Source of the DNA: Closterium sp. NIES-65
Lineage: Eukaryota; Streptophyta; Zygnematophyceae; Desmidiales; Closteriaceae
Length of the DNA stretch: 64,000 nucleotides
Reading direction: 5' to 3'
Assembly: GCA_948144175.1 (NCBI GenBank)
Contig: CANXME010000233.1
Location: forward strand, 1,629,800-1,693,799
The notes below the pieces were generated by a model that worked only from the letters and a program-made list of their open reading frames with translations, was not told the origin of the DNA and made no database searches. The translations under genes and the position numbers were made by a program. Of this stretch, positions 1-64,000 are shown in pieces. How positions within the stretch are numbered: position 1 is the first letter of the stretch; each line of letters begins with the position of its first letter.

Positions 1-2154
1 TCGAGACGATCCCCCGCAGAGCCACAACCTCCGTCGTGGGCGACGTCGACCTCGTTGAGCAGGGACGCAGGTCGGTGCAGAGGACGCGCCCGGAGTACGT
101 TGCCCGACCGAGCACCACTCCAGCTGCAGAGACGAGCATCATTCCCTCTCCGTCCTCCTGCAGCTTCACGCCGTGCTCCTTCAGCTGGCCGGACGACAGC
201 AGGTTGGCCCGCACACCCAGGACATACAGTACGTCGGGGATGAGTACCTGCTTCCCGGCCTCCCCTTGTAGGGCGACGGTGCCACGGCCCTGGACGTCCT
301 GCAGCGCCCCATTGAAGCCGCGCACATGCCTGATGGCGCCGCTCGGCTGCAGGTTGACGAAGGCTTCCTTCGTCCCCATCAGGTGGTGGGAGCAACTGCT
401 GTCGAGCAGGACCACCGCCGGGTTCGCCTGCACAGTTGCCGCCACCGCCTGGAAGTCCTCTCCGGCCTCCGGCGCCAGCGAGACGGTCGGCTCCACGACG
501 CCGACCAGCGAGCACGACGCCGTCTTGTCATCCCGCGCCTTGCCGCCAGCAGGGGAGTCGGCGTCCTTCGCCGAAGTCGACATCTTGGTCGACTGCTTCT
601 CCTTGCGCGGAAGGTTTCCTCCTCGACGAGGACGACGACTGCTTGACCTCCCGCGACCGCCCTTGTCGTCGTCGTCGGAGTCACTGTGGTCGGGACACTC
701 GAAGGAGAGGTGATTGGGGCTGTGGCAGATCCAGCACTCCCGACGTCGACCTCCTCCTCCTTGACCGCCGTCCTTGGTTGTCTTCTTCTCGACCTCCTTG
801 GTCGACTTCCAGCCACCGCTCCCGCCGCCACCAGACTGTCCGCGCTGTCCTGGTCGGCCTCCTTGCCTCGCCGGGGCGACGAAGTTGGCCTGTGCCAAGA
901 GTTCCCGCTCAGCCTCCTGCATCGCCTCGTCCTGCAGGATGTACGAGGTCAGGTTGTCCTCGTTGAGCGTCGCCCTTGTGCTCGGCGCCATGGACAGCCG
1001 CTTCAGGAGGTTATAGCTGCTAGAAAGTCCCTGCATGACATGGGTGATGTACGACGCCGTGGAGTACTGCGCGCCGGCCATCCTGATAGTGGCGAGAATT
1101 TGCCGGGCTCGGTTGCAGTAGTCAGTCGCTGTCTCCTCGTCACCCATACGCAGGTGCGTCAGCTGTCCCTCCAGCTGGGCGATGTACAGGTCGTCGGTGA
1201 CCTGGTACGTCGACTCAATGAAGTGCCACGCCCGGTGGCCGGCATCGATGTACTCCCGGCACCACTTTAAGGCGATCTGCACGCCCGGCGAGCAGCACCG
1301 CGAGATGACCGTGAAGGTCAACAGCTGCACGGCGCGAAACTCCGCCCGCAAGTCGGGGTGGTGCTCCCCATGCGTCGCCACGGTCCCTCGGGCGAAGCCG
1401 ATCAGCCCGGCCATCTCCAGCTGGGGCTTGTTAGAATCGTAGATTAAGTGAACACTAGGGTTTGGGGTAGGAGGAGAGTTGAGAGAAACATATGTCGAGA
1501 GAGTTTAGCCAAAGAGGAAGAATTCACTATTGAGCGAGGTACAAATAATAAACAAAGCATGCAAAGAAGGTGCACCACCAACAGTTTATAATAACTACAC
1601 TAACTACAGCTACAGGCAGTTACAGATATATTCTAACAGGGCTCGATAGCTTCCTTCCAGTTGAGAATGTCGGGTCGACCGACCAGTGGGGGGGTGACTG
1701 AGATCCTGTCCGGCGTGAACTTGAAGTAGCCGTAGCTCGGCGCAATCCCACCTGTCGTCACCTGGGACGCCGACATCGGCAACAGCCCACTCCGTCGACC
1801 TCCGACGTCACCCTGCAAAGAGCCTGCAGCCGCCGACGTCTGCATCCCTCGCGCCTAAACGCCGCCGACTTCACCGGCGTGTATCACACCTCTCTGCCTC
1901 AACGTGCCTCCAGCACTGCTGCCGACTTGACCACCACCGGCGTTGACGCCCACGTCGACGCCGCCTTCGTTGTTCACCGGACGAGGAGAGGCAGGTCGAG
2001 ACGGGTGCTCCGTCGCCCACATGGAGCGGAGTCCAGCCTCGACGACCGCCCAGGGCAAGTTGCCATACTCGTTGGCCTTGTGCTTCCTCCTCGCATTCTC
2101 CAACCGTGCCTCCAGGGTGTCCACCACCCCCGCGTCACCTACGGCTCCAACCAT
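1..2154 (-). pseudogene. copia-type gag-protease, unit A (runs off the left edge)
   Basis: Read on the minus strand. A 5' segment (about 2154-1856) ends in an in-frame TAG just before ATG 1845. The frame then runs through a gag core (WKEAIEP, then QLEMAGL after the solo LTR at 1429-1638 is skipped), a CCHC knuckle CWICHSPNHLSFEC near 707-748 (C-X2-C-X4-H-X4-C), and an aspartic protease segment LLDSSCSHHLMGTKEAF near 345-400. It stays open to base 1. Conserved UBN2-type gag words include TYQVTDDLYIAQLEGQL and TASYITHVMQGL. The protease active site reads DSS rather than the usual DSG. No integrase is visible because the window ends. Apart from the LTR insertion and the TAG, the frame looks well preserved. 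Confidence 0.8.
1429..1638. mobile_element. solo LTR inside gag of unit A
   Basis: The segment starts TGTTAGAATC and ends GATATATTCTAACA, a TG...CA unit with inverted ends TGTTAGAAT/ATTCTAACA. It is flanked by a perfect 5-bp direct repeat GGGCT (1424-1428 and 1639-1643). Removing the segment and one GGGCT restores a continuous gag frame, which is strong evidence for insertion followed by LTR-LTR recombination. It contains no coding sequence. A small LTR-like non-autonomous element is the alternative. Confidence 0.85.
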
Positions 2155-2486
2155 AGTGACTACCGCACAGTTGCCGGCCTGTAACTACGAAATAGGTAAG
2201 TGGTGTCTACGTCGACCTGACTGAAAGGTAAGTCGTGTGCCGTCCACGCTCACCACACCATGCGGAGATAACTGCTGCAACGGGAGCTAGACTACGGGCT
2301 AGGCACGTGTGCTCGTGTGATCTCTGCGTTCGTTCACTTAGTCATTTCCTTGTGTTTACGCTTCTTGCTAGTTCACGGGGAGAATTGGCAAGAGTTTCAC
2401 TAGGAAAACATGACAACAATGATCCAATGAAGTTGGCAATGCAAGACTACATCAGAGCTAGCATTCAGGTCGGCCAACTGCCAGCG
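2155..2486 (-). other. upstream flank of unit A, non-coding
   Basis: This lies upstream of the gag of unit A on the minus strand. I see no LTR ends, PBS or convincing coding sequence in it. Confidence 0.3.
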
Positions 2487-3310
2487 CAGCTTGGTCGACC
2501 GCGTTCCAGCACGACTTGGTCGACCGCACTCCAGCAAGGCAAGGTCGACGGCGTGCCAGCGTCGCAGGTTGATGGCGTACCAGCATTGCTCACGCAGGAC
2601 AGCAGTGCACCCGCTTCGCAGGTGCGCGCAGATGATTGGCGTGCAGAGTCTCGTCACCTGCACAGCGCACACACCACGTCAACCTCAAGCTGACGACTGC
2701 CTCTGATCCGCCACGACGACCTCGGGATACCACCACCGAGGTCGGTCTCGCCAACTTCGCCTGGGCGACCGTGGCACTCCTCCGCAGCACTTCGTCACCC
2801 AGGTAACCTGGTCGACCGGGCAACCACATCGACCAGCAGCTCCCGTACGTGCCCGTCGACCTCCCAAGTCGACGACCACCTCCATGTCGACCTCACCAGG
2901 ACGACCACGCCCCTCGGTCGACCTCCTCCAGGTCGACGTCCCTTCTGGTTGACCAGCTCCACGTCGACCAGCACTAAGTCGGCCAGCGCAGTTGTCGGCC
3001 GACCACCCACGTCGGCCACCCGAAGTCGGCGTCACGAAGTTGACGCCCCGCTACTCGACGCCCAACTGCTCGTCGTCCTGAGTCGAGGTCGACGTCGGCC
3101 CCTCCTTCGTCGACCACCAGATCCAGTCGACCACCCGCAGGTCGACCAGCAGTCCATCAACCGACCACCGAAGTCGGCTTCCCCAAGTTGACGTCACCAA
3201 GTTGACGTCCTCCGCAGGTCGACTCCTAAGTCGACCTCCCCGAAGTTGGCGCCACCCTGAAGTCGGCGCCCGTGCAGTGGTCCCCGTGCAGGTCGACCTC
3301 CTCGTCAACT
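2487..3310. repeat. GTCGAC-rich degenerate repeat region
   Basis: I count 17 GTCGAC hexamers in about 820 bp, usually as GGTCGACC, AAGTCGACG or GTCGACCTCC, with many one-base variants (gtcggc, gttgac). The spacing is irregular, so this is a degenerate interspersed motif rather than a clean satellite. Part of it (about 2740-2830) is similar to 5540-5640 upstream of unit B, so it belongs to the same repeating unit. Confidence 0.7.
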
Positions 3311-3340
3311 AGCTCGCCCACTGCTGCAAGTCGGCTGCTC

Positions 3341-5264
3341 CCCTAACACCCGACCACGATGTCGGCTCCGCCCAAGCGAGGACGGGGCCAACACACAACT
3401 CCCGTTGACAGAAGGTTGGTGCAGAGGACGCGACCAGGATAGCGTGCTCGACCGAGAACGTCCCCTGTCGCGTTGACAAGCATCATCTCGTTGCTGTCGT
3501 TCTTCTTCAGCTGGCCGGCTGATAGCAGGCTCGCCTGCACGCCCGGGACGTAGAGTCAGGGGATGAGGACCTGCTTCCCGGCCTCCCCTTCCAGAGGGAC
3601 GGTGCCTCGGCCCTTAACGGTCTGCAGAGCCCCGTTGAAGCCACGCACATGCTTCACATTGCTGCTCAGTGCCATATCGACGAAGGCCTCCTTCGTCCCC
3701 ATGAGGTGGTGCGAGCAACGGCTATCGAGCAGAACCACCATCAGATTTGCCTGCACTGGTGCTGCGACCGCTTTGAAGTCTTCGCCGGCCTCTGGCGCCA
3801 GCGAAACAGTCTGCTCCACCACGCCAACTATTGAGCACGAAGCCTCTCCGTCGCCGTGACCCTTGTCGCCGGAAGAATGGATATCCTTCGTTGACGACGT
3901 CTTCTTCGATGTCTGCTTCTCCTTGCGCGGCTTCTCGTCCTGACTTTGACGACCGTTAGCCGGCCTTCCACAGCCTCCCTTGTGGTCATCGTCGTCAGCC
4001 TCCTCTCAGTCGGGGCAGTCCTAGGAGAGGTGGTAGGCGCTTCCACAGACCCAGCACTTGCGCCGTCGATCACCTTTTTACACGACCACTGTCACTAGTT
4101 GATTTCGCCCGGTCGGCATCCTTTGCTGGCCTCCCACCTCCACTACCACCTCCGCCAGACTTTCCGCGCTGCCCCTGCTGACGATTCTGCTCCGTTGGTG
4201 CAGTGTAATTCGCCTGTTGAAGGAACTCCGTGGGCTGTTCTGCCTCCTACATTGCCTCGTCTTGAAGGATGTAGCTGGTGATGGAGTCCTCGTCGAGGGA
4301 CTCATGCGTGCCGGGCACCATCACCATCCTCTTCATGAGGTTGTAGCTGCGCGCCAGGCCCTTGATGACATGGGTGATGTAGGACGCTGTAGAGTATTCG
4401 GCGCCCGCCATACGCATTTCAGCCAGTATACGTTGAGCACGGTTGCAGTAGTCCGTCGCCGACTCCTGCTCGCCCATCCGAATGTGTGTCATCTGCTCCT
4501 CCAGGTGTCCGATGTACAGGTCGTCCTTCGCCTGGTACGTCGACGGGATGAAGTGCCATGCTTGGTGACCAGCATCCAGCCACTCTCGACAGGACCTGAG
4601 CGCCAGCTGCACCACCGGTGAGCAGCACCTCGAGATGACCATCAAGGTGAGCAGTAGAGCAGCACAAAACACCCCGCGCAGCTCAACATCGTCCACGGGC
4701 GGAATCGGCACAGTGCCGTCGGCCAAGCCCTTCAGCCCGGCGACCTCCAGCTGAGGTTCTATCGACTCACTCCAAGTGATGAGGTCCCGTCGACCTTGCA
4801 GCGGTGTGACGGTGATCCGGTCTGGTGAAAACTTGAAGTAGCCATATGTCGGGGCGATCCTGCCTGCCGTCTTGTGCGTCGTCGCCGAGAACCCTCCACC
4901 GCTTCGTAGAGGAGAGCGACGTCGGCACCCGAGCTGCCTTCAGCCGCCGTCGACCACTGCACTCGCGCCTGACTCGTGTCGTCGCCACCGTCGACCTTGA
5001 TCACCCTTCTCTGCTTCGTGCCATCGTTGTCGCTGACTTGTGCACCGCTGTCGACCTCGTCGTCGACGCCACCTTCGTTTCGTACCGGACGAGGAGATGC
5101 AGAACAAGAAGGGTGCTCCGTCGCCCATTGTGCCCGGATGCCAAACTCGACGATTGCCCAGGGGATCGTCTCGTACTCGCCATCCTCAGTGCGTTTCCAC
5201 GAATCAGCCAAGCGTGCCTCCAAGGTGTCCGCTACTCCCGCATCAGCTACGGGGTCGACCATGG
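3341..5264 (-). pseudogene. copia-type gag-protease, unit B (degenerate)
   Basis: A diverged homologue of unit A. Minus-strand order: N-terminal segment (ADAGVADTLEARL) from about 5264; a frameshift near 4870-4900; the gag core (FKFSPDRITVTP, then IEPQLEVAGLKGLADGTV; about 4830-4247) with TYQAKDDLYIGHLEEQM; a zinc knuckle near 4010-4055 (CWVCGSAYHLS, then TAG, then DC), so broken by a stop; and a protease segment LLDSRCSHHLMGTKEAF (about 3690-3740) in which the DSG motif reads DSR. A TGA follows KQVLIP at about 3556, and the frame resumes until about 3341. No integrase follows; the GTCGAC-rich repeat begins instead. The unit is non-functional. Confidence 0.75.
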
Positions 5265-5284
5265 CGACTAACGTAGCTCGTGTA

Positions 5285-5380
5285 CGACTTGCCAACGCTG
5301 CAAAAAGGCGGCCTACCAACGCTGCACCTGCGCGACTTGCCAACGCTGCACCCACGCGGCTTGCCAACATCGCACCTGCA
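5285..5380. repeat. 24-bp tandem repeat, 4 copies
   Basis: Four imperfect copies of a 24-bp unit of the form cgacttgccaacgctgcacc plus 4 bases lie just upstream of unit B. Confidence 0.75.
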
Positions 5381-5499
5381 GGTGATTGTAAGCGCATATG
5401 CAAGCACCTACTTCGCAGCTGCTTGTAGACAGTTCCACACAACGTGCACCGTCGCACACATTGCGCAGGTGCTAGGTCAGCCACATGCAGACAGTTGCA

Positions 5500-5760
5500 C
5501 CTGATGAGCCACGTCGACCACGTGGTGCCACGTCGGTCGACTTTGCCACAGCAGCCTCGACAACGTTCGTGCACCTCTGTAGAACTTCGTCGAGCAGGTA
5601 ACTCGGCCGACCGGGTAACGTCCCCGGCAACCCTGTAGGTTGATGACCTTCGTTATCGGAGGTCGACGACCTTCGTCGTCGCGGGTCGACGACCTTCGTC
5701 GTAGCGGGTCGACGACCTTCGTCGTAGCGAGTCGACGACCTTCGTCGACCACCTCGATCG
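5500..5760. repeat. upstream flank of unit B with a 23-bp tandem repeat
   Basis: Positions 5540-5640 resemble 2740-2830 upstream of unit A. From 5639 to about 5752 a 23-bp unit (core GTCGACGACCTTCGTCGT) repeats five times: starts at 5639 (variant GTTGATGACC), 5662, 5685, 5708 and 5731. Confidence 0.75.
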
Positions 5761-6039
5761 ACATTCTGAAATTTCAGCTCCTCATTTGTCGAAATTTTCT
5801 GCCAAAATTTGCCTATGCATTTGCGAGGGTGTGCACGGCCAGACGCGACCCTGCGAAAATGAACATCCGTAAATCTCTGCACCAGCTGCATCACTCGCAC
5901 ATGTGTACGATACGTTTGTGTTGCACCTGCGGATGCTTGAACTACTCTTACATGGGTTCCCTAGTACACCTCGTGTACAGGCAACCCAACCTGCGCAGAA
6001 GCTCCAGATTTCTCATACTGCAGAGGGTCGGCTGCACCT

Positions 6040-6118
6040 CCCACACACCCGACCACGAAGTCAGTTTTGCCCAGGCGAGGGCGAGGCCAACTTCCTTCAA
6101 CAGAGGGTTCCTTCTTAG
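6040..6118 (-). pseudogene. remnant of a third gag-protease unit
   Basis: About 75 bp resembles the 3' end of the protease segment of unit B (3345-3418), sharing cccgaccacgaNgtc and ggcgagg. It suggests the A/B tandem array once continued to the right. Confidence 0.5.
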
Positions 6119-6807
6119 GTATAATTGCATGTCCTCCCAATTGTCACCCTCGAGTATGATGGAATATGAAACAAATGTAAAAAATAAATATGAAAAGGAA
6201 TTTAAAAAAGGAACGAAGTCCTAATCGGCTTTCTCTAGGCGAGTGGCATCGACACTGCGCGAAAAGCCATAAAATTTGCGCCGCCACTTATTCGCTTCAC
6301 GTCGCAAACCAAGGCGGCGCCTCCCACCGCGGCCTTGCCTCCCTGGACTACTACTAATTAGCTTCCACGTGGCCATCATTTTACGGCGCGATACTTCTAC
6401 AAGCCGCGGATCGCTTTGATTGCGACTATGTGGCGAGATGGTGACCAGAGCCCAAAATTGGTTTAGGCCTACCCTTACAAATCAGGGTTCCAGCCCCTCC
6501 TTACCCCGACCCTAGGGTAAATTTTTTCGTACCCTGTTTGCAGCATAGTAAATCAACCACTAGCCTAATTTGAGAAGGGTAGTTTTAGGCCAACCCTATT
6601 TCAGTTACTATTTTGTGAGCTAAGTTATTTACAATGACATAATAAAGTAGCACTCACAAGGTCCATGAGCTCATAAAGAGCATCACATTCACAACACACC
6701 TTCTCAGTGCCACCCCCACTGCCTACTACTTCTTCTACAAACAGGGTGTTGCCTCATTGGGTGAAACAACCAATGAGGCAACATGGCGTGTCGCCGACAA
6801 CGACTCT
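6119..6807. other. non-coding flank of element C, with a hairpin
   Basis: AT-richer sequence without a credible gene. A perfect 13-bp inverted repeat GTTGCCTCATTGG / CCAATGAGGCAAC lies at 6748-6760 and 6770-6782 with a 9-nt loop. The last five bases, ACTCT (6803-6807), are the target-site duplication of element C. Confidence 0.6.
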
Positions 6808-6941
6808 TGTTAGAATCTAGAGACATGACTGAATGAACTAGGAAAGTGTTGGGTACAAGTATGAAACCCAAAAAGGGTCTGTACCCCATGTTTGCTACCC
6901 CACTACAGCCTACACATATATAACATGCATATACTTTGACA
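6808..6941 (-). repeat. 3' LTR of C
   Basis: 134 bp, TGTTAGAATC to ACTTTGACA in plus orientation. It matches the right-hand copy over its length when the two pieces of that copy are joined. The adjoining CACCCCCATAGGC is, on the minus strand, the G-rich polypurine tract before the LTR. Confidence 0.88.
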
Positions 6942-7207
6942 CACCCCCATAGGCAAAGTGGGGGAGAGCAAGGGGACACAAGACCAGCCAAGAGAAGCAA
7001 AGCAAGCTCAGGGTGGATCACAACCTCACCACACACACTGAGCACAAGCAAAGGGCCACAAGGCCAGTTCACATGCAGAGGTATATATGCAACAACAACA
7101 GCACAGTGATCTCTACCTAGAAGAGCAAGCATGCAGGTATATATATATATATAGATATCACAGTACAAGCAAAGTCTACAGCAAGTGAGGAAACGTGGGC
7201 AAAAGGC

Positions 7208-9157
7208 CTAACAGAGTGCAGAAACGCAGATGATCACTAGACGGAAGCGCCTTGGTGAATATATCAGCAGTGTTGGCCCGAGTGGCAACGTGAGTAAGAC
7301 GAAGCTAACCACCCTGCTGCAACACTCGAGCCAGGAAGTAACGCAGAGCGATGTGCTTTGTTCTGTGCTCCAGTCTGTGCTCCTGACACAAGGCAATGGT
7401 GGCCTTGTTGTCGACGTACAGCACTGGAGGAGAACGAGGCCTCTCTCCCAAGTCGAGCAGCAGGTAGGTGAGCCAGCGTAACTCCTGTGCAGCCATGGCT
7501 GTGGCGTAGATCTCAGCCTCACAACTGGAGGCGAGAACAGAGGACAAGCGTGTAGACCGCCAAGAAACAGAGCCAGAGCCAAGGCTGAAGGTGTAACCCT
7601 GTGACGACCACTGCGTAGCCTGGTCGTCAACCCAAGAAGCGTCCGAGTGCCCAGTGAGGACAACGTCGCCCCATCCTCCAAGCACGAGCCCCATGCCCGA
7701 TGTACTGCACAAGTAGCGTAGTACCCTCTTAGCAGCATCCGTGTGCAGCTTTCGGTGCCGACCAGGAGCCACGTGGCGAGCCAGAAGGCCAAGAGGGTGC
7801 GCAAGGTCAGGACGAGTGCAGGTCATCAGGTACATGTGGCAGCCCACTAGCTCTGGGTAAGGACCACTCGGCTCTACGGACTCGTCCAAAGGTGGAGCTG
7901 AGAGCGAGTGACCTGTAGCTAGAGGAGTGGCCTGTGCCGAAGACCAGGTGAAGCCGAAGCGCTGAAGGACCTGCTGCACCATGTGTGACTGAGTCAGTGT
8001 GATGGTGTGGGCGTGCTCTGTCCCAGATGATCTGCAAGCCAAGGTAGGTGCGTAGCTCACCCAGGTCTGTGCACGTGTTTCTCTTCTGCAGCTCCGACTT
8101 CACCAGGGTGAGAGCCTCAGTGTCAGCAAGTAGCAAAGACCAAGTCGTCGACGTACACGAGGATGTAGAATGGCGGCATCCAAGTGTCGGTGCGTAGAAA
8201 CAGCGACGGGTCAGCAGTCGACGGAGCAAACCCAAGAGCCGCTATTGTCATCCTCAGTGTGTCGTGCCACTCACGTGGTGCCTAGCGGAGACCGTAGACC
8301 GGCCGGGGGAGGCTCCACTGAGTACTAGGACGGAACGACCCAGTGAAGCCAGGTGGGCGGCGCAGCCAGATCTCCTCGTGCAGGCTGCCCTGTAAGAAGG
8401 CTGTGCTAAAGTCAAGAGAGTGAAGCTCGTAGTCACGCTGAACGGCAACGTGCAGTAGCACCCGAAGAGTGGTCATCTACGGGGTGGGGGAGAAGGTCTG
8501 GAAGAAGTCTACTCCCTCTCGCTGACTGAAATCTCGAGCAACGTAACGAGCCTTGAAGACAGGCGGAGAACTTGGCGGTCGCTTCACCCTGAAAATCCAC
8601 ATGCCATCGACGATGTTCGCCCCAGGAGGGGGAACCTCGACGACGTAGGTGCTTGTGGACTTCCGGGATGCCATCTCTGCGTCCATGGCTGTCTCCCACT
8701 GAGAGGAGTACTCACCCGCGATCGCCTCAGCGTAAGAGCGCGGGGTCGGGATGTCTAGAGCATCTGGGTCTCCCTCAGGGGCAAGCAGCATGGACACGAG
8801 ATGAGGCGCAGCTGCTGCAAGACACTCAAGGTCCTCCTGCGTGTCCTCAAGGACGTCCGTGCCAAGAGCACACTCACCCCCGATGGACGGAGGACAAACA
8901 GACTCAGACTCAGCAACAAGACTAGCGGCGTAGTCTAGACGACAGGCAGTAGCAAAGTCAACAAGCTTAGCGACTAAGGCAGACGCAGCAGCAGACTCAA
9001 ACGACGGGTCAGTGACAACTGTGGCTAGCAGACGCGTGACAGTAGGGTGAGCAGCACCAGCGCGGTCAAACTCAAGCTCTGGAACGTCAGGCAGAGAAGA
9101 CGCAGGAGGGGACGGCAGGGGAACACGCTGGGGAGCAGAGGAAGGACGCAGGGCCAT
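7208..9157 (-). pseudogene. C: reverse transcriptase-RNase H, frameshifted
   Basis: Copia-type RT and RNase H spread over several frames. 9157-8477 carries the N-terminal RT part (KARYVARDFSQREGVDFFQTFSP). 8476-8282 carries LHSLDFSTAFLQGSLHEEIW. 8060-7305 carries TITLTQSHMVQQVLQRFGF, MTCTRPDLAHPL, the RNase H words TGHSDASW and CEAEIYATAMAAQELRW, and LYVDNKATIALC. The YVDD region near 8150 lies in a damaged stretch. The upstream part of the 9157-8477 frame is the family-specific segment TRLLATVVTDPSFES. The gene cannot encode a full polyprotein. Confidence 0.85.
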
Positions 9158-9285
9158 GAGGTGTGTGCCGGGGACAGCCGGCGGACGCTCACGAGGAACA
9201 CAACGACCAGTATGACCAGTGCGGACAGTGCAAGCAAGCGAGATAGGACAAGACGCAGGCTAACGACGCTCAGCAAGACCGCCTG

Positions 9286-10321
9286 TCAGCTCACTGTAAG
9301 GAGAAGGAGCAGGCAGCGGTGAGCCAGGCTGTAACGGAGGACCAGTAGAAGATGGGAGGCTAAGAACCTGGTGAAGCACGGAGCCAGGCGGTGGAAGAGA
9401 CGAAGGTGACGGTGGAGCGAAGAACAGTTGCGGCGGTGTAGTGACACCAGCACCTCCTGCAGCTCCAGAACCTCCAGCGCTAGCACCCGCAGCAGCTCCT
9501 GAACCTCCAGCTCCAGCGCCACCAGCGCCAGCACCTCCAACAGCTCCAGAACCTCCATTGCCTGCACCTGCAGCAGCTCCAGAACCTCCAACGCCAGCAC
9601 CCGCAGCAGCTCCAGAACCTCCAGCTCCAGCGCCACCAGCGCCAGCACCTCCAACAGCTCTAGAATCTCCAGCGCCAGCACCACCAGCAGTAGCACCCCC
9701 AGAGTTGGCACCTCCAGCGCCAAGGTCCCCAACCTCAGAGTCGACAGTAGCACCTCCAGGTCCAGCAGGACCTCCACTCCCAGCAGCTCCAGTACCCCCT
9801 GTACGAGCACCTCCGGGACCAGCTGCTCCAGGAACTCCAGTAGAAACAACACCAATAGCAGAGTCACCAGCTCTAGCACCTCCAGCAGCAGGGCCCCTAG
9901 CTCCAGCAGCGCGACCCTGACGGCTAATGTACCCCTCACGCAGCTGCTGTGGGGAGAGAGGGACAGCGCCGGCTCCAGTGCCTCAAACACCAGCACCTCT
10001 CGCAGTAGGGCCCCCAGCTCCAGCAGCTCGACCCTGACGGCTAACGTACCACTCACGTAGCTGCTGTGGGGAGAGAGGGAGACGACGACGAGAGTGCAGC
10101 GGCAAGGCGCCAGCGGAGCGACTACGGAGACGGGCGCTCCAGGGAGACTGCTCACCAGACGCCTCAGCGCCCCCAGGTGCAGCACCCCCAGACTCAGTAC
10201 CCCCAGGCTCAGCACCCCCAGGCTCCGCACCCCCAGGCTCAGCACCCCCAGAAGCAGCACCCCGAGCAGGACCACCTCCAGCAGGACCTAAGTCACCAGT
10301 GACCTCAACTGGCGCAGACAA
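9286..10321 (-). repeat. C: integrase-RT linker, repeat-rich
   Basis: A low-complexity linker. On the minus strand GGAEPGGA-type repeats (about 10321-10150) are followed by an LSPQQLREWYVSR module, and then by long runs of short LE(V/L)LELL-like or Gly/Ala-like units depending on frame. DNA repeats include the 15-bp GGGGGTGCTGAGCCT-type unit. A second PQQLREWY-type module lies near 9920-9960, so the module is duplicated in C. Confidence 0.7.
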
Positions 10322-10395
10322 GGGAGGAAGGTCTACCTAAGACACACCTGAACGAGCAGGACCGGGAGCGGGGAGGGGGTCTACCTGGGGAGCAC

Positions 10396-11473
10396 CTAGA
10401 GCGAGAAAGAGCGACGGGGGGGGGAGAGGGGCAGTGCGGTAGGGGAAGAGACGGTAAAAGGGAGCCGACTCATCGAACGTGACGTCCTAAGAGGGGAAGA
10501 CACGGCGCGAGGTGGGGTGGTAAAACTGCCAACCAGGCGCGTCAGGGACAAAGCCAAGGAAGACACAGGGAACAGTGCGGGCTGAGAGCTTGTCCGCGGT
10601 GGTATCGCGGACAAAGGCACAAGAACCCCAGACCCGGAACACCGACGCATCGCCAACCTCCACCATCCACCGCAGTGTGGGCGAGGTCTCTGGCAAGGAG
10701 ACACGGGGCCAGAGGTTGAGCTGATGCGCGGCGTAGCGGACCGGAAACGGCCATAGAAAGTGGGGGGCAGCCGCATGGACCATGGAGGAACGCGGGACCT
10801 CCATGACCAAGCCAATGCGGCGCTCAGCAACCCCATTCTGCTGCGGAGAGGTTGGAAGCGTGAAAGTCTGGCGAATGCCCTCCCCATGACAAAAGCTCTG
10901 CAGAAGGTCGGAGGAAAACTCCCCACCTCTGTCAGAGTGCAAACGCAGGACGGGAAACTCCATCCCGAACCGCTCGCGGAGCTGGAGACGAGCAGTGCGG
11001 ATCCAAGGGATCAAAACATCAGGGACCTTACCCTTGGTGCGCAAGGGGAAGACCGTGGTGTAACGCGAGTAGTCATCAACAACCAGCAGGAATTACCGCT
11101 CGCGGTCCTGCCCACTGACGCGGGCTGGGCCCCACACGTCCATGTGCAGGGTCTGCAAGGGAGCAGTCGTCGGGGGAAACGAGGAGGAGTGAGGAGCGGC
11201 GTGCTGCCGCCCCTCAACACAGGGAAGACAGGGAGGAGCAGGGGAGGGGGGGAGGGGAGGGAGAACCCTGGGAAGACCAGAGACAAGAACACGGCGGTGC
11301 ATGCTACGAAGGCGCTGCACCGAGGGGTGACTAAGGCGGTGGTGCCAAAGGAGGGTCTGGTGCGACAAAGCGCGACACGAGCAGGGGGCTGCTAGCTGAC
11401 CTGACGCAGACGCAGCGACCTGAGGGGACACAGTAGTCAGTGTGTAAAGACTCGAAGCCAGGCGCACTGGCAA
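10396..11473 (-). pseudogene. C: copia integrase, frameshifted
   Basis: 11473-11093 contains LLWHHRLSHPS (HHCC zinc domain) and CLPCVEGRQ. 11044-10487 contains the catalytic core words LRLHSDRGGEF (second Asp) and QQNGVAERRIG (Glu), then the C-terminal block ADKLSARTVPCVFLGF. The first Asp (HMDVWGP) is in the first frame. The two frames do not join, so it is a pseudogene. Confidence 0.85.
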
Positions 11474-12187
11474 ACGTGGCCTGGTGCCGGCCCATCCGGG
11501 AGCACGTACATTGGGTCACGCGCTGACCTCCAGAAGTGAACTGGTCAACCCACTGGTCCTGGAGGTCACCACCACTCACCAAGTTCGTAGAGAACGAGGG
11601 GAGGTGAAGACCTAACAGGGAGCCAGATGGGACCGCCGGAAACGGCAGGACCGTGGAGGATTGCGCAAGGTCTGGACCCCCAGAGGGGTCTGCCAGGGAG
11701 ACTGCAACCGGCCGATGGAGCGGCGTGAGGGTGGTGGTATCGCGAAGGAAGGAGCGAGAAGCACCTGAGTCAAGTGTGAAGGTGTACAAGGCCTCGGCAG
11801 TCGCAGTACCAGAGAGAGCAGACTCACCAGCACCTAGAGCAGGAGACGCACTAGCACCTGGGGCAGCAGCCTCACTAGCACCTAGAGCAGGAGACGCACT
11901 AGCACCTAGAGCAGAAGCCTCTCCAGCACCTAGAGCAGCAGGCTCTATATCTGGTTCAGGCAGTACGCACAGGAAACCGGCACGGTCAGCACTAGTAGGC
12001 AATGCATACATGGCAGTGAGAATAGCATCATAGTCAAGAGCAAATATATCTACCCTCTGCCCAAGCAGCTCGAGCCAGGAAGGGAGCTCAGCCTCGTCGC
12101 CAAACTCGGTACGCCAGGCGTCGCTCAGACGGGCAAAGCAGCGGGACAGTGTGTGACCAAGCGTCCTGCAAGCCTGACCAGCCTGAT
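11474..12187 (-). pseudogene. C: protease and zinc-knuckle-side gag remnant
   Basis: Read from 12187 downwards: CFARLSDAWRTEFGDEAELPSW, VDIFALDYDAILTAMYALPTSADRAGFLC, an Ala-rich ALGAGEAS repeat, then the protease FTLDSGASRSFLRDTTTLTPL with the DSG motif intact, and LHLPSFSTNLVSGGDLQDQWV. The frame is cut at 12187/12188 by chromovirus F; the upstream part resumes at 32892. Confidence 0.85.
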
Positions 12188-12544
12188 TGTGAGGATCTAT
12201 GATCGAGCACAGAAAAGAGAATGTGAATTGAATGATCACTTGGGTACAACACGAGGCTATATATAGGCTTGATACAAGGCCCCGTAACAATGTGTTACGC
12301 GAAGGTTCCGCGGGTCGCGAAGCGTCCCAAACAGATCCTTCCCGAATTCGGTAGAAGGCAATTCGAAAAGCCAGAATTCGGTGCTCGCAACCTAGCTCGG
12401 TGCTATAACTATAATAAAATATAGGAAAGCACCTAGCCTAGGAAATCAAGCAATTCATGCATGCATATAATTATCCTATGCTAGAAATAGCATAATAAAG
12501 TAAGGCAAGCAAGCATAGCTGGCATAAGCCGTCGTACTCTCACA
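12188..12544 (-). repeat. 3' LTR of F
   Basis: 357 bp, TGTGAGGATC to GTACTCTCACA. It contains aggctatatataggctt, a TATA-like motif. CGTCCCCCCCTC at 12545-12556 is the polypurine tract on the minus strand. The right-hand copy differs mainly by an 8-bp insertion near 32698 and a lost base at its end. Confidence 0.88.
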
Positions 12545-12554
12545 CGTCCCCCCC

Positions 12555-12968
12555 TCAAAGCTGGGTGGCGTGAGAAACACCCTGCTTGACAAGATAGTCC
12601 TTGAGAGCACGGCGTGCGTTGCCCATATCAGCTTCTGCAACCCAACTGTCCTCAGTGGGGTCGTATCCCTTCCAGCGGATCAGGAACTCGAGGGTCTTGC
12701 CGCCGCGGCGCCGATGAGTGAGAACACGTTCCACTTCGTACTCGGGTTCATCCTGTATAAGAACAGGAGGTGGTGGCGGTAGCTGGCGTCCCTGGAACTG
12801 TAGGTTTGGGTCCTTGTAGGGTTTCAGTAGCTGGACATGGAAAGCATTGTGAAGCTTCCATGTGTCTGGTAAGCGCAAGCGGAATGTAACTGGTGTCACC
12901 TTTGCCTCAACGAGAAAAGGACCACAGAAGCGAGGCCGGAGTTTGGATGGGAGGTGAGACAGGTTCAA
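12555..12968 (-). pseudogene. F: integrase C-terminus with chromodomain
   Basis: 138 codons. KLRPRFCGPFLVEAKV and LPDTWKLHNAFHVQLLKPY are the standard integrase tail. YEVERVLTHRRRGG, LEFLIRWKGYDPTEDSWV and the following helix form a chromodomain, which places F among chromoviruses. Chromodomains of such integrases are thought to guide integration to marked chromatin. The segment is one frame off the integrase core at about 12970. Confidence 0.9.
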
Positions 12969-14120
12969 GTTGCGTCTGATCTCCGACTGCTACTGAGTGA
13001 TCACGTCGCTGACGATCGGCGTACTGCTTCTGGGAGTTCTGCATCGTGGTGAGACGTCGCTGAGTCTTCTCCCATAGCTGCTGCATGGTGGTGATGAAGT
13101 CATGTGCAGCTTGGACGTGTGCCGGTGTGGTTGGCTGATGTGGTGTGAGTGGTTCCCGTCCGTAACACAAGAAGAAAGGAGTGTTCCCTGTGGCCGCATG
13201 TGATGCGTTGTTGTAAGCGAACTCTAGGGTCGGTAACTGTGTGTCCCAGTGGCTGACGTCGTCCTTGCAAGCTGTGCGCAGTAACTGTTCAACCACTTGA
13301 TTGAGTCGCTCCGTCTGTCCGTCAGTGTGGGGGTGGTATGCTGAAGACATTGCAAGATTTGTCCCCAACAGTCCCATGAGCTCCTTCCAGAACTTACTGG
13401 TGAATTTTGAGTCTTTGTCTGAGATGAGTGTAGCGGGGATGCCGTGGATGGTGATGATGCGGTCGAAGAAGAGGCGAGCAGTGTCTCCAGTTGTAGCCGT
13501 GGCGTTGGTTGGTATGAAGTGACCCATTTTGGAGAACTTGTCGATCACCACGAGTATAGCGTCATGCCCTCGTGAGGTCGAAGGAAGTCCTGTGATGAAG
13601 TCGAGGCTAACGACCTGCCATGGCTGCTCCGGTACGGGTAGAGGCAGAAGTAACCCTGCTTTTTCTGCTTGCTGCTCTTCATCCGCTGGCACGTGTCGCA
13701 AGAGGTGACGAACTGTTGCACGTCTGCTGCCATCCCGGGCCAGTAGTAATACTTTGCTATCCCTGCTAACGTCTTGTTGCTCCCGAAATGTCCCGCGTAA
13801 GGTACGTCGTGAAACTCCTCCAATAGTATCTGCCGTAGCGGGGCATAATTCGGTACCCAAATCTTTCCTGTGCCCTTCCTTATAGCTAAGTCTTTCTCCC
13901 ACTGTAACAGCTTCTTAGTCTGTGCTGTAGCGATCTCTGCGTCCACGGAGTACCCATGTTGGAATAGACCCTTGAGCAGAGGGTTCATCCTGCGAGCTGG
14001 ATGCCTGCTACATTTTCGGGGCGGCTCAACGCGTCTGCCTTGTTGTGTAGCCCGGGCTTGTAGACGATGTCGTAGTGGAAGTGGGTCTCCAAGAAATCCA
14101 CCCACCGCACCTGACGTCAT
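12907..14120 (-). pseudogene. F: Ty3-type integrase core, frameshifted
   Basis: 14120-13640 carries the zinc-binding region (DVPYAGHFGSNKTLAG, CDTCQRMKSS). After a frameshift near 13640, 13620-12970 carries the DDE core: VVSLDFITGLPST, LISDKDSKFTSKFW and HPHTDGQTERLNQ. All three catalytic residues are present. A second frameshift near 12970 separates it from the chromodomain. Confidence 0.88.
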
Positions 14121-15460
14121 GAGAGCGTAGGCTGCGACTTCAGGTATTTGAGGCTGCAGTGGTCAGTATAGACTGTGGTCTTGGCTCCCTCTAGGTAACA
14201 CCTCCATGCCTCGAAGGCTTCGACTATTGCTAAGGCTTCCTTGTCGTGAATGGGGTAGTTTAGTTCTGCTTTGTGTAGTTTCTTACTGAGGTAAGCGATA
14301 GGCTTTAACCCGTTCCCGTGATCCTGCATCAGTACTGCTCCGACTGCCTGGTCACTACCGTCTGCTTCAACTACGTAGTCCTTCTCGGGGTCCGATAGGA
14401 TGAGTACTGGTGCTGTGGTCAGTGGTGTCTGTAAGTGTTCCATGGCTTGCTGATGAGGAGTATCCCATTTGAATGGCGTATCCTTTTTCAGTAGATCGGT
14501 CAGTGGCGCTGCTATCTTAGCGTACTGCGGCACGAACCTGTTGTAGTAGTTGGCGAAGCCTAGGAACTGCTGCAACTCCTTCATGTTCTCAAGAACTTTC
14601 CACTTTTTAACGGCTTCGATCTTCCGCGGGTCCACGTGTACGCCCTCCGCACTCACCATGTGCCCGAGAAACTGCACCTTCTTCAGTGCGAAGTCGCTCT
14701 TCGACAGCTTCACGTAGAACTTATTTATCCGTAGGATCTCGAACACCTTCCGCAGATGCTCCACGTACTCCTTCATGTTCTTGGAGTAGATGAGGATATC
14801 GTCCAGGTACACTACTACGCACTCGTCCAGTAGGGCCCGTAGAATATGGTTCATCTCTGCCTGGAACGTCGCTGGTGCGTTGCAGAGTCCGAACGGCATC
14901 ACCAATTATTCGTAGGAGCCATATCTGGTACGGAACGCCGTCTTGTGGATCGAGTTGTCCGCCATCTTGATCTGCCAGTAACCCGACCGTAGGTCCAGCT
15001 TCGAGAAGACTGTTGCACCACGCAGTTGGTCCGGTAAGTCGTCGATGCGCGGTATGGGGTATTTGTTTTTAACTGTCTGTTTGTTCAGTGCGCGGTAGTC
15101 GATGCACATCCGTAAACTGCCGTCTGGTTTTGGTGTGAAGAGAACTGGTGCGCCGTAGGGAGAGGTGGATGGGCGGATCAGCTGTCTGTCCAGTAGATAC
15201 TCGATCTGTTTCTTCATGTCTGTCAGCTCGGTCGGACTCAGTCGGTATGGTGCGCGTGAGACGGGTTTCGCACCTGGTTCCTCCACGATCTCGTGCACGT
15301 GGGTGCGTGTTGGAGGTATGCCTGCGGGTAGGTCGTCGGGCAGTATCTCCTTGTACTGCTCCAAGACCTCCTTTACTGCTGCAGGTAGTTCTGCTTTCGG
15401 CTTCTCCTCCTCTTTTGCTGTCATAACCAGTGCTAGGTAACCCGTGTTACTCTCGTTCAC
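14117..15460 (-). pseudogene. F: reverse transcriptase-RNase H, one nonsense codon
   Basis: 15460-14906 has [40 protein letters not shown] and [16 protein letters not shown] then replaces the usual Trp before LVMPFGLCNAPATFQ at 14905. VVYLDDILIYS is the catalytic YLDD. FLGFANYYNRFVP and YVVEADGSDQAVGAVLMQ mark the connection and RNase H; HDKEALAIVEAFEAWR and TDHCSLKYL follow. Except for the TAA the domain is well preserved. Confidence 0.9.
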
Positions 15461-15463
15461 CGT

Positions 15464-16237
15464 CTATTCGAACCGTGCCAGTGTCGTTTCAGGAATGTCT
15501 CCTGTATCCGTCCAGCTTCGCAGTGCTATCCGCTTCCCGTTGTTGTAGATGCACACCTTGCTGTCGACCCAATCGATCTCGGGGTTGAACCACTTCAGGA
15601 AATCTCGCCCCAAGATAAAATCTAACCCTTTGATGTTGGTGATTGGTAGCTTCGGCTTCCACCTCAACGCACCGATATGTAGCTGCAGTGATGCTTCGCT
15701 GTGGATAGGAAGCTTCGTACCGTCCACCATGGTTGCTGAAAACTGGGTCTCCTCTGCCTTCTCTCCAATTTTCTCCAATGTTTCGCGGTCATACACCGAG
15801 TGAGATGCACCGCTGTCCACCAGTGCGTGGAGGCGTCGCCCATTGCATAACACCTCGAGGAGTAGTGGTCTCTGCTGCGCTGAGTAGCCAAAGAGGGTCT
15901 CATTAATAGGATCATAGGGTACACCAAAGTGAATACCTTCCCTTTTTCCTATACTCGACTCAGCACTTTCCAACTTCACCTGGGGTGTAGGAGGATTGTT
16001 CCGAGGCTTGTATAAATTTTCCTGAGCCTCGATGTCTCCTCTAAGCTTTGGCAGCTGTGTAGGCTTCACCTGTGGGCAACGGGGAGCCTTAACGCTGTGC
16101 TGCGGGGAGAGAATATTAACTCCACGGAACGCACGACCCTTTTCTACGCTCCGTAGTACTTTGCCCAACTTCTCAGGTACCTGAATAATTTCTAAAGGCT
16201 TTTTCTTGTCCTTTAAACCTCCCCTGAATTTTTCCAA
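15464..16237 (-). pseudogene. F: aspartic protease segment
   Basis: The minus frame contains LHALVDSGASHSVYDRETL, with an intact DSGAS active site, and the flap-side GLDFILGRDFLKWFNPEIDW, typical of Ty3 proteases. A TAG at about 15464 separates it from the RT segment. It is preceded by a Lys/Pro-rich linker. Confidence 0.85.
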
Positions 16238-16269
16238 GGCTTGAAAACCACGAGAAGCAATATTCTTGG

Positions 16270-17260
16270 TTAGATTATCTTTATAGGATACTTTAACGAA
16301 TTCTTACTTTCATGGGTGTTCGGCTGGAGTTTCCCGGTCGGTGCAGAGTCTTTTTTCGCGGAGCCTCCATTCGCCTTGGCCATTTCCCCTGATGCCGGCC
16401 GGTCGTGACGTTTTTTATTCGCGCCATCATTTTCTCCTATTTTCATCCGCTCCGAAGTCGCCTCGTCGTTGCCCTTTCGTGCTTTCCGGATCTTTACGCG
16501 ATCGCCAGGTCGATCCGCGGCTACTGGCGACTGCCAGTTTTTTGACTTCGGGGGCGCTCCACTGTTACCGTCGCGGAGTGCCGCACGTACCATTTTCATT
16601 TTGAAGCACGACAAAATCTGATGCCCTGCTGCGCCGCAAAACTCGCATTTTGTTGGCTGCTACTTTGCGTCGTATTTGTCGATGTCCATCGGTTCGGCGA
16701 ATGTGGGGGGTGCCGATCGCTCCGTGCCGAATGTACGGTTCAGCGTGAAGCGTCGTGTTTCGGGTTGACCTCGATTCAGCGTGTCGTATCGTTCGGCAGC
16801 ACGCACGATGTCTCTGTAGCTGTTGTAATTCGCCGCAATCACCTGCCGTTGAATCTCCTTTTTTAATCTTTCTGTGTACGCCTGGATTTTTTCGCCTTCG
16901 GTCAGGTCGGTGATGCGGTTGAACTAGGGACTCCATCTGCTGCGTGTACTGTGCTACACTGCTGTATTGCTTGTGTCGGTCTATCTAGCTGCCGCGCCAT
17001 GTAGGTCGTATTAATCGGTTTGAAACGTTCGATTAAATTTGCCAGAAACTGCTGCCACGTTTTCTCCCCGCGGGCTACGTTGGTGTAGTAAATCCATTCG
17101 AGTGCTGGTCCGCATAACAGTGTCGCTGCGAGCCGAATCCGTGATGCGTCAAGATTGCGGGGTCGAACAGCCAATGGCCTCGAAGTAAATTTCGAGGGTG
17201 GCCACGAATCGCCGGACGTCGGATCCCTTCGCGCTTGGATCGAACGCCTCAAAGAGCCTC
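16270..17260 (-). pseudogene. F: gag, main part, with zinc knuckle
   Basis: LFEAFDPSAKGSDVRRFVATLEIYF (about 17258-17170) begins the capsid; frame changes follow near 17160 and 16920. The capsid words are GPALEWIYYTNV and WQQFLANLIERFKP. The CCHC knuckle CEFCGAAGHQILSC (C-X2-C-X4-H-X4-C) lies near 16600-16650 and is preceded by a TAA. The first 80 or so codons are displaced to 32167-32404 by insertion E. Non-functional. Confidence 0.85.
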
Positions 17261-17265
17261 GGTCG

Positions 17266-17394
17266 TGTCAGAACATTATAGCTTATAATTTTGTCTAGGA
17301 TGTAGTGGGGTAGCCCATAAGGGGTACAACCCAATTAGGGTTAGTACTTGTACCCAACTGTTTCATAGTTCAATCATTCTCGTTCAATTTCACA
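17266..17394 (+). repeat. 5' LTR of E
   Basis: 129 bp, TGTCAGAACATT to TTCAATTTCACA, directly followed by the PBS TGGTATAGAGC at 17395. Confidence 0.88.
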
Positions 17395-17960
17395 TGGTAT
17401 AGAGCAGGTTCCCCTGCGGGAACTGTTCCTAGGGCCCACCGTTTTGTTTCCTGCCCGGAGCGCGCTCAGCCTCTGCCCGAGTCGCGCTCCCCTCTCACGA
17501 TCCCGTCGCGCCGCCCTTAGCGGCCCCGTCGTGTCGCGCCTCCCTAGCGGCCCCGTCGAGTCGCCCTTGCGACCCCGTCGCGCCGCCCTCGCGGCCTCGT
17601 CGCGCCGCCCACGCGGCCCCGTTCCGCCGCCCTCGCGGCCCCGTCGCGTCGCGCCGCCCTTGCGGCCCTTTCGCGCCGCCCTCGCGGCCTCTTCGAGCCG
17701 CCCTAGCGACCCCTCCAAGCCGCCTTCGCGGCCCCGTCGCCTACCCTTGCGGCCCCGGCGCCCCTCGCGGCCCCGTCGCCTACCCTGCGGCCCCGTCGCC
17801 TACCCTGCTGGCCCCGGCGCCTACCCTGCGGCCCCGGCACCTACCCTGCGACCCCGTCGCCGACCTTGCTTGCCCCGTCGCCTACCCTGCAGCCCCAACG
17901 CCTATCCTGCGGCCCCGTCGCCTACCCCTGCGGCCCCAGCGCCGCCCTTCCCGGCCCCGG
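17395..17960 (+). promoter_or_regulatory. E: PBS and GC-rich leader, first part
   Basis: TGGTATAGAGC at 17395-17405 resembles the copia initiator-Met PBS TGGTATCAGAGC minus one C. A hairpin GGTTCCC (17407-17413) / GGGAAC (17418-17423) and the palindrome GGGCCC (17432-17437) follow. From 17460 on there are short GC-rich repeats (cggccccgtcgc, cctaccctg). Open frames here come from base composition; I call no gene. Element D interrupts the leader at 17960. Confidence 0.7.
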
Positions 17961-18090
17961 TGTGAAACAAGTGAACAGGATGGAAATGACTAAGTCAGAG
18001 TTGGGTACAAATACAACCCTAGAAAGCTGTACCCCATATGTGCTACCCCACTATAGCCTACAAACATGCATCAACTATAATACTCTGACA
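17961..18090 (-). repeat. 3' LTR of D
   Basis: 130 bp, TGTGAAACAAG to ATACTCTGACA, followed by CACCCCCATAGGC (minus-strand polypurine tract). Confidence 0.9.
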
Positions 18091-18301
18091 CACCCCCATA
18101 GGCTAAGTGGGGGAGAACAAGGGGTCACAAGACCAGTCAAGCAAAGCAAAGCAAAGCAAGCTCAGGGTGGATCACAAAGTCACCACACAGTCCGAGCACA
18201 AGAGCAGGGCCAGAGGCCAGTTCACATGCAGGAGTACAGACATATATATAAAACTAGACAAGCAAGAGCAGGTATATATATATGTCACAGTACAAGTGAA
18301 G

Positions 18302-20200
18302 TCAAGAGGAGAGCAAGTGAGGCAAGACAGGTACAAGACCCAGCTGGGTGCAAAAGCGCTGATGGTCACAAGGCGCGAGTGCCTTGGTGAACACATCAGC
18401 AGTGTTGGCCTCAGAGGCCACGTACGCAAGTCGCAACTGACCACGCTGCTGCAGCTCACGAGCAAGGAAGTAGCGGAGAGCAATGTGCTTCGTTCTGTGC
18501 TCCAAGCGCTGCTCTCGACACAAGGCCAGCATGGCCTTGTTGTCTACGTACAGCACTGGAGGAGAACGAGGCGGCTCTCCAAGGTCAGTCAGCAGGTAGG
18601 TGAGCCAGCGAAGCTCCTGTGCAGCCATGGCCCCGGCGTAGATCTCAGCCTCACAACTGGAGCCGAGAACCGAAGACGAGCGAGTAGACCGCCACGAGAC
18701 AGAGCCGGAACCAAGGCTGAAGGTGTAACCCTGAGACGACTGCTGCGTAGCCTGGTCGTCAGCCCAAGAAGCGTCCGCGTGGCCGGTAAGGACCACTGGA
18801 CTCCGCCCTCCAAGCACTAGCCCCATGCCCGACGTACTGCACAGGTAGCGCAATACCCTCTTCGCTGCAGCCATGTGCTCCGGTCTGTGTCTCCCAGGAG
18901 CAACATAGCGTGCAAAAATGCTCAGAGGGTATGCAAGGTCAGGTCGTGTGCAGGTCATCAGGTACATGAGGCAGCCAACAAGCTCTGCATACGGACCACT
19001 CGACTCTACGGACTCATCCGAAGGCAGAGCTGAGAGTGAGTGGCGAGTAGGCAGAGGAGTGGCCTGAGGCGAGGAGTACGTGAAGCCGAAGCGCTGAAGG
19101 ACCTGCTGCACCATGTGTGACTGAGTCAAGGTAATGGTGCGGCGTGCTCTGTCCCGAGTGATCTGCAAGCCAAGGTAGCTGCGCAGTTCACCCAGGTCTG
19201 TGCACGTGTGTCTCTTCAGCAGCTCGGACTTCACGTAGGCGAGTCCAGCAGTGTCCGCTGTGGCAAAGACCAAGTCGTCGACGTACACGAGGATGTAGAA
19301 CGGCGGCAGGGAAGTGTCGGTGCGAAGAAACAGCGACGGGTCAGCAGTAGAAGGAGCAAACCCAAGAGCCGCAAGCGTAGTCCTCAGTGTGTCGTGCCAC
19401 TCACGCGGTGCCTGGCGGAGACCGTAGACTGGCCGTCGGAGGCTCCCTTGGGAGCCAGGAGGGAAAGTCCAAGTGAAGCCAGGTGGACGGCGAAGCCAGA
19501 TCTCCTCGTGCAGGCTACCCTGCAAGAACGCAGTGCTGAAGTCGAGAGAGTGAAGCTCGTAGTCACGCTGAGCGGCTATGTGCAGCAGCACCCGAAGAGT
19601 AGTCATCTTCGGGGTGGGAGAGAAGGTCTGAAAGTAGTCAACTCCCTGCCGCTGACTGAAGCCACGAGCAACGTACCGTGCCTTGAAGACAGGTGGAGAG
19701 CCCGGCGGCCGCTTCACCCTGAAGATCCACATGCCACTGACAATGTTCGCCCCAGGAGGGGGAACCGCGTCAACGTAGGTGCCTGTGGACTTCCAGGAAG
19801 CCATCTCTGCATCCATAGCTGCCTGCCACTGAGAGGAGTAGGGACCCTCTACGGCCTCCGCGTAAGAACGCGGAGTCGGGATGTCTAGTGCATCCGGGTC
19901 TCCCTCAGGGGCAAGCAGTACAGACGCGAGATGAGGTGAAGCAGCCGCTAGACACTGTAACTCCTCCTACCTGTCCTCTAGGACGTCCGTGCCAAGAGCA
20001 CACTCACCCCCGACGGACGGAGGACAGACAGACGCAGACTCAGCAACAAGACTAGCAGCGTAGTCGAGACGACAGCGAGCAGCAAAGTCGACGAGCTCAG
20101 CGACTAGAGCAGACGCAGCAGTGGACTCAAAAGAGGGGTCAGTGACGACAGTAGCAAGCAGACGCGTGACAGTAGGACTGGCAGCACGAAGAGAGTCCGA
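18302..20200 (-). pseudogene. D: reverse transcriptase-RNase H
   Basis: The 504-codon frame 19816-18302 spans the whole RT and RNase H: KARYVARGFSQRQGVDYF, LHSLDFSTAFLQGSLHEEIW, the catalytic FYILVYVDDLVFA, LVGCLMYLMTCTRPDLAYPL, TGHADASWADDQ, SCEAEIYAGAMAAQELRW, LYVDNKAMLALCREQ, HRTKHIALRYFLA and VFTKAL. Upstream (20200-19967) is the family segment TRLLATVVTDPSFES, ending LEDR then TAG where relatives have Gln. So RT itself is intact but is separated from the rest by a nonsense codon, and by a frameshift near 20205. Confidence 0.9.
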
Positions 20201-20201
20201 C

Positions 20202-21183
20202 TCAAGGGTCGGCAAGCGCAGGAAGAGAGGACTCAGGAGGAGAAGGCAAAGGGGCACGCAGAGGAGCAGTGGACGGTCGCAAAGACATCCGGTGCGTGCC
20301 AGGGACAGGAGGAGGACGCTGACGCGAACTGCGACCACTAGCGCGAGCAGCACGAACAGGCGACGCGGGACGAGACGCAGGCTCACGACGCTCAGCAAGA
20401 CCTCCAGTAGGACCAGTGTAAGGAGAGGGAGCAGGCAGTGGAGAGGAAGGCTCCAGCAGGGACTGCGACTGGACAGGCGGTGGACCCTCTACTAGAGGAG
20501 AAAGACCAAGAACCTGCTGCAGGAGCGGAACGAAGTACGGCCGAGGCCGCGCGGCAGCTCCAGACTCAGCAGGGACAGCACCAGCACCCTCAGCGACAGC
20601 ACCAGCGCCACCCACACCTCCAGCGGCAGGACCAACAGCAGTAGGCTCAGCACCAACGCCCTCAGCAGCTCCAGCTCCAGGAGGACCCGCAGGTCCAGCA
20701 GCTCCGGGACCGGCAGCACCCGCACCCTCGACGGTCGAAGAAGCTCCAGCTCCAGCTCCAGCAGCACCTCCAGACTCAGCAGCACGCCTCCAGCGGCGAG
20801 CGAACCACTCGCGCAGCTCCTGTGGAGAGAGGGGCTCCCGGCGAGACGCAGCAGCAGGAGAAACCCCAGGCTCAGCAGCTCCAGACGCAGCACCCCCAGG
20901 CTCAGCAGCTCCCATCTCAGCACCCCCAGGCTCAGCAGCTCCCGACCCAGCACCCCCAGACCCAGCACCTCCAGGCACAGCACCCCCCGGCTCAGCACCC
21001 CCAGGCTCCGCACCCTCCGCAGTAGCACCCTCAGGCCCAGCACCCCCAGCAGCAGCACCCCCAGGCTCAGCACCCCCGCGCACAGCACCCCCAGAGTCAG
21101 CACCCCCAGGCTCAGCACCCGCAGCAGCACCAGAGTCACCAGTAACCTCGACCGGGTCAACTGGCGTCTACCTGGGACACACC
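20202..21183 (-). repeat. D: Gly/Ala/Pro linker between integrase and RT
   Basis: The minus frame 21083-20202 reads GGAEPGGA-like pentads, then LSPQELREWFARRWRRA, then a GAAGPAGPPGAG-type tract, then ARPRPYFVPLLQQVLGL. The DNA shows 15-bp-type units (ctcagcacccccagg). A 1-nt insertion near 20205 shifts the frame relative to RT. Confidence 0.75.
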
Positions 21184-22734
21184 TTAGGGGGCAGGAACCT
21201 GAGGGGGGAGGGGGTCTACCGGGGGGGGAACCGGCACAAGGAAGTCCGGGGGAGGGGGGAGGGAAGGAGTGCGGTAGGGGAAGAGACGGTAGAAGGGGAC
21301 TGACTCGTCGAACGTGACGTCCTGGGAGGACAGAACACGACGAGAGGAGGGGTGGTAAAACTGCCACCCTGGGGCGTCAGTGGGGAAGCCAAGGAAGACA
21401 CAGGGAGCAGCACGAGGGGACAGCTTGTCCGCAGACAAGTCGCGGACAAACGCCCGAGATCCCCAGACACGGAACACAGACGCATCGCCAACCTTCCCCG
21501 TCCACAGCAAGGCTGGGGACATCGCAGGCCGAGAGACCCGGGGGTGAAGGTTGAGCTGATGCGCCGCGTACCTCACCGCAAACGGCCACAGAAAATGGGG
21601 GGCAGCCGCATGCATCATGGACGTACGAGCGACATCCATGACCATGCCAATGCGGCGCTCAGCAATCCCATTTTGCTGTGGTGAGTCCGGAAGCGTGAAG
21701 GTCTGGCGAATCCCCCGTGCACGACAGTAGTCCCGCAGAAGGCGAGAAGAGAACTCTCCGCCTCTGTCCGAGTGCAGACGCAGAACAGGAAAGTCCGAGC
21801 CGAAGCTCTTCCTGAGCTGGAGACGAGCCTCGCGGATCCAGTCGATCAGCACCTCAGTGACCGCACCCTTGCTGCGCAAGGGGAGGACTGTGGTGTAACG
21901 CGAGTAGTCGTCAACCACCAACAGGAAGTAGCGCTCGTGACCCTGCCCACGGACGGGGGCTGGGCCCCACACATCCATGTGAAGCGTCTGCAGGGGAGCC
22001 TCTGTCGGGGGGAAGTGGGAGGAGTGAGGAGTAGCCCGGAGGCGACCCTCGACACAGGGGACACAGGAAGGTCCTGGCCCGGAGGGGAGAGGAGGGAGAG
22101 ACTGGGGAAGACCAGAGACAAGGACACGGGAAGCCATGCTCCGAAGACGGGGCAAGGAGGGGTGGCCAAGACGGTGGTGCCACAGGAGAGTCTCGTGAGA
22201 CAGGAGGCGACAAGAACAGGGGGCAGACTCAGGACCTGACCGGGACGCAGCAGCAAGCACCTGACCCGACGCAGCCACCTGACCAGACGCAGGGACAGGA
22301 GGAGACTCAACGGTCAGGGTGTAGAGACTCGACCCCGGCCGACGCGAGAACGTGGCCAGGTGTCGGCCTGTGCGTGCCTCCGTGCAGTGGGTCACCCGCT
22401 GACTCGCAGGAGTGAACTGGTGAACCCCCACATCCTGCAGGTCCGCTCCACTCACCAAGTTCGTAGAGAACGAGGGAAGGTACAGACCAGACAGGGTGCC
22501 CGAAGGGGCAGCCGGACACGGGAGGACAGTGGAGAAGTGAGACAGGACAGGACCCCCAGAGGGGTCAGCAAGGGAGACCGCAACCGGCCGGCCGAGCGGC
22601 GTAAGGGTAGTGCGGTCTCGAAAGAAGGAGCGAGAAGCCCCAGAGTCAAGTGTGAAAGTGAGGGAGGACGAGGGACGACGCAGTACCTGAGAGCGCAGTC
22701 TCACCAGTACCTGAGAGTACAGACGCACTGGCAC
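21184..22734 (-). pseudogene. D: protease-integrase
   Basis: 516 codons. The protease has FTLDSGASRSFFRDRTTLTPLG (DSG intact). The integrase has the zinc domain LLWHHRLGHPS with CVPCVEGR, then the catalytic core HMDVWGP, LRLHSDRGGEF and QQNGIAERRIG, then SADKLSPRAAPCVFLGFPTD and WQFYHPSSRRV. All DDE residues are present. The frame ends in TAA at 21184, where E, H and I read on as SGVSQVD. A frameshift near 22680 separates it from gag. Confidence 0.9.
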
Positions 22735-24208
22735 CTAGAGCAGCAGCCTCACAAGCACCTAGCGCAGCAGTACCAATGCCCGGGTCGGGCTGGAAACACC
22801 GGTAACCCTCATTCTCCTCACTATAATCCACAGCATACATAGCAGCAAGGATAGCATCAAAATCAAGATCAAAGATCGCTACACCAGCCCTTAGAAGCTC
22901 ATCTCAGCGAGGGATCTCACTAGCCCCAGGGAACTGCTGACGCCAAGCGTCCGTCAGGCGGCCAAAGCAGCGCAGGGTGGCGTGGGCACCCCCACACTGC
23001 TCACCTGCGCGGTCGCCGGAACGAAGAACGTAGGTGCAGGGACCAGTACCCCCACCCCTCTGACGCCCAGCGTACCACTCACGAAGCTGCTGAGGCGGAG
23101 GGATGTCCCGCGAGCGCTGCTGCTGCTGCCGCTGCGAGCGCTGGCCACCACCACCGCCGCTACGCAGCTGGGTACCACCCCGACCAGCTCCACCTCCTCC
23201 ACCACCACCGCCTCCTCCGCTGCCGCCTCCACCGCCTCCACCTCCGCTGCCTCCACCTCCGCCGCTGCCTCCACCACCACCGCTGGCACCACCACCACCG
23301 TCTCCGCCGCTGCTGCCACCACCACCACCACCCCCGCCACTAGTCCCGCCGCCACCCCCACTCCCTCCGCCGCCACCGCCGCCACCGCCACCGCCCCCTC
23401 CAGCTCCACCCGCGCCCTTGCCCCCCTTGCCCTTGCTGGAGCGGCGTCTCCCACTAGGGGTAGACGCCGCGCCGACCGACTCAAGACCAAGCAGGTCGGC
23501 AGCAGCAGCAGAGGCAACAGAGGGCAGCAAGGGGGAAGGAGAGCACCCCTCAAAGATGGGGGTGCGAGGGTCACCACGAGAAGCACCTACAGCGACTATG
23601 CTCTTCTCCGCTGCGAGGAGGGCCTTCTCGAGGAGGTCGACGGTGAGGGTGGTGGGACAGACTGCGAGAAAGTGGTCCCTGACGACGCGAAGGGAGTCAG
23701 GGAGGCGCGCGACTACGTAGTAGAGAGCGATGTACATGGGGGGTGGGTTCTTAGCGCAGAACTCAGCAGGAAGGGCGGCGCGGTAGCGAGTGTCACTAGT
23801 GCGGAGGTGCGTAATGAGGTCAGTAACAGTGGGAAAGGCAGAGAGGTCAGGAAAGAGGTAGGGAAGCATGAGACGGCTCAGTGCAGCAGTGGCAGGGGAG
23901 GAGTAGCGCGCAACTACAGCGTCGTACAAGGTCTGAGCACTCTTGTACTGACTAAAGTGCGCACGCTCAGAGGTAGGGAGGTGGCGACGCACAGCAAGAC
24001 GTGCAGCAGCATCGCGGGTGGCCCACTGAGAGCGGACAGTGGGATCAGCATCAGCAGCAGGAGCAGGAGAGGCGCCAGAGGTGAGGTCAAAGAGAGAAAG
24101 GTCGTCAGCCCTGTCGCACTGTAAGAACAGCTGCAGGTCGTCTAACCAGACCTCAAAATCAATGGCGCGACCCTCAGCGTCAAAAGCTAGGACACTAGGG
24201 GTAGCCAT
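22735..24208 (-). pseudogene. D: gag with capsid-like domain and zinc knuckle
   Basis: ATG at 24208, MATPSVLAFDAEG. N-terminal capsid-like domain: VWLDDLQLFLQCD, HFSQYKSAQTLYDAVVARY, TDLITHLRTSDTRYRAALP and ALYYVVARLPDSLRVVRDHF. A long (GGGSGGGG)-type stretch follows (about 23440-23190), then IPPPQQLREWYAGRQ and an atypical knuckle CTYVLRSGDRAGEQCGGAH (C-X13-C-X3-H-X4-C, ending RC). TGA at about 22904 replaces the conserved Trp after SEIPR. The post-knuckle block FDLDFDAILAAMYAV would follow. Antisense Thr/Pro-rich frames here are shadows. Confidence 0.88.
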
Positions 24209-24239
24209 GGCGACGACAGCGACGCAGTGCAAGCAGTAG

Positions 24240-25246
24240 GGAAAGAGCTCGCAGTGTCAGTGGGACTGTGCTCACCAGGCAGGGCAGGTCGTGCAGCTCT
24301 GCAGAAAGGCGGCTCAGCGACCGGGCGGCTCGGGTGCACAGCGGCTCGGCTCCCGGGCGGCTCGGCGGCTGGGCGGCTCGGGCGCAGGGCGGCTCGGCTC
24401 CCGGGCAGCTCGGCGGCAGGGCGGCTCGGGTGCAGGGCGGCTCGGCTCCCGGGCGGCTCGGCGGCAGGGCGGCTCGGGTCCCGGGCGGCTCGGCGCTGGG
24501 CGGCTCGGCTCCCGGGCGGTTCGGCTGCTGGGGCGGCTCTGCTGCTGGGGCGGCTCGGCCGGGAGATGCAGGGGCGGGGCCGTCAGGTGCAGCGGCGGGT
24601 CGACCGGTGCAGCGGCGGGCCGGCAGGTGCAGCGGCGGGGCCGTAGGGTGCAGCGGCGGGCCGACCAGGTGAGGCGGCGGGCCGTAGGGTGCAGCGGCGG
24701 GCCGTAGGGTGCAGCGGCGGGCCGGCAGGTGCAGCGGCGGGGCCGTCAGGTGAAGCGGCGGGCCGGCAGGTGCAGCGGCGGGCCGGCAGGTGCAGCGGCG
24801 GGGCCGTCAGGTGAGGCGGCGGGCCGTAGGGTGCAGCGGCGGGCCGTAGGGTGCAGCGGCGGGCCGGCAGGGCCGCGTCAGAGCCGGCGGCGGGGCCGCG
24901 TCAGTGGAGGCGGCGGGGCCGCGTCAAGCAGGCGGCGGGGCCGCGACGAAGCGGGCGGCAGGGCCGCGTCAGAGCCGGCGGCGGGGCCGCGTCAGTGGAG
25001 GCGGCGGGGCCGCGTCAAGCAGGCGGCGGGGCCGCGACGAAGCGGGCGGCAGGGCCGCGTCAGAGGAGGCGGCGGGGCCGCGTCAAGCAGGCGGCGGGGC
25101 CGCGATCAGGAGGGGTGGCGGGGCCGCGTCGGAGGGACAGCGGGGCCGCGAGGGAAAAGGCGACCCGAGGGGTCGCTAAAAAAAAAGGGCGCGCCTCGGG
25201 GCGCGCTTCGGTGGGCCCTAAAAAAACGGTCCTAAGGAAGGACCCG
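24240..25246 (-). promoter_or_regulatory. D: GC-rich leader with minisatellite
   Basis: Very GC-rich tandem repeats: gcggcgggccgtagggtgca units (about 24590-24880), cggggccgcgtca units (about 24885-25130) and cggctcggctcccgggcgg units (24320-24540). Near the PBS lie GGGCCC (25213-25218) and a hairpin GGTCCT (25228-25233) / AGGACC (25239-25244). No gene called. Confidence 0.7.
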
Positions 25247-25256
25247 CTCTATACCA
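25246..25256 (-). promoter_or_regulatory. D: primer binding site
   Basis: GCTCTATACCA in plus orientation, so TGGTATAGAGC on the element strand, adjoining the 5' LTR. This is the same one-base-short variant as in E. Confidence 0.8.
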
Positions 25257-25386
25257 TGTGAAACAAGTGAACAGGAATGAAATGACTAAGTCAGAGTTGG
25301 GTACAAATACAACCCTAGAAAGCTGTACCCCATATGTGCTACCCCACTATAGCCTACAAACATGCATCAACTATAATACTCTGACA
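25257..25386 (-). repeat. 5' LTR of D
   Basis: 130 bp, matching 17961-18090 except for two adjacent bases. Confidence 0.92.
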
Positions 25387-25892
25387 CCCGGCGCCGCCTC
25401 TGCTGGCCCCGTCGCCTACCCCTGCGGCCCCGGCACCGCCCTTCCCGGCCCCGGCGCCGCCCTTCCCGGCCCTGGTGCCGCCTCTGCTGTCCCCGTCCCC
25501 TACCCTGCGGCCCCGGCGCTACCCTTCCCGGCCCCGGCGCTGCCTCTACCGGCCCCGCCGCCGTCCCCACGCGGCCCCGCCGTCACCACCGAGCCGCCGG
25601 CGCCGCCGACCTACTGCCGAGCCGCCCGACCCGCCGCCCCACCTGAGCCGCCCAAGCCGCCAGGTCGCTGAGCTGCCGAGCCGCCGTACCGCCGAGCCGC
25701 TGAGCCGCCAGCGCCGCCGAGTCGCCGAGCCGCAGTTGCTGCCAAGCCGCCGAGCCGCCCGAGCCGCCGAGCCGCCGAGCCGCCGAGCCGCCGAGCCGCC
25801 GAGCCGCCCGAGCCGCCCTGTCCGGTAAGAGCAGCGCCTCTGTCACTACACTGCCCTTACCCTACTGTTCGCGCTGCTAGTCTACAGCTTTC
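25387..25892 (+). promoter_or_regulatory. E: GC-rich leader, second part
   Basis: Continues 17395-17960 after D. Repeats of gccccggcgc and, from 25580, gagccgccgagccgc units lead up to the gag ATG of E at 25893. No gene called. Confidence 0.65.
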
Positions 25893-26929
25893 ATGGCTAC
25901 CCCTAGTGTCCTCGCTTTTGACGCTGAGGGTCGGGCCATTGACTTTGACGTCTGGGTAGATGACCTGCAGCTTTTCCTACAGTGCGATAGGGCAGACGGT
26001 CTCTCCCTCTTTGACCTCACTTCCGGTGCCTCTCCTGCCCGTGCTGCTGATGCTGACGCCACTGTTCCCTCACAGTGGGCCACACGCGATGCTGCTGCAC
26101 GTCTTGCTGTGCGTCGCCACCTTCCTACCTCTGAGCGTGCGCACTTTAGTCAGTACAAGAGTGCTCAGACCTTGTACGGCGCTGTAGTTGCACGCTACTC
26201 CTCCCCTGCCACTGCTGCACTGAGCCGCCTCATGCTACCGTACCTCTTCCCTGACCTTGCTGCCTTTCCCACAGTCGCTGACCTCATTACGCACCTCCGC
26301 ACTAGTGACACTCGCTACCGCGCTGCGCTTCCTGCTGAGTTCTGCGCCAAGAACCCCCCCCCCCCATATACATCACCCTCTACTACATAGTCACCCGGCT
26401 CCCTAACTCCCTTCGCGTAGTCAGGGACCACTTCCTCTCAGTTTGCCCCACCACTCTCACCGTTGACCTCCTCGAGAAGGCCCTCCTAGCAGCAGAGAAG
26501 AGCATAGTAGCTGTAGGAGCGTCTCGTGGTGACCCTCGCACCCCCATCTTCGAGGGGTGTTCCCCCTCCCCCCTTTTGCCCTCTGTTGCCTCTGCTGCTG
26601 CGGCCGACCTCGTTGGTCTTGAGTCGGTCGGTGCGGCGTCTACCCCTAGCGGGAGACGCCGCCCTGGCAAGGGCAAGGGGGGCCGGGGCGCTGGAGGAGC
26701 TAGCGGGGGCGGTGGAGGCGGTGGTGGAGGCGGCGGAGGGGGTAGGAGTGGCGGTGGGGGTGGTGGCGGGGGTGGAGGTGTCGGTGGCGGCAGTGGAGGC
26801 GGAGGCGGCGGCAGTGGTGGCGGTGGGAGCGGAGGTGGCGGAGGTGGCGGCAGTGGAGGAGGCGGTGGCGGAGGAGGTGGAGCTGGTCGGGGTGGCGCTG
26901 CGCAGAGGGTCGGGTCCGATGGTGGTCAG

Positions 26930-26964
<35 letters not shown>

Positions 26965-27685
26965 CACTCGTGACATCCCCCCCCCTCAGCAGCTCCGTGA
27001 GTGGTACGCTGCACGCCAGCCGGGTGGGGGTACTGGTCCATGCACCTACGTCCTACGCACCGGCGACCGCGCGGGTGAGCAGTGCAGGGGTGCGCAATCC
27101 ACCCAGCGCTGCTTTGGCCGCCTCACGGACGCTTGGCGTCACCAGTTCCGGGAGGCCGCTGAGATCCCCCACTGGGGCGAGCTGTCTAGGGCGGGAGTAG
27201 CTGTCTTTGACCTTGACTTTGATGCTATTCTTGCTGCCATGTATGCTGTGACTATTAGTGATGAGGGTGACTGTTACCAGTGTTTTCCGCCCGACCTGGG
27301 CATTGAGACTGCTGCTCTAGGTACTGGTGAGGCTGCTGCTCTAGGTGCTAGCGAGGCTGCTGCTCTAGGTGCTCGTGCGTCTGCTCCCTCAGGTGCTGGT
27401 GAGTCTGCTCTCTCAGGTACTGCGTCGGCTTCGGCCTCCCACACCTTCACCCTTGACTCGGGGGCTTCTCGCTCCTTCTTTCGAGACCGCACCATACTCA
27501 CGCTGCTTGGCCGGCCAGTTGCAGTCTCTCTAGCAGACCCCTCTGGGGGTCCTGTCCTTGCTCACTTCTCCACTGTCCTCCCGTGTCCGGCGGCCCCCTC
27601 TAGCACCCTGTCTGGCCTTTACCTCCCCTCGTTCTCTACGAACTTGGTGAGTGGTGCTGACCTACAGGATGCGGGGGCTCACTAG
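25893..27685 (+). pseudogene. E: gag and start of protease
   Basis: ATG 25893, MATPSVLAFDAEG. The capsid-like domain is intact to FCAKNPPP, where a lengthened C-tract (about 26356-26366) shifts the frame. The correct frame resumes and includes the Gly-rich tract (26700-26890), PPPQQLREWYAARQ, the knuckle CTYVLRTGDRAGEQC, WRHQFREAAEIPHW, FDLDFDAILAAMYAVTISD, an ALGTGEAA repeat and the protease FTLDSGASRSFFRDRT. TAG at about 27683 stops it after LVSGADLQDAGAH. Full capsid plus knuckle architecture, as in D. Confidence 0.88.
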
Positions 27686-27706
27686 TTCACTCCTGCGAGT
27701 CAGCGG

Positions 27707-28860
27707 GTGACCCACTGCACGGACGCTCGGACAGGCCGACACCTGGCCACGTTTACACGTCGGCCGGGGTCGAGCCTGTACACACTGACAACAGCGTCTC
27801 CTCCAGTCACTGCGTCTGGTCAGGTAGCTGCGTCGGGTCAGGTGTTTGCTGCAGCGTCCAGGTCTGGTCCTGAGTCTGCCCCCTGCTCGTGTCGCCACCT
27901 GTCTCACGAGACTCTCCTCTGGCACCACCGTCTTGGTCACCCCTCCCTGCTTCGTCTCCGAGGCATGGCCTCTCGTGTCCGTGTCTCTGGTCTTCCCCGG
28001 TCCCTCCCTCCCCTTCCTCCGGGGCCTGGCCCTACCTGCGTCCCCTGTGTCGAGGGGCGGCAGTGGGCTGCCCCTCACTCCTCCCAGTTTCCTCCGACAG
28101 AGGCCCCGCTGCAGACGCTTCACATGGACGTGTGGGGCCTGGCCCGCGTCCGTGGACAGGGTCACGAGCGCTACTTCCTGCTGGTGGTTGACGACTACTC
28201 GCGTTACACCACAGTCTTCCCCTTGCGCAGCAAGGGTGATGTCACTGAGGTGTTGATCGACTGGATCCGCGCAGCTCGTCTCCAGCTCAGGCAGAGCTTT
28301 GGCTCGGACATTCCTGTTCTACGTCTGCACTCTGACAGAGGCGGAGAGTTCTCCTCTGGCCTTCTGTGAGCCTACTGTCGTGCACGAGGCATCCGCCAGA
28401 CCTTCACGCTTCCGGACTCTCCACAGCAAAATGGGATTGCTGAGCGCCGCATTGGCATGGTCATGGACGTCGCCCGTACGTCCATGATGCATGCGGCTGC
28501 CCCCCATTTTCTGTGGCCGTTTGCGGTTCGGTACGCGGCGCATCAGATCAACCTTCACCCCAGGATCTCCAGGCCGGAGACCTCCTCAGCTTTGCTGTGG
28601 ACGGGGAAGGTTGGCGATGCGTCTGCGTTCCGTGTCTGGGGATCTCGGGCGTTTGTCCGCGACTTGTCTGCGGACAAGCTGTCCCCTCGTGCTGCTCCTT
28701 GCGTCTTCCTTGGCTTCCCCCCTGATGCGCCAGGGTGGCAGTTCTACCACCCCACCTCTCGGGTCGTCACGTTTGACGAGTCGATCCCCTACTACCGCCT
28801 CTTCCCCTACCGCACTCCGTCCCTCCCCCCGCCACCGCTCTTCCTTGTGCCAGGTCCCCC
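27707..28860 (+). pseudogene. E: integrase
   Basis: 27707-28369 has LLWHHRLGHPS, CVPCVEGRQ, HMDVWGLARV and LRLHSDRGGEFSSG, then TGA. 28457-28860 has the family words VMDVARTSMMHAAAPHFLWPF, RDLSADKLSPRAAPCVFLGF and WQFYHPTSR. The Glu block (ENGIAERRIG-type) falls near 28420-28460 around the frame break. A deletion removes part of the SSQD block near 28765. Confidence 0.85.
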
Positions 28861-28899
28861 CCCGGTCGATCCCCTCCCCCCTCAGGGTCCTGCCCCTTC

Positions 28900-29640
28900 A
28901 GGTGTGTCCCAGGTAGACGCAGTCGAGCCTGTCGAGGTTACTGGTGACTCTGGTGCTGCTGAGGGTGCTGAGCCTGGGGGTGCTGACTCTAGGGGTGCTG
29001 AGCGTGTGGGTGCTACGCCTGGGGGTGCTGAGCTTGAGGGTGCTACTACTGGGGGTGCTGAGCCTGGGGGTGCTACCACTGGGGATGCTGAGCCTGGGGG
29101 TACTGAGCCTGGGGGTGCTACGCCTGGGGGTGCTGAGCCTTGGGGTGCTACGCCTAGAGGTACTGAGCCTGGGGGTGCGGAGCTTGAGGGAGGCTGGGCC
29201 TGCTCGTGTGGCGTCTGGCGGTGCTGGGCCTGGAGGTTCTCCGGGTGCTTCGTCTCGGCGGGAGCCGCTCTCTCCACAGGAGCAGCGCGAGTGGTTTGCC
29301 CGGCGCTGGAGGCGTGCTGCTGGAGCTGGAGGTTCTTCGGCTGCTGAGGGTGCTGGTGCCGCGCATCCCGGAGGTGCTCGTACTGGGATTACTGGAGCTG
29401 CTGGGCCTGCGGATACGACTGGAGCTGGAGCTGCTGATTGTGTTGGCGCTGAGGCTACTGTTGTCGGTCCTGGAGGCGGTCCTGCTCGGGGTGCTACTGG
29501 TGCTGCTGGAGGTACTGGAGCTGGAGGTGCTGCTGGCGCTAGTGCTGCTGCTGGGGGTACTGGTGCTGTCCCTGCTGTGTCTGGAGTCGCCGCGCGGCCT
29601 CGGCCGTACTTCGTTCCGCTCCTTCAGCAGGTTCTTGGTC
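28900..29640 (+). repeat. E: integrase-RT linker
   Basis: 15-bp-type repeats gggggtgctgagcct across 28960-29190 (GGAEP-like peptide in one frame), one EPLSPQEQREWFARRW module near 29265, then a glycine/alanine-rich tract to ARPRPYFVPLLQQVLGL near 29600. Confidence 0.75.
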
Positions 29641-29873
29641 TCCCGCCTTCTACTGGTCCTCCTCCTCCCTTAGAGTGTCCACAGCCTGTCCCGTCACAGT
29701 TACAGTTACAGCCGGCCTCCCCACTGCCTGCTCCTTCTCCCTACACTGGTCCTACTGGAGGTCTTGCCGAGCGTCGTGAGCCTGTGTCTCGCCCTGCGTC
29801 GCCTGTCCGTCCTGCTCGCACTAGTGGTCGTGGTTAGCGTCAGCGTCCTCCTCCTCTCCCTGGCACGCACCGG

Positions 29874-31818
29874 ATGTCTCTGCGTCCGTCCACTCCTCCT
29901 CTGCGTGCCCCTTTGCCTTCTCCTTCTGAGTCCTCTCTTCCTGCTCTTGCCGACCCGGAGTCGGACTCTCTTCGTACTGCCAGTCCTACTGTCACGCGTC
30001 TCCTTCCTACTGTCGTCACTGACCCTTCCTTTGAGTCCACTGCTGCGTCTGCCCTAGTTGCTGAGCTCGTCGACTTTGCTGCTCGCTGTTGTCTAGACTA
30101 CGCCGCTAGTCTTGTCGCTAAGTCTGAGTCCGTCTGTCCTCCGTCCGTCGGGGGTGAGTGTGCCCTTGGCACGGACGTCCTTGAGGACAGGCAGGAGGAG
30201 TTTTAGTTTTTGGCTGCTGCTTCACCTCATCTCGTGTCCGTACTGCTTACCCCTGAGGGAGACCCGGATGCACTTGACATCCCGACTCCGCGCTCTTACG
30301 CTAAGGCAATAGAGGGTCCCTACTCCTCTAAGTGGCAGGCAACTATGGTCACAGAGATGGCTTCCTGGAAGTCCACAGGCACCTACGTTGACGAGGTTCC
30401 CCCGCCTGGGGCGAACATCGTCAGTGGCATGTGGATTTTCAGGGTGAAGCGGCCGCCGGGTTCTCCGCCTGTCTTCAAGGCGCGTTACGTGGCTCGTGGC
30501 TTCAGTCAGCGGCAGGGAGTTGACTACTTTCAGACCTTCTCTCCCACCCCGAAGATGACCACTCTTCCGGTACTGCTGCACATAGCTTCTCACCGCGACT
30601 ACGAGCTGCACTCTCTTGACTTCAGCACTACTTTCTTGCGAACAGCCTGCACGAGGAGATCTGGCTGCGTCGCTCACTTGGCTTCACTGGGTATTTTCCT
30701 CATGGCACCCAGTTGAGCCTCCGGCGGCCAGTCTACGGTCTCCGCCAGGCACCGCGTGAGTGGCACGACACACTGAGGACTACACTTGCGGCTCTTGGGT
30801 TAGCTCCCTCTACTGCCGACCCGTCGCGGTTTCTGCGCAACGACACTTCTTTGCCACCGTTCTACATCCTCGTATACGTCGACGACTTGGTCTTTGCCAC
30901 TGCTGACACTGCTGGACTCGCCCACGTGAAGTCCGAGCTGCTGAAGAGACACACGTGCACAGACCTGGGTGAACTGCGCAGCTACCTTGGCTTGTAGATC
31001 ACCCGGGACAGAGCACGCCGCACCATTACCCTGACTCAGTCACACATGGTGCAGCAGGTCCTTCAGCGCTTCGGCTTCACGTACTCCTCGCCTCAGGCCA
31101 CTCCTCTGCCTACTCGCCACTCGCTCTCAGCTCTGCCTTCGGATGAGTCCGTAGAGTCGAGTGGCCTGTACCCAGAGCTTGTTGGCTGCCTCATGTACCT
31201 GATGACCTGCATACGACCTGACCTTGCATACCCTCTTAGCATTCTCGCACGCTATGTTGCTCCTGGGAGACACAGACCGGAGCACATGGCTGCAGCGAAG
31301 AGGGTGTTGCGCTACTTGTGCAGTACATCGGGCATGGGCATGTAGACGCTTCTTGGGCTGACGACCAGGCTACACAGCGGTCGTCAAAGGGTTACACCTT
31401 CAGCCTTGGTTCCGGCTCTGTCTCGTGGCGGGCTACTCACTCGTCTTCTGTTCTTAGCTCCAGTTGTGAGGCTAAGATCTACGCAGGAGCCATGGCTGCA
31501 CAGGAGCTTCGCTGGCTCACCTACCTGCTGACTGACCTCGGAGAGCCGCCTCGTTCTCCTCCAGTGCTGTACGTAGACAACAAGGCCATGCTGGCCTTGT
31601 GTCGGGAGCAGAGACTGGAGCACAGAACGAAGCACATTGCTCTTCGCTACTTCCTTGCTCGTGAGCTACAGCAGCGTGGTCAGCTGCGTCTTGCGTATGT
31701 GGCCTCTGAGGCCAACACTGCTGATATCTTCACCAAGGCGCTTGCGCCTTTTGATCATCAGCGCTTTTGTACTCTGCTGGGTCTTGTGCCTACCTTGCCT
31801 CACTTGCTTACCTCTTGA
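29874..31818 (+). pseudogene. E: reverse transcriptase-RNase H, multiply broken
   Basis: Successive frames: 29874-30206 (TRLLPTVVTDPSFES, ending in TAG), 30210-30716 (KARYVARGFSQRQGVDYF, LHSLDFSTTF, with a deletion near 30630), 30713-30997 (FYILVYVDDLVFATAD, ending in TAG), 31046-31345 and 31318-31818 (HVDASWADDQ, SCEAKIYAGAMAAQELRW, LYVDNKAMLALC, IFTKAL). A deletion near 31335 removes the LVLGG block. YVDD is present but the gene is dead. Confidence 0.88.
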
Positions 31819-32032
31819 CCTTGCTTGTACTGTTACATATATATATACACCTGCTCTTGCTTGTCTAGCCTTTTATATATATATGTAATCCTGCATGTGA
31901 AGTGGCCTTTTGGCCTTGAACTTGTGCTCGGAATGTGTGGAAACTTTGTGATCCACCCTGAGCTTGCTTTGTTTTGCTTTGGTTGACTGGTCTTGTGACC
32001 CCTTGTTCTCCCCCACTTTGCCTATGGGGGTG

Positions 32033-32161
32033 TGTCAGAACATTATAGCTTATACTTTTGTGTAGGCTGTAGTGGGGTAGCCCATAAGGGGTACAACCCA
32101 ATTAGGGTTAGTACTTGTACCCAACTGTTTCATAGTTCAATCATTCTCGTTCAATTTCACC
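32033..32161 (+). repeat. 3' LTR of E
   Basis: 129 bp, preceded by the polypurine tract tatgggggtg. Differs from 17266-17394 at four positions including the last base. Confidence 0.88.
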
Positions 32162-32166
32162 TGTCG

Positions 32167-32404
32167 TGCTGCTTCGGTGCTGCTGCGGTGGCGCCACTAT
32201 TGCGGTTGTTGTTGCTGCTGCATTCACTGCTACTGCGGTGGCGATCACTGGTTGGTGCTCGAGCCGATGAAGCGTCGCCAGCGTCTGCTCCATGTCGGTG
32301 CGGAGGCTCGCGATGTCGCTCGTGGTCGCGTAGTTGTCGCCTTGGCCCTCCATGCCTGACATTAGCGTGTCCGAAAAACCGAATCGAGGGGGAGTGAAAA
32401 ACAC
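32167..32404 (-). pseudogene. F: gag N-terminus, displaced by E
   Basis: The start codon at 32404 begins MFFTPPRFGFSDTLMSG. A short coiled-coil (ASLRTDMEQTLATLHRLE) and an Ala-rich stretch end in HRSSTT at the E insertion point. Joining this end to the frame at 17260 gives a continuous gag reading. Confidence 0.85.
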
Positions 32405-32505
32405 GGAACCGGTTTTACGTACCCGAAATTGATGTTTAACGGCGTCGCCCCCGTGGTTTTTGAAGACTGGTTTGTAGCCGTCGAAAGAACTTCGCGTGTA
32501 AACGG

Positions 32506-32518
32506 GCTCTGATTACCA
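32506..32518 (-). promoter_or_regulatory. F: primer binding site
   Basis: GCTCTGATTACCA in plus orientation, so TGGTAATCAGAGC on the element strand, two bases from the 5' LTR. Confidence 0.75.
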
Positions 32519-32520
32519 TG

Positions 32521-32886
32521 TGTGAGGATCTAGGATCGAGCACAGAAAAGAGAATGTGAATTGAATGATCACCTGGGTACAACACGAGGCTATATATAGG
32601 CTCGACACAAGGCCCCGTAACCAGGTGTTACGCGAAGGTTCCGCGGGTCGCGAAGCGTCCCGAACAGATCCTTCCCGAATTCGGTAGAAGGCAATTCGGT
32701 GGCAACCGAAAAGCCAGAATTCGGTGCACGCAACCTAGCTCGGTGCTATAACTATAATAAAATATAGGAAAGCACCTAGCCTAGGAAATCAAGCAATTCA
32801 TGCATGCATATAATTATCCTATGCTAGAAATAGCAAAATAAAGTAAGGCAAGCAAGCATAGCTGGCATAAGTCGTCGTACTCTCAA
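32521..32886 (-). repeat. 5' LTR of F
   Basis: 366 bp, homologous along its length to 12188-12544, with an 8-bp insertion (ggtggcaa region near 32698) and a terminal change (CTCACA to CTCAA). Confidence 0.88.
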
Positions 32887-32891
32887 CCGAT

Positions 32892-33310
32892 CACCTGTGC
32901 GAATGACTTACGGGCAGCGAAAGGTACTCCAAGACCCTCAACTCTGAGCGTACCACTCGTGAAGCTGTTGGGACGTAAGTGTCTCGCGTGGACGCTGCTG
33001 CAGCTGCAGCTGGCCACTGCCAGACGCTCCCAACTGACCAGCTCCAGGGCGACAGCTACGACGGCTACCGCCACAACCCCAACTAGCGTACCACTCACGA
33101 AGCTGCTGTGGCGGGAGAGACTCGCGTGGACGTCGCTGGAGCTGCATCTGGCCACCGCCAGTAGCAGCAGTAGCAAAAGTAGCAGCAGTAGCAGCAGCAG
33201 CAGCCTAGCAGCAGTAACAGAAGTAGCAGCAGTAGCAGCAGTAGCAGCGCAGGCAGGGGAGGTGCGGCAATCAGGCAGGCAGGCAGGCAGACAGGCAAAC
33301 AGGCAGGCAG
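32892..33310 (-). pseudogene. C: zinc-knuckle-side gag, resumed after F
   Basis: The minus strand shows two QLREWYA-type modules (SLPPQQLREWYASWG near 33110 and LTSQQLHEWYAQS near 32960) and a Gln-rich LQLQQRPRE stretch, then short (TGC)n/(TAC)n repeats at 33160-33240. No VWLDDLQLFLQCD-type capsid domain precedes them; the leader begins instead. Confidence 0.7.
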
Positions 33311-34216
33311 ATGACGCAGCAGCGCGCGAACAAGGTAGGTGCTCACCAGTGGCGGGAAGGGCAGGTGCTCGCCGGGAAAGCAGGGCCGGCGCTCGGCGGG
33401 CGGCGGCCGGGTAGGCGCACGACGGCGGCGACGGCGGGGCCGCGACAGCTCCGGCAGAGCAGGGCCGCGTCCGCGGTAGAGCAGGTCCGCGACAGCTGCT
33501 GCAGGGCGGGGCCGTGACCGCTGCAGGACGGGGCCGCGAGGACTGCTGGAGGGCGGGTCCGCGAGGACTGCTGCAGGGTGGGGCCGCGACAGCAGCAGGT
33601 GGCTCCGCACCAGCTTCTGCAGGGCGGGGCCGCGACCGTGGCAGGGCGCTCCGCGGCAGCTGCTGCAGGAGCGACGGCGACAGTCAGGCAGGGGCGGGGT
33701 CCAGGGGGTGGGGGGGGGGGGGGGGGGGGGGGGCGTCGCGTCGAACAGGGAGAGACGCGGCGCGCGGGGCTGCAGCGGGCTACACGAGCTGCGGGCGCGG
33801 CGCGCGAAGCCGCACCGATCTGCGCGAGGACGGCAGCCGCTGCGCGCGGGGCTGCAGCGCGACGTGCAGGCAGCGGACGCGACGCGCGGGGCTGCAGCGC
33901 GATGCGCGGGCAGCGGACTCGACGCGCAAGGCTGCAGCAAGCAGCGCGGGCTGCGGACGCGGCGCACGGAGCAGCAGCAAGCCGCGCGCGGGCTGCCGAG
34001 ACGCGACTCGGGCAGCTAGGGCGACGCGCGGGGCAAAAACCAGGCCGCGCGCAGGAATCGGGTCTGCGCGCTCTAAGTAGCAGCAGACCGCGCAGTCAGC
34101 AGACAGCAGGCAGCACGCAGACGGCGCGCGTAGCGCAGCACGTCAGAGGCACAGTCACAGTCACAGGCGTGGGTTAGCGGTAGGTGGGCCCGAAAAAACG
34201 GTCCTACGGACCTACT
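33311..34216 (-). promoter_or_regulatory. C: GC-rich leader with poly-G tract
   Basis: GC-rich repeats; an almost pure G tract at about 33706-33733; gcgcggggctgcagcg-type units at 33755-33990. Near the PBS are GGGCCC (34186-34191) and the hairpin GGTCC (34200-34204) / GGACC (34208-34212). No gene called; long Arg/Ala frames reflect composition. Confidence 0.65.
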
Positions 34217-34228
34217 GCTCTGATACCA
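34217..34228 (-). promoter_or_regulatory. C: primer binding site
   Basis: GCTCTGATACCA in plus orientation is TGGTATCAGAGC on the element strand, the classical initiator-tRNA-Met PBS of copia elements, directly adjoining the 5' LTR. Confidence 0.88.
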
Positions 34229-34328
34229 TGTTAGAATCTAGAGACGGGAATGAATGAACTATGAAAGAGTTGGGTACATGTATGAAACCCTAAAAGGGTC
34301 TGTACCCCATGTTTACCCCACTACAGCC
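34229..34328 (-). repeat. 5' LTR of C, first piece
   Basis: TGTTAGAATC to CTACAGCC. The remaining 31 bp are at 43172-43202. Together they are 131 bp, homologous to 6808-6941. Confidence 0.88.
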
Positions 34329-34449
34329 TATCAAATTATAATGTTGTGTAGGCTATAATGGGGTAGCCTATATGGGGTACACATTTCTAGGGTTGCATAT
34401 TTGTATCACTTTCGTTCCTTAGTCATTCATTCTCGTTTCAGTCTTCTCA
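34329..34449 (+). repeat. H: outer 5' LTR
   Basis: 121 bp. It begins TATCAAATT where the other copies have TGTCAAATT (G to A at position 2) and ends TTCTCA, adjoining PBS TGGTATCGAGC at 34450. Four differences from 43046-43166. Confidence 0.85.
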
Positions 34450-35062
34450 TGGTATCGAGCAGGTTCCCTAGTGGGAACTGTGCCTAGGGCCCACCACATC
34501 GATTTTTTTTTTTTTTCCTGCCCGGAGCTTCGGTGGCTCACCTACCTGCTGACTGACCTCGGAGAGCCGCCTCGTTCTCCTCCAGTGTTGTACGTAGACA
34601 ACAAGGCCATGCTGGCCTTGTGTTGAGAGCAGAGACTGGAGCACAGAACGAAGCACATTGCTCTTCGCTACTTCCTTGCTCGTGAGCTGCAGCAGTGTGG
34701 TCAGCTGCGTCTTGCGTACGTGGCTTCTGAGGCCAACACTGCTGATATCTTCACCAAGGCGCTTGCGCCTTGTGATCATCAGCGCTTCTGTACTCAGCTG
34801 GGTCTTGTGCCTGCCTTGCCTCACTTGCTCACCTCTTGACCTTGCTTGTACTGTTACATATATATATACACCTGCTCTTGCTTGTCTAGCCTTTTATTAT
34901 ATATATATATATATGTACTCCCGCATGTGAACTGGCCTTGTGGCCTTGACCTTGTGCTCGGAATGTGTGGTGACTTTGTGATCCACCCTGAGCTTGCTTT
35001 GCTTTGCTTTGCTTGACAGGTCTTATGACCCCTTGTTCTCCCCCACTTTGCCTATGGGGGTG
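34450..35062 (+). pseudogene. H: internally deleted copy (leader joined to RNase H end)
   Basis: PBS and leader (hairpin 34462-34478, GGGCCC 34487-34492) run to cctgcccGGAGC at about 34526. The sequence then continues as the end of RNase H (LYVDNKAMLALC, HRTKHIALRYFLA, IFTKAL), with TGA at 34625 replacing an Arg codon, and ends LPHLLTS at about 34839. The junction shares GGAGC between leader and pol, a microhomology typical of template switching or end joining. The 3' UTR and a polypurine tract follow. Confidence 0.82.
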
Positions 35063-35187
35063 TGACAGATTTATTTGACATAGCTACTGTAGGCTATAGT
35101 GAGGTAGCACATATGGGGTACAGCTTTCTAGGGTTTGTACTTGTACCCAACTTTCCCTCAGTCATTCCATTCTCGTTCAATTCCACA
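35063..35187 (+). repeat. H: diverged internal LTR
   Basis: 125 bp, TGACAGATTTATTTGACATAGC to TTCAATTCCACA, after a normal polypurine tract. It is closer to the E LTR type at its ends than to the H LTRs. It ends the deleted copy. Confidence 0.75.
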
Positions 35188-35665
35188 AGCACCTCCCTGG
35201 TTCTGCTCCGCGCTGGTTACCACCACCATGCGATAGAACTTCGCACAGCAACAGCGCGACTCACGGGGCACCAGGGTCGTCGCTAGCAGATTTTTTTTTT
35301 CTGTTTGTCTTATATTCAGATCGAGTTTTTAGAGTTCATCTGATTTTTCAATATTTGGTTTTTGTAATTTCTGATTGATAAGGAGTAGTTTTTGAGTTAA
35401 TCTGATCAATCAGGTTCATGTTTTGGTTTCATCTGATACCGAATCCAATTATGTAGGGATGAATTTGGGATTCGAGTTGTGAATGGGCGAATCTGATGCG
35501 TCAGGAGGCGAATCTGTTAGTGTCAGGGGGCGAATCTGTTAGTGTCAGGGGGCGAATCTGCTGTGTCGGGCGAAATTGTTGTGACAGGGCGAATCTGCTG
35601 TGTCAGTGTGACGGCGAATCTGCTGTGACGGACCGAATTTGCTGTGAGGGGGTGATTCTGCTGCT

Positions 35666-35741
<76 letters not shown>

Positions 35742-35763
35742 CTGCTTCTCATCGCCCTCCCTC
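35188..35763 (+). other. H: non-element segment with repeats (candidate transduced DNA)
   Basis: No homology to other parts of these elements that I can see. A T-rich stretch (35291-35460) is followed by five to seven imperfect copies of a gcgaatctgctgtgtcaggg-like unit (35486-35640), then (TC)n at about 35667-35702 and (AC)n at about 35703-35739. No gene. Confidence 0.65.
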
Positions 35764-35884
35764 TGTCGAATTATAATGTTATGTAGGCTATAGTGGGGTA
35801 GCCTATATGGGGTACACATTTCTAGGGTTGCATATTTGTATCACTTTCGTTCCTTAGTCAACCATTCTCGTTTCAGTTTTCTCA
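35764..35884 (+). repeat. H: internal full-type LTR
   Basis: 121 bp, TGTCGAATT to TTTTCTCA, adjoining PBS TGGTATCGAGC at 35885. Three differences from 43046-43166 and about seven from 34329-34449. Confidence 0.88.
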
Positions 35885-36881
35885 TGGTATCGAGCAGGTT
35901 CCCTAGTGGGAACTGTGCCTAGGGCCCACCACATCGATTTAATTTATTTATTTTTCCTGCCCGGAGCGCGCTCAGCCCGAGTCGCGCTCCTCTCTCTCAC
36001 TGCGTCGCGCCGCCCTAACGGCCCCGTCGCCCTGACGACCCCATCGTCCTAGCGGCCCTATCGCCTGGCCCTACGGCCCCGTCGCCTCGCCCTATGGCCC
36101 CGGCGCCGCCCTGTCCCGGCCCCGCCGCCCTTCGCTGCGGCCCCGCCGCCCTTCGCTGCGGCCCCGCCGTCCTTCGCTGCGGCCCCGCCGCCCTTCACTG
36201 CGGCCTTGCCGCCCTTCCCTAAGGCCCCGCCGCCCTTCGCTGCGGCCCCGCCACCCTTGGCTACGGCCCCGCCGCCCTTTTCTGTGGCCCCGCCGCCCTT
36301 CGCTGCGGCCCCGCCGCCCTTCTCTGCGGCCCCGCCGCCCTTCGCTACGGCCCCGCAGCCCCTCTCGCTGCGGCCCCGCCGCCTACCTTGCGGCTCCGCC
36401 GCCCTTCGCTGCGGCCCCGCTGCCCCTCTCGCTGCGGCCCCGCCGCCTACCTTGCGGCTCTGCCGCCCTTCGCTGCGGCCCCGCTGCCCCTCTCGCTACG
36501 GCCCCGCCGCCCCTCTCGCTGCGGCACCGCCACCTACCTTGCGACCCCGCCGCCGTTCGCTGCGGCCCCGCCGCCCTTCGCTGCGGACCCGCCGCCCTTC
36601 ACTGCGGCCCCGCCGCCCTACCGAGCCGCCCGAGCCGCCCGAGCCGTCCGTTCCGCCCGAGCCGCCCAAGCCGCCCGAACCGCCCGGAGCCGCCCGAGCC
36701 GCCCGAGCCGCCCGAGCCGCCCGAGCTGCCTAAGCCGTAGAGGAGCCAAGCCGCTGGTGCCGCCGAGCCGCAGTTACTGCTGTGCTGCCGAGCTGCCCGA
36801 ACCGCCCTGTCTGGTGAGAGCAGCACTTCTGTCACTGCACTGCCCTTGTCCTACAGTTAGCACTGCTAGCCTACTGCTGTC
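35885..36881 (+). promoter_or_regulatory. H: PBS and GC-rich leader
   Basis: PBS 35885-35895; hairpin GGTTCCC (35897-35903) / GGGAAC (35908-35913); GGGCCC 35922-35927. From 36110 a 21-24-bp unit gcggccccgccgcccttcgct repeats about 20 times, followed by gagccgcccgagccg units. No gene called. Confidence 0.7.
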
Positions 36882-38168
36882 ATGACCACCCCCAGTGTAA
36901 ATGACCTGCAGCTTTTCCTACAGTGCGATAGGGCAGACGGTCTCTCCCTCTTTGACCTTACCTCTGGTGCCTCCCCTGCCCCTGCTGCTGATGCTGACGC
37001 CACTGTTCGCTCCCAAAGGGCCACTCGCGATGCTGCTGCACGTCTTGCTGTGCGTCGCCACCAGCCTACCACTGAGCGCGCACACTTTAGTCAGTACAAG
37101 AGTGCTCAGACCTTGTACGACGCCGTAGTTGCGCGCTACTCTTCCCCTGCCACTGCTGCACTGAGCCGCCTCATGTTGCCGTACCTCTTCCCTGACCGTG
37201 CTGCCTTTCCCACAGTCCCTGACCTCATTACGCACCTCCGCACTAGTGACACTCGCTACCGCGCTGCGCTTCCTGCTGACTTCTGCGCCAAGAACCCCCC
37301 CCCCATGTACATCACTCTCTATTATATAGTCACCCGCCTCCCTGACTCCCTTCGTGTAGTCAGGGACCACTTCCTCTCGGTCTGTCCCACCACTCTCACT
37401 ATTGACCTACTAGAGAAGGCCCTCCTAGCAGCGGAGAAGAGCATAGTCGCTGTAGGAGCCTCTCGTGGTGACCCTCGCACCCCCATCTTTGAGGGGTGTT
37501 CCCCTTCCCCCCTTTTGCCCTCTGTCGCCTCTGCTACTGCGGCCGACCTTGTTGGTCTTGAGTCGGTCGGTGCGGCGTCTGCCCCTAGCGGGAGACGCCG
37601 CTCTGGCAAGGGCAAAGGGGGCAAGGGCGCGGGTGGAGCTAGCGGGGGTGGCGGAGGTGGTGGTGGAGGCGGCGGAGGGAGTGGGGGTGGCGGTGGGAGT
37701 GGTGGCGGGGGTGGAGGTGTCGGTGGCAATAGTGGAGGCGGAGGCGGCGGAGGCGGTAGCGGTGGGAGCGGAGGCGGCGGTGGTGGCGGAGGTGGAGGAG
37801 GCGTTGGTGGAGGGGGTGGAGCTGGTCAGGGTGGCGCTTCGCAGAGGAGCGGCTCCGGTGGTGGTCAGCGCCAGCAGCAGCAGCAGCAGCAGCGTTCTCG
37901 GGACATCCCCCCCCCTCAGCAGCTCCGTGAGTGGTACGTTGCGCGTCAGCGTGGTGGGGGTTTTGGTCCGTGCACCTACGTCCTTCGCACCGGCGACCGC
38001 GCGGGTGAGCAGTGTGGGGGTGCCAACTCCACCTAGCGCTGCTTTGGCCACCTGACGGACGCTTGGCGTCACCAGTTCCCAGAGGCCGCTGAGATCCCCC
38101 GCTGGGGAGAGCTGTCTAGAGCAGGTGTAGCTATCTTTGATCTTGACTTTGATGCTATTCTTGCTGCC
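36882..38168 (+). pseudogene. H: gag with capsid-like domain
   Basis: ATG 36882, MTTPSV, then directly NDLQLFLQCDRADGL: an in-frame deletion of about 15 codons relative to D and E. The capsid-like domain continues normally, followed by the Gly-rich tract (37640-37830), PPPQQLREWYVARQ and the knuckle CTYVLRTGDRAGEQCGGANS, in which the usual His is Asn. TAG at 38034 interrupts; RCFGHLTDAWRHQF and FDLDFDAILAAMY follow in frame. Confidence 0.88.
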
Positions 38169-39860
38169 ATGTATGCTGTGACTTATGGTGACGAGGGTGA
38201 CTGTTACCGGTGTTTCCTGCCCGACCCGGGCATTGAGACTGCTGCTCTAGGTACTGGTGAGGCTGCTGCTCTAGGTGCCAGTAAGGCTGCTGCTCTAGGT
38301 GCCACTGCGTCTACGTCCTCAGGTGCTGGTGAGTCTGCGCTTGCAGGTACCACGTTGGCTTCGGCCTCCCTCACCTTCACACTTGACTCAGGGGCTTCTC
38401 GCTCCTTCTTTCGAGACCGCACCACACTCACGCCGCTTGGTCGGCCGGTTGCAGTCTCCCTGGCAGACCCCTCTGGGGGTCCTGTCCTCTCTCACTTCTC
38501 CACTGTCCTCCCGTGTCCGGCTGCCCCCTCTGGCAGCTTGTCTGGCCTTTACCTCCCCTCGTTCTCTACGAACTTGGTGAGTGGTGCTGACCTGCAGGAT
38601 GTGGGGGTTCACCAGTTTACTCCTGCGAGTCAGCGGGTGACCCACTACTCGGACGCTCGCACAGGGCGGCACCTGGCCACGTTTACGCGTCGGCCGGGGT
38701 CGAGCCTCTACACCCGGACCACTGAGTCTCCTCCTGTCCCTGCGTCTGGTCAGGTAGCTGCGTCGGGTCAGGTGTTTGCTGCAGCATCCAGGTCTGGTCC
38801 TGAGTCTGCCCCCTGCTCGTGTCGCCTCCTGTCTCACGAGACTCTCTTGTGGCACCACCGTCTTGGTCACCCCTCCCTGCCTCGTCTCCGAGGCATGGCT
38901 TCCCGTGTCCTTGTCTCTGGTCTTCCCCGGTCCCTCCCTCCCCTTCCTTCGGACCTGGTCCTTCCTGTGTCCCCTGTGTCGAGGGGCGGCTACGGGCTGC
39001 TCCTCACTCCTCTCCGTTTCCCCCGACAGAGGCCCCGCATGCAGACGCTTCACATGGACGTGTGGGGCCCGGCCCGTGTCCGTGGATAGTGTCACGAGCG
39101 CTACTTTCTGCTGGTGGTTGACGACTACTCGCGTTACACCACAGTCTTCCCCTTGCGCAGCAAGGGCGATGTCACTGAGGTGTTGATCGACTGGATCCGC
39201 GCAGCTCATCTCCAGCTCAGAAGGAGCTTCGGCTCGGACTTTCCTGTTCTGCGTCTGCACTCTGACAGAGGCGGAGAGTTCTCCTCTGGCCTTCTGCGAG
39301 CCTACTGCCGTGCGCGAGGCATCCGCCAGACCTTTATGCTTCCGGACTCTCCACAGCAAAATGGGATTGCTGAGCGTCGCATTGGCATGGTCATGGACGT
39401 CGCTCGTACGTCCATGATGCATGCGGCTGCCCCCCATTTTCTGTGGCCGTTTGCGGTTCGGTACGCGGCGCATCAGATCAACCTTCACCCCAGGGTCTCC
39501 TAGGCCGGAGACCTCCCCAGCTTTGCTGTGGACGGGGAAGGTAGGCAATGCGTCTGCGTTCCGTGTCTGGGGATCTCGGGCGTTTGTCCGCGACTTGTCT
39601 GCGGACAAGCTGTCCCCTCGTGCTGCTCCTTGTGTCTTCCTTGGCTTCCCCCCTGACGCGCCAGGGTGGCAGTTCTACCACCCCACCTCTCGTCGTGTTC
39701 TGTCCTCTCAGGATGTCACGTTTGACGAGTCGGTCCCCTACTACCGCCTCTTCCCCTACCGCACTCCTTCCCTCCCCCCGCCACCGCACTTCCTTGTGCC
39801 AGGTCCCCCCCCGGTAGACCCCCTTCCCCCTCAGGGTCCTGCCCCTTCAGGTGTGTCCCA
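38169..39860 (+). pseudogene. H: protease-integrase
   Basis: 38169-39089 carries the protease FTLDSGASRSFFRDRTTLTPLG and the integrase zinc block LLWHHRLGHPS. Compensating frame changes near 38960-39040 precede HMDVWGP, and TAG follows at 39087. 39114-39503 carries VDDYSRYTTVFPLR, LRLHSDRGGEF and QQNGIAERRIG, ending in TAG at 39501 with a 1-nt shift. The C-terminal block SADKLSPRAAPCVFLGF is in frame 39421-40725. All DDE residues are identifiable. Confidence 0.87.
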
Positions 39861-40640
39861 GGTAGACGCGGTCGAGCCGGTCGAGGTTACTGGTGACTCT
39901 GGTGCTGCTGTGGGTGCTGAGCCTGGGGGTGCTGACTCTGGGGGTGCTGCGCGGGTGGGTACTACGCGTGGGGGTGCTGGGCCTTCGGGTGGTACTGCTG
40001 GGGGTGCTGAGTTTGGGGGTGCTGCGCCTTGGGGTGCTGAGCCTGGAGGTGCTACGCCTGGGGGTGCTGAGCCTAGGGGTGCTATGCCTGGGGGTGCTGA
40101 GCTTGGAGGTCCTACATCTGGAGCTGCTGAGCCTGGGGGTGCGGAGCCGGCGGCCGCTGGGCCTGCTCGTGTGGCGTCTGGCAGTGCTGGGCCTGGAGGT
40201 TCTCCGGGTGCTTCGTCTTGGCGGGAGCCACTCTCTCCACAGGAGCTGCGTGAGTGGTTTGCCCGGCGCTGGAGGCGTACTACTGGAGCTTCTTCGGCTG
40301 CTGAGGGTGCTGGTGCCGCCGGTCCCGGAGGTGCTCGTGCCGCGAGTACTGGAGCTGCTGGGCCTGCGGGTTCGCCTGGAGCTGGAGCTGCTGAGGGTGT
40401 TGGCACTGAGGCTACTCCTGTCAGTCCTGGAGACGGTTCTGCTGGGGGTGCTGCCGGTGCTGCTGGAGGTGCTGCTGGCTCTGGTCCTGCTGCGGGTGCT
40501 GCTGGTCCTGCTGGAGGTCCTGCAGCTGGCGGTGGTGTTGGCGGTGGTGCTGTCCTTGCTGTGTCTGGAGTTGCCGCGCGGCCTCGGCCGTACTTCGTTC
40601 CGCTCCTTCAGCAGGTTCTTGGTCTTCCTCCTCCCTTAGA
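39861..40640 (+). repeat. H: integrase-RT linker
   Basis: GGAEPGGA-like repeats (39905-40150), one EPLSPQELREWFARRWRR module near 40225-40280, a GAAGPAGSPGAG-type tract, then ARPRPYFVPLLQQVLGL near 40580-40625. The frame is open through this part. Confidence 0.8.
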
Positions 40641-40840
40641 GTGTCCACCGCCTGTCCAGTCCCAGTCATCAGCTTTCGCCGGCCTCCCCACTGCCTGCTC
40701 CTTCTCCCTACACTGGTCCTACTAGAGGTCTTACTGAGCGTCGTGAGCCTGAGTCTCGTCCTGCGTCGCCTGTTCGTGCTGCTCGCACTAGTGGTCGTGG
40801 TTCGCGTCAGCGTCCTCCTCCTGTCCCTGGCACGCACCGG

Positions 40841-42827
40841 ATGTCTCTGCGTCCGTCCACTGCTCCTCTGCGTGCCCCTTTGCCTTCCCCTCTTGAGTCT
40901 TCTCTTCCTGCACTTGCCGACCCGGAGTCGGACTCTCTTCGTGCTGCCAGTCCTACTGTCACGCGTCTCCTTGCTACTGTCGTCATTGACCCCTCCTTTG
41001 AGTCCACTGGTGCGTCTGCTCTTGTTGCTGAGCTCGTCGACTTTGCTGCTCGCTGTCGTCTAGACTACGCTGCTAGTCTTGTTGCTGAGTATGCGTCTGT
41101 CTGTCCTCCGTCCGTCGGGGGTGAGTGTGCTCTTGGCATGGACGTCCTTGAGGACAGGCAGGAGGAGTTCCAGTGTCTGGCTGCTGCTTCACCTCATTTC
41201 GTGTCCGTACTGCTTACCCCTGAGGGAGACCCGGATGCACTTGACATCCCGACTCCGCGCTCTTACGCGGAGGCCGTAGAGGGTCCCTACTCCTCTCAGT
41301 GGCAGGCAGCTATGGATGCAGAGATGGCTTCCTGGAAGTCCACAGGCACCTACGTTGACGCAGTTCCCCCTCCTGGGGCGAACATCGTCAGTGGCATGTG
41401 GATCTTCAGGGTGAAGCGACCGCCAGGTTCTCCACCTGTCTTCAAGGCGCGGTACGTGGCTCGTGGCTTCAGTCAGCGGCAGGGAGTTGACTACTTTCAG
41501 ACCTTCTCTCCCACCCTGAAGATGACCACTCTTCGGGTGCTGCTACACATAGCCGCTCAGCGTGACTACGAGCTTCACTCCCTTGACTTCAGCACTGCTT
41601 TCTTGCAGGGTAGCCTGCACGAGGAGATCTGGCTGCGCCGTCCAGCTGGCTTCACTGGGTCTTTCCCTCCTGGCCCCCAGTGGAGCCTCCGACGGCCAGT
41701 CTACGGTCTCCGCCACGCACCGCGTGAGTGGCACGACACACTGAGGACTACGCTTGCGGCTCTTGGGTTTGCTCCCTCTACTGCTGACCCGTCGCTGTTT
41801 CTGCGCACCGACACCTCTCTGCCGCCGTTCTACATCCTCGTGTACGTCGACGACTTGGTCTTTGCCACTGCTGACACTGCTGGACTCGCCCACGTGAAGT
41901 CCGAGCTGCAGAAGAGACACACGTGCACAGACCTGGGTGAACTGCGCAGCTACCTTGGCTTGCAGATCACCCGGGACAGAGCACGCCGCACCATTACCCT
42001 GACTCAGTCACACATGGTGCAGCAGGTCCTTCAGCGCTTCGGCTTCAAGTACTCCTCGCCTCAGCCCACTCCTCTGCCTACTCGCCACTTGCTCTCAGCT
42101 CTTCCTTCGGATGAGTCCGTAGAGTCGAGTGGCCCGTACCCAGAGCTTGTTGGCTGCCTCATGTACCTGATGACCTGCACACGACCTGACCTTGCATACC
42201 CTCTTAGCATTCTTGCACGCTATGTTGCTCCTGGGAGACACAGACCAGAGAACATGGCTGCAGCGAAGAGGGTGTTGCGCTACTTGTGCAGTACGCCGGG
42301 CATGGGGCTAGTGCTTGGAGGGCAGAGTCCAGTGGTCCTCACTGGGCACGCAGACGCTTCTTGGGCTGACGAACCAGGCTACACAGCGGTCGTCACAAGG
42401 TTACACCTTCAGCCTTGGTTCCGGCTCTGTTTCGTGGCGGGCTACTCGCTCGTCTTCTGTTCTCGGCTCCAGTTGTGAGGCTGAGATCTACGCCGGAGCC
42501 ATGGCTGCTCAGGAGCTTCGCTGGCTCACCTACCTGCTGACTGAACTCGGAGAGCCACCTCGTTCTCCTCCAGTGCTGTACGTAGACAACAAGGCCATGC
42601 TGGCCTTGTGTCGGGAGCAGCGCCTGGAGCACAGAACGAAGCACATTGCTCTCCGCTACTTTCTTGCTCGTGAGCTGCAGCAGCGTGGTCAGTTGCGACT
42701 TGCGTACGTGGCCTCTGAGGCCAACACTGCTGATATCTTCACTAAGGCACTTGCGCCTTGTGATCATCAGCGCTTCTGTACTCAGCATGGTCTTGTACCT
42801 GTCTTCCCTCACTTACTCACTTCTTGA
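40841..42827 (+). pseudogene. H: reverse transcriptase-RNase H, one frameshift
   Basis: 40841-42478 (545 codons) covers TRLLATVVIDPSFES, KARYVARGFSQRQGVDYF, LHSLDFSTAFLQGSLHEEIW, the catalytic FYILVYVDDLVFATAD, MTCTRPDLAYPL and TGHADASWAD. A 1-nt insertion near 42371 (gacgaaccaggc versus gacgaccaggc in relatives) shifts the frame. 42390-42827 then continues with SCEAEIYAGAMAAQELRW, LYVDNKAMLALC and IFTKAL. This RT is among the best preserved in the window. Confidence 0.9.
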
Positions 42828-43045
42828 CCTTGCTTGTACTGTGACATACATATATACTCCTGCTCTTGCTTGTTTAGCCTGTTATATATATATATATATA
42901 TGTGTTCCTGCATGTGAACTGGCCTTCTGGCCTTGAACTTGTGCTCGGAATGTGTGGTGACTTTGTGATCCACCCTGAGCTTTGCTTTGTTTTGCTTGAC
43001 TGGTCTTGTGACCCCTTGTTCTCCCCCACTTTGCCTATGGGGGTG

Positions 43046-43166
43046 TGTCAAATTATAATGTTGTGTAGGCTATAGTGGGGTAGCCTATATGGGGTACACA
43101 TTTCTAGGGTTGCATATTTGTATCACTTTCGTTCCTTAGTCAATCATTCTCGTTTCAGTTTTCTCA
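43046..43166 (+). repeat. H: outer 3' LTR
   Basis: 121 bp, TGTCAAATT to TTTTCTCA, after the polypurine tract tatgggggtg and followed by the duplication CAGCC. Confidence 0.9.
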
Positions 43167-43171
43167 CAGCC

Positions 43172-43202
43172 TACACATATATAACATGCATATACTTTGA
43201 CA
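43172..43202 (-). repeat. 5' LTR of C, second piece
   Basis: TACACATATATAACATGC to ACTTTGACA, identical to the end of the left LTR (6911-6941) and followed by ACTCT. Confidence 0.88.
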
Positions 43203-43207
43203 ACTCT

Positions 43208-43745
43208 TGGTTTTATGCCAGTGGTAAGAAGCGACAACACTTGTTTGTGTGGGTGTGGTACTGTTCGTTACCAAGCGGAGTATGGCCTGATCCGTGGTAA
43301 AAAGGTTTCCGTATCAGGGTAGGGTGTTCCGCGGTAAAAAGGTTTCGGTATCAGGATAGTCTACACCCTACCCTGATAGTGTCAGGCTACTCATAAATCC
43401 TATCAGGGTAAAAAGAACGTGCTCTTTTTGCAAAAGGGTAACTTTCGTGGAATCCTGATTTTGGCAGGGTAATCTTGAAAAAGCGGCCTGCCCCCAGGGT
43501 AATCAGGGCGTTTTACCCTGATATTTTGGGCCCTGATGGTGACTCCGCTAGTGGTGGGAGGGGTTGTCGTTACTTTTAACGCCTCTTGAGTGAATGGCAG
43601 AACATGGCACAGATACGGCGCGGGGAGGGGGAGGAGGGGGGGGGGGGGAGGAGAGGAGAGGATGATCACGACGTGTTGCATGTAAACCCAAGGGAAAAGG
43701 GTACTACACGAGTTACAAGCTAGAGTGCTCGCGTATACTATTTGA
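43208..43745. other. non-coding flank with direct and inverted repeats
   Basis: Originally contiguous with 6119-6802. A direct repeat (CCGTGGTAAAAAGGTTTC at 43293, CCGCGGTAAAAAGGTTTC at about 43329). A perfect 16-bp inverted repeat TATCAGGGTAGGGTGT (43312-43327) / ACACCCTACCCTGATA (43363-43378). G-rich tract at 43621-43660. No gene. Confidence 0.6.
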
Positions 43746-43853
43746 GGGAACGTTCTAGTGGGGACACTTGTGTCTCAATCTCCATTTCCCCGAGTCGCGC
43801 CTATAAATTTACCCAATGTCACGTCACAAATATCGGATGTACCGAGACGTAGG

Positions 43854-43986
43854 TGAGAGAATTGAAACGAGAATGAATCAACTATGAAATGAGTGAGTAC
43901 AAGTACTAACCCTAATTGGGTTGTACCCCCTATGGGATACCCCACTATAGCCTACACAAATGTATAAGCTATATAGCATTCTGACA
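43854..43986 (-). repeat. 3' LTR of I
   Basis: 133 bp, TGAGAGAATTG to GCATTCTGACA, followed by CACCCCCATAGGC (minus-strand polypurine tract). Confidence 0.9.
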
Positions 43987-44200
43987 CACCCCCATAGGCA
44001 AAGTGGGGGAGAACAAGGGGTCACAAGACCAGTCAAGTAAAGCAAAGCAAAGCAAGCTCAAGGTGGATCACAAAGTCACCACACAGTCCGAGCACAGGGT
44101 CAAGGCCACACGGCCAGTTCACATGCAAGAGTACACACATATATATAAAGCTAGACAAGCAAGAGCAGGTATATATATATATGTGAGAGTACAAGCAAGG

Positions 44201-45715
44201 TCAAGAGGAGAGCAGGTGAGGCAAGACGGGCACAAGACCCAGCTGAGTGCAGAAGCGCTGATGATCACAAGGCGCAAGTGCCTTGGTGAAAACATCAGCA
44301 GTGCTGGCCTCAGAGGCCACATACGCAAGCCGCAACTGTCCACGCTGCTGTAGCTCACGAGCAAGGAAGTAGCGGAGAGCAATGTGCTTTGTTCTGTGCT
44401 CCAGTCGCTGCTCTCGACACAAGGCCAGCATGGCCTTGTTGTCTACGTACAGGACTGGAGGAGAACGAGGCGGCTCTCCAAGGTCGGTCAGCAGGTAGGT
44501 GAGCCAGCGAAGCTCCTGTGCAGCCATGGCCCCGGCGTAGATCTCAGCCTCACAACTCGAGCCAAGAACAGAAGACGAGCGAGTAGCCCGCCACGAAACA
44601 GAGCCGGAACCAAGGCTGAAGGTGTAACCCTGTGACGACCGCTGCGTAGCCTGGTCGTCAGCCCAAGAAGCGTCCGCGTGCCCAGTGAGGACCACTGGAC
44701 TCCGCCCTCCAAGCACTAGCCCCATGCCCGACGTACTGCACATGTAGCGCAACACCCTCTTCGCTGCAGCCATGTGCTCTGGTCGGTGTCTCCCAGGAGC
44801 AACATAGCGTGCGAGAATGCTAAGAGGGTATGCAAGGTCAGGTCGTGTGCAGGTCATCAGGTACATGAGGCAGCCAACAAGCTCTGGGTATGGGCCACTC
44901 GACTCTACGGACTCATCCGAAGGCAGAGCTGAGAGCGAGTGGCGAGTAGACAGAGGAGTGGCCTGAGGCGAGGAGTACGTGAAGCCGAAACGCTGAAGGA
45001 CCTGCTGCACCATGTGTGACTGAGTCAGGGTAATGGTGCGGCGTGCTCTGTCCAGGGTGATCTGCAAGCCAAGGTAGCTGCGCAGTTCACCCAGGTCTGG
45101 GCACGTGTGTCTCTTCTGCAGTTCGGACTTCACGTAGGCGAGTCCAGCAGTGTCAGCTGTGGCAAAGACCAAGTCGTCGACGTACACGAGGATGTAGAAC
45201 GGCGGCAGAGAGGTGTCGGTGCGCAGAAACAGCGACGGGTCGGCAGTAGAAGGAGCAAACCCAAGAGCCGCAAGTGTAGTCCTCAGTGTGTCGTGCCACT
45301 CATGTGGCGCCTGGCGGAGACCGTAGACTGGACGCCGGAGACTCCAGTGGGTACCAGGAGGGAAAGACCCAGTGAAGCCAGGTGGGCGACGCAGCCAGAT
45401 CTCCTCGTGCAGGCTGCCCTTCAAGAAAGCTGTGCTGAAGTTAAGAGAGTGCAGCTCGTAGTCACGGTGAGCAGCAACGTGCAGCAGTACCCGAAGAGTG
45501 GTCATCTTCGGGGTGGGGGAGAAGGTCTGAAAGTAGTCAACTCCCTCCCGCTGACTGAAGCCACGAGCCACGTAACGCGCCTTGAAGACAGGCGGAGAAC
45601 CCGGCGGCCGCTTCATCCTGAAGATCCACATGCCACTGACGATGTTCGCCCCAGGAGGGGGGACAGCGTCAACGTAGGTGCCTGTGGACTTCCAGGAAGC
45701 CATCTCTGCATCCAT
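44201..45715 (-). pseudogene. I: reverse transcriptase-RNase H, full domain open
   Basis: 504 codons, intact across RT and RNase H: MDAEMASWKSTGTYVD, KARYVARGFSQREGVDYF, LHSLNFSTAFLKGSLHEEIW, FYILVYVDDLVFATAD (YVDD), MTCTRPDLAYPL, TGHADASWADDQ, SCEAEIYAGAMAAQELRW, LYVDNKAMLALC, HRTKHIALRYFLA and VFTKAL. In the element the frame is entered through a frameshift near 45735, so it is called a pseudogene despite the open domain. Confidence 0.9.
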
Positions 45716-47260
45716 AGATGCCTGCCACTAAGAGGAGTAAGGGACCCTCTATCGCCTCCGCGTAAGAGCGCGGAGTCGGGATGTCAAGTGCATCCGGGTC
45801 TCCCTCAGGGGTAAGCAGTACGGACACGAGATGAGGTGAAGCAGCTGCCAGACACTGGAACTCCTCCTGCCTGTCCTCAAGGACGTCCGTGCCAAGAGCA
45901 CACTCACCCCCGACGGACGGAGGACAGACAGACTCAGACTCAGCGACAAGACTAGCAGCGTAGTCTAGGCGACAGTGAGCAGCAAAGTCGACGAGCTCAG
46001 CAACTAGGGCAGACGCAGCAGTGGACTCGAAAGAAGGGTCAGTGACAACAGTAGCAAGAAGACGCGTGACAGTAGGACTGGCAGCACGAAGAGAGTCCGA
46101 CTCCGGGTCGGCAAGAGCAGGAAGAGAGGACTCAGGAGGAGAAGGCAAAGGGGCACGCAGAGGAGCAGTGGACGGACGCAGAGACATCCGGTGCGTGCCA
46201 GGGACAGGAGGAGGACGCTGACGCGAACCGCGACCACTAGTGCGAGTAGCACGGACAGGCGACGCAGGGCGAGACGCAGGCTCACGACGCTCAGCCAGAC
46301 CTCCAGTAGGACCAGTGTAGGGAGAAGGAGCAGGCAAAGGGGAGGTAGGCTGCAACTGTAGCTGGGACGGGACAGGCTGTGGACACTCTAAGGGAGGAGG
46401 AGGACCAGTAGAAGGTGGAAGACCAAGAACCTGCTGCAGGAGTGGAACGAAGTACGGATCGAGGCCGCGTGGCGACGCCAGAAGCAGCAGGGACAGCACC
46501 AGAACCCTCAGCAGGAGCACCCGCTCCAGCAGCACCACCAGTAGCTCCAGAACCTCCAGCAGCACCAGGAGCACCCCCAGCAGGACCGCCAGCGGTAGTC
46601 TCAGCGCCAACACCCTCAGCAGCACCAGCTCTAGTCGAACCTGCAGACCCAGCAGCTCCAGTACTCCCAGGACAAGCACCTCCGGGACCCGCGACAGCAG
46701 CACCCTCAGTAGCCGACGAACCTCCAGCACCAGCAGCACGGCTCCAGCGCCGGGCAAACCACTCGCGCAGCTCCTGTGGAGAGAGTGGCTCCCGGCGAGA
46801 CGTAGCACCCGGAGAACCTCCAGACGGAGTACCTCCAGGCTCAGCACCCCTAGGCTCAGCACCCCCAGGCTCAGCACCCCCAGGCTCAGCACCCCCAGGC
46901 GTAGCACCCCCAGGCTCAGCACCCCCAGGCTCAGCACCCCTAGGCTCAGCACCCCCAGTAGCCGAAGAACCTCCAGCACCAGCTGTACGGCTCCAGCGCC
47001 GGGCAAACCACTCGCGCAGCTCCTGTGGAGAGAGTGGCACCCGGCGAGACGAAGCACCCGGAGAACCTCCAGGCAGAGCACCTCCAGACTCAGCACCCCC
47101 AGGCCCGGCACCCCCAGGCAAAGCACCCCGAGGCGGAGCACCCCCAGTCTCAGCACCCCCAGGCACAGCACCCCCAGGCTCAGCGCCCTCAGCAGCACCA
47201 GAGTCACCAGTGACCTCGACAGGCTTGACTGCGTCTACCTGGGACACACCTGAAGGGGCA
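45716..47260 (-). repeat. I: integrase-RT linker with a duplicated LREW module
   Basis: The linker contains two LSPQELREWFARRWSR modules (near 47020 and 46770), separated by GGAEPGGA-like repeats (46840-46960). Then come a GAAGGAGAG-type tract, PYFVPLLQQVLGL (about 46440) and the family segment TRLLATVVTDPSFES (about 46040). A frameshift near 46460 and another near 45735 break the frame. Confidence 0.8.
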
Positions 47261-48105
47261 GGACCCTGAGGGGGGAGGGGGTCGACCTGGGGGGGACCTG
47301 GTACAAGGAAGAGCGGGGGCGGGGGGAGGGACGGAGTGCGGTAGGGGAAGAGGCGGTAGTAGGGGACCGACTCGTCGAACGTGACGTCCTGGGAGGACAG
47401 AACACGGCGAGAGGTGGGGTGGTAGAACTGCCACCCAAGTGCGTCAGGGGGGAACCCCAGGAAGACGCAAGGAGCAGCACGAGGGGACAGCTTGTCCGCA
47501 GACAAGTCGCGGACAAACGCACGAGATCCCCAAACCCGGAACGCCGACGCATCGCCAACCTTCCCCGTCCACAGCAAGGTTGGGGAGGTCTCCGGCCTGG
47601 AGACCCTGGGGTGAAGGTTGATCTGATGCGCCGCGTACCTGACCGCAAACGGCCACAGAAAATGGGGGGCAGCCGCATGCATCATAGATGTACGAGCGAC
47701 GTCCATGACCATGCCAATGCGGCGCTCAGGAATCCCATTTTGCTGCGGAGAGTCCGGAAGTGTGAAGGTCTGACGGATGCCCCGTGCGCGACAGTAGGCT
47801 CGCAGAAGGCCAGAGGAGAACTCTCCGCCTCTGTCCGAGTGCAGACGCAGAACAGGAAAGTCCGAGCCAAAGCTCTGCCTGAGCTGGAGACGAGCTGCGC
47901 GGATCCAGTCGATCAGCACCTCAGTGTCATCACCCTTGCTGCGCAAGGGGAAGACTGCGGAGTAACGCGAGTAGTCGTCAACAACTAGCAGGAAGTAGCG
48001 CTCGTGACCCTGTCCACAGACGCGGGCTGGGCCCCACACATCCATGTGAAGCGTCTGCAACGGGGCCTCTGTCGGAGGAAACTGGAAGGAGTGAGGGGCA
48101 GCACG
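47261..48105 (-). pseudogene. I: integrase catalytic core
   Basis: Part of the 589-codon frame 48060-46291: HMDVWGPARVCG, LLVVDDYSRYSAVFPLR, LRLHSDRGGEFSSG, QQNGIPERRIGMVMD, FLWPFAVRYAAHQINLHPRV, SADKLSPRAAPCVFLGF and WQFYHPTSRRVLSSQDV. All DDE residues are present. TAG at about 48108 separates it from the zinc domain. Confidence 0.9.
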
Positions 48106-49515
48106 CTAGCGCCCCTCGACACAGGGGACACAGGTAGGGCCAGGGCCCTGAGGAAGGGGAGGGAGGGACCGGGGGAGACCAGAAACAAGAAGACGAGAGG
48201 CCATGCCTCTGAGCCGAAGCAGAGAGGGGTGACCAAGGCGGTGGTGCCAGAGGAGAGTCCCGTGAGACAGGAGACGACACGAACAGGGGGCAGACTCAGG
48301 ACCAGACCTGGACGCTGCAGCAAACACCTGACCCGACGCAGCTACCCTACCAGGCTCAGCAACTGGAGGAGACGCAGTGGTCAGTGTGTACAGGCTCGAC
48401 CCCGGCCGATGAGTAAACGTGGCCAGGTGTCGGCCTGTCTGAGCGTCTGTGCAGTGGGTCACCCGCTGACTCGCAGGAGTGAACCGGTGAACCCCCGCAT
48501 CCTGCAGGTCAGCACCACTCACCAAGTTCGTAGAGAACGAGGGGAGGTAAAGACCAGACAGGGTGCCAGAGGGGGCCGCCGAACACGGGAGGACAGTGGA
48601 GAAGTGAGCAAGGACAGGGCCCCCAGAGGGGTCTGCTAGAGAGACTGCAACTGGCCGACCAAGCGGCGTGAGTGTGGTGCAGTCTCGAAAGAAGGAGCGG
48701 GAAGCCCCCGAGTCAAGGGTGAAGGTGTGAGAGGCCAGAGCCGACGCGGTACCCGAGAGAGCAGACTCACCCGCACCTGAGGAAGCAGACTCACTAGCAC
48801 CTTCAGCAGCAGCCGCACCTGTACCTGGAGCAGGAGACACACTAGCACCCAGAGCAGCAGCCGCACCAGCAGCTAGAGCAGCAGGATCTATACCCGGGTC
48901 AGGCGGTACGCACAGGTGACCGGCACGGTCAGCACTAGTAGGCAATGCATACATGGCCGTGAGAATAGCATCATAGTCAAGAGCAAATATATCTACCCTC
49001 TGCCTAAGCAACTCCACCCAGTCGGGGAGCTCAGCCTCGTCGCCAAACGCAGTACGCCAGGCGTCGCTCAGACGGGCAAAGCAGCGGGACGGTGTGTGAC
49101 TAGGCGTCCCACAAGGCTGACCAGTCCGAGCACCAGTGCGAATCACGTAAGAGCAGCGAACAGAACTGAGAGACCCTCCACTCTGAGCATACCACTCACG
49201 AAGCTGCCGGGGCGTGAGAGACGCGCGTGGGCGTCGTTGGAGCTGCATCTGGCCTCCGCCAGTAGAAGCAGGAGCAGGAGTAGCAGCAGTAAGGCAGGCA
49301 GCCAAGCAAGTAGTAGGCAGCGCGCTAGTAAGGCAGGGGCTCACCAGTGGTGGGAAGAGGAGGCTCGACGACTCGGCGATTCGGCGACTTGGCGGCACGG
49401 CGGCACTGCAGCAACTGCGGCTCGGCGGCTCGGGCGACTCGGGCGGCTCGGCTGCTCGGGCGACTCGGGCGGCTCGGCGGCTTGGCGGCTCGGCGGTACG
49501 GCTGCTCGGCAGCAA
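48106..49515 (-). pseudogene. I: zinc knuckle, protease and integrase zinc domain
   Basis: 469-codon frame. It starts in Pro/Arg/Ala-rich leader-like sequence (start uncertain), then SLTPRQLREWYAQSGG, the atypical knuckle CSYVIRTGARTGQPC with GTPSHTPSRC (C-X13-C-X4-H-X4-C), CFARLSDAWRTAFGDEAELPDW, VDIFALDYDAILTAMYAL, the protease FTLDSGASRSFFRDCTTLTPLG, and the integrase zinc domain LLWHHRLGHPS ... CVPCVEGR, ending in TAG. The capsid-like domain of D, E and H is missing. Confidence 0.88.
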
Positions 49516-50247
49516 CTGCAGCTCGGCGGCTCGGCGACCCGGCGGCTCGGGCGGCTGAGGTGGCGCTGCGGCTCGGGCGGCTCGGGCGGCTCGGGTGGCT
49601 CGGGCGGCTCGGGCGGCTCGGGCGGCTCGGGCGGCTCGGGAGGCTCGGGCGGCTCGGGTGACTCGGCACTAGCTCGGCGGCGCCGGCGGCTCGGTGGTGA
49701 CGGCGGGGCCGCCTGGGGACGGCGGCGGGGTGGGGTGGAGCGGCGACGGGGCCAGCAGAGGCGGCGCCGGGGCCGGCACAGGTGGAGCAGGGGCGCAGGG
49801 GCAGGCGACGGGGCCAGCAGAGGCAGGGCCGGGTCGGTGCAGGGCTGCGGGGCCGCAAGGGAGGTGGCGGGGCCGCGGTGTAGAATGGCGGTAGGGGCCG
49901 CGACGAAGGGCGGCAGGGGCCGCGACGAAGGGCGGCAGGGGTCGCGACGAAGGGCAGGGCCGCGACGAGAGTGGCTGGGGCCGCGACGAAAGAGGCGGGG
50001 TCGCGCGCCTCGGGGCGGGGCCGCGACGTAGGGCGGGGCCGCGACGTAGGGCGGGTTCGCGACGTAGGGCGGGGCCGCGACAAGGGGCGGGGCCGCGACG
50101 AAAGAGGCAGGGTCGCGCGCCTCGGGGCGCGCGCCAGAAAGAAAATCGCCGCGCGCCAAATAGGTCGCACGCCGCGGGGCGTGCGACAGATCGAGTAGCA
50201 GCGGAAGCAGTAGTAGGGCCTTAGGAACAGTTCCCACGAGGGAACCT
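49516..50247 (-). promoter_or_regulatory. I: GC-rich leader
   Basis: Repeats of gctcgggcg (49560-49670) and gggccgcgacgaaggg (49890-50110). Near the PBS is the hairpin GTTCCC (50230-50235) / GGGAAC (50240-50245); the GGGCCC of relatives reads GGGCCT here. No gene called. Confidence 0.68.
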
Positions 50248-50258
50248 GCTCGATACCA
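50248..50258 (-). promoter_or_regulatory. I: primer binding site
   Basis: GCTCGATACCA, i.e. TGGTATCGAGC on the element strand. It lacks one A relative to TGGTATCAGAGC, as in H. Confidence 0.82.
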
Positions 50259-50391
50259 TGAGAGAATTGAAACGAGAATGAATCAACTATGAAATGAGTG
50301 AGTACAAGTAGTAACCCTAATTGGGTTGTACCCCCTATGGGATACCCCACTATAGCCTACACAAATGTATAAGCTATATAGCATTCTGACA
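50259..50391 (-). repeat. 5' LTR of I
   Basis: 133 bp, matching 43854-43986 with one substitution seen. Confidence 0.92.
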
Positions 50392-50796
50392 GTAGGGCGA
50401 CAGATTGGCAGGTACAGTTGGACATTTTTCATTGGCTGCGATCAAAGAGAATTGTACAGTTGTGTGCTTTGATTGGGTAACAGTACACCCGTTTTTTCAA
50501 CCTCCGTGCAGGGGCGTGGTTTCGATGCGCGGGATTTTTTCCCCCCTCGAAATCGGCATTTTCAGGTGTCCAGGTGCATGTGGTCGTGTCGGGCATTTCG
50601 AGTCGAGTACGATTTTTAAACAATGACGGGTCGTTTCGCAATTCGTCAGCGACGTCAGCGGCATTTCATGCTGACCAATAAAAAATACAGTAGAAGTCGC
50701 TGCAAATCGACTCGCATTTGGGACACAATACAGTTTATGTTGTTTTTAGGTGTACCAAAGTGATTGAGACAGAAGTGTCCCGACAGGAATGTTCCC

Positions 50797-51467
50797 TAAC
50801 TGAAAAATACTAGCTTTTTGTATTTCTCACTTAGTGGGTTCAGTGAAGGGTGGGTCGTGGGGACTGCGAAATACGAAAGCTGCGAAAACGTACTACCACC
50901 TGCGAAAGCTGGATGTAGTGTGGGTCGCCAAATGAGCAGTGTTACCAGAATCTTGACCAACCAATAAGGAACGCATTCAGAAAACCACGACGTTGCGAAG
51001 CTCCAATAATTGTTTCGCCTCACCGCGAAACTACTCGCTGGAGGAAACCCGAAACTGACAGAGCGATGTGTGGTTTGCAGCAGAAACTCACAATTATGGT
51101 CACCACGAACAATTCTCGTTGAACCCTCACGCTCGTGACGAACGTCGTTACACCTTGTTTCGTTGTCGTCGCCACGCAGTCAGTTCGCCAAGAGAACAAA
51201 ATAATTGTCACAGCCCCAATCTCGGATCGCTTCGCGATGGCGACTCGAGCCAAGCCCCAACTCCCAATTCTTTCCTACCACTCGTTCACCTATATTTATC
51301 TCCTGCTTCTGCACCTACTCTCATCAATATCGACTTATGCCCAGCGCCGAGAATCTGATATTCAAGCCTCCACGTTTCAAGTCTGGTCTTTAATTTTGAG
51401 CTGTTCCTAGTCACAAATAAAGAGCTCAGCTAGCCCTCAGCGAATCTTTCTTTCTCCCTACACTCCG
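50797..51467 (+). promoter_or_regulatory. upstream region of the expansin-like gene
   Basis: No credible gene. A TATA-like TATATTTAT lies at 51291-51299, about 170 bp before the ATG at 51468. Confidence 0.45.
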
Positions 51468-52188
51468 ATGGCTCTCGTTTCTAAAGTCGGTGGCCTGCTG
51501 TGCGTGGGAATTCTCCTGCTAGCTCTCGCCCTCAATCCTGCCGACGCCGTATCTGCCAGATCAGAAGACCTTAACAAAGGCGCCTCGTGCTACCCTGAGT
51601 TGAAGAATTTCGGCGACAATCCCTATTTCGACAAGGGCATGGTTGCTGAGATTCCCGTGAGCAAGTTCGACGCCGGGAAGGCCTGCGGAACGTGTTACCA
51701 GGTTACCTGCAAGAACAGCAAGAGGTGCAACAAGGGAGCTAGCGTGACGGTGCGCGCGATGAACAACGACGGCGACGGCTTCACGCTCAACAACCCCGCG
51801 TGGGACAAAATCGTCCGCGACCGATCCGGCAGCGTGGAGGTCGAGTACCGCAGCGTGGACTGCCCGACCAACGGCCGCGGCATGGCGGTCATGATCGAGA
51901 GGAGCAGCGGCCCGTACTACTTCGCACTTTACGTTCTGGGCGCGGCGAGGAACGCGGCGGTGGGGAAGGTGGAGCTGTCGACGGACGGCAAACAAGTGGA
52001 CGGGCATGACGAGGGGCGGGTGGGGCGCGCGGTGGGAGCTGCCCTCCGCCAAGGACGTCGTGGGCGCGGGGCGCAAGGTGAGCGTGCGCGTGACGGCGGC
52101 GGTCACCCAGCAGCAGGTGGTGCTGCAAGACGTGATTCCGAGCAAGTGGAGCGCCGGGAAGACGTACGAGAGCAGCTCCAACTTCTGA
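51468..52188 (+). CDS. expansin-like secreted protein, single exon, one frameshift
   Basis: Expansins loosen cell walls non-enzymatically in the apoplast. ATG 51468; signal peptide of about 27 residues (LLCVGILLLALALNPADA). The first domain (double-psi beta barrel, GH45-like) shows KACGTCYQVTCKNS, NNPAWDKIV, GSVEVEYRSVDC and GPYYFALYVLG. The usual HFD motif is absent (GDGFTLNNPAW), as in expansin-like rather than canonical expansins. The frame then slips by one base near 51989-51994 (ggcaaacaag). The second, CBM63-like domain continues from about 51994 in the other frame: KWTGMTRGGWGARWELP, VSVRVTAAV, LQDVIPSKWSAGKTYESSSNF, TGA at 52186-52188. The slip may be an assembly error or a real mutation. 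No intron is needed. AATAAA lies at 52291. Confidence 0.85.
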
Positions 52189-52506
52189 ACGGCGTAGGAG
52201 TGCTGCGACGGGAGACAGAGAGTGCTTCCAACGAATGAATGCAGCTCCAACTTCTAGATGGTGTGTCGCATGAGAGCTCGAGCTCTTCCAAATAAATGCA
52301 AATAATTGCTCAGCCGGCTAGCCGTGTCGATGCAGAGGACTGGCATGAGGATGCATGCTCTTAGGATGATAGTAATAATTGATCAATCCGCTCGCCTTTG
52401 TAGGAGCACCTACAGCTGCGTGGTTTGTTTTGAACCAGCATACTTGACAAAAACAAAAAAAACCTTTCCACTTCAACAGCCAGACAGTTGTGATTGATGC
52501 TGAATA
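52189..52506 (+). other. 3' region of the expansin-like gene
   Basis: AGCTCCAACTTC, the last codons, recurs at about 52242-52253 followed by TAG, so the gene end is partly duplicated. AATAAA at 52291-52296 is a possible polyadenylation signal. Nothing else seen. Confidence 0.5.
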
Positions 52507-53484
52507 CCGTAATACCCCGGATTAAAGACCCGGGGGAATTATAAGAATCCCACCCCAAAAATGAGGGGTATTACCCAGTTGGCTATCTTTTATAAGACCC
52601 AGGTCTTATCATATGGTCATGTATAAGGGCGCATTCCTGCAGGGACACTTGTGTCTCAATCCCCGTTTTCCCGAGTCGCGTCTGTAAATTTGCCAAATGT
52701 TGTGTCACAAACAACCAATGTATCGCGACTCTAGGCGACCCAGCGAAATGTACAGTTGTGCGCATTTGATTGGGTGACACAAATGACTGTACATCCCTGT
52801 CTTCAACCGCTTGGCTGGGGTGTGGTTTCGACGCGCGGGATTTTTTCCCGCACGAAATTGGCACTGCATTGCTGTCCAGGTGCATTGACATTTCGAGCCG
52901 CGTGCGAATTTTTCACATTGACGAGTCGGATTACAATTCGTCAGCGACGTCAGCGCGCTTCACGCTGACCAATAAAAAAATAAAGTTCTGGTCGCGGAAA
53001 AGCGACTCGCAATTGGGACACACTACAGTTTCTGCTGTTTTTGTGTGTCACAAAGCGATGAGACATTTGTGTGCCCACAGGTTTTAACCCTAATACTTGG
53101 AACCCAGACATGCGAACAGTATGTGCTCCATTTTTAGCAGGTGTGACAGGGATATGACGGGGATATGACATGCGATATGATGGGAAGGAGGTAGAAGAAT
53201 GGGTTGCTGGACAGGATGATGAATAGATGTGCTTTTGTGACTCACTGTTACCCCTCTTTAGTGAACGTGTAATGGGATTTGGTGTAGAAAAGGGTTGAAA
53301 TCTACCAGAATTTCATTCTTTGCCTATAAACTGACCTCGTCTCTAGGGGGGAGGGGGGGGTCTAATAATGTTAACCCCCCAAAAGGGGGGTATAACTACA
53401 AACGACCGATTTAGCGTACCCCCCTCCGTATTATAGACCCGGGGGTCTACAACTGGAGGGGGTCTTATATCCGGGGTATTACGG
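52507..53484. mobile_element. TIR element K with MITE copy 2 inside
   Basis: Inverted ends CCGTAATACCCCGGAT (52507-52522) and ATCCGGGGTATTACGG (53469-53484), flanked by TA on both sides (52505-52506, 53485-53486). The inverted similarity extends into AAGACCC. Without the inner MITE it is about 510 bp. No transposase. The TA duplication would fit Tc1/mariner-type elements; the superfamily is uncertain. Confidence 0.65.
52627..53090. mobile_element. Harbinger-like MITE, copy 2
   Basis: 464 bp, GGGCGCATTCCTGCAGGGAC to GTGCCCACAGGTTTTAACCC, with TAA on both sides (52624-52626, 53091-53093). TIRs share GGGACACTTGTGTCTCAATC-type sequence. Similar to copy 1 throughout. A GGG start and a TAA duplication fit PIF/Harbinger-type MITEs. 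Confidence 0.72.
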
Positions 53485-53486
53485 TA

Positions 53487-53630
53487 GTAACCTACACACA
53501 GTACCATAGTACCGGTACTGGTACATCAAGGGAGAAGACTGTGGCAAGATAAGCAGAGGTCTGTACCTGGCTGACCAACTCCTTGCCTAACAGGCCAAAC
53601 ACCCCCACGTCCCCACCCCCCTTCTCTTTT
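53487..53630. other. no gene seen
   Basis: Short palindromic runs (agtaccggtact near 53508-53520). Nothing else. Confidence 0.4.
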
Positions 53631-53631
53631 C

Positions 53632-54398
53632 TCAAACCACGACATTTGCTGCCATGCACATCCCAGCCTGCATCGCCAGCCCCTCCATCTCCCCACCGCC
53701 CTCTCCCATTTCTCCTTCACCTGCCATTTCCACCTCTCCACCCATCACTCCCTCCTCCTCCTCCTCCTCCTCCTCCTCCTCCTCCTCCTCCTCCTCCTCC
53801 TCCTCCTCCTCCTCCTCCTCCTCCTCCTCCTCCTCCTCCTCCTCCTCCTCCTCCTCCTCCCACCCACTCGTCAGAGGACCCCTTGCATCCACCCCTTCCC
53901 ATGCCTCCATTCCCGCTATAAGCAGCCTCTGTGCCTCCTCGCGGGCGGCGTCAACGCCCTCTTTGTCTCCAGCCTCTTCCGTCCTCTGGCACAACACATT
54001 GCTTTTGCTGTCTGCACCTGCAGCACTGCCTGTCACACTGTGAACTGAGGTCCCTATCACGTGCACCACAGCACCTATTGCTGCAGTCGTGGCAGCAACT
54101 GCAGGGGTCACTGTAGCACCATCTGCTGCACTCTCACTCGGCCTCTGCAACAGCAGTCCTTGGTGCTTACAGGCACCTCCTGTGCTCCCCAATGCACCCC
54201 TGCTTCCAGTATTCTTGCCTGCAGCATCACATTCTTGTTCTTTCCCTTCCTGCCTCCCATCAACCTTCTTCTGCCCTTGCTGCTGCGTCTGCTCGCGCCT
54301 TGTCTTTTTCTGCTGGTGTTGCCGCACAAGGGCCTGCAAGGGAAGGTCGTCATCAGAATCCTCCTCTTTCACTGCACCCTGCTGCTGCTGTTTTGCGC

Positions 54399-54441
<43 letters not shown>

Positions 54442-55445
54442 GGGTTTTGCGCTTGCTGTTGCCGCTGCTGCTTCTCATGCTGCAGCGAGTGTCGAGCAAG
54501 ATCACAGTCAATCTGCTGCAGTGGGGCAGCCATAGGAGTGACTCCAGCTGCTACAGCAGTTTCCGGGAACTTCTGAGTTGACGGCATCACGGCAGCCCCA
54601 ACAGACCCTCTGCTCGCATCAAACACCCCGTGCCCATCGGCCTGCAGACCATTGTGCAGACCACTTTTGAGAGCATGAGTGTGCTGTGAGGCACGCTGCT
54701 GGCAGTAGCGGTGCAGGCGGGAGCACCGGCCCTGCTGCCGCCCCTCCCTCAGCCGCAGGGCAATGCGCCTCTTCCACTCCTCTATGCTCTGCACCCACCC
54801 TGCTGCCTCCACTCTGCTCGCAGGCTCGGGCTCGGAATTGAGCCTGGCAGGTTCGGAATCAGGCTTGTGCTGCGGTGGCTGGCAACTAGGCTCGGCAGGG
54901 TGGTGAGTCAGTCGTTCAGACCCTCCTTCTTTCCTGTCAGCTTCGTTTCCATCTGCTTCCGACTTTTGTTGCTGCTGCTGTCTCTGCTCGTATTGACGGA
55001 GCTGTCTTTCCAGCTCTGCCTGCTCCTCACTCTCCCCTGCGCATTCTCCTCTACCTCCCACCTCCTCATCCCCTCCTTTCCTCTCCTCCTGCTCTCTATT
55101 CTCCCTCTCCTCCCTCTCCCTCCTCTCCCTCTCCCTCTCTGCCTCCTCTGCTGCAGCCAGCACAGGATGGCACGCCTCTTCCCTCTCCACCACTGCAAAC
55201 CGCACTCCCCGCTTCCTCCACCCCTTTTTCTTCCCTCCCTTCCCCTCTCCTCTCCCCTCCCTATCCCCGTCTCCCCCCTTCTCACCCTCTCGCCCCTCCT
55301 CCGAGCTCCGTTGCCCCACGCCAGGGAAGGAGTAGTCGTGGCGGAGGCGGTGGCAGAAGTTGAGGAGCTCGCCGATGCCCGTGCCCCGCACCCACCCGTA
55401 CCGCTCCAACCGCCCCGCCTCCTCCTCCGATAGGTCCACTCCCAC
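53632..55445 (-). CDS. host coiled-coil gene: 3' exon(s)
   Basis: The acceptor TTCCCGCCAG ends at 55446; exon from 55445: VGVDLSEEEAGRLERYGWV, RGTGIGELLNFCHRLRHDY. From memory, land-plant uncharacterised proteins carry a block of the form EYGWVPNTGLGTMLNYC at this position, next to a PEYGYATYFFEL block, so I infer the same family. Downstream the frame is Glu/Arg-rich, then Gln-rich, with LRQYEQRQQQQQK and a CAG/CAA tract (54399-54440). It ends at about 54369; a second frame (54372-53632) is acidic with a poly-Glu run. Where coding really stops is uncertain: the tail is low complexity and may be UTR. Confidence 0.55.
53748..53860. repeat. (TCC)n microsatellite
   Basis: About 37 TCC/CTC units in a row. 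On the minus strand they would code for poly-Glu. Confidence 0.9.
54400..54440. repeat. (GCT)n / poly-Gln tract
   Basis: About 13 GCT units; CAG on the minus strand, in the frame of the host gene. Confidence 0.85.
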
Positions 55446-55722
55446 CTGGCGGGAAGAAAGGAAGAGACGCTTTTTATCATTCTCAAAAGTGGCAGAAAGG
55501 AAGAGGGAAGTGAGGGGAGGTATGGGACTGCGGAGGCACACGAGGTGGGCTGGAATGGATGGCATGCAGGAGAAGGTGGTGAGGCAGGGGCATGTTTGAC
55601 ATTGCGCTTCTGCGTGTTTGTGGCCTACGTGGATCACAATGACCCCTTGAGAGACCAGTACTGCACTGAATGGTAACAAAAAACTCATATATATATATAT
55701 ATATATTAAATAAAATAAGTAC

Positions 55723-55942
55723 TCGATTGTCAGAGTAGACTTTAGAGTCGCCGAGAAAGAGTGGACCAGCAATTTGAGAGGTGTGGACCTCAAGAGGCAG
55801 GTTGGTGATGACGTCGATGCGCGACACAGAGGCGGCGCCAAAGACAGCGAGCAGGCGCTGCAGCTGCCAGCGCACCGCCACCCCCGCTTCCAGCTCAAAG
55901 AAGTAGGTCGCCTTGCCGTACTCTGGCGCCTCCAATATGATC
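55723..55942 (-). CDS. host coiled-coil gene: PEYG exon
   Basis: The acceptor TTACCTGCCAG ends at 55943; the exon reads IILEAPEYGKATYFFELEAG, VAVRWQLQRLLAVFGAAS, VSRIDVITNLPLEV. Donor candidates are CGA/GTACTT (exon end 55723) or AAA/GTCTAC (end 55741). The block PEYG-ATYFFEL followed by (V)(K/R)WQ(I/L)(K/R)RL matches the plant family I recall. The following intron has a (TA)n run at 55686-55706. Confidence 0.7.
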
Positions 55943-56027
55943 CTGGCAGGTAACGGTGTGGTGGGAGGTGCAGCGGTGTGGTGGGAGGTGTGCAGCAATG
56001 TGGATTATAGGCCTCGTTTAAGTCTAA

Positions 56028-56420
56028 TCAAAGAAGTAGGTCGCCTTGCCGTACTTCGGCGCCTCCAGTATGATCCTGGCAGGCAGCCATGTGGTGGGTG
56101 GGGGGTGCAGTGGCACAGTGGGGGGTGCAGTGGCACAGTGGGGGGGTGCAGTGGCACAGTGGGGGGTGCAGTGGCACAGTGGGGGGTGCAGCGGTATGAA
56201 GGTAGGTGCAGCGGTGTGGCTGTTGAGTCGATTCAGAAGTCACCACCCCTCCAGCTCAAAGAAGTAGATGGCCTTGCCGGCCGTACGTACTCTGGCGCCT
56301 CCAATATCATCCTGCCGGGCAACAGGTCCAGGGGAGATGTGCAGGGAGGGAGGATGGTCAGGCTTGGGAGGGCTGGTGAAGTGGGTTGTTCTGCCATACT
56401 CTGGTTCCTCCAATATGATC
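56028..56420 (-). repeat. three partial duplicates of the PEYG exon start
   Basis: Three copies of acceptor plus exon start precede the true exon in transcription order: exon-like starts at 56420 (GGAAG then GATCATATTGGAGG), 56311 (CGGCAG then GATGATATTGG) and 56075 (CTGCCAG then GATCATACTGGAGG). Each continues for 30-60 bp into EAPEYGKATYFF-like sequence and then diverges. Between them (56098-56195) a 21-bp unit ggcacagtggggggtgcagt repeats about five times. Confidence 0.75.
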
Positions 56421-56609
56421 CTTCCGGGCAGCCGTGTGGTTGGGGGTATAGGGGGGCAGTGGGGCCAGGAATTGGGGTCCAGGGAGGAGAGGAGGTTGCG
56501 AAGGCAGATGATTTCTGAGTCGGATGAATCAGGTTGTAAGGCTAGGCGAGAGGTTGGATAGGCTTGGGTGTGAAGAGTGGAGAGAAGGCAGTAGGACTGG
56601 AGGCCCCTT

Positions 56610-56790
56610 ACCTGTTGTGGCGGTGTGACGTGTCATCTCACCTGTTGTGGCTTTGTCATTCCACTCACCTGTTGTGGGTCTGGGAAGACAAAGAGAAGCA
56701 GCGGATGGCCCCACACCAGCCCACGACACCTGCCACCCCGCCTGCTGCACGCGGCGTGCGCCTGAGCGGAGAGAGATAGGGGTGGCAGGG
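56610..56790 (-). CDS. host coiled-coil gene: exon with three donor copies
   Basis: The minus frame reads RGLVWGHPLLLFVFPDPQQ, comparable to a WGWCRDLQSFIFVF block in the plant family as I remember it. The exon end CCACAACAG / GTGAGT lies at 56669. The same exon-end/donor word recurs at 56642 (CCACAACAG / GTGAGA) and 56610 (CCACAACAG / GTAAGG). The acceptor is uncertain (near 56780). Confidence 0.5.
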
Positions 56791-56972
56791 GGTGGTGAAA
56801 AGGACGGGTGGGGAGAGGGTTGGTAGAGGGGTGAGGGAGGAGGGGGAGAGACGGACAAGAATAGCATGACGGAACACTGCTTGATACTTGTACTATCTAT
56901 CCAGTATCGCACTCTGCAAGGTGAAACCCAAGGCAGAAGCCAAGGAGCAGAGCACAGCCAGCAGCACGCACG

Positions 56973-57480
56973 TGCGTGATGAGCGAGCGCAACGAGGTTC
57001 TCCACACAGTACGCCGGGAGATTCCATGCTCCTGCTGCTGGCTGCTGAGTCGGCTCACAAGGCAGTAGCACTAGCGTGCACCCTGCGTGATGAGGGCAAC
57101 AAGGTTCTCCACAAAGTACGCTGGCCGATTCCATGCTGCTGCTGCTGGCTGCTGAGTCGGCTCACAAGGCAGTAGCACACACACACCGGCGTGATGAGGG
57201 CAACGAGGTTCTCCACGCAGTACGCCGGGCGATTCCACCCTGCGGCTCCACCCTTCGCCTTCCTTTTTGAGTCGACTCAAACAGCAGGCAGGCAGCAGCA
57301 CACACCTGAGCAAGCAGTAGCACACACGCACCTGCGTGATGAGGGCAACAAGGTTCTCCACGCAGTACACTGGCAGGATTCCACCCTGCTGCTGACTGCT
57401 GAGTCGACTCACAAGGCAGTAGCACACACGCACCTGGGTGATGAGAGCGACGAGGTTCTCCACGCAGTACGCTGGCCGAT
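56973..57480 (-). repeat. five tandem copies of a short exon with its donor
   Basis: A unit of about 97-145 bp is repeated five times. It codes for RPAYCVENLVALITQ-like sequence on the minus strand, followed by a short intron-like spacer (gtgagtcgactcagcag). Exon ends are at about 57434 (CAG/GTGCGTG), 57332 (CAG/GTGCGTG), 57187 (CCG/GTGTGT), 57082 (CAG/GGTGCA) and 56975 (CAC/GTGCGT). Only the two copies nearest the 5' side have a clean donor. The block resembles RASYCLACLFSLVEQ of the plant family (memory). Confidence 0.72.
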
Positions 57481-57504
57481 TCCATGCTCCTGCTCCGCCC
57501 CCTA

Positions 57505-57660
57505 CCCCCGCCACCTGCCCTGGCAGGCGCTCCCACGTGTGCGAGTAGAGCTGGGGGGGCGGTGGGGCAGGGGAGAGAATGGGGGGATTTGGGAGGGCTT
57601 TTGAGGCGTCTCGAAGGCATCTGCCCTGCCCTGGCAGGCGCTCCCACGTGTGTTGAGCTT
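57505..57660 (-). repeat. duplicated ACGTGGGAGCGCCTGCCAGG segment
   Basis: CACACGTGGGAGCGCCTG with CCAGGGCAG occurs twice on the minus strand (about 57515-57545 and 57622-57655), separated by a Pro-rich spacer. The peptide would be HTWERLPGQ. The first copy lies just upstream of the five-copy exon array. Confidence 0.6.
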
Positions 57661-58009
57661 TGGGTGGTGGAGGGGTTGCTGGGATATGGGCCGGAAGTTG
57701 GAGGGTAGAGACGGAAAGTGGGTGAAGCAATTGAATGAGAGAGAGCGGCAGAGACAAGAGGGTTGGATCACATCAGAGTGTCCTCGCTGGAACAAGTGGC
57801 ATTCTCACACTATGCTCACAGGGCAAATGTGCAATTGTAGATGTCCGCTCTATACACGCACTCCGATGGTCCATTGATTTAGGCGCCTCAGGCAAGATGC
57901 ACATGTAAGCCCGCCCCCACAGCCGTGCAGCAGGGAGAGCAGAGTGGCCTAAGGAAGATAATTGGGGGGTCCAAGGAGCCACTGTGAGGGAAAAAAAATA
58001 AAAAAAAAT

Positions 58010-58011
<2 letters not shown>

Positions 58012-58055
<44 letters not shown>

Positions 58056-58072
58056 ACACACACACACACACA
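58012..58072. repeat. (CA)n microsatellite
   Basis: About 29 CA units with one CACC interruption, in an intron of the host gene, preceded by an A-rich stretch. Confidence 0.9.
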
Positions 58073-58152
58073 CAAAACACACAAACAAACAAACAATAAC
58101 AAAAAAACAACAATAACAAAAAACAAGTTGGGGTTGGGAGAGCAGAGAGTAC

Positions 58153-58310
58153 CCGGGACAGAATCCTCTGCAGGTCGGAGAAGTCAGAGGGCACTGCCAC
58201 TGGCGCTGATGCTGCTTCTCCTGCTCCTGATCCTCCTCCTGCTGCTGCTGCTTCTGCTTGAGGCATTGCCACAGCATCACCAGAGTGCGTGCACTCAGCT
58301 CTGTCCAAAC
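58153..58310 (-). CDS. host coiled-coil gene: exon ending DLQRILSR
   Basis: The minus frame reads Ala/Gly/Glu-rich sequence, then VPSDFSDLQRILSRV, with donor CGG/GTACTC (exon end 58153). The plant family, as I recall it, has an SFSEDDFAELEAVISKLF block at the same relative place. The 5' boundary is not clear. Confidence 0.45.
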
Positions 58311-58479
58311 GCCAGGCCCAGCACCCACCCCTCCCTCATCCCACTCCCATCTTACACCTTGCCTGCCCCTCGCCATCCACCCTATCCACCCCATCCACCC
58401 CCATCTCCCCCCTCTGCCCCGCCATCCCGTTGCCACAGCTGACATCAGTCCCCACACGACCCAGCGTCCCCCAGCTCGC

Positions 58480-58705
58480 CCCTCTGAGAGGGGAGGAGAC
58501 CAGCGTGGGGGGCCGTGTGCGGCTGCTCCTCACTGCTGCCGGTTGCTGCTGCTTCTGCTGCTGCTGCTTCTGGTGGTCCTGCTGTTCCTGCTGAGCGCAT
58601 GAAGGCGAGGTCGAAGAGCTGGATGCCGCGCAGCAGCCCCCTCTGCTGCAGCACCTGCAGCAGCCCCGGTGCGTCTGACTCCAGCGCTTCCGCTGCTGTG
58701 CCGTG
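58480..58705 (-). CDS. host coiled-coil gene: DAPGLLQVL exon
   Basis: The minus frame reads AAEALESDAPGLLQVLQQRG, LLRGIQLFDLAFMRSAG, then a Gly/Ala/Glu-rich tail. An acceptor-like CGGCACAG lies near 58706. The word EAPGLLQVLL-RG, followed by an I(K/Q)L(Y/F) element, is characteristic of the plant family I recall, immediately after a long coiled coil. Confidence 0.6.
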
Positions 58706-58894
58706 GCTGATTGGTGGGGGTAGAGGGAGGCAAGAGGAGAGGGAGAAAGGAGGTGAGAGGGGGGCAGGGGAGGATGGGGCCGGGCGGGAGAGAAAGGGAA
58801 CAGGTGGAGACGGTGCTGTTTCGAGGAACACAGAGAGGAGATGGTGTTGTTGGGTTGAGCAGGTGAGTTGATGCTGCTGGCTGCGATTGGCTAT

Positions 58895-61870
58895 CTAGGA
58901 AGACGACAGGTGCAAGTGCACACGAGGAGAGGCAGAAGGGGAAAAGAAGAAGTGGGGAGTGCAGAAGAGAGGAGAGAGAAGTGGCAGAGCTATGAATTTG
59001 CAGAGGAGAGAGAGAGGAGGAGGAGGGGAGAGCAGAAGAGCGGAGGCAGAGAAGGGGGCATCACACACACAGCTCACACGCCTCACAAGACATTGCGGGT
59101 TGGTGTGCTCACCTCTTTGCCTCCTTGGCCTCGCTCGTCCCTGCTTCCGCTGCTGCTGCCTTGGCAGCTGCCTTCCTCTTTCTCTTCTGCTTCCTTCTCC
59201 ACGCTGCCCCCTTCCCCTGTCCCTGTTCCTGCCCCTGCCCCTGCCCCTGCCCCTGCCCCTGCCCCTGCCCCTGCCCCTGATCCTGCTTCTGTTCGTCATA
59301 GCCCCTTGTCCTTCATCCATCGCACCTCCCAATCCTTGCCTTGTTCCCGCCACACCTCCACCACACCCATCCCACGTCCAGCCCTCACGGCCTCCTCCCT
59401 GCATCTCTGCATCTCCACCCACTGCCTCCATTTTCACTGCCACCCTGCACTCTTGCGCGCCCGTCCCCACACCTGCTGCCACGTCTGCAACTGCCTCTGC
59501 TGCTGCTGCCTGTGCTGTGCCTGCTTCTACAGTCACCACTGCTTCGACCTTCACTTGTGCTCCCGTTGTTGCTGCTGCTGGTCCAGAGGCTCCTGGCTCA
59601 GCAGCAGCACTATAGTTCAGCAGCATGCTCCCAGTATCACCATCACCCTGCACGCCCATTCCCAACCCTTCCCACTCCTCCTCCTCCTGCTTCGGCCTCC
59701 TCTGACCCCCCCCAACTTGGTGCCCTCCCGCCTGCCCACATGACTCCGCCCTTGCTCCTTCCCCCTCTCCCGCGTCCCTCGCACGGCCAACTGGCAACAC
59801 TGATGCTGCAGGAAGGGGAGCTGGCAGCGCAAGGGGGGAATTATCAGCAGCGCCAGGAGCAGGAGGGGGAGCGTCAGGAGCAGGAGGAGGAGGGGCCGGG
59901 AGCATGACCCCCCGTGAACACCTCGCCTTGCCCGCTTGCGCTTGCACGACCCCAGTTGAGTCCACACGTGAGCAGCTGCTCCTGCCTCTGCCTCTTCGCC
60001 TTGGCCCTCCTCTTCTTCCTCCCATTCTCCCCTGGCCTTCCCGCGTCCGCACCCCCCTCCCACCCATCCTCGCCCTGCTGCTCCCCCTTCTGCTGCTCCT
60101 CACCCCTCCCCTGAGCCAAACTACTCTCCCCCATGCCCCATCCTGACCTCCCCTGTGCACACGAACCATACCCCCTTGCCCATCCCTCCTCGCTCCTTCC
60201 CTGCCCCACTGATTCTCCCCACCTCCTCGCCCCCATCCACTCTCGCTCGCTCCTCCTGTCATCCCCCCCCCCATCCACTCCCCATCCTCCTCCTCCTTCC
60301 GCTCTCCATCTTTTTCTCTCACCTCCTAATTCCTCCTCTTGTTCGCTTCCCCATGCACCTTCCCCTCCCCCACCCCATCCCTCCTCAATCTTTCTCTCAA
60401 CTCGGCCTTCTCTCCCTCCGCCCATCTCTCCTCTTTCACTCTGTTCGATACTCCCTTTCCCAATCCCCATTCTCCCCCTTCCCTTCCTTCCCTGTCCAAT
60501 CCTTGTCCAGTTCCCCAAACCTCTGCTCCCCCTTGTCCCCATGACCCAACCCCCCCTCTCCCCCTGTTCCCCTCTCGCAACACCTCTTCCTCTCCCTGCT
60601 GCTCCCCCTCGCCTCCTCCCTCAGCCTCCTCTCTCACGTTCACAAAAACCCGTGCCTCGTTTCCGTCCCTCCCCTCTCCCTCCATCGCCCCCTCTTTAGA
60701 CCCCTTCTCTTGCACCGCTCCTCCACCCCCCGTCACAGCCCTATCCTGACCTCCTAACCTCATCTCTTCCTCTATTTCTTTCTCTGCCTCTGCGGCCCCC
60801 CTGGGGCCTCCCACACCCTCATTGCCATCCCTCACTGCATCCCTCCCTCCTCCTGCGTCTGACTCCATGCCAACCTCCTCAACCTTTTGCTGCTCCTCGT
60901 CTCTTTCCTCCGCAGCACCACCTGCATCATCTTCCCCCTCCATTTCTGTCCCTTTTTTTCCCACCTGCTGCTCCCCTTTCCCAGCCAACCCTCGCCTCTC
61001 CTCCACCTTTCCCCCTCCCTTCCCGACTTCCCCTCTCTTGCCCCCACCATCTCTGCTCTCGCCCCTCCCTCCCCGCCCCCCTCCAAGCCAGCAGCACTGG
61101 CAGCACCAGCAGCACCAGCAGCATCAGCAGCACCAGTACCACCAGCAGCACCAGTACCACCAGCAGCACCAGCAGCACCAGCAGCACCAGCAACACCAGC
61201 AGCACTGGTAGCAGCAAAAGCACCGTCAGCATCATCTAAGCTCAAATCACCACTCCCTGCACCCACATCCCTGTCCCCTCCACTGCCTCCCCCCTCTTGC
61301 AGTCCCACAAGCCCCTCACTGCTCTTCGGCCTTCCCACATCCGATGCCCCATCACCTCCTTCCCCTTCCCCTTTCCTTCCAGTCGAGCCAGCAGCCACAG
61401 GCGCACCTACAACCGTTACTTCGCCCCCTTGTTCCTTCTCTTGTTGCAATCCCTGTCCCCCCTGCCCCTTGCCCTCGCCCTGCCCCTGCCCCTGCCCTGC
61501 CCTGCCCCTGCCCCTGCCCCTGCCCCTCGCCCCTGCCCCTGCCCCATGCCCCTGGCCCCTGCCCCTGCCCCTGCCCCTGCCCTGCCCCTGCCCTGCCCTG
61601 CCCCTGCCCCTGCCCCTGCCCTGCCCCTGCGCCCCGCCCCCTTGTGCCGCAGTCCACCCAATGGTCTGCAGGTGCAGGCGGTGCTGAGCCCAGGCCTGCT
61701 GCAGAGCCCTCTCCCGCCCCGCCAGCTCCCGCTCCACCTCAAACACCTGCCTCTGCTGCGCCGCCACCGCTGCCTGGGTGGTTCCAGTTTCAGAGGTAGG
61801 TTGAGCAAGATGAGCAAGATGAGCAAGATGGGTGCAAGGGGTTGAATGCGTAACTTGTGGATGGGACACA
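58895..61870 (-). CDS. host coiled-coil gene: low-complexity part and one coiled-coil exon
   Basis: 61790-61640 reads VAAQQRQVFEVERELAGRER, ALQQAWAQHRLHLQTIGW: a heptad-rich coiled coil, likely exonic. The rest is low complexity: (CCCCTG)n at 61455-61640 and 59221-59282 (GQGQGRGRG peptide), (CAGCAC)n at 61090-61215 (AAG-rich peptide), then Glu/Gly/Arg-rich frames 61006-60326 and 60322-58895. Both strands stay open because of composition, so I cannot tell exon from intron. AAAGAG/GTGAGC near 59112 is a plausible donor. Confidence 0.35.
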
Positions 61871-62224
61871 TATAGGAGAAGCTCGTTTGGTATGATGATG
61901 TGGAAAAACGTGGGGGATAGATACAGGAATTCGTTTGGTATGGCAAACCAATGTGAGTCAATTAAGGTTCATCCTTGTAACGGAAATGTTAGCAGCAACT
62001 TATGAATCGACGAGTTGCTGCAGGTGAAGGAGTTATAGATTGGGCCAGGAACTCTGTAGGCAGTCGAGCTTCTACCGACTCAAGGGAAGTGTGCATGGCT
62101 GTTCAAGGAAAGCACTTCCAATTGCAAGTGGTGCTTACTCATCGATAGGCACGTGTGCATCTTGCCTTGAAATGCCCCCGCAACTGGCTCTTGCCCCCTC
62201 AACCAAGCTCGCATTGCTCACCAG
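61871..62224. other. intron-like, nothing recognised
   Basis: AT-richer sequence between the coiled-coil exon and the 30-bp array. No repeat or gene seen. Confidence 0.4.
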
Positions 62225-62643
62225 CCTTACCCTTCCTCTGCACATCCCTCACCTGGTTTGCCTGTAGCTGCACATCCCTCACCTGGTTTGCCTGTAGCTG
62301 CACATCCCTCACCTGGTTTGCCTGTAGCTGCACATCCCTCACCTGGTTTGCCTGTAGCTGCACATGCCTCACCTGGTTTGCCTGTAGCTGCACATGCCTC
62401 ACCTGGTTTGCCTGTAGCTGCACATCCCTCACCTGGTTTGCCTGTAGCTGCACATCCCTCACCTGGTTTGCCTGTAGCTGCACATCCCTCACCTGGTTTG
62501 CCTGTAGCTGCACATCCCTCACCTGGTTTGCCTGTAGCTGCACATGCCTCACCTGGTTTGCCTGTAGCTGCACATGCCTCACCTGGTTTTGCGTGTAGCT
62601 GCGCATGCCTCACCTGGTTTGCGTGTAGCTGCACATGCCTCAC
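62225..62643 (-). repeat. 30-bp tandem array carrying a splice donor in each unit
   Basis: About 14 units of cacatccctcacctggtttg plus cctgtagctg. On the minus strand each unit reads GCAAACCAG/GTGAGGGATG with CAGCTACAG, so each repeats the exon end and a consensus 5' splice site, plus an acceptor-like CTACAG. Units alternate between GGGATG and GGCATG. Read through, the peptide is the decad QLQANQVRDV / QLQANQVRHV. Confidence 0.88.
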
Positions 62644-62688
62644 CTGGTTTGCGTGTAGCTGCTGCTCCCTGCGGCACAGATCAGCCAT
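62644..62688 (-). CDS. host coiled-coil gene: 45-bp exon MADLCRREQQLHANQ
   Basis: The acceptor CCATCCCAG ends at 62689; the exon runs 62688-62644, 15 codons, phase 0, to donor CAG/GTGAGG. Charged, coiled-coil-like. It lies directly upstream of the 30-bp array, which copies its last 13 or so bases and the donor. Confidence 0.65.
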
Positions 62689-62989
62689 CTGGGATGGTAC
62701 GGAGGGACGGGGAAGACATGGAAGGGGAGGGGAAGGGACGGGAGGGAGGGAAATGGAGGGAAAGGAGAGCAAAACTATCACCGTGCATGCAAGCCTTTCG
62801 CAAGTTGACAAACGACAGAAGAGGTCAGGGACAGCAGACGGCGACAGTTTGTGGAAAAAGAAACACAGGTGTTTTGGGAACTTTGCTCCCTCCTGCAACA
62901 TGCCCTGCTCGCCCATATCTTCTCAATATCGGACCGTGCTTTCTCACGCTCTGTCTCTTGCTCACCTTCGCCTCCCTGTGAAGCCACTT

Positions 62990-63275
62990 TTCCGCCACCA
63001 GAAATCGTGGCAGCCACAGCAGCCGTGCCTCTCTGCTTCTGCCACTCCACCTCTTGCGCCCTCACCTTCTCCTCCCGCACCCTCACTTTCTCCTCCCTCT
63101 CCTTCACCCTCTCCTCCTCGCCCTCACTCGCTCCTCCCTCTGCGTCACCCCTTCCTCCCTCTCCTTCACCCTCTCCTCCTCGCCCTCACTCGCTCCTCCT
63201 TCTGCGTCACCCCTTCCTCCCTCTCCCCGCGGCTGCCTCTCTGGCTGCCACCGCTGCTTGCTGTGCCGCCATGGT
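62990..63275 (-). CDS. host coiled-coil gene: Glu/Arg-rich coiled-coil exon with a 62-bp duplication
   Basis: The minus frames read MAAQQAAVAAREAAAGRG from an ATG at 63273, then VKEREEGVTQREERVRARRR and VKEREEKVRVREEKVRAQEV, then EWQKQRGTAAVAATISGGGK. A 62-bp unit (gccctcactcgctcctcc...) starts at 63120 and 63182. Since 62 is not a multiple of three, the duplication changes frame and one copy must be intronic or frame-breaking. Confidence 0.5.
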
Positions 63276-63340
63276 GCTGCGAGCAGGGCGGAGAACGGGG
63301 TAAAGGACATGGGGGACCACACACACATACATGCTGTGCG

Positions 63341-63374
63341 CGCACGCACACACACGCACACACACACACACACA
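63341..63374. repeat. (CA)n microsatellite
   Basis: ACACACACGCACACACACAC-type run in the host gene. Confidence 0.85.
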
Positions 63375-63589
63375 TATGCAGCCTCCATGAGCGTAGATAA
63401 AATAAAGGTGCGCTAAGAAGGTCATATTTCCAACAAATCAGATGATGGTAATGCACACCAGGCCCCATGGAGCGAATTTGTGCATGAACCACCATATCAC
63501 CTTGAAGTCAAAACGTGTTTGAGGGGCTCCATGCATGGCGACGAGGCTCATGCTATGCCAAGCCACACCACACCAGCCACGGGGCTTAC

Positions 63590-63760
63590 TCAATCTGCTG
63601 CGAGGTGACTTTTCAGTCGACTCACAACTCACCACGTCACGCCACACCACACCAGCCAGCAACGGCACTTACTCGATCTGCTGCGCCATGCTGGCTGCAG
63701 CTGCCGCCACTGCCACGCCACGCCCTCCATCACTCCCTCACCACCACTGCCCCCGCCACC
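63590..63760 (-). CDS. host coiled-coil gene: possible 5' exon (MAQQIE) with a duplicated donor
   Basis: ATG at 63689, MAQQIE, then donor GATCGA/GTAAGT (exon end 63673). A second copy GATTGA/GTAAGC lies 83 bp downstream (exon-like end 63590), inside a duplication that includes gccacaccacaccagcc (63562-63578 and near 63640-63657). The frame is also open upstream of the ATG, so the true start is unknown. Upstream sequence to 64000 shows nothing recognisable. Confidence 0.45.
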
Positions 63761-64000
63761 GCGTCTTCACCCCCCATGCCCTCCTCGTTGCAACCCGGAG
63801 AGCTGCTGTGTGGTGACATGTCATGTGCATGTAGGGACGCGTGGTGTTGGCAGGTGATGGCGGAAGGAACGAACGGGAGTGGTACGGTTGTGACAGAGTA
63901 ATCGACAGCAACCCGAGGATGCAAGGATGCAATGCGATACTACTGCATGTTCACAAGTCTCCATCAGGCGACACCATGGTTGCCTGGAATTGAAACAGTG

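Follow-up and report, generated by a model that had tools for sequence, protein, structure and literature searches.

The window, the whole 64,000-nucleotide stretch of Closterium sp. NIES-65 DNA that was analysed, is the end of contig C233. On its minus strand lies a predicted coiled-coil gene in which a 30-bp minisatellite (62238..62662) starts inside a short exon. Four exons (A–D) can be placed, and when joined by hand they join in frame. Exon A ends at 63673..63690 with MAQQI, in phase 2, and is followed by the donor GTAAGT at 63672; a degenerate second copy of this exon end and its donor is located 83 bp downstream (63555..63602). Exon B (62966..63276), placed from the sequence and the sister copies of the locus, encodes coiled coil and includes a coding repeat. 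A pyrimidine-rich stretch with an AG acceptor (62689..62765) precedes exon C (62644..62688; MADLCRREQQLHANQ), a 45-bp exon in phase 0 on both sides that is predicted from the frame, the acceptor, and the donor. Exon C ends at the first donor of the array, CAG|GTGAGG (62638..62646), of which 62643 is the first intron base. The predicted intron C (61774..62643) would hold 13 of the 14 repeat copies, and the start of exon D (60832..61773; AAVAAQQRQVFEVERELAG...) has a frame that stops early in the window copy. A donor-like GTAAGG (62225..62230) is positioned just beyond the array.

Six open reading frames around the gene have no Pfam match at an E-value of 0.1, and a search with residues 1-200 of the gene product finds no relative at an E-value of 0.001 among 7990 scored candidates.

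Anatomy of the array

Tandem Repeats Finder describes the minus-strand array at 62238-62662 by a period of 30, 14.1 copies, and 97% matches. It contains 14 identical donors, with first intron bases at 62643, 62613, 62582, and onward to 62252, and the AG/GT splice signal is CAG|GTGAGG in 14 of 14 units. The repeat unit, measured on the sister copy L010, combines 19 nt from the end of the exon with the first 11 nt of the intron, and the last 19 nt of exon C recur in it. In accordance, two claims of the sequence-only reading stand: that about 14 copies of a 30-bp unit each carry a donor, and that the unit repeats the end of the adjacent 45-bp exon together with its donor. The donor word CAGGTGAGG has 17 occurrences in the window, of which 14 fall within the array; 100 dinucleotide-preserving shuffles give 1.71 on average and six at most.

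An acceptor-like CTACAG had been ascribed to every unit. It is present in 11 of the 14 copies, where it is not preceded by a pyrimidine tract; the other three, namely the copy in the exon and the two that follow it, have CTACACG. A C/G variant runs along the units as CC GGGG CC GGGG, a pattern that looks like the duplication of a six-unit (180-bp) block. The window copy has one unit of 31 bp, which contains an extra base in an A run, and donors 3-14 of this copy would give exon lengths of 1 mod 3.

The array might instead be exonic and read through in translation, giving the protein a decad repeat, in agreement with the frame QLQANQVRDV, which is open through all units in L010. However, this frame stops soon after the array in L010 (...RKGKAGEQCELG), and the only strong donor past the array, at 62230, would end an exon (457 nt in L010 and 458 nt in the window, counted by hand) that is out of phase with exon D. 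We regard translation through the array as highly improbable.

Sister copies of the locus

Three further copies of the locus are present in the 874-Mb assembly, on contigs C1901 (L010), C1189, and C60 (L012). All three have 30-bp units only and 14 donors, so that an array length of 14 donors is found in four of four nearly identical assembled copies. The statement that any donor could be used without a frame change is true of each sister copy (14 of 14 donors) and untrue of the window copy, in which the frame is kept for 2 of 14.

Compared with L010 and L012, the window copy has 21 gap runs and 2 mismatches over 2.3 kb, and the gaps are mostly one base, often in short runs. This pattern looks like long-read consensus error, and therefore the extra base of the 31-bp unit is probably not biological; decay of the copy would be the alternative. 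Exon B is open in both L010 and L012. The last exon, D, is open for 899 codons in L010 and 887 codons in L012, and stops after 313 codons in the window copy and 154 codons in C1189. The model of a 45-bp phase-0 exon in a coiled-coil gene, which had also been read from the letters, is supported by its agreement with the two sister copies that have long open frames. For the C. peracerosum-strigosum-littorale complex, the accessible text describes assembly sizes of 438-975 Mb and extensive copy number variation (PMC10407611), and such variation would fit the four copies found here.

The sister copies also bear on whether the array is an artefact or a chance likeness, that is, an assembly error or an ordinary intronic repeat resembling a donor. 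The position at a contig end and the indel-rich window copy speak for an artefact. Against it, four assembled copies agree on 14 donors, the 17 donor words are reached in no shuffle, and similar arrays start at the exon ends of conserved genes (see below). We give this explanation almost no weight.

Two other repeats of the gene also differ between copies. The coding repeat of exon B (window 63059-63227; L010 5292-5463) has a unit of 63 bp in L010, corresponding to 21 codons or three heptads and present in 2.7 copies, and of 62 bp in the window. In exon D, a hexamer repeat (window 61459-61640) encodes a Gly-Gln run in L010 and L012, with a different length in each.

Donor arrays at other loci

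A DNA search of the genome with the window array gives 24 matches, which comprise the four copies of the locus and further arrays. Seven further loci were examined: L013/L014 and L017/L018, which are paralogues (89% identity over 1295 bp), L015/L016 (myosin), and L019 (Core-2/I-branching enzyme). L017 encodes a legume lectin domain. The array that recruited each of these loci has a donor in its unit, as expected from the query; the other arrays there were not so selected.

In the myosin locus L015, the exons at the 30-, 99-, 34-, and 71-bp arrays have ends that coincide exactly with the first donor, and a 35-bp doublet also carries the donor motif. In L019, exons E1-E7 have seven donors, five of which are repeated (20 bp ×2, 28 bp ×9, 26 bp ×24-25, 99 bp ×11, and 34 bp × about 5, the 34-bp array having altered donors in later copies), and the donors of E1 and E4 are single. 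In L013, a strong donor motif is found in the 25-bp array only, among ten arrays listed. Across the comparable arrays measured, 4 of 11 periods are multiples of three. Four compact kinesin loci, picked for shortness from 135 family matches, contain no donor array of at least three copies, and one of them, L039, contains a degenerate doublet of a donor. Donor arrays are thus frequent in this genome and not universal.

Acceptor-side boundaries are duplicated too in L015: the units of three arrays (86, 149, and 152 bp; L015 3137-3525, 3715-4083, and 5383-5770) take in acceptors together with exon starts, or entire exons. L016 has at 5597-5787 a 36-bp (12-codon) array of 5.3 copies at 100%, with a unit that matches a myosin exon sequence; the array is not listed in L015. 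In L019, a stretch of exon E4, CTGTGGGACTT, occurs four times at 3700-4270, as if exon-intron blocks had been duplicated as well, and an intronic 20-bp array at 5564-6284 has 36 copies at 100% and a unit without an obvious donor.

Array length differs by whole units between L015 and L016, the two assembled copies of the myosin locus, with 20 versus 15 donors in the 30-bp array and 11 versus 7 in the 34-bp array; the 99-bp array has 5.6 versus 2.6 copies. The difference is larger between paralogues: L013 has 64 donors in its 25-bp array, and L017 has 2-3 in the corresponding one.

Tandem donors across the genome

Three tandem CAGGTRAG words, 8-38 bases apart, give 41,641 matches genome-wide, which overlap within arrays. 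The reversed pattern gives 983 matches, and CAGGTYAG triplets, which differ only at +3, give 1,843, those listed being mostly from a few large arrays. Single words number 17 (R), 12 (Y), and 5 (reversed) in a sample of 182 kb that has one donor triplet; small as this sample is, word frequency does not explain the ratio of the triplets.

By hand count, the CAGGTRAG matches listed represent 18 arrays, six of which are GC-rich and transposon-like. The other 12 arrays have periods of 19, 15, 18, 32, 29, 31, 24, 39, 22, 20, 19, and 19 bp, 4 of the 12 being multiples of three. Five stretches, covering six of these 12, were fetched. In four of the five, an open frame runs up to the first donor and ends there; L043 is ambiguous. 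The products at first donors are a RING-like protein (Pfam, below cut-off), an SRP40_C protein (above cut-off), an Arg/Asp-rich stretch that has no Pfam match, and a fourth that we take to be a TMEM115-like protein, a candidate with no convincing Pfam match. The unit pattern has 0 matches in genome_contigs and 0 in viral_contigs.

A random sample of 13 stretches (120 kb, L020-L032) consists mostly of transposon-like or satellite repeats. Long satellites with units of 16-17 bp are present in L028 (1-10000), L023 (14-7998), and L024 (1-6668), the longest having up to 624 copies at 99% and filling a whole 10-kb sample.

The excess is specific for a purine at +3, as would also be expected if the tandem donors worked together, for example by offering several U1 binding sites that strengthen splicing or suppress premature polyadenylation. 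Counted by cells, which are not independent, donor 9-mers vary less than the rest of the units (13/1440 versus 100/3970), and this would fit some function. By distinct variants, however, there is no significant deficit in the donor 9-mer (9 over 99 columns versus 39 over 267, p 0.22, 11 arrays). In addition, GT is lost in some units, as in 3 of the 25 that make up L019's 26-bp array, and the four kinesin loci are without such arrays. A group function is accordingly improbable in our judgement.

Donor usage

To determine which donor is most likely used, we turn to genes with conserved products. With splicing at the first donors of the 99-bp and 34-bp arrays, L015 yields a stretch of 86 residues whose alignment to 7dhw and 7kch has no gap. 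L019, when spliced at first donors, gives a product of 196 residues that matches PF02485 at 3.7e-55 over residues 2-196. Its closest proteins include those of Closterium sp. NIES-64 (64% identity over the whole query), NIES-65, and NIES-67, and its alignment with three NIES-64 proteins has no insertion at the array-bearing junctions; NIES-64 protein P0003 has two one-residue insertions, both away from these junctions. The NIES-64 proteins are products of other genes and support the exon ends of L019, not the splicing of L019 itself. L041, when joined at the first donor of a 24-bp array, matches SRP40_C at 7.8e-17. Most of the other donors in the 26-, 28-, and 34-bp arrays would break the frame, and those in the 24- and 99-bp arrays would insert residues. 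All three conserved genes fit first-donor use, provided that the copies are functional, and some of them could be non-functional. By analogy with these genes, the first donor (62643) is most likely the one used in the window gene.

The sequence-only reading offered two functional options for the array, a tunable exon-length device or neutrality. In the first, several of the 14 donors would be used, adding decads (VRxVQLxANQ) to the coiled coil in ten-residue steps. The 14 identical donors, in frame in three of the four assembled copies, and the frame open through the array in L010 are as this proposal would predict, and in the minisatellite of IFI6 downstream units do serve as donors, according to the accessible text (PMC4526556). 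However, the window copy is out of frame past donor 2, and donor copy number differs as widely as 2-3 versus 64 between paralogues. Because conserved proteins are obtained by first-donor splicing in three genes and only 4 of 11 comparable periods are multiples of three, we consider an exon-length device unlikely. The proposal of such a device is thus unsupported, and the second option, neutrality, fits better.

Proposed origin and relation to known minisatellites

We propose, with a probability of roughly 75%, that the window array belongs to the mirage type of minisatellite, is spliced at its first donor, and is in other respects a neutral, tolerated passenger. The seed would be the end of exon C (19 nt) and the first 11 nt of the intron, tandemly duplicated across the 5' splice site. 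Slippage or unequal exchange, including the duplication of a 180-bp block, may then have expanded the array into the intron. If the exon-proximal donor is used, the remaining copies would lie inside the intron and be removed with it, and the array would be a tolerated, probably neutral passenger, one of many in a genome in which duplications of 5' splice sites are frequent. The anatomy, the sister copies, the excess of tandem donors, the exon ends of conserved genes, and the unit-wise length differences elsewhere are observed; to these the proposal adds first-donor use in this gene, neutrality, and the mode of array expansion, which we infer.

The name mirage comes from amphioxus, where, in the accessible text of two reports, minisatellite-like tandem duplications across exon/intron boundaries are described in Adh3, in the globins BflGb6 and BflGb9, in TnC, and, in imperfect form, in PGBD5 (PMC3087553, PMC3902484). 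Many units, not all, contain AG/GT; haplotypes differ in copy number, regular splicing is reported to be undisturbed, and somatic instability is reported at the Adh3 mirage (PMC3087553, PMC3902484). The window array resembles them, as far as they are described there, in having a tandem unit with AG/GT that crosses an exon/intron boundary, the exon being predicted here from frame and splice signals. Mirages are described from single animal genes and at both 5' and 3' boundaries, whereas the algal arrays are found in a streptophyte, are many per genome by pattern count, and have the 5' splice site in the unit. Copy number varies between the two assembled copies of the myosin locus and is 14 in all four copies of the window locus; undisturbed splicing would be in line with the exon ends of the conserved genes.

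The IFI6 (6-16, G1P3) minisatellite has a unit of 12 nt. Two downstream units act as donors there, and three mRNA species result (Turri 1995, as related in the accessible text of PMC4526556). On that account it is likewise a short tandem repeat that repeats a splice donor at an exon-intron boundary, but, unlike in IFI6, use of downstream donors looks unlikely in the window array. Intron gain by tandem genomic duplication of AGGT, for example in potato RdRp, is described in the accessible text of another report (PMC4974935). The likeness, so far as described, is a tandem duplication that carries splice-site sequence; the difference is that the window array would lengthen an existing intron.

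A single array of this kind belongs to a known type, the mirage, with the IFI6 minisatellite as a functional precedent; the novelty lies in how many such arrays one streptophyte alga carries. The literature searched, which omits most subscription papers, turned up no description of them for algae or plants, and the papers found describe boundary minisatellites in lancelets, one gene at a time. Having so many in a single genome of an alga would open two questions to direct test: what makes tandem duplications begin at 5' splice sites, and by what means a spliceosome selects a single donor where as many as 64 nearly identical ones stand in one array. Donor arrays would also lengthen introns and could serve as length markers for telling strains apart.

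A broader and more speculative proposal is that 5' splice sites are genome-wide hot spots of tandem duplication in this algal lineage, with transcription, splicing, or the donor sequence itself involved in the process. Minisatellites seeded by donors would then enlarge introns, and a spliceosome that strictly takes the first donor would tolerate dozens of near-identical donors in a row. We find this possible and, on balance, doubtful.

Other features of the window

At 24567-24871, the window contains a GC-rich, transposon-like minisatellite in which CAGGTGAGG occurs twice (24666 and 24808). GC-rich arrays like this one form part of the genome-wide count of donor triplets. At 51411-52238 lies an open frame with a match to DPBB_1 (3.6e-07), presumably encoding an expansin-like protein.
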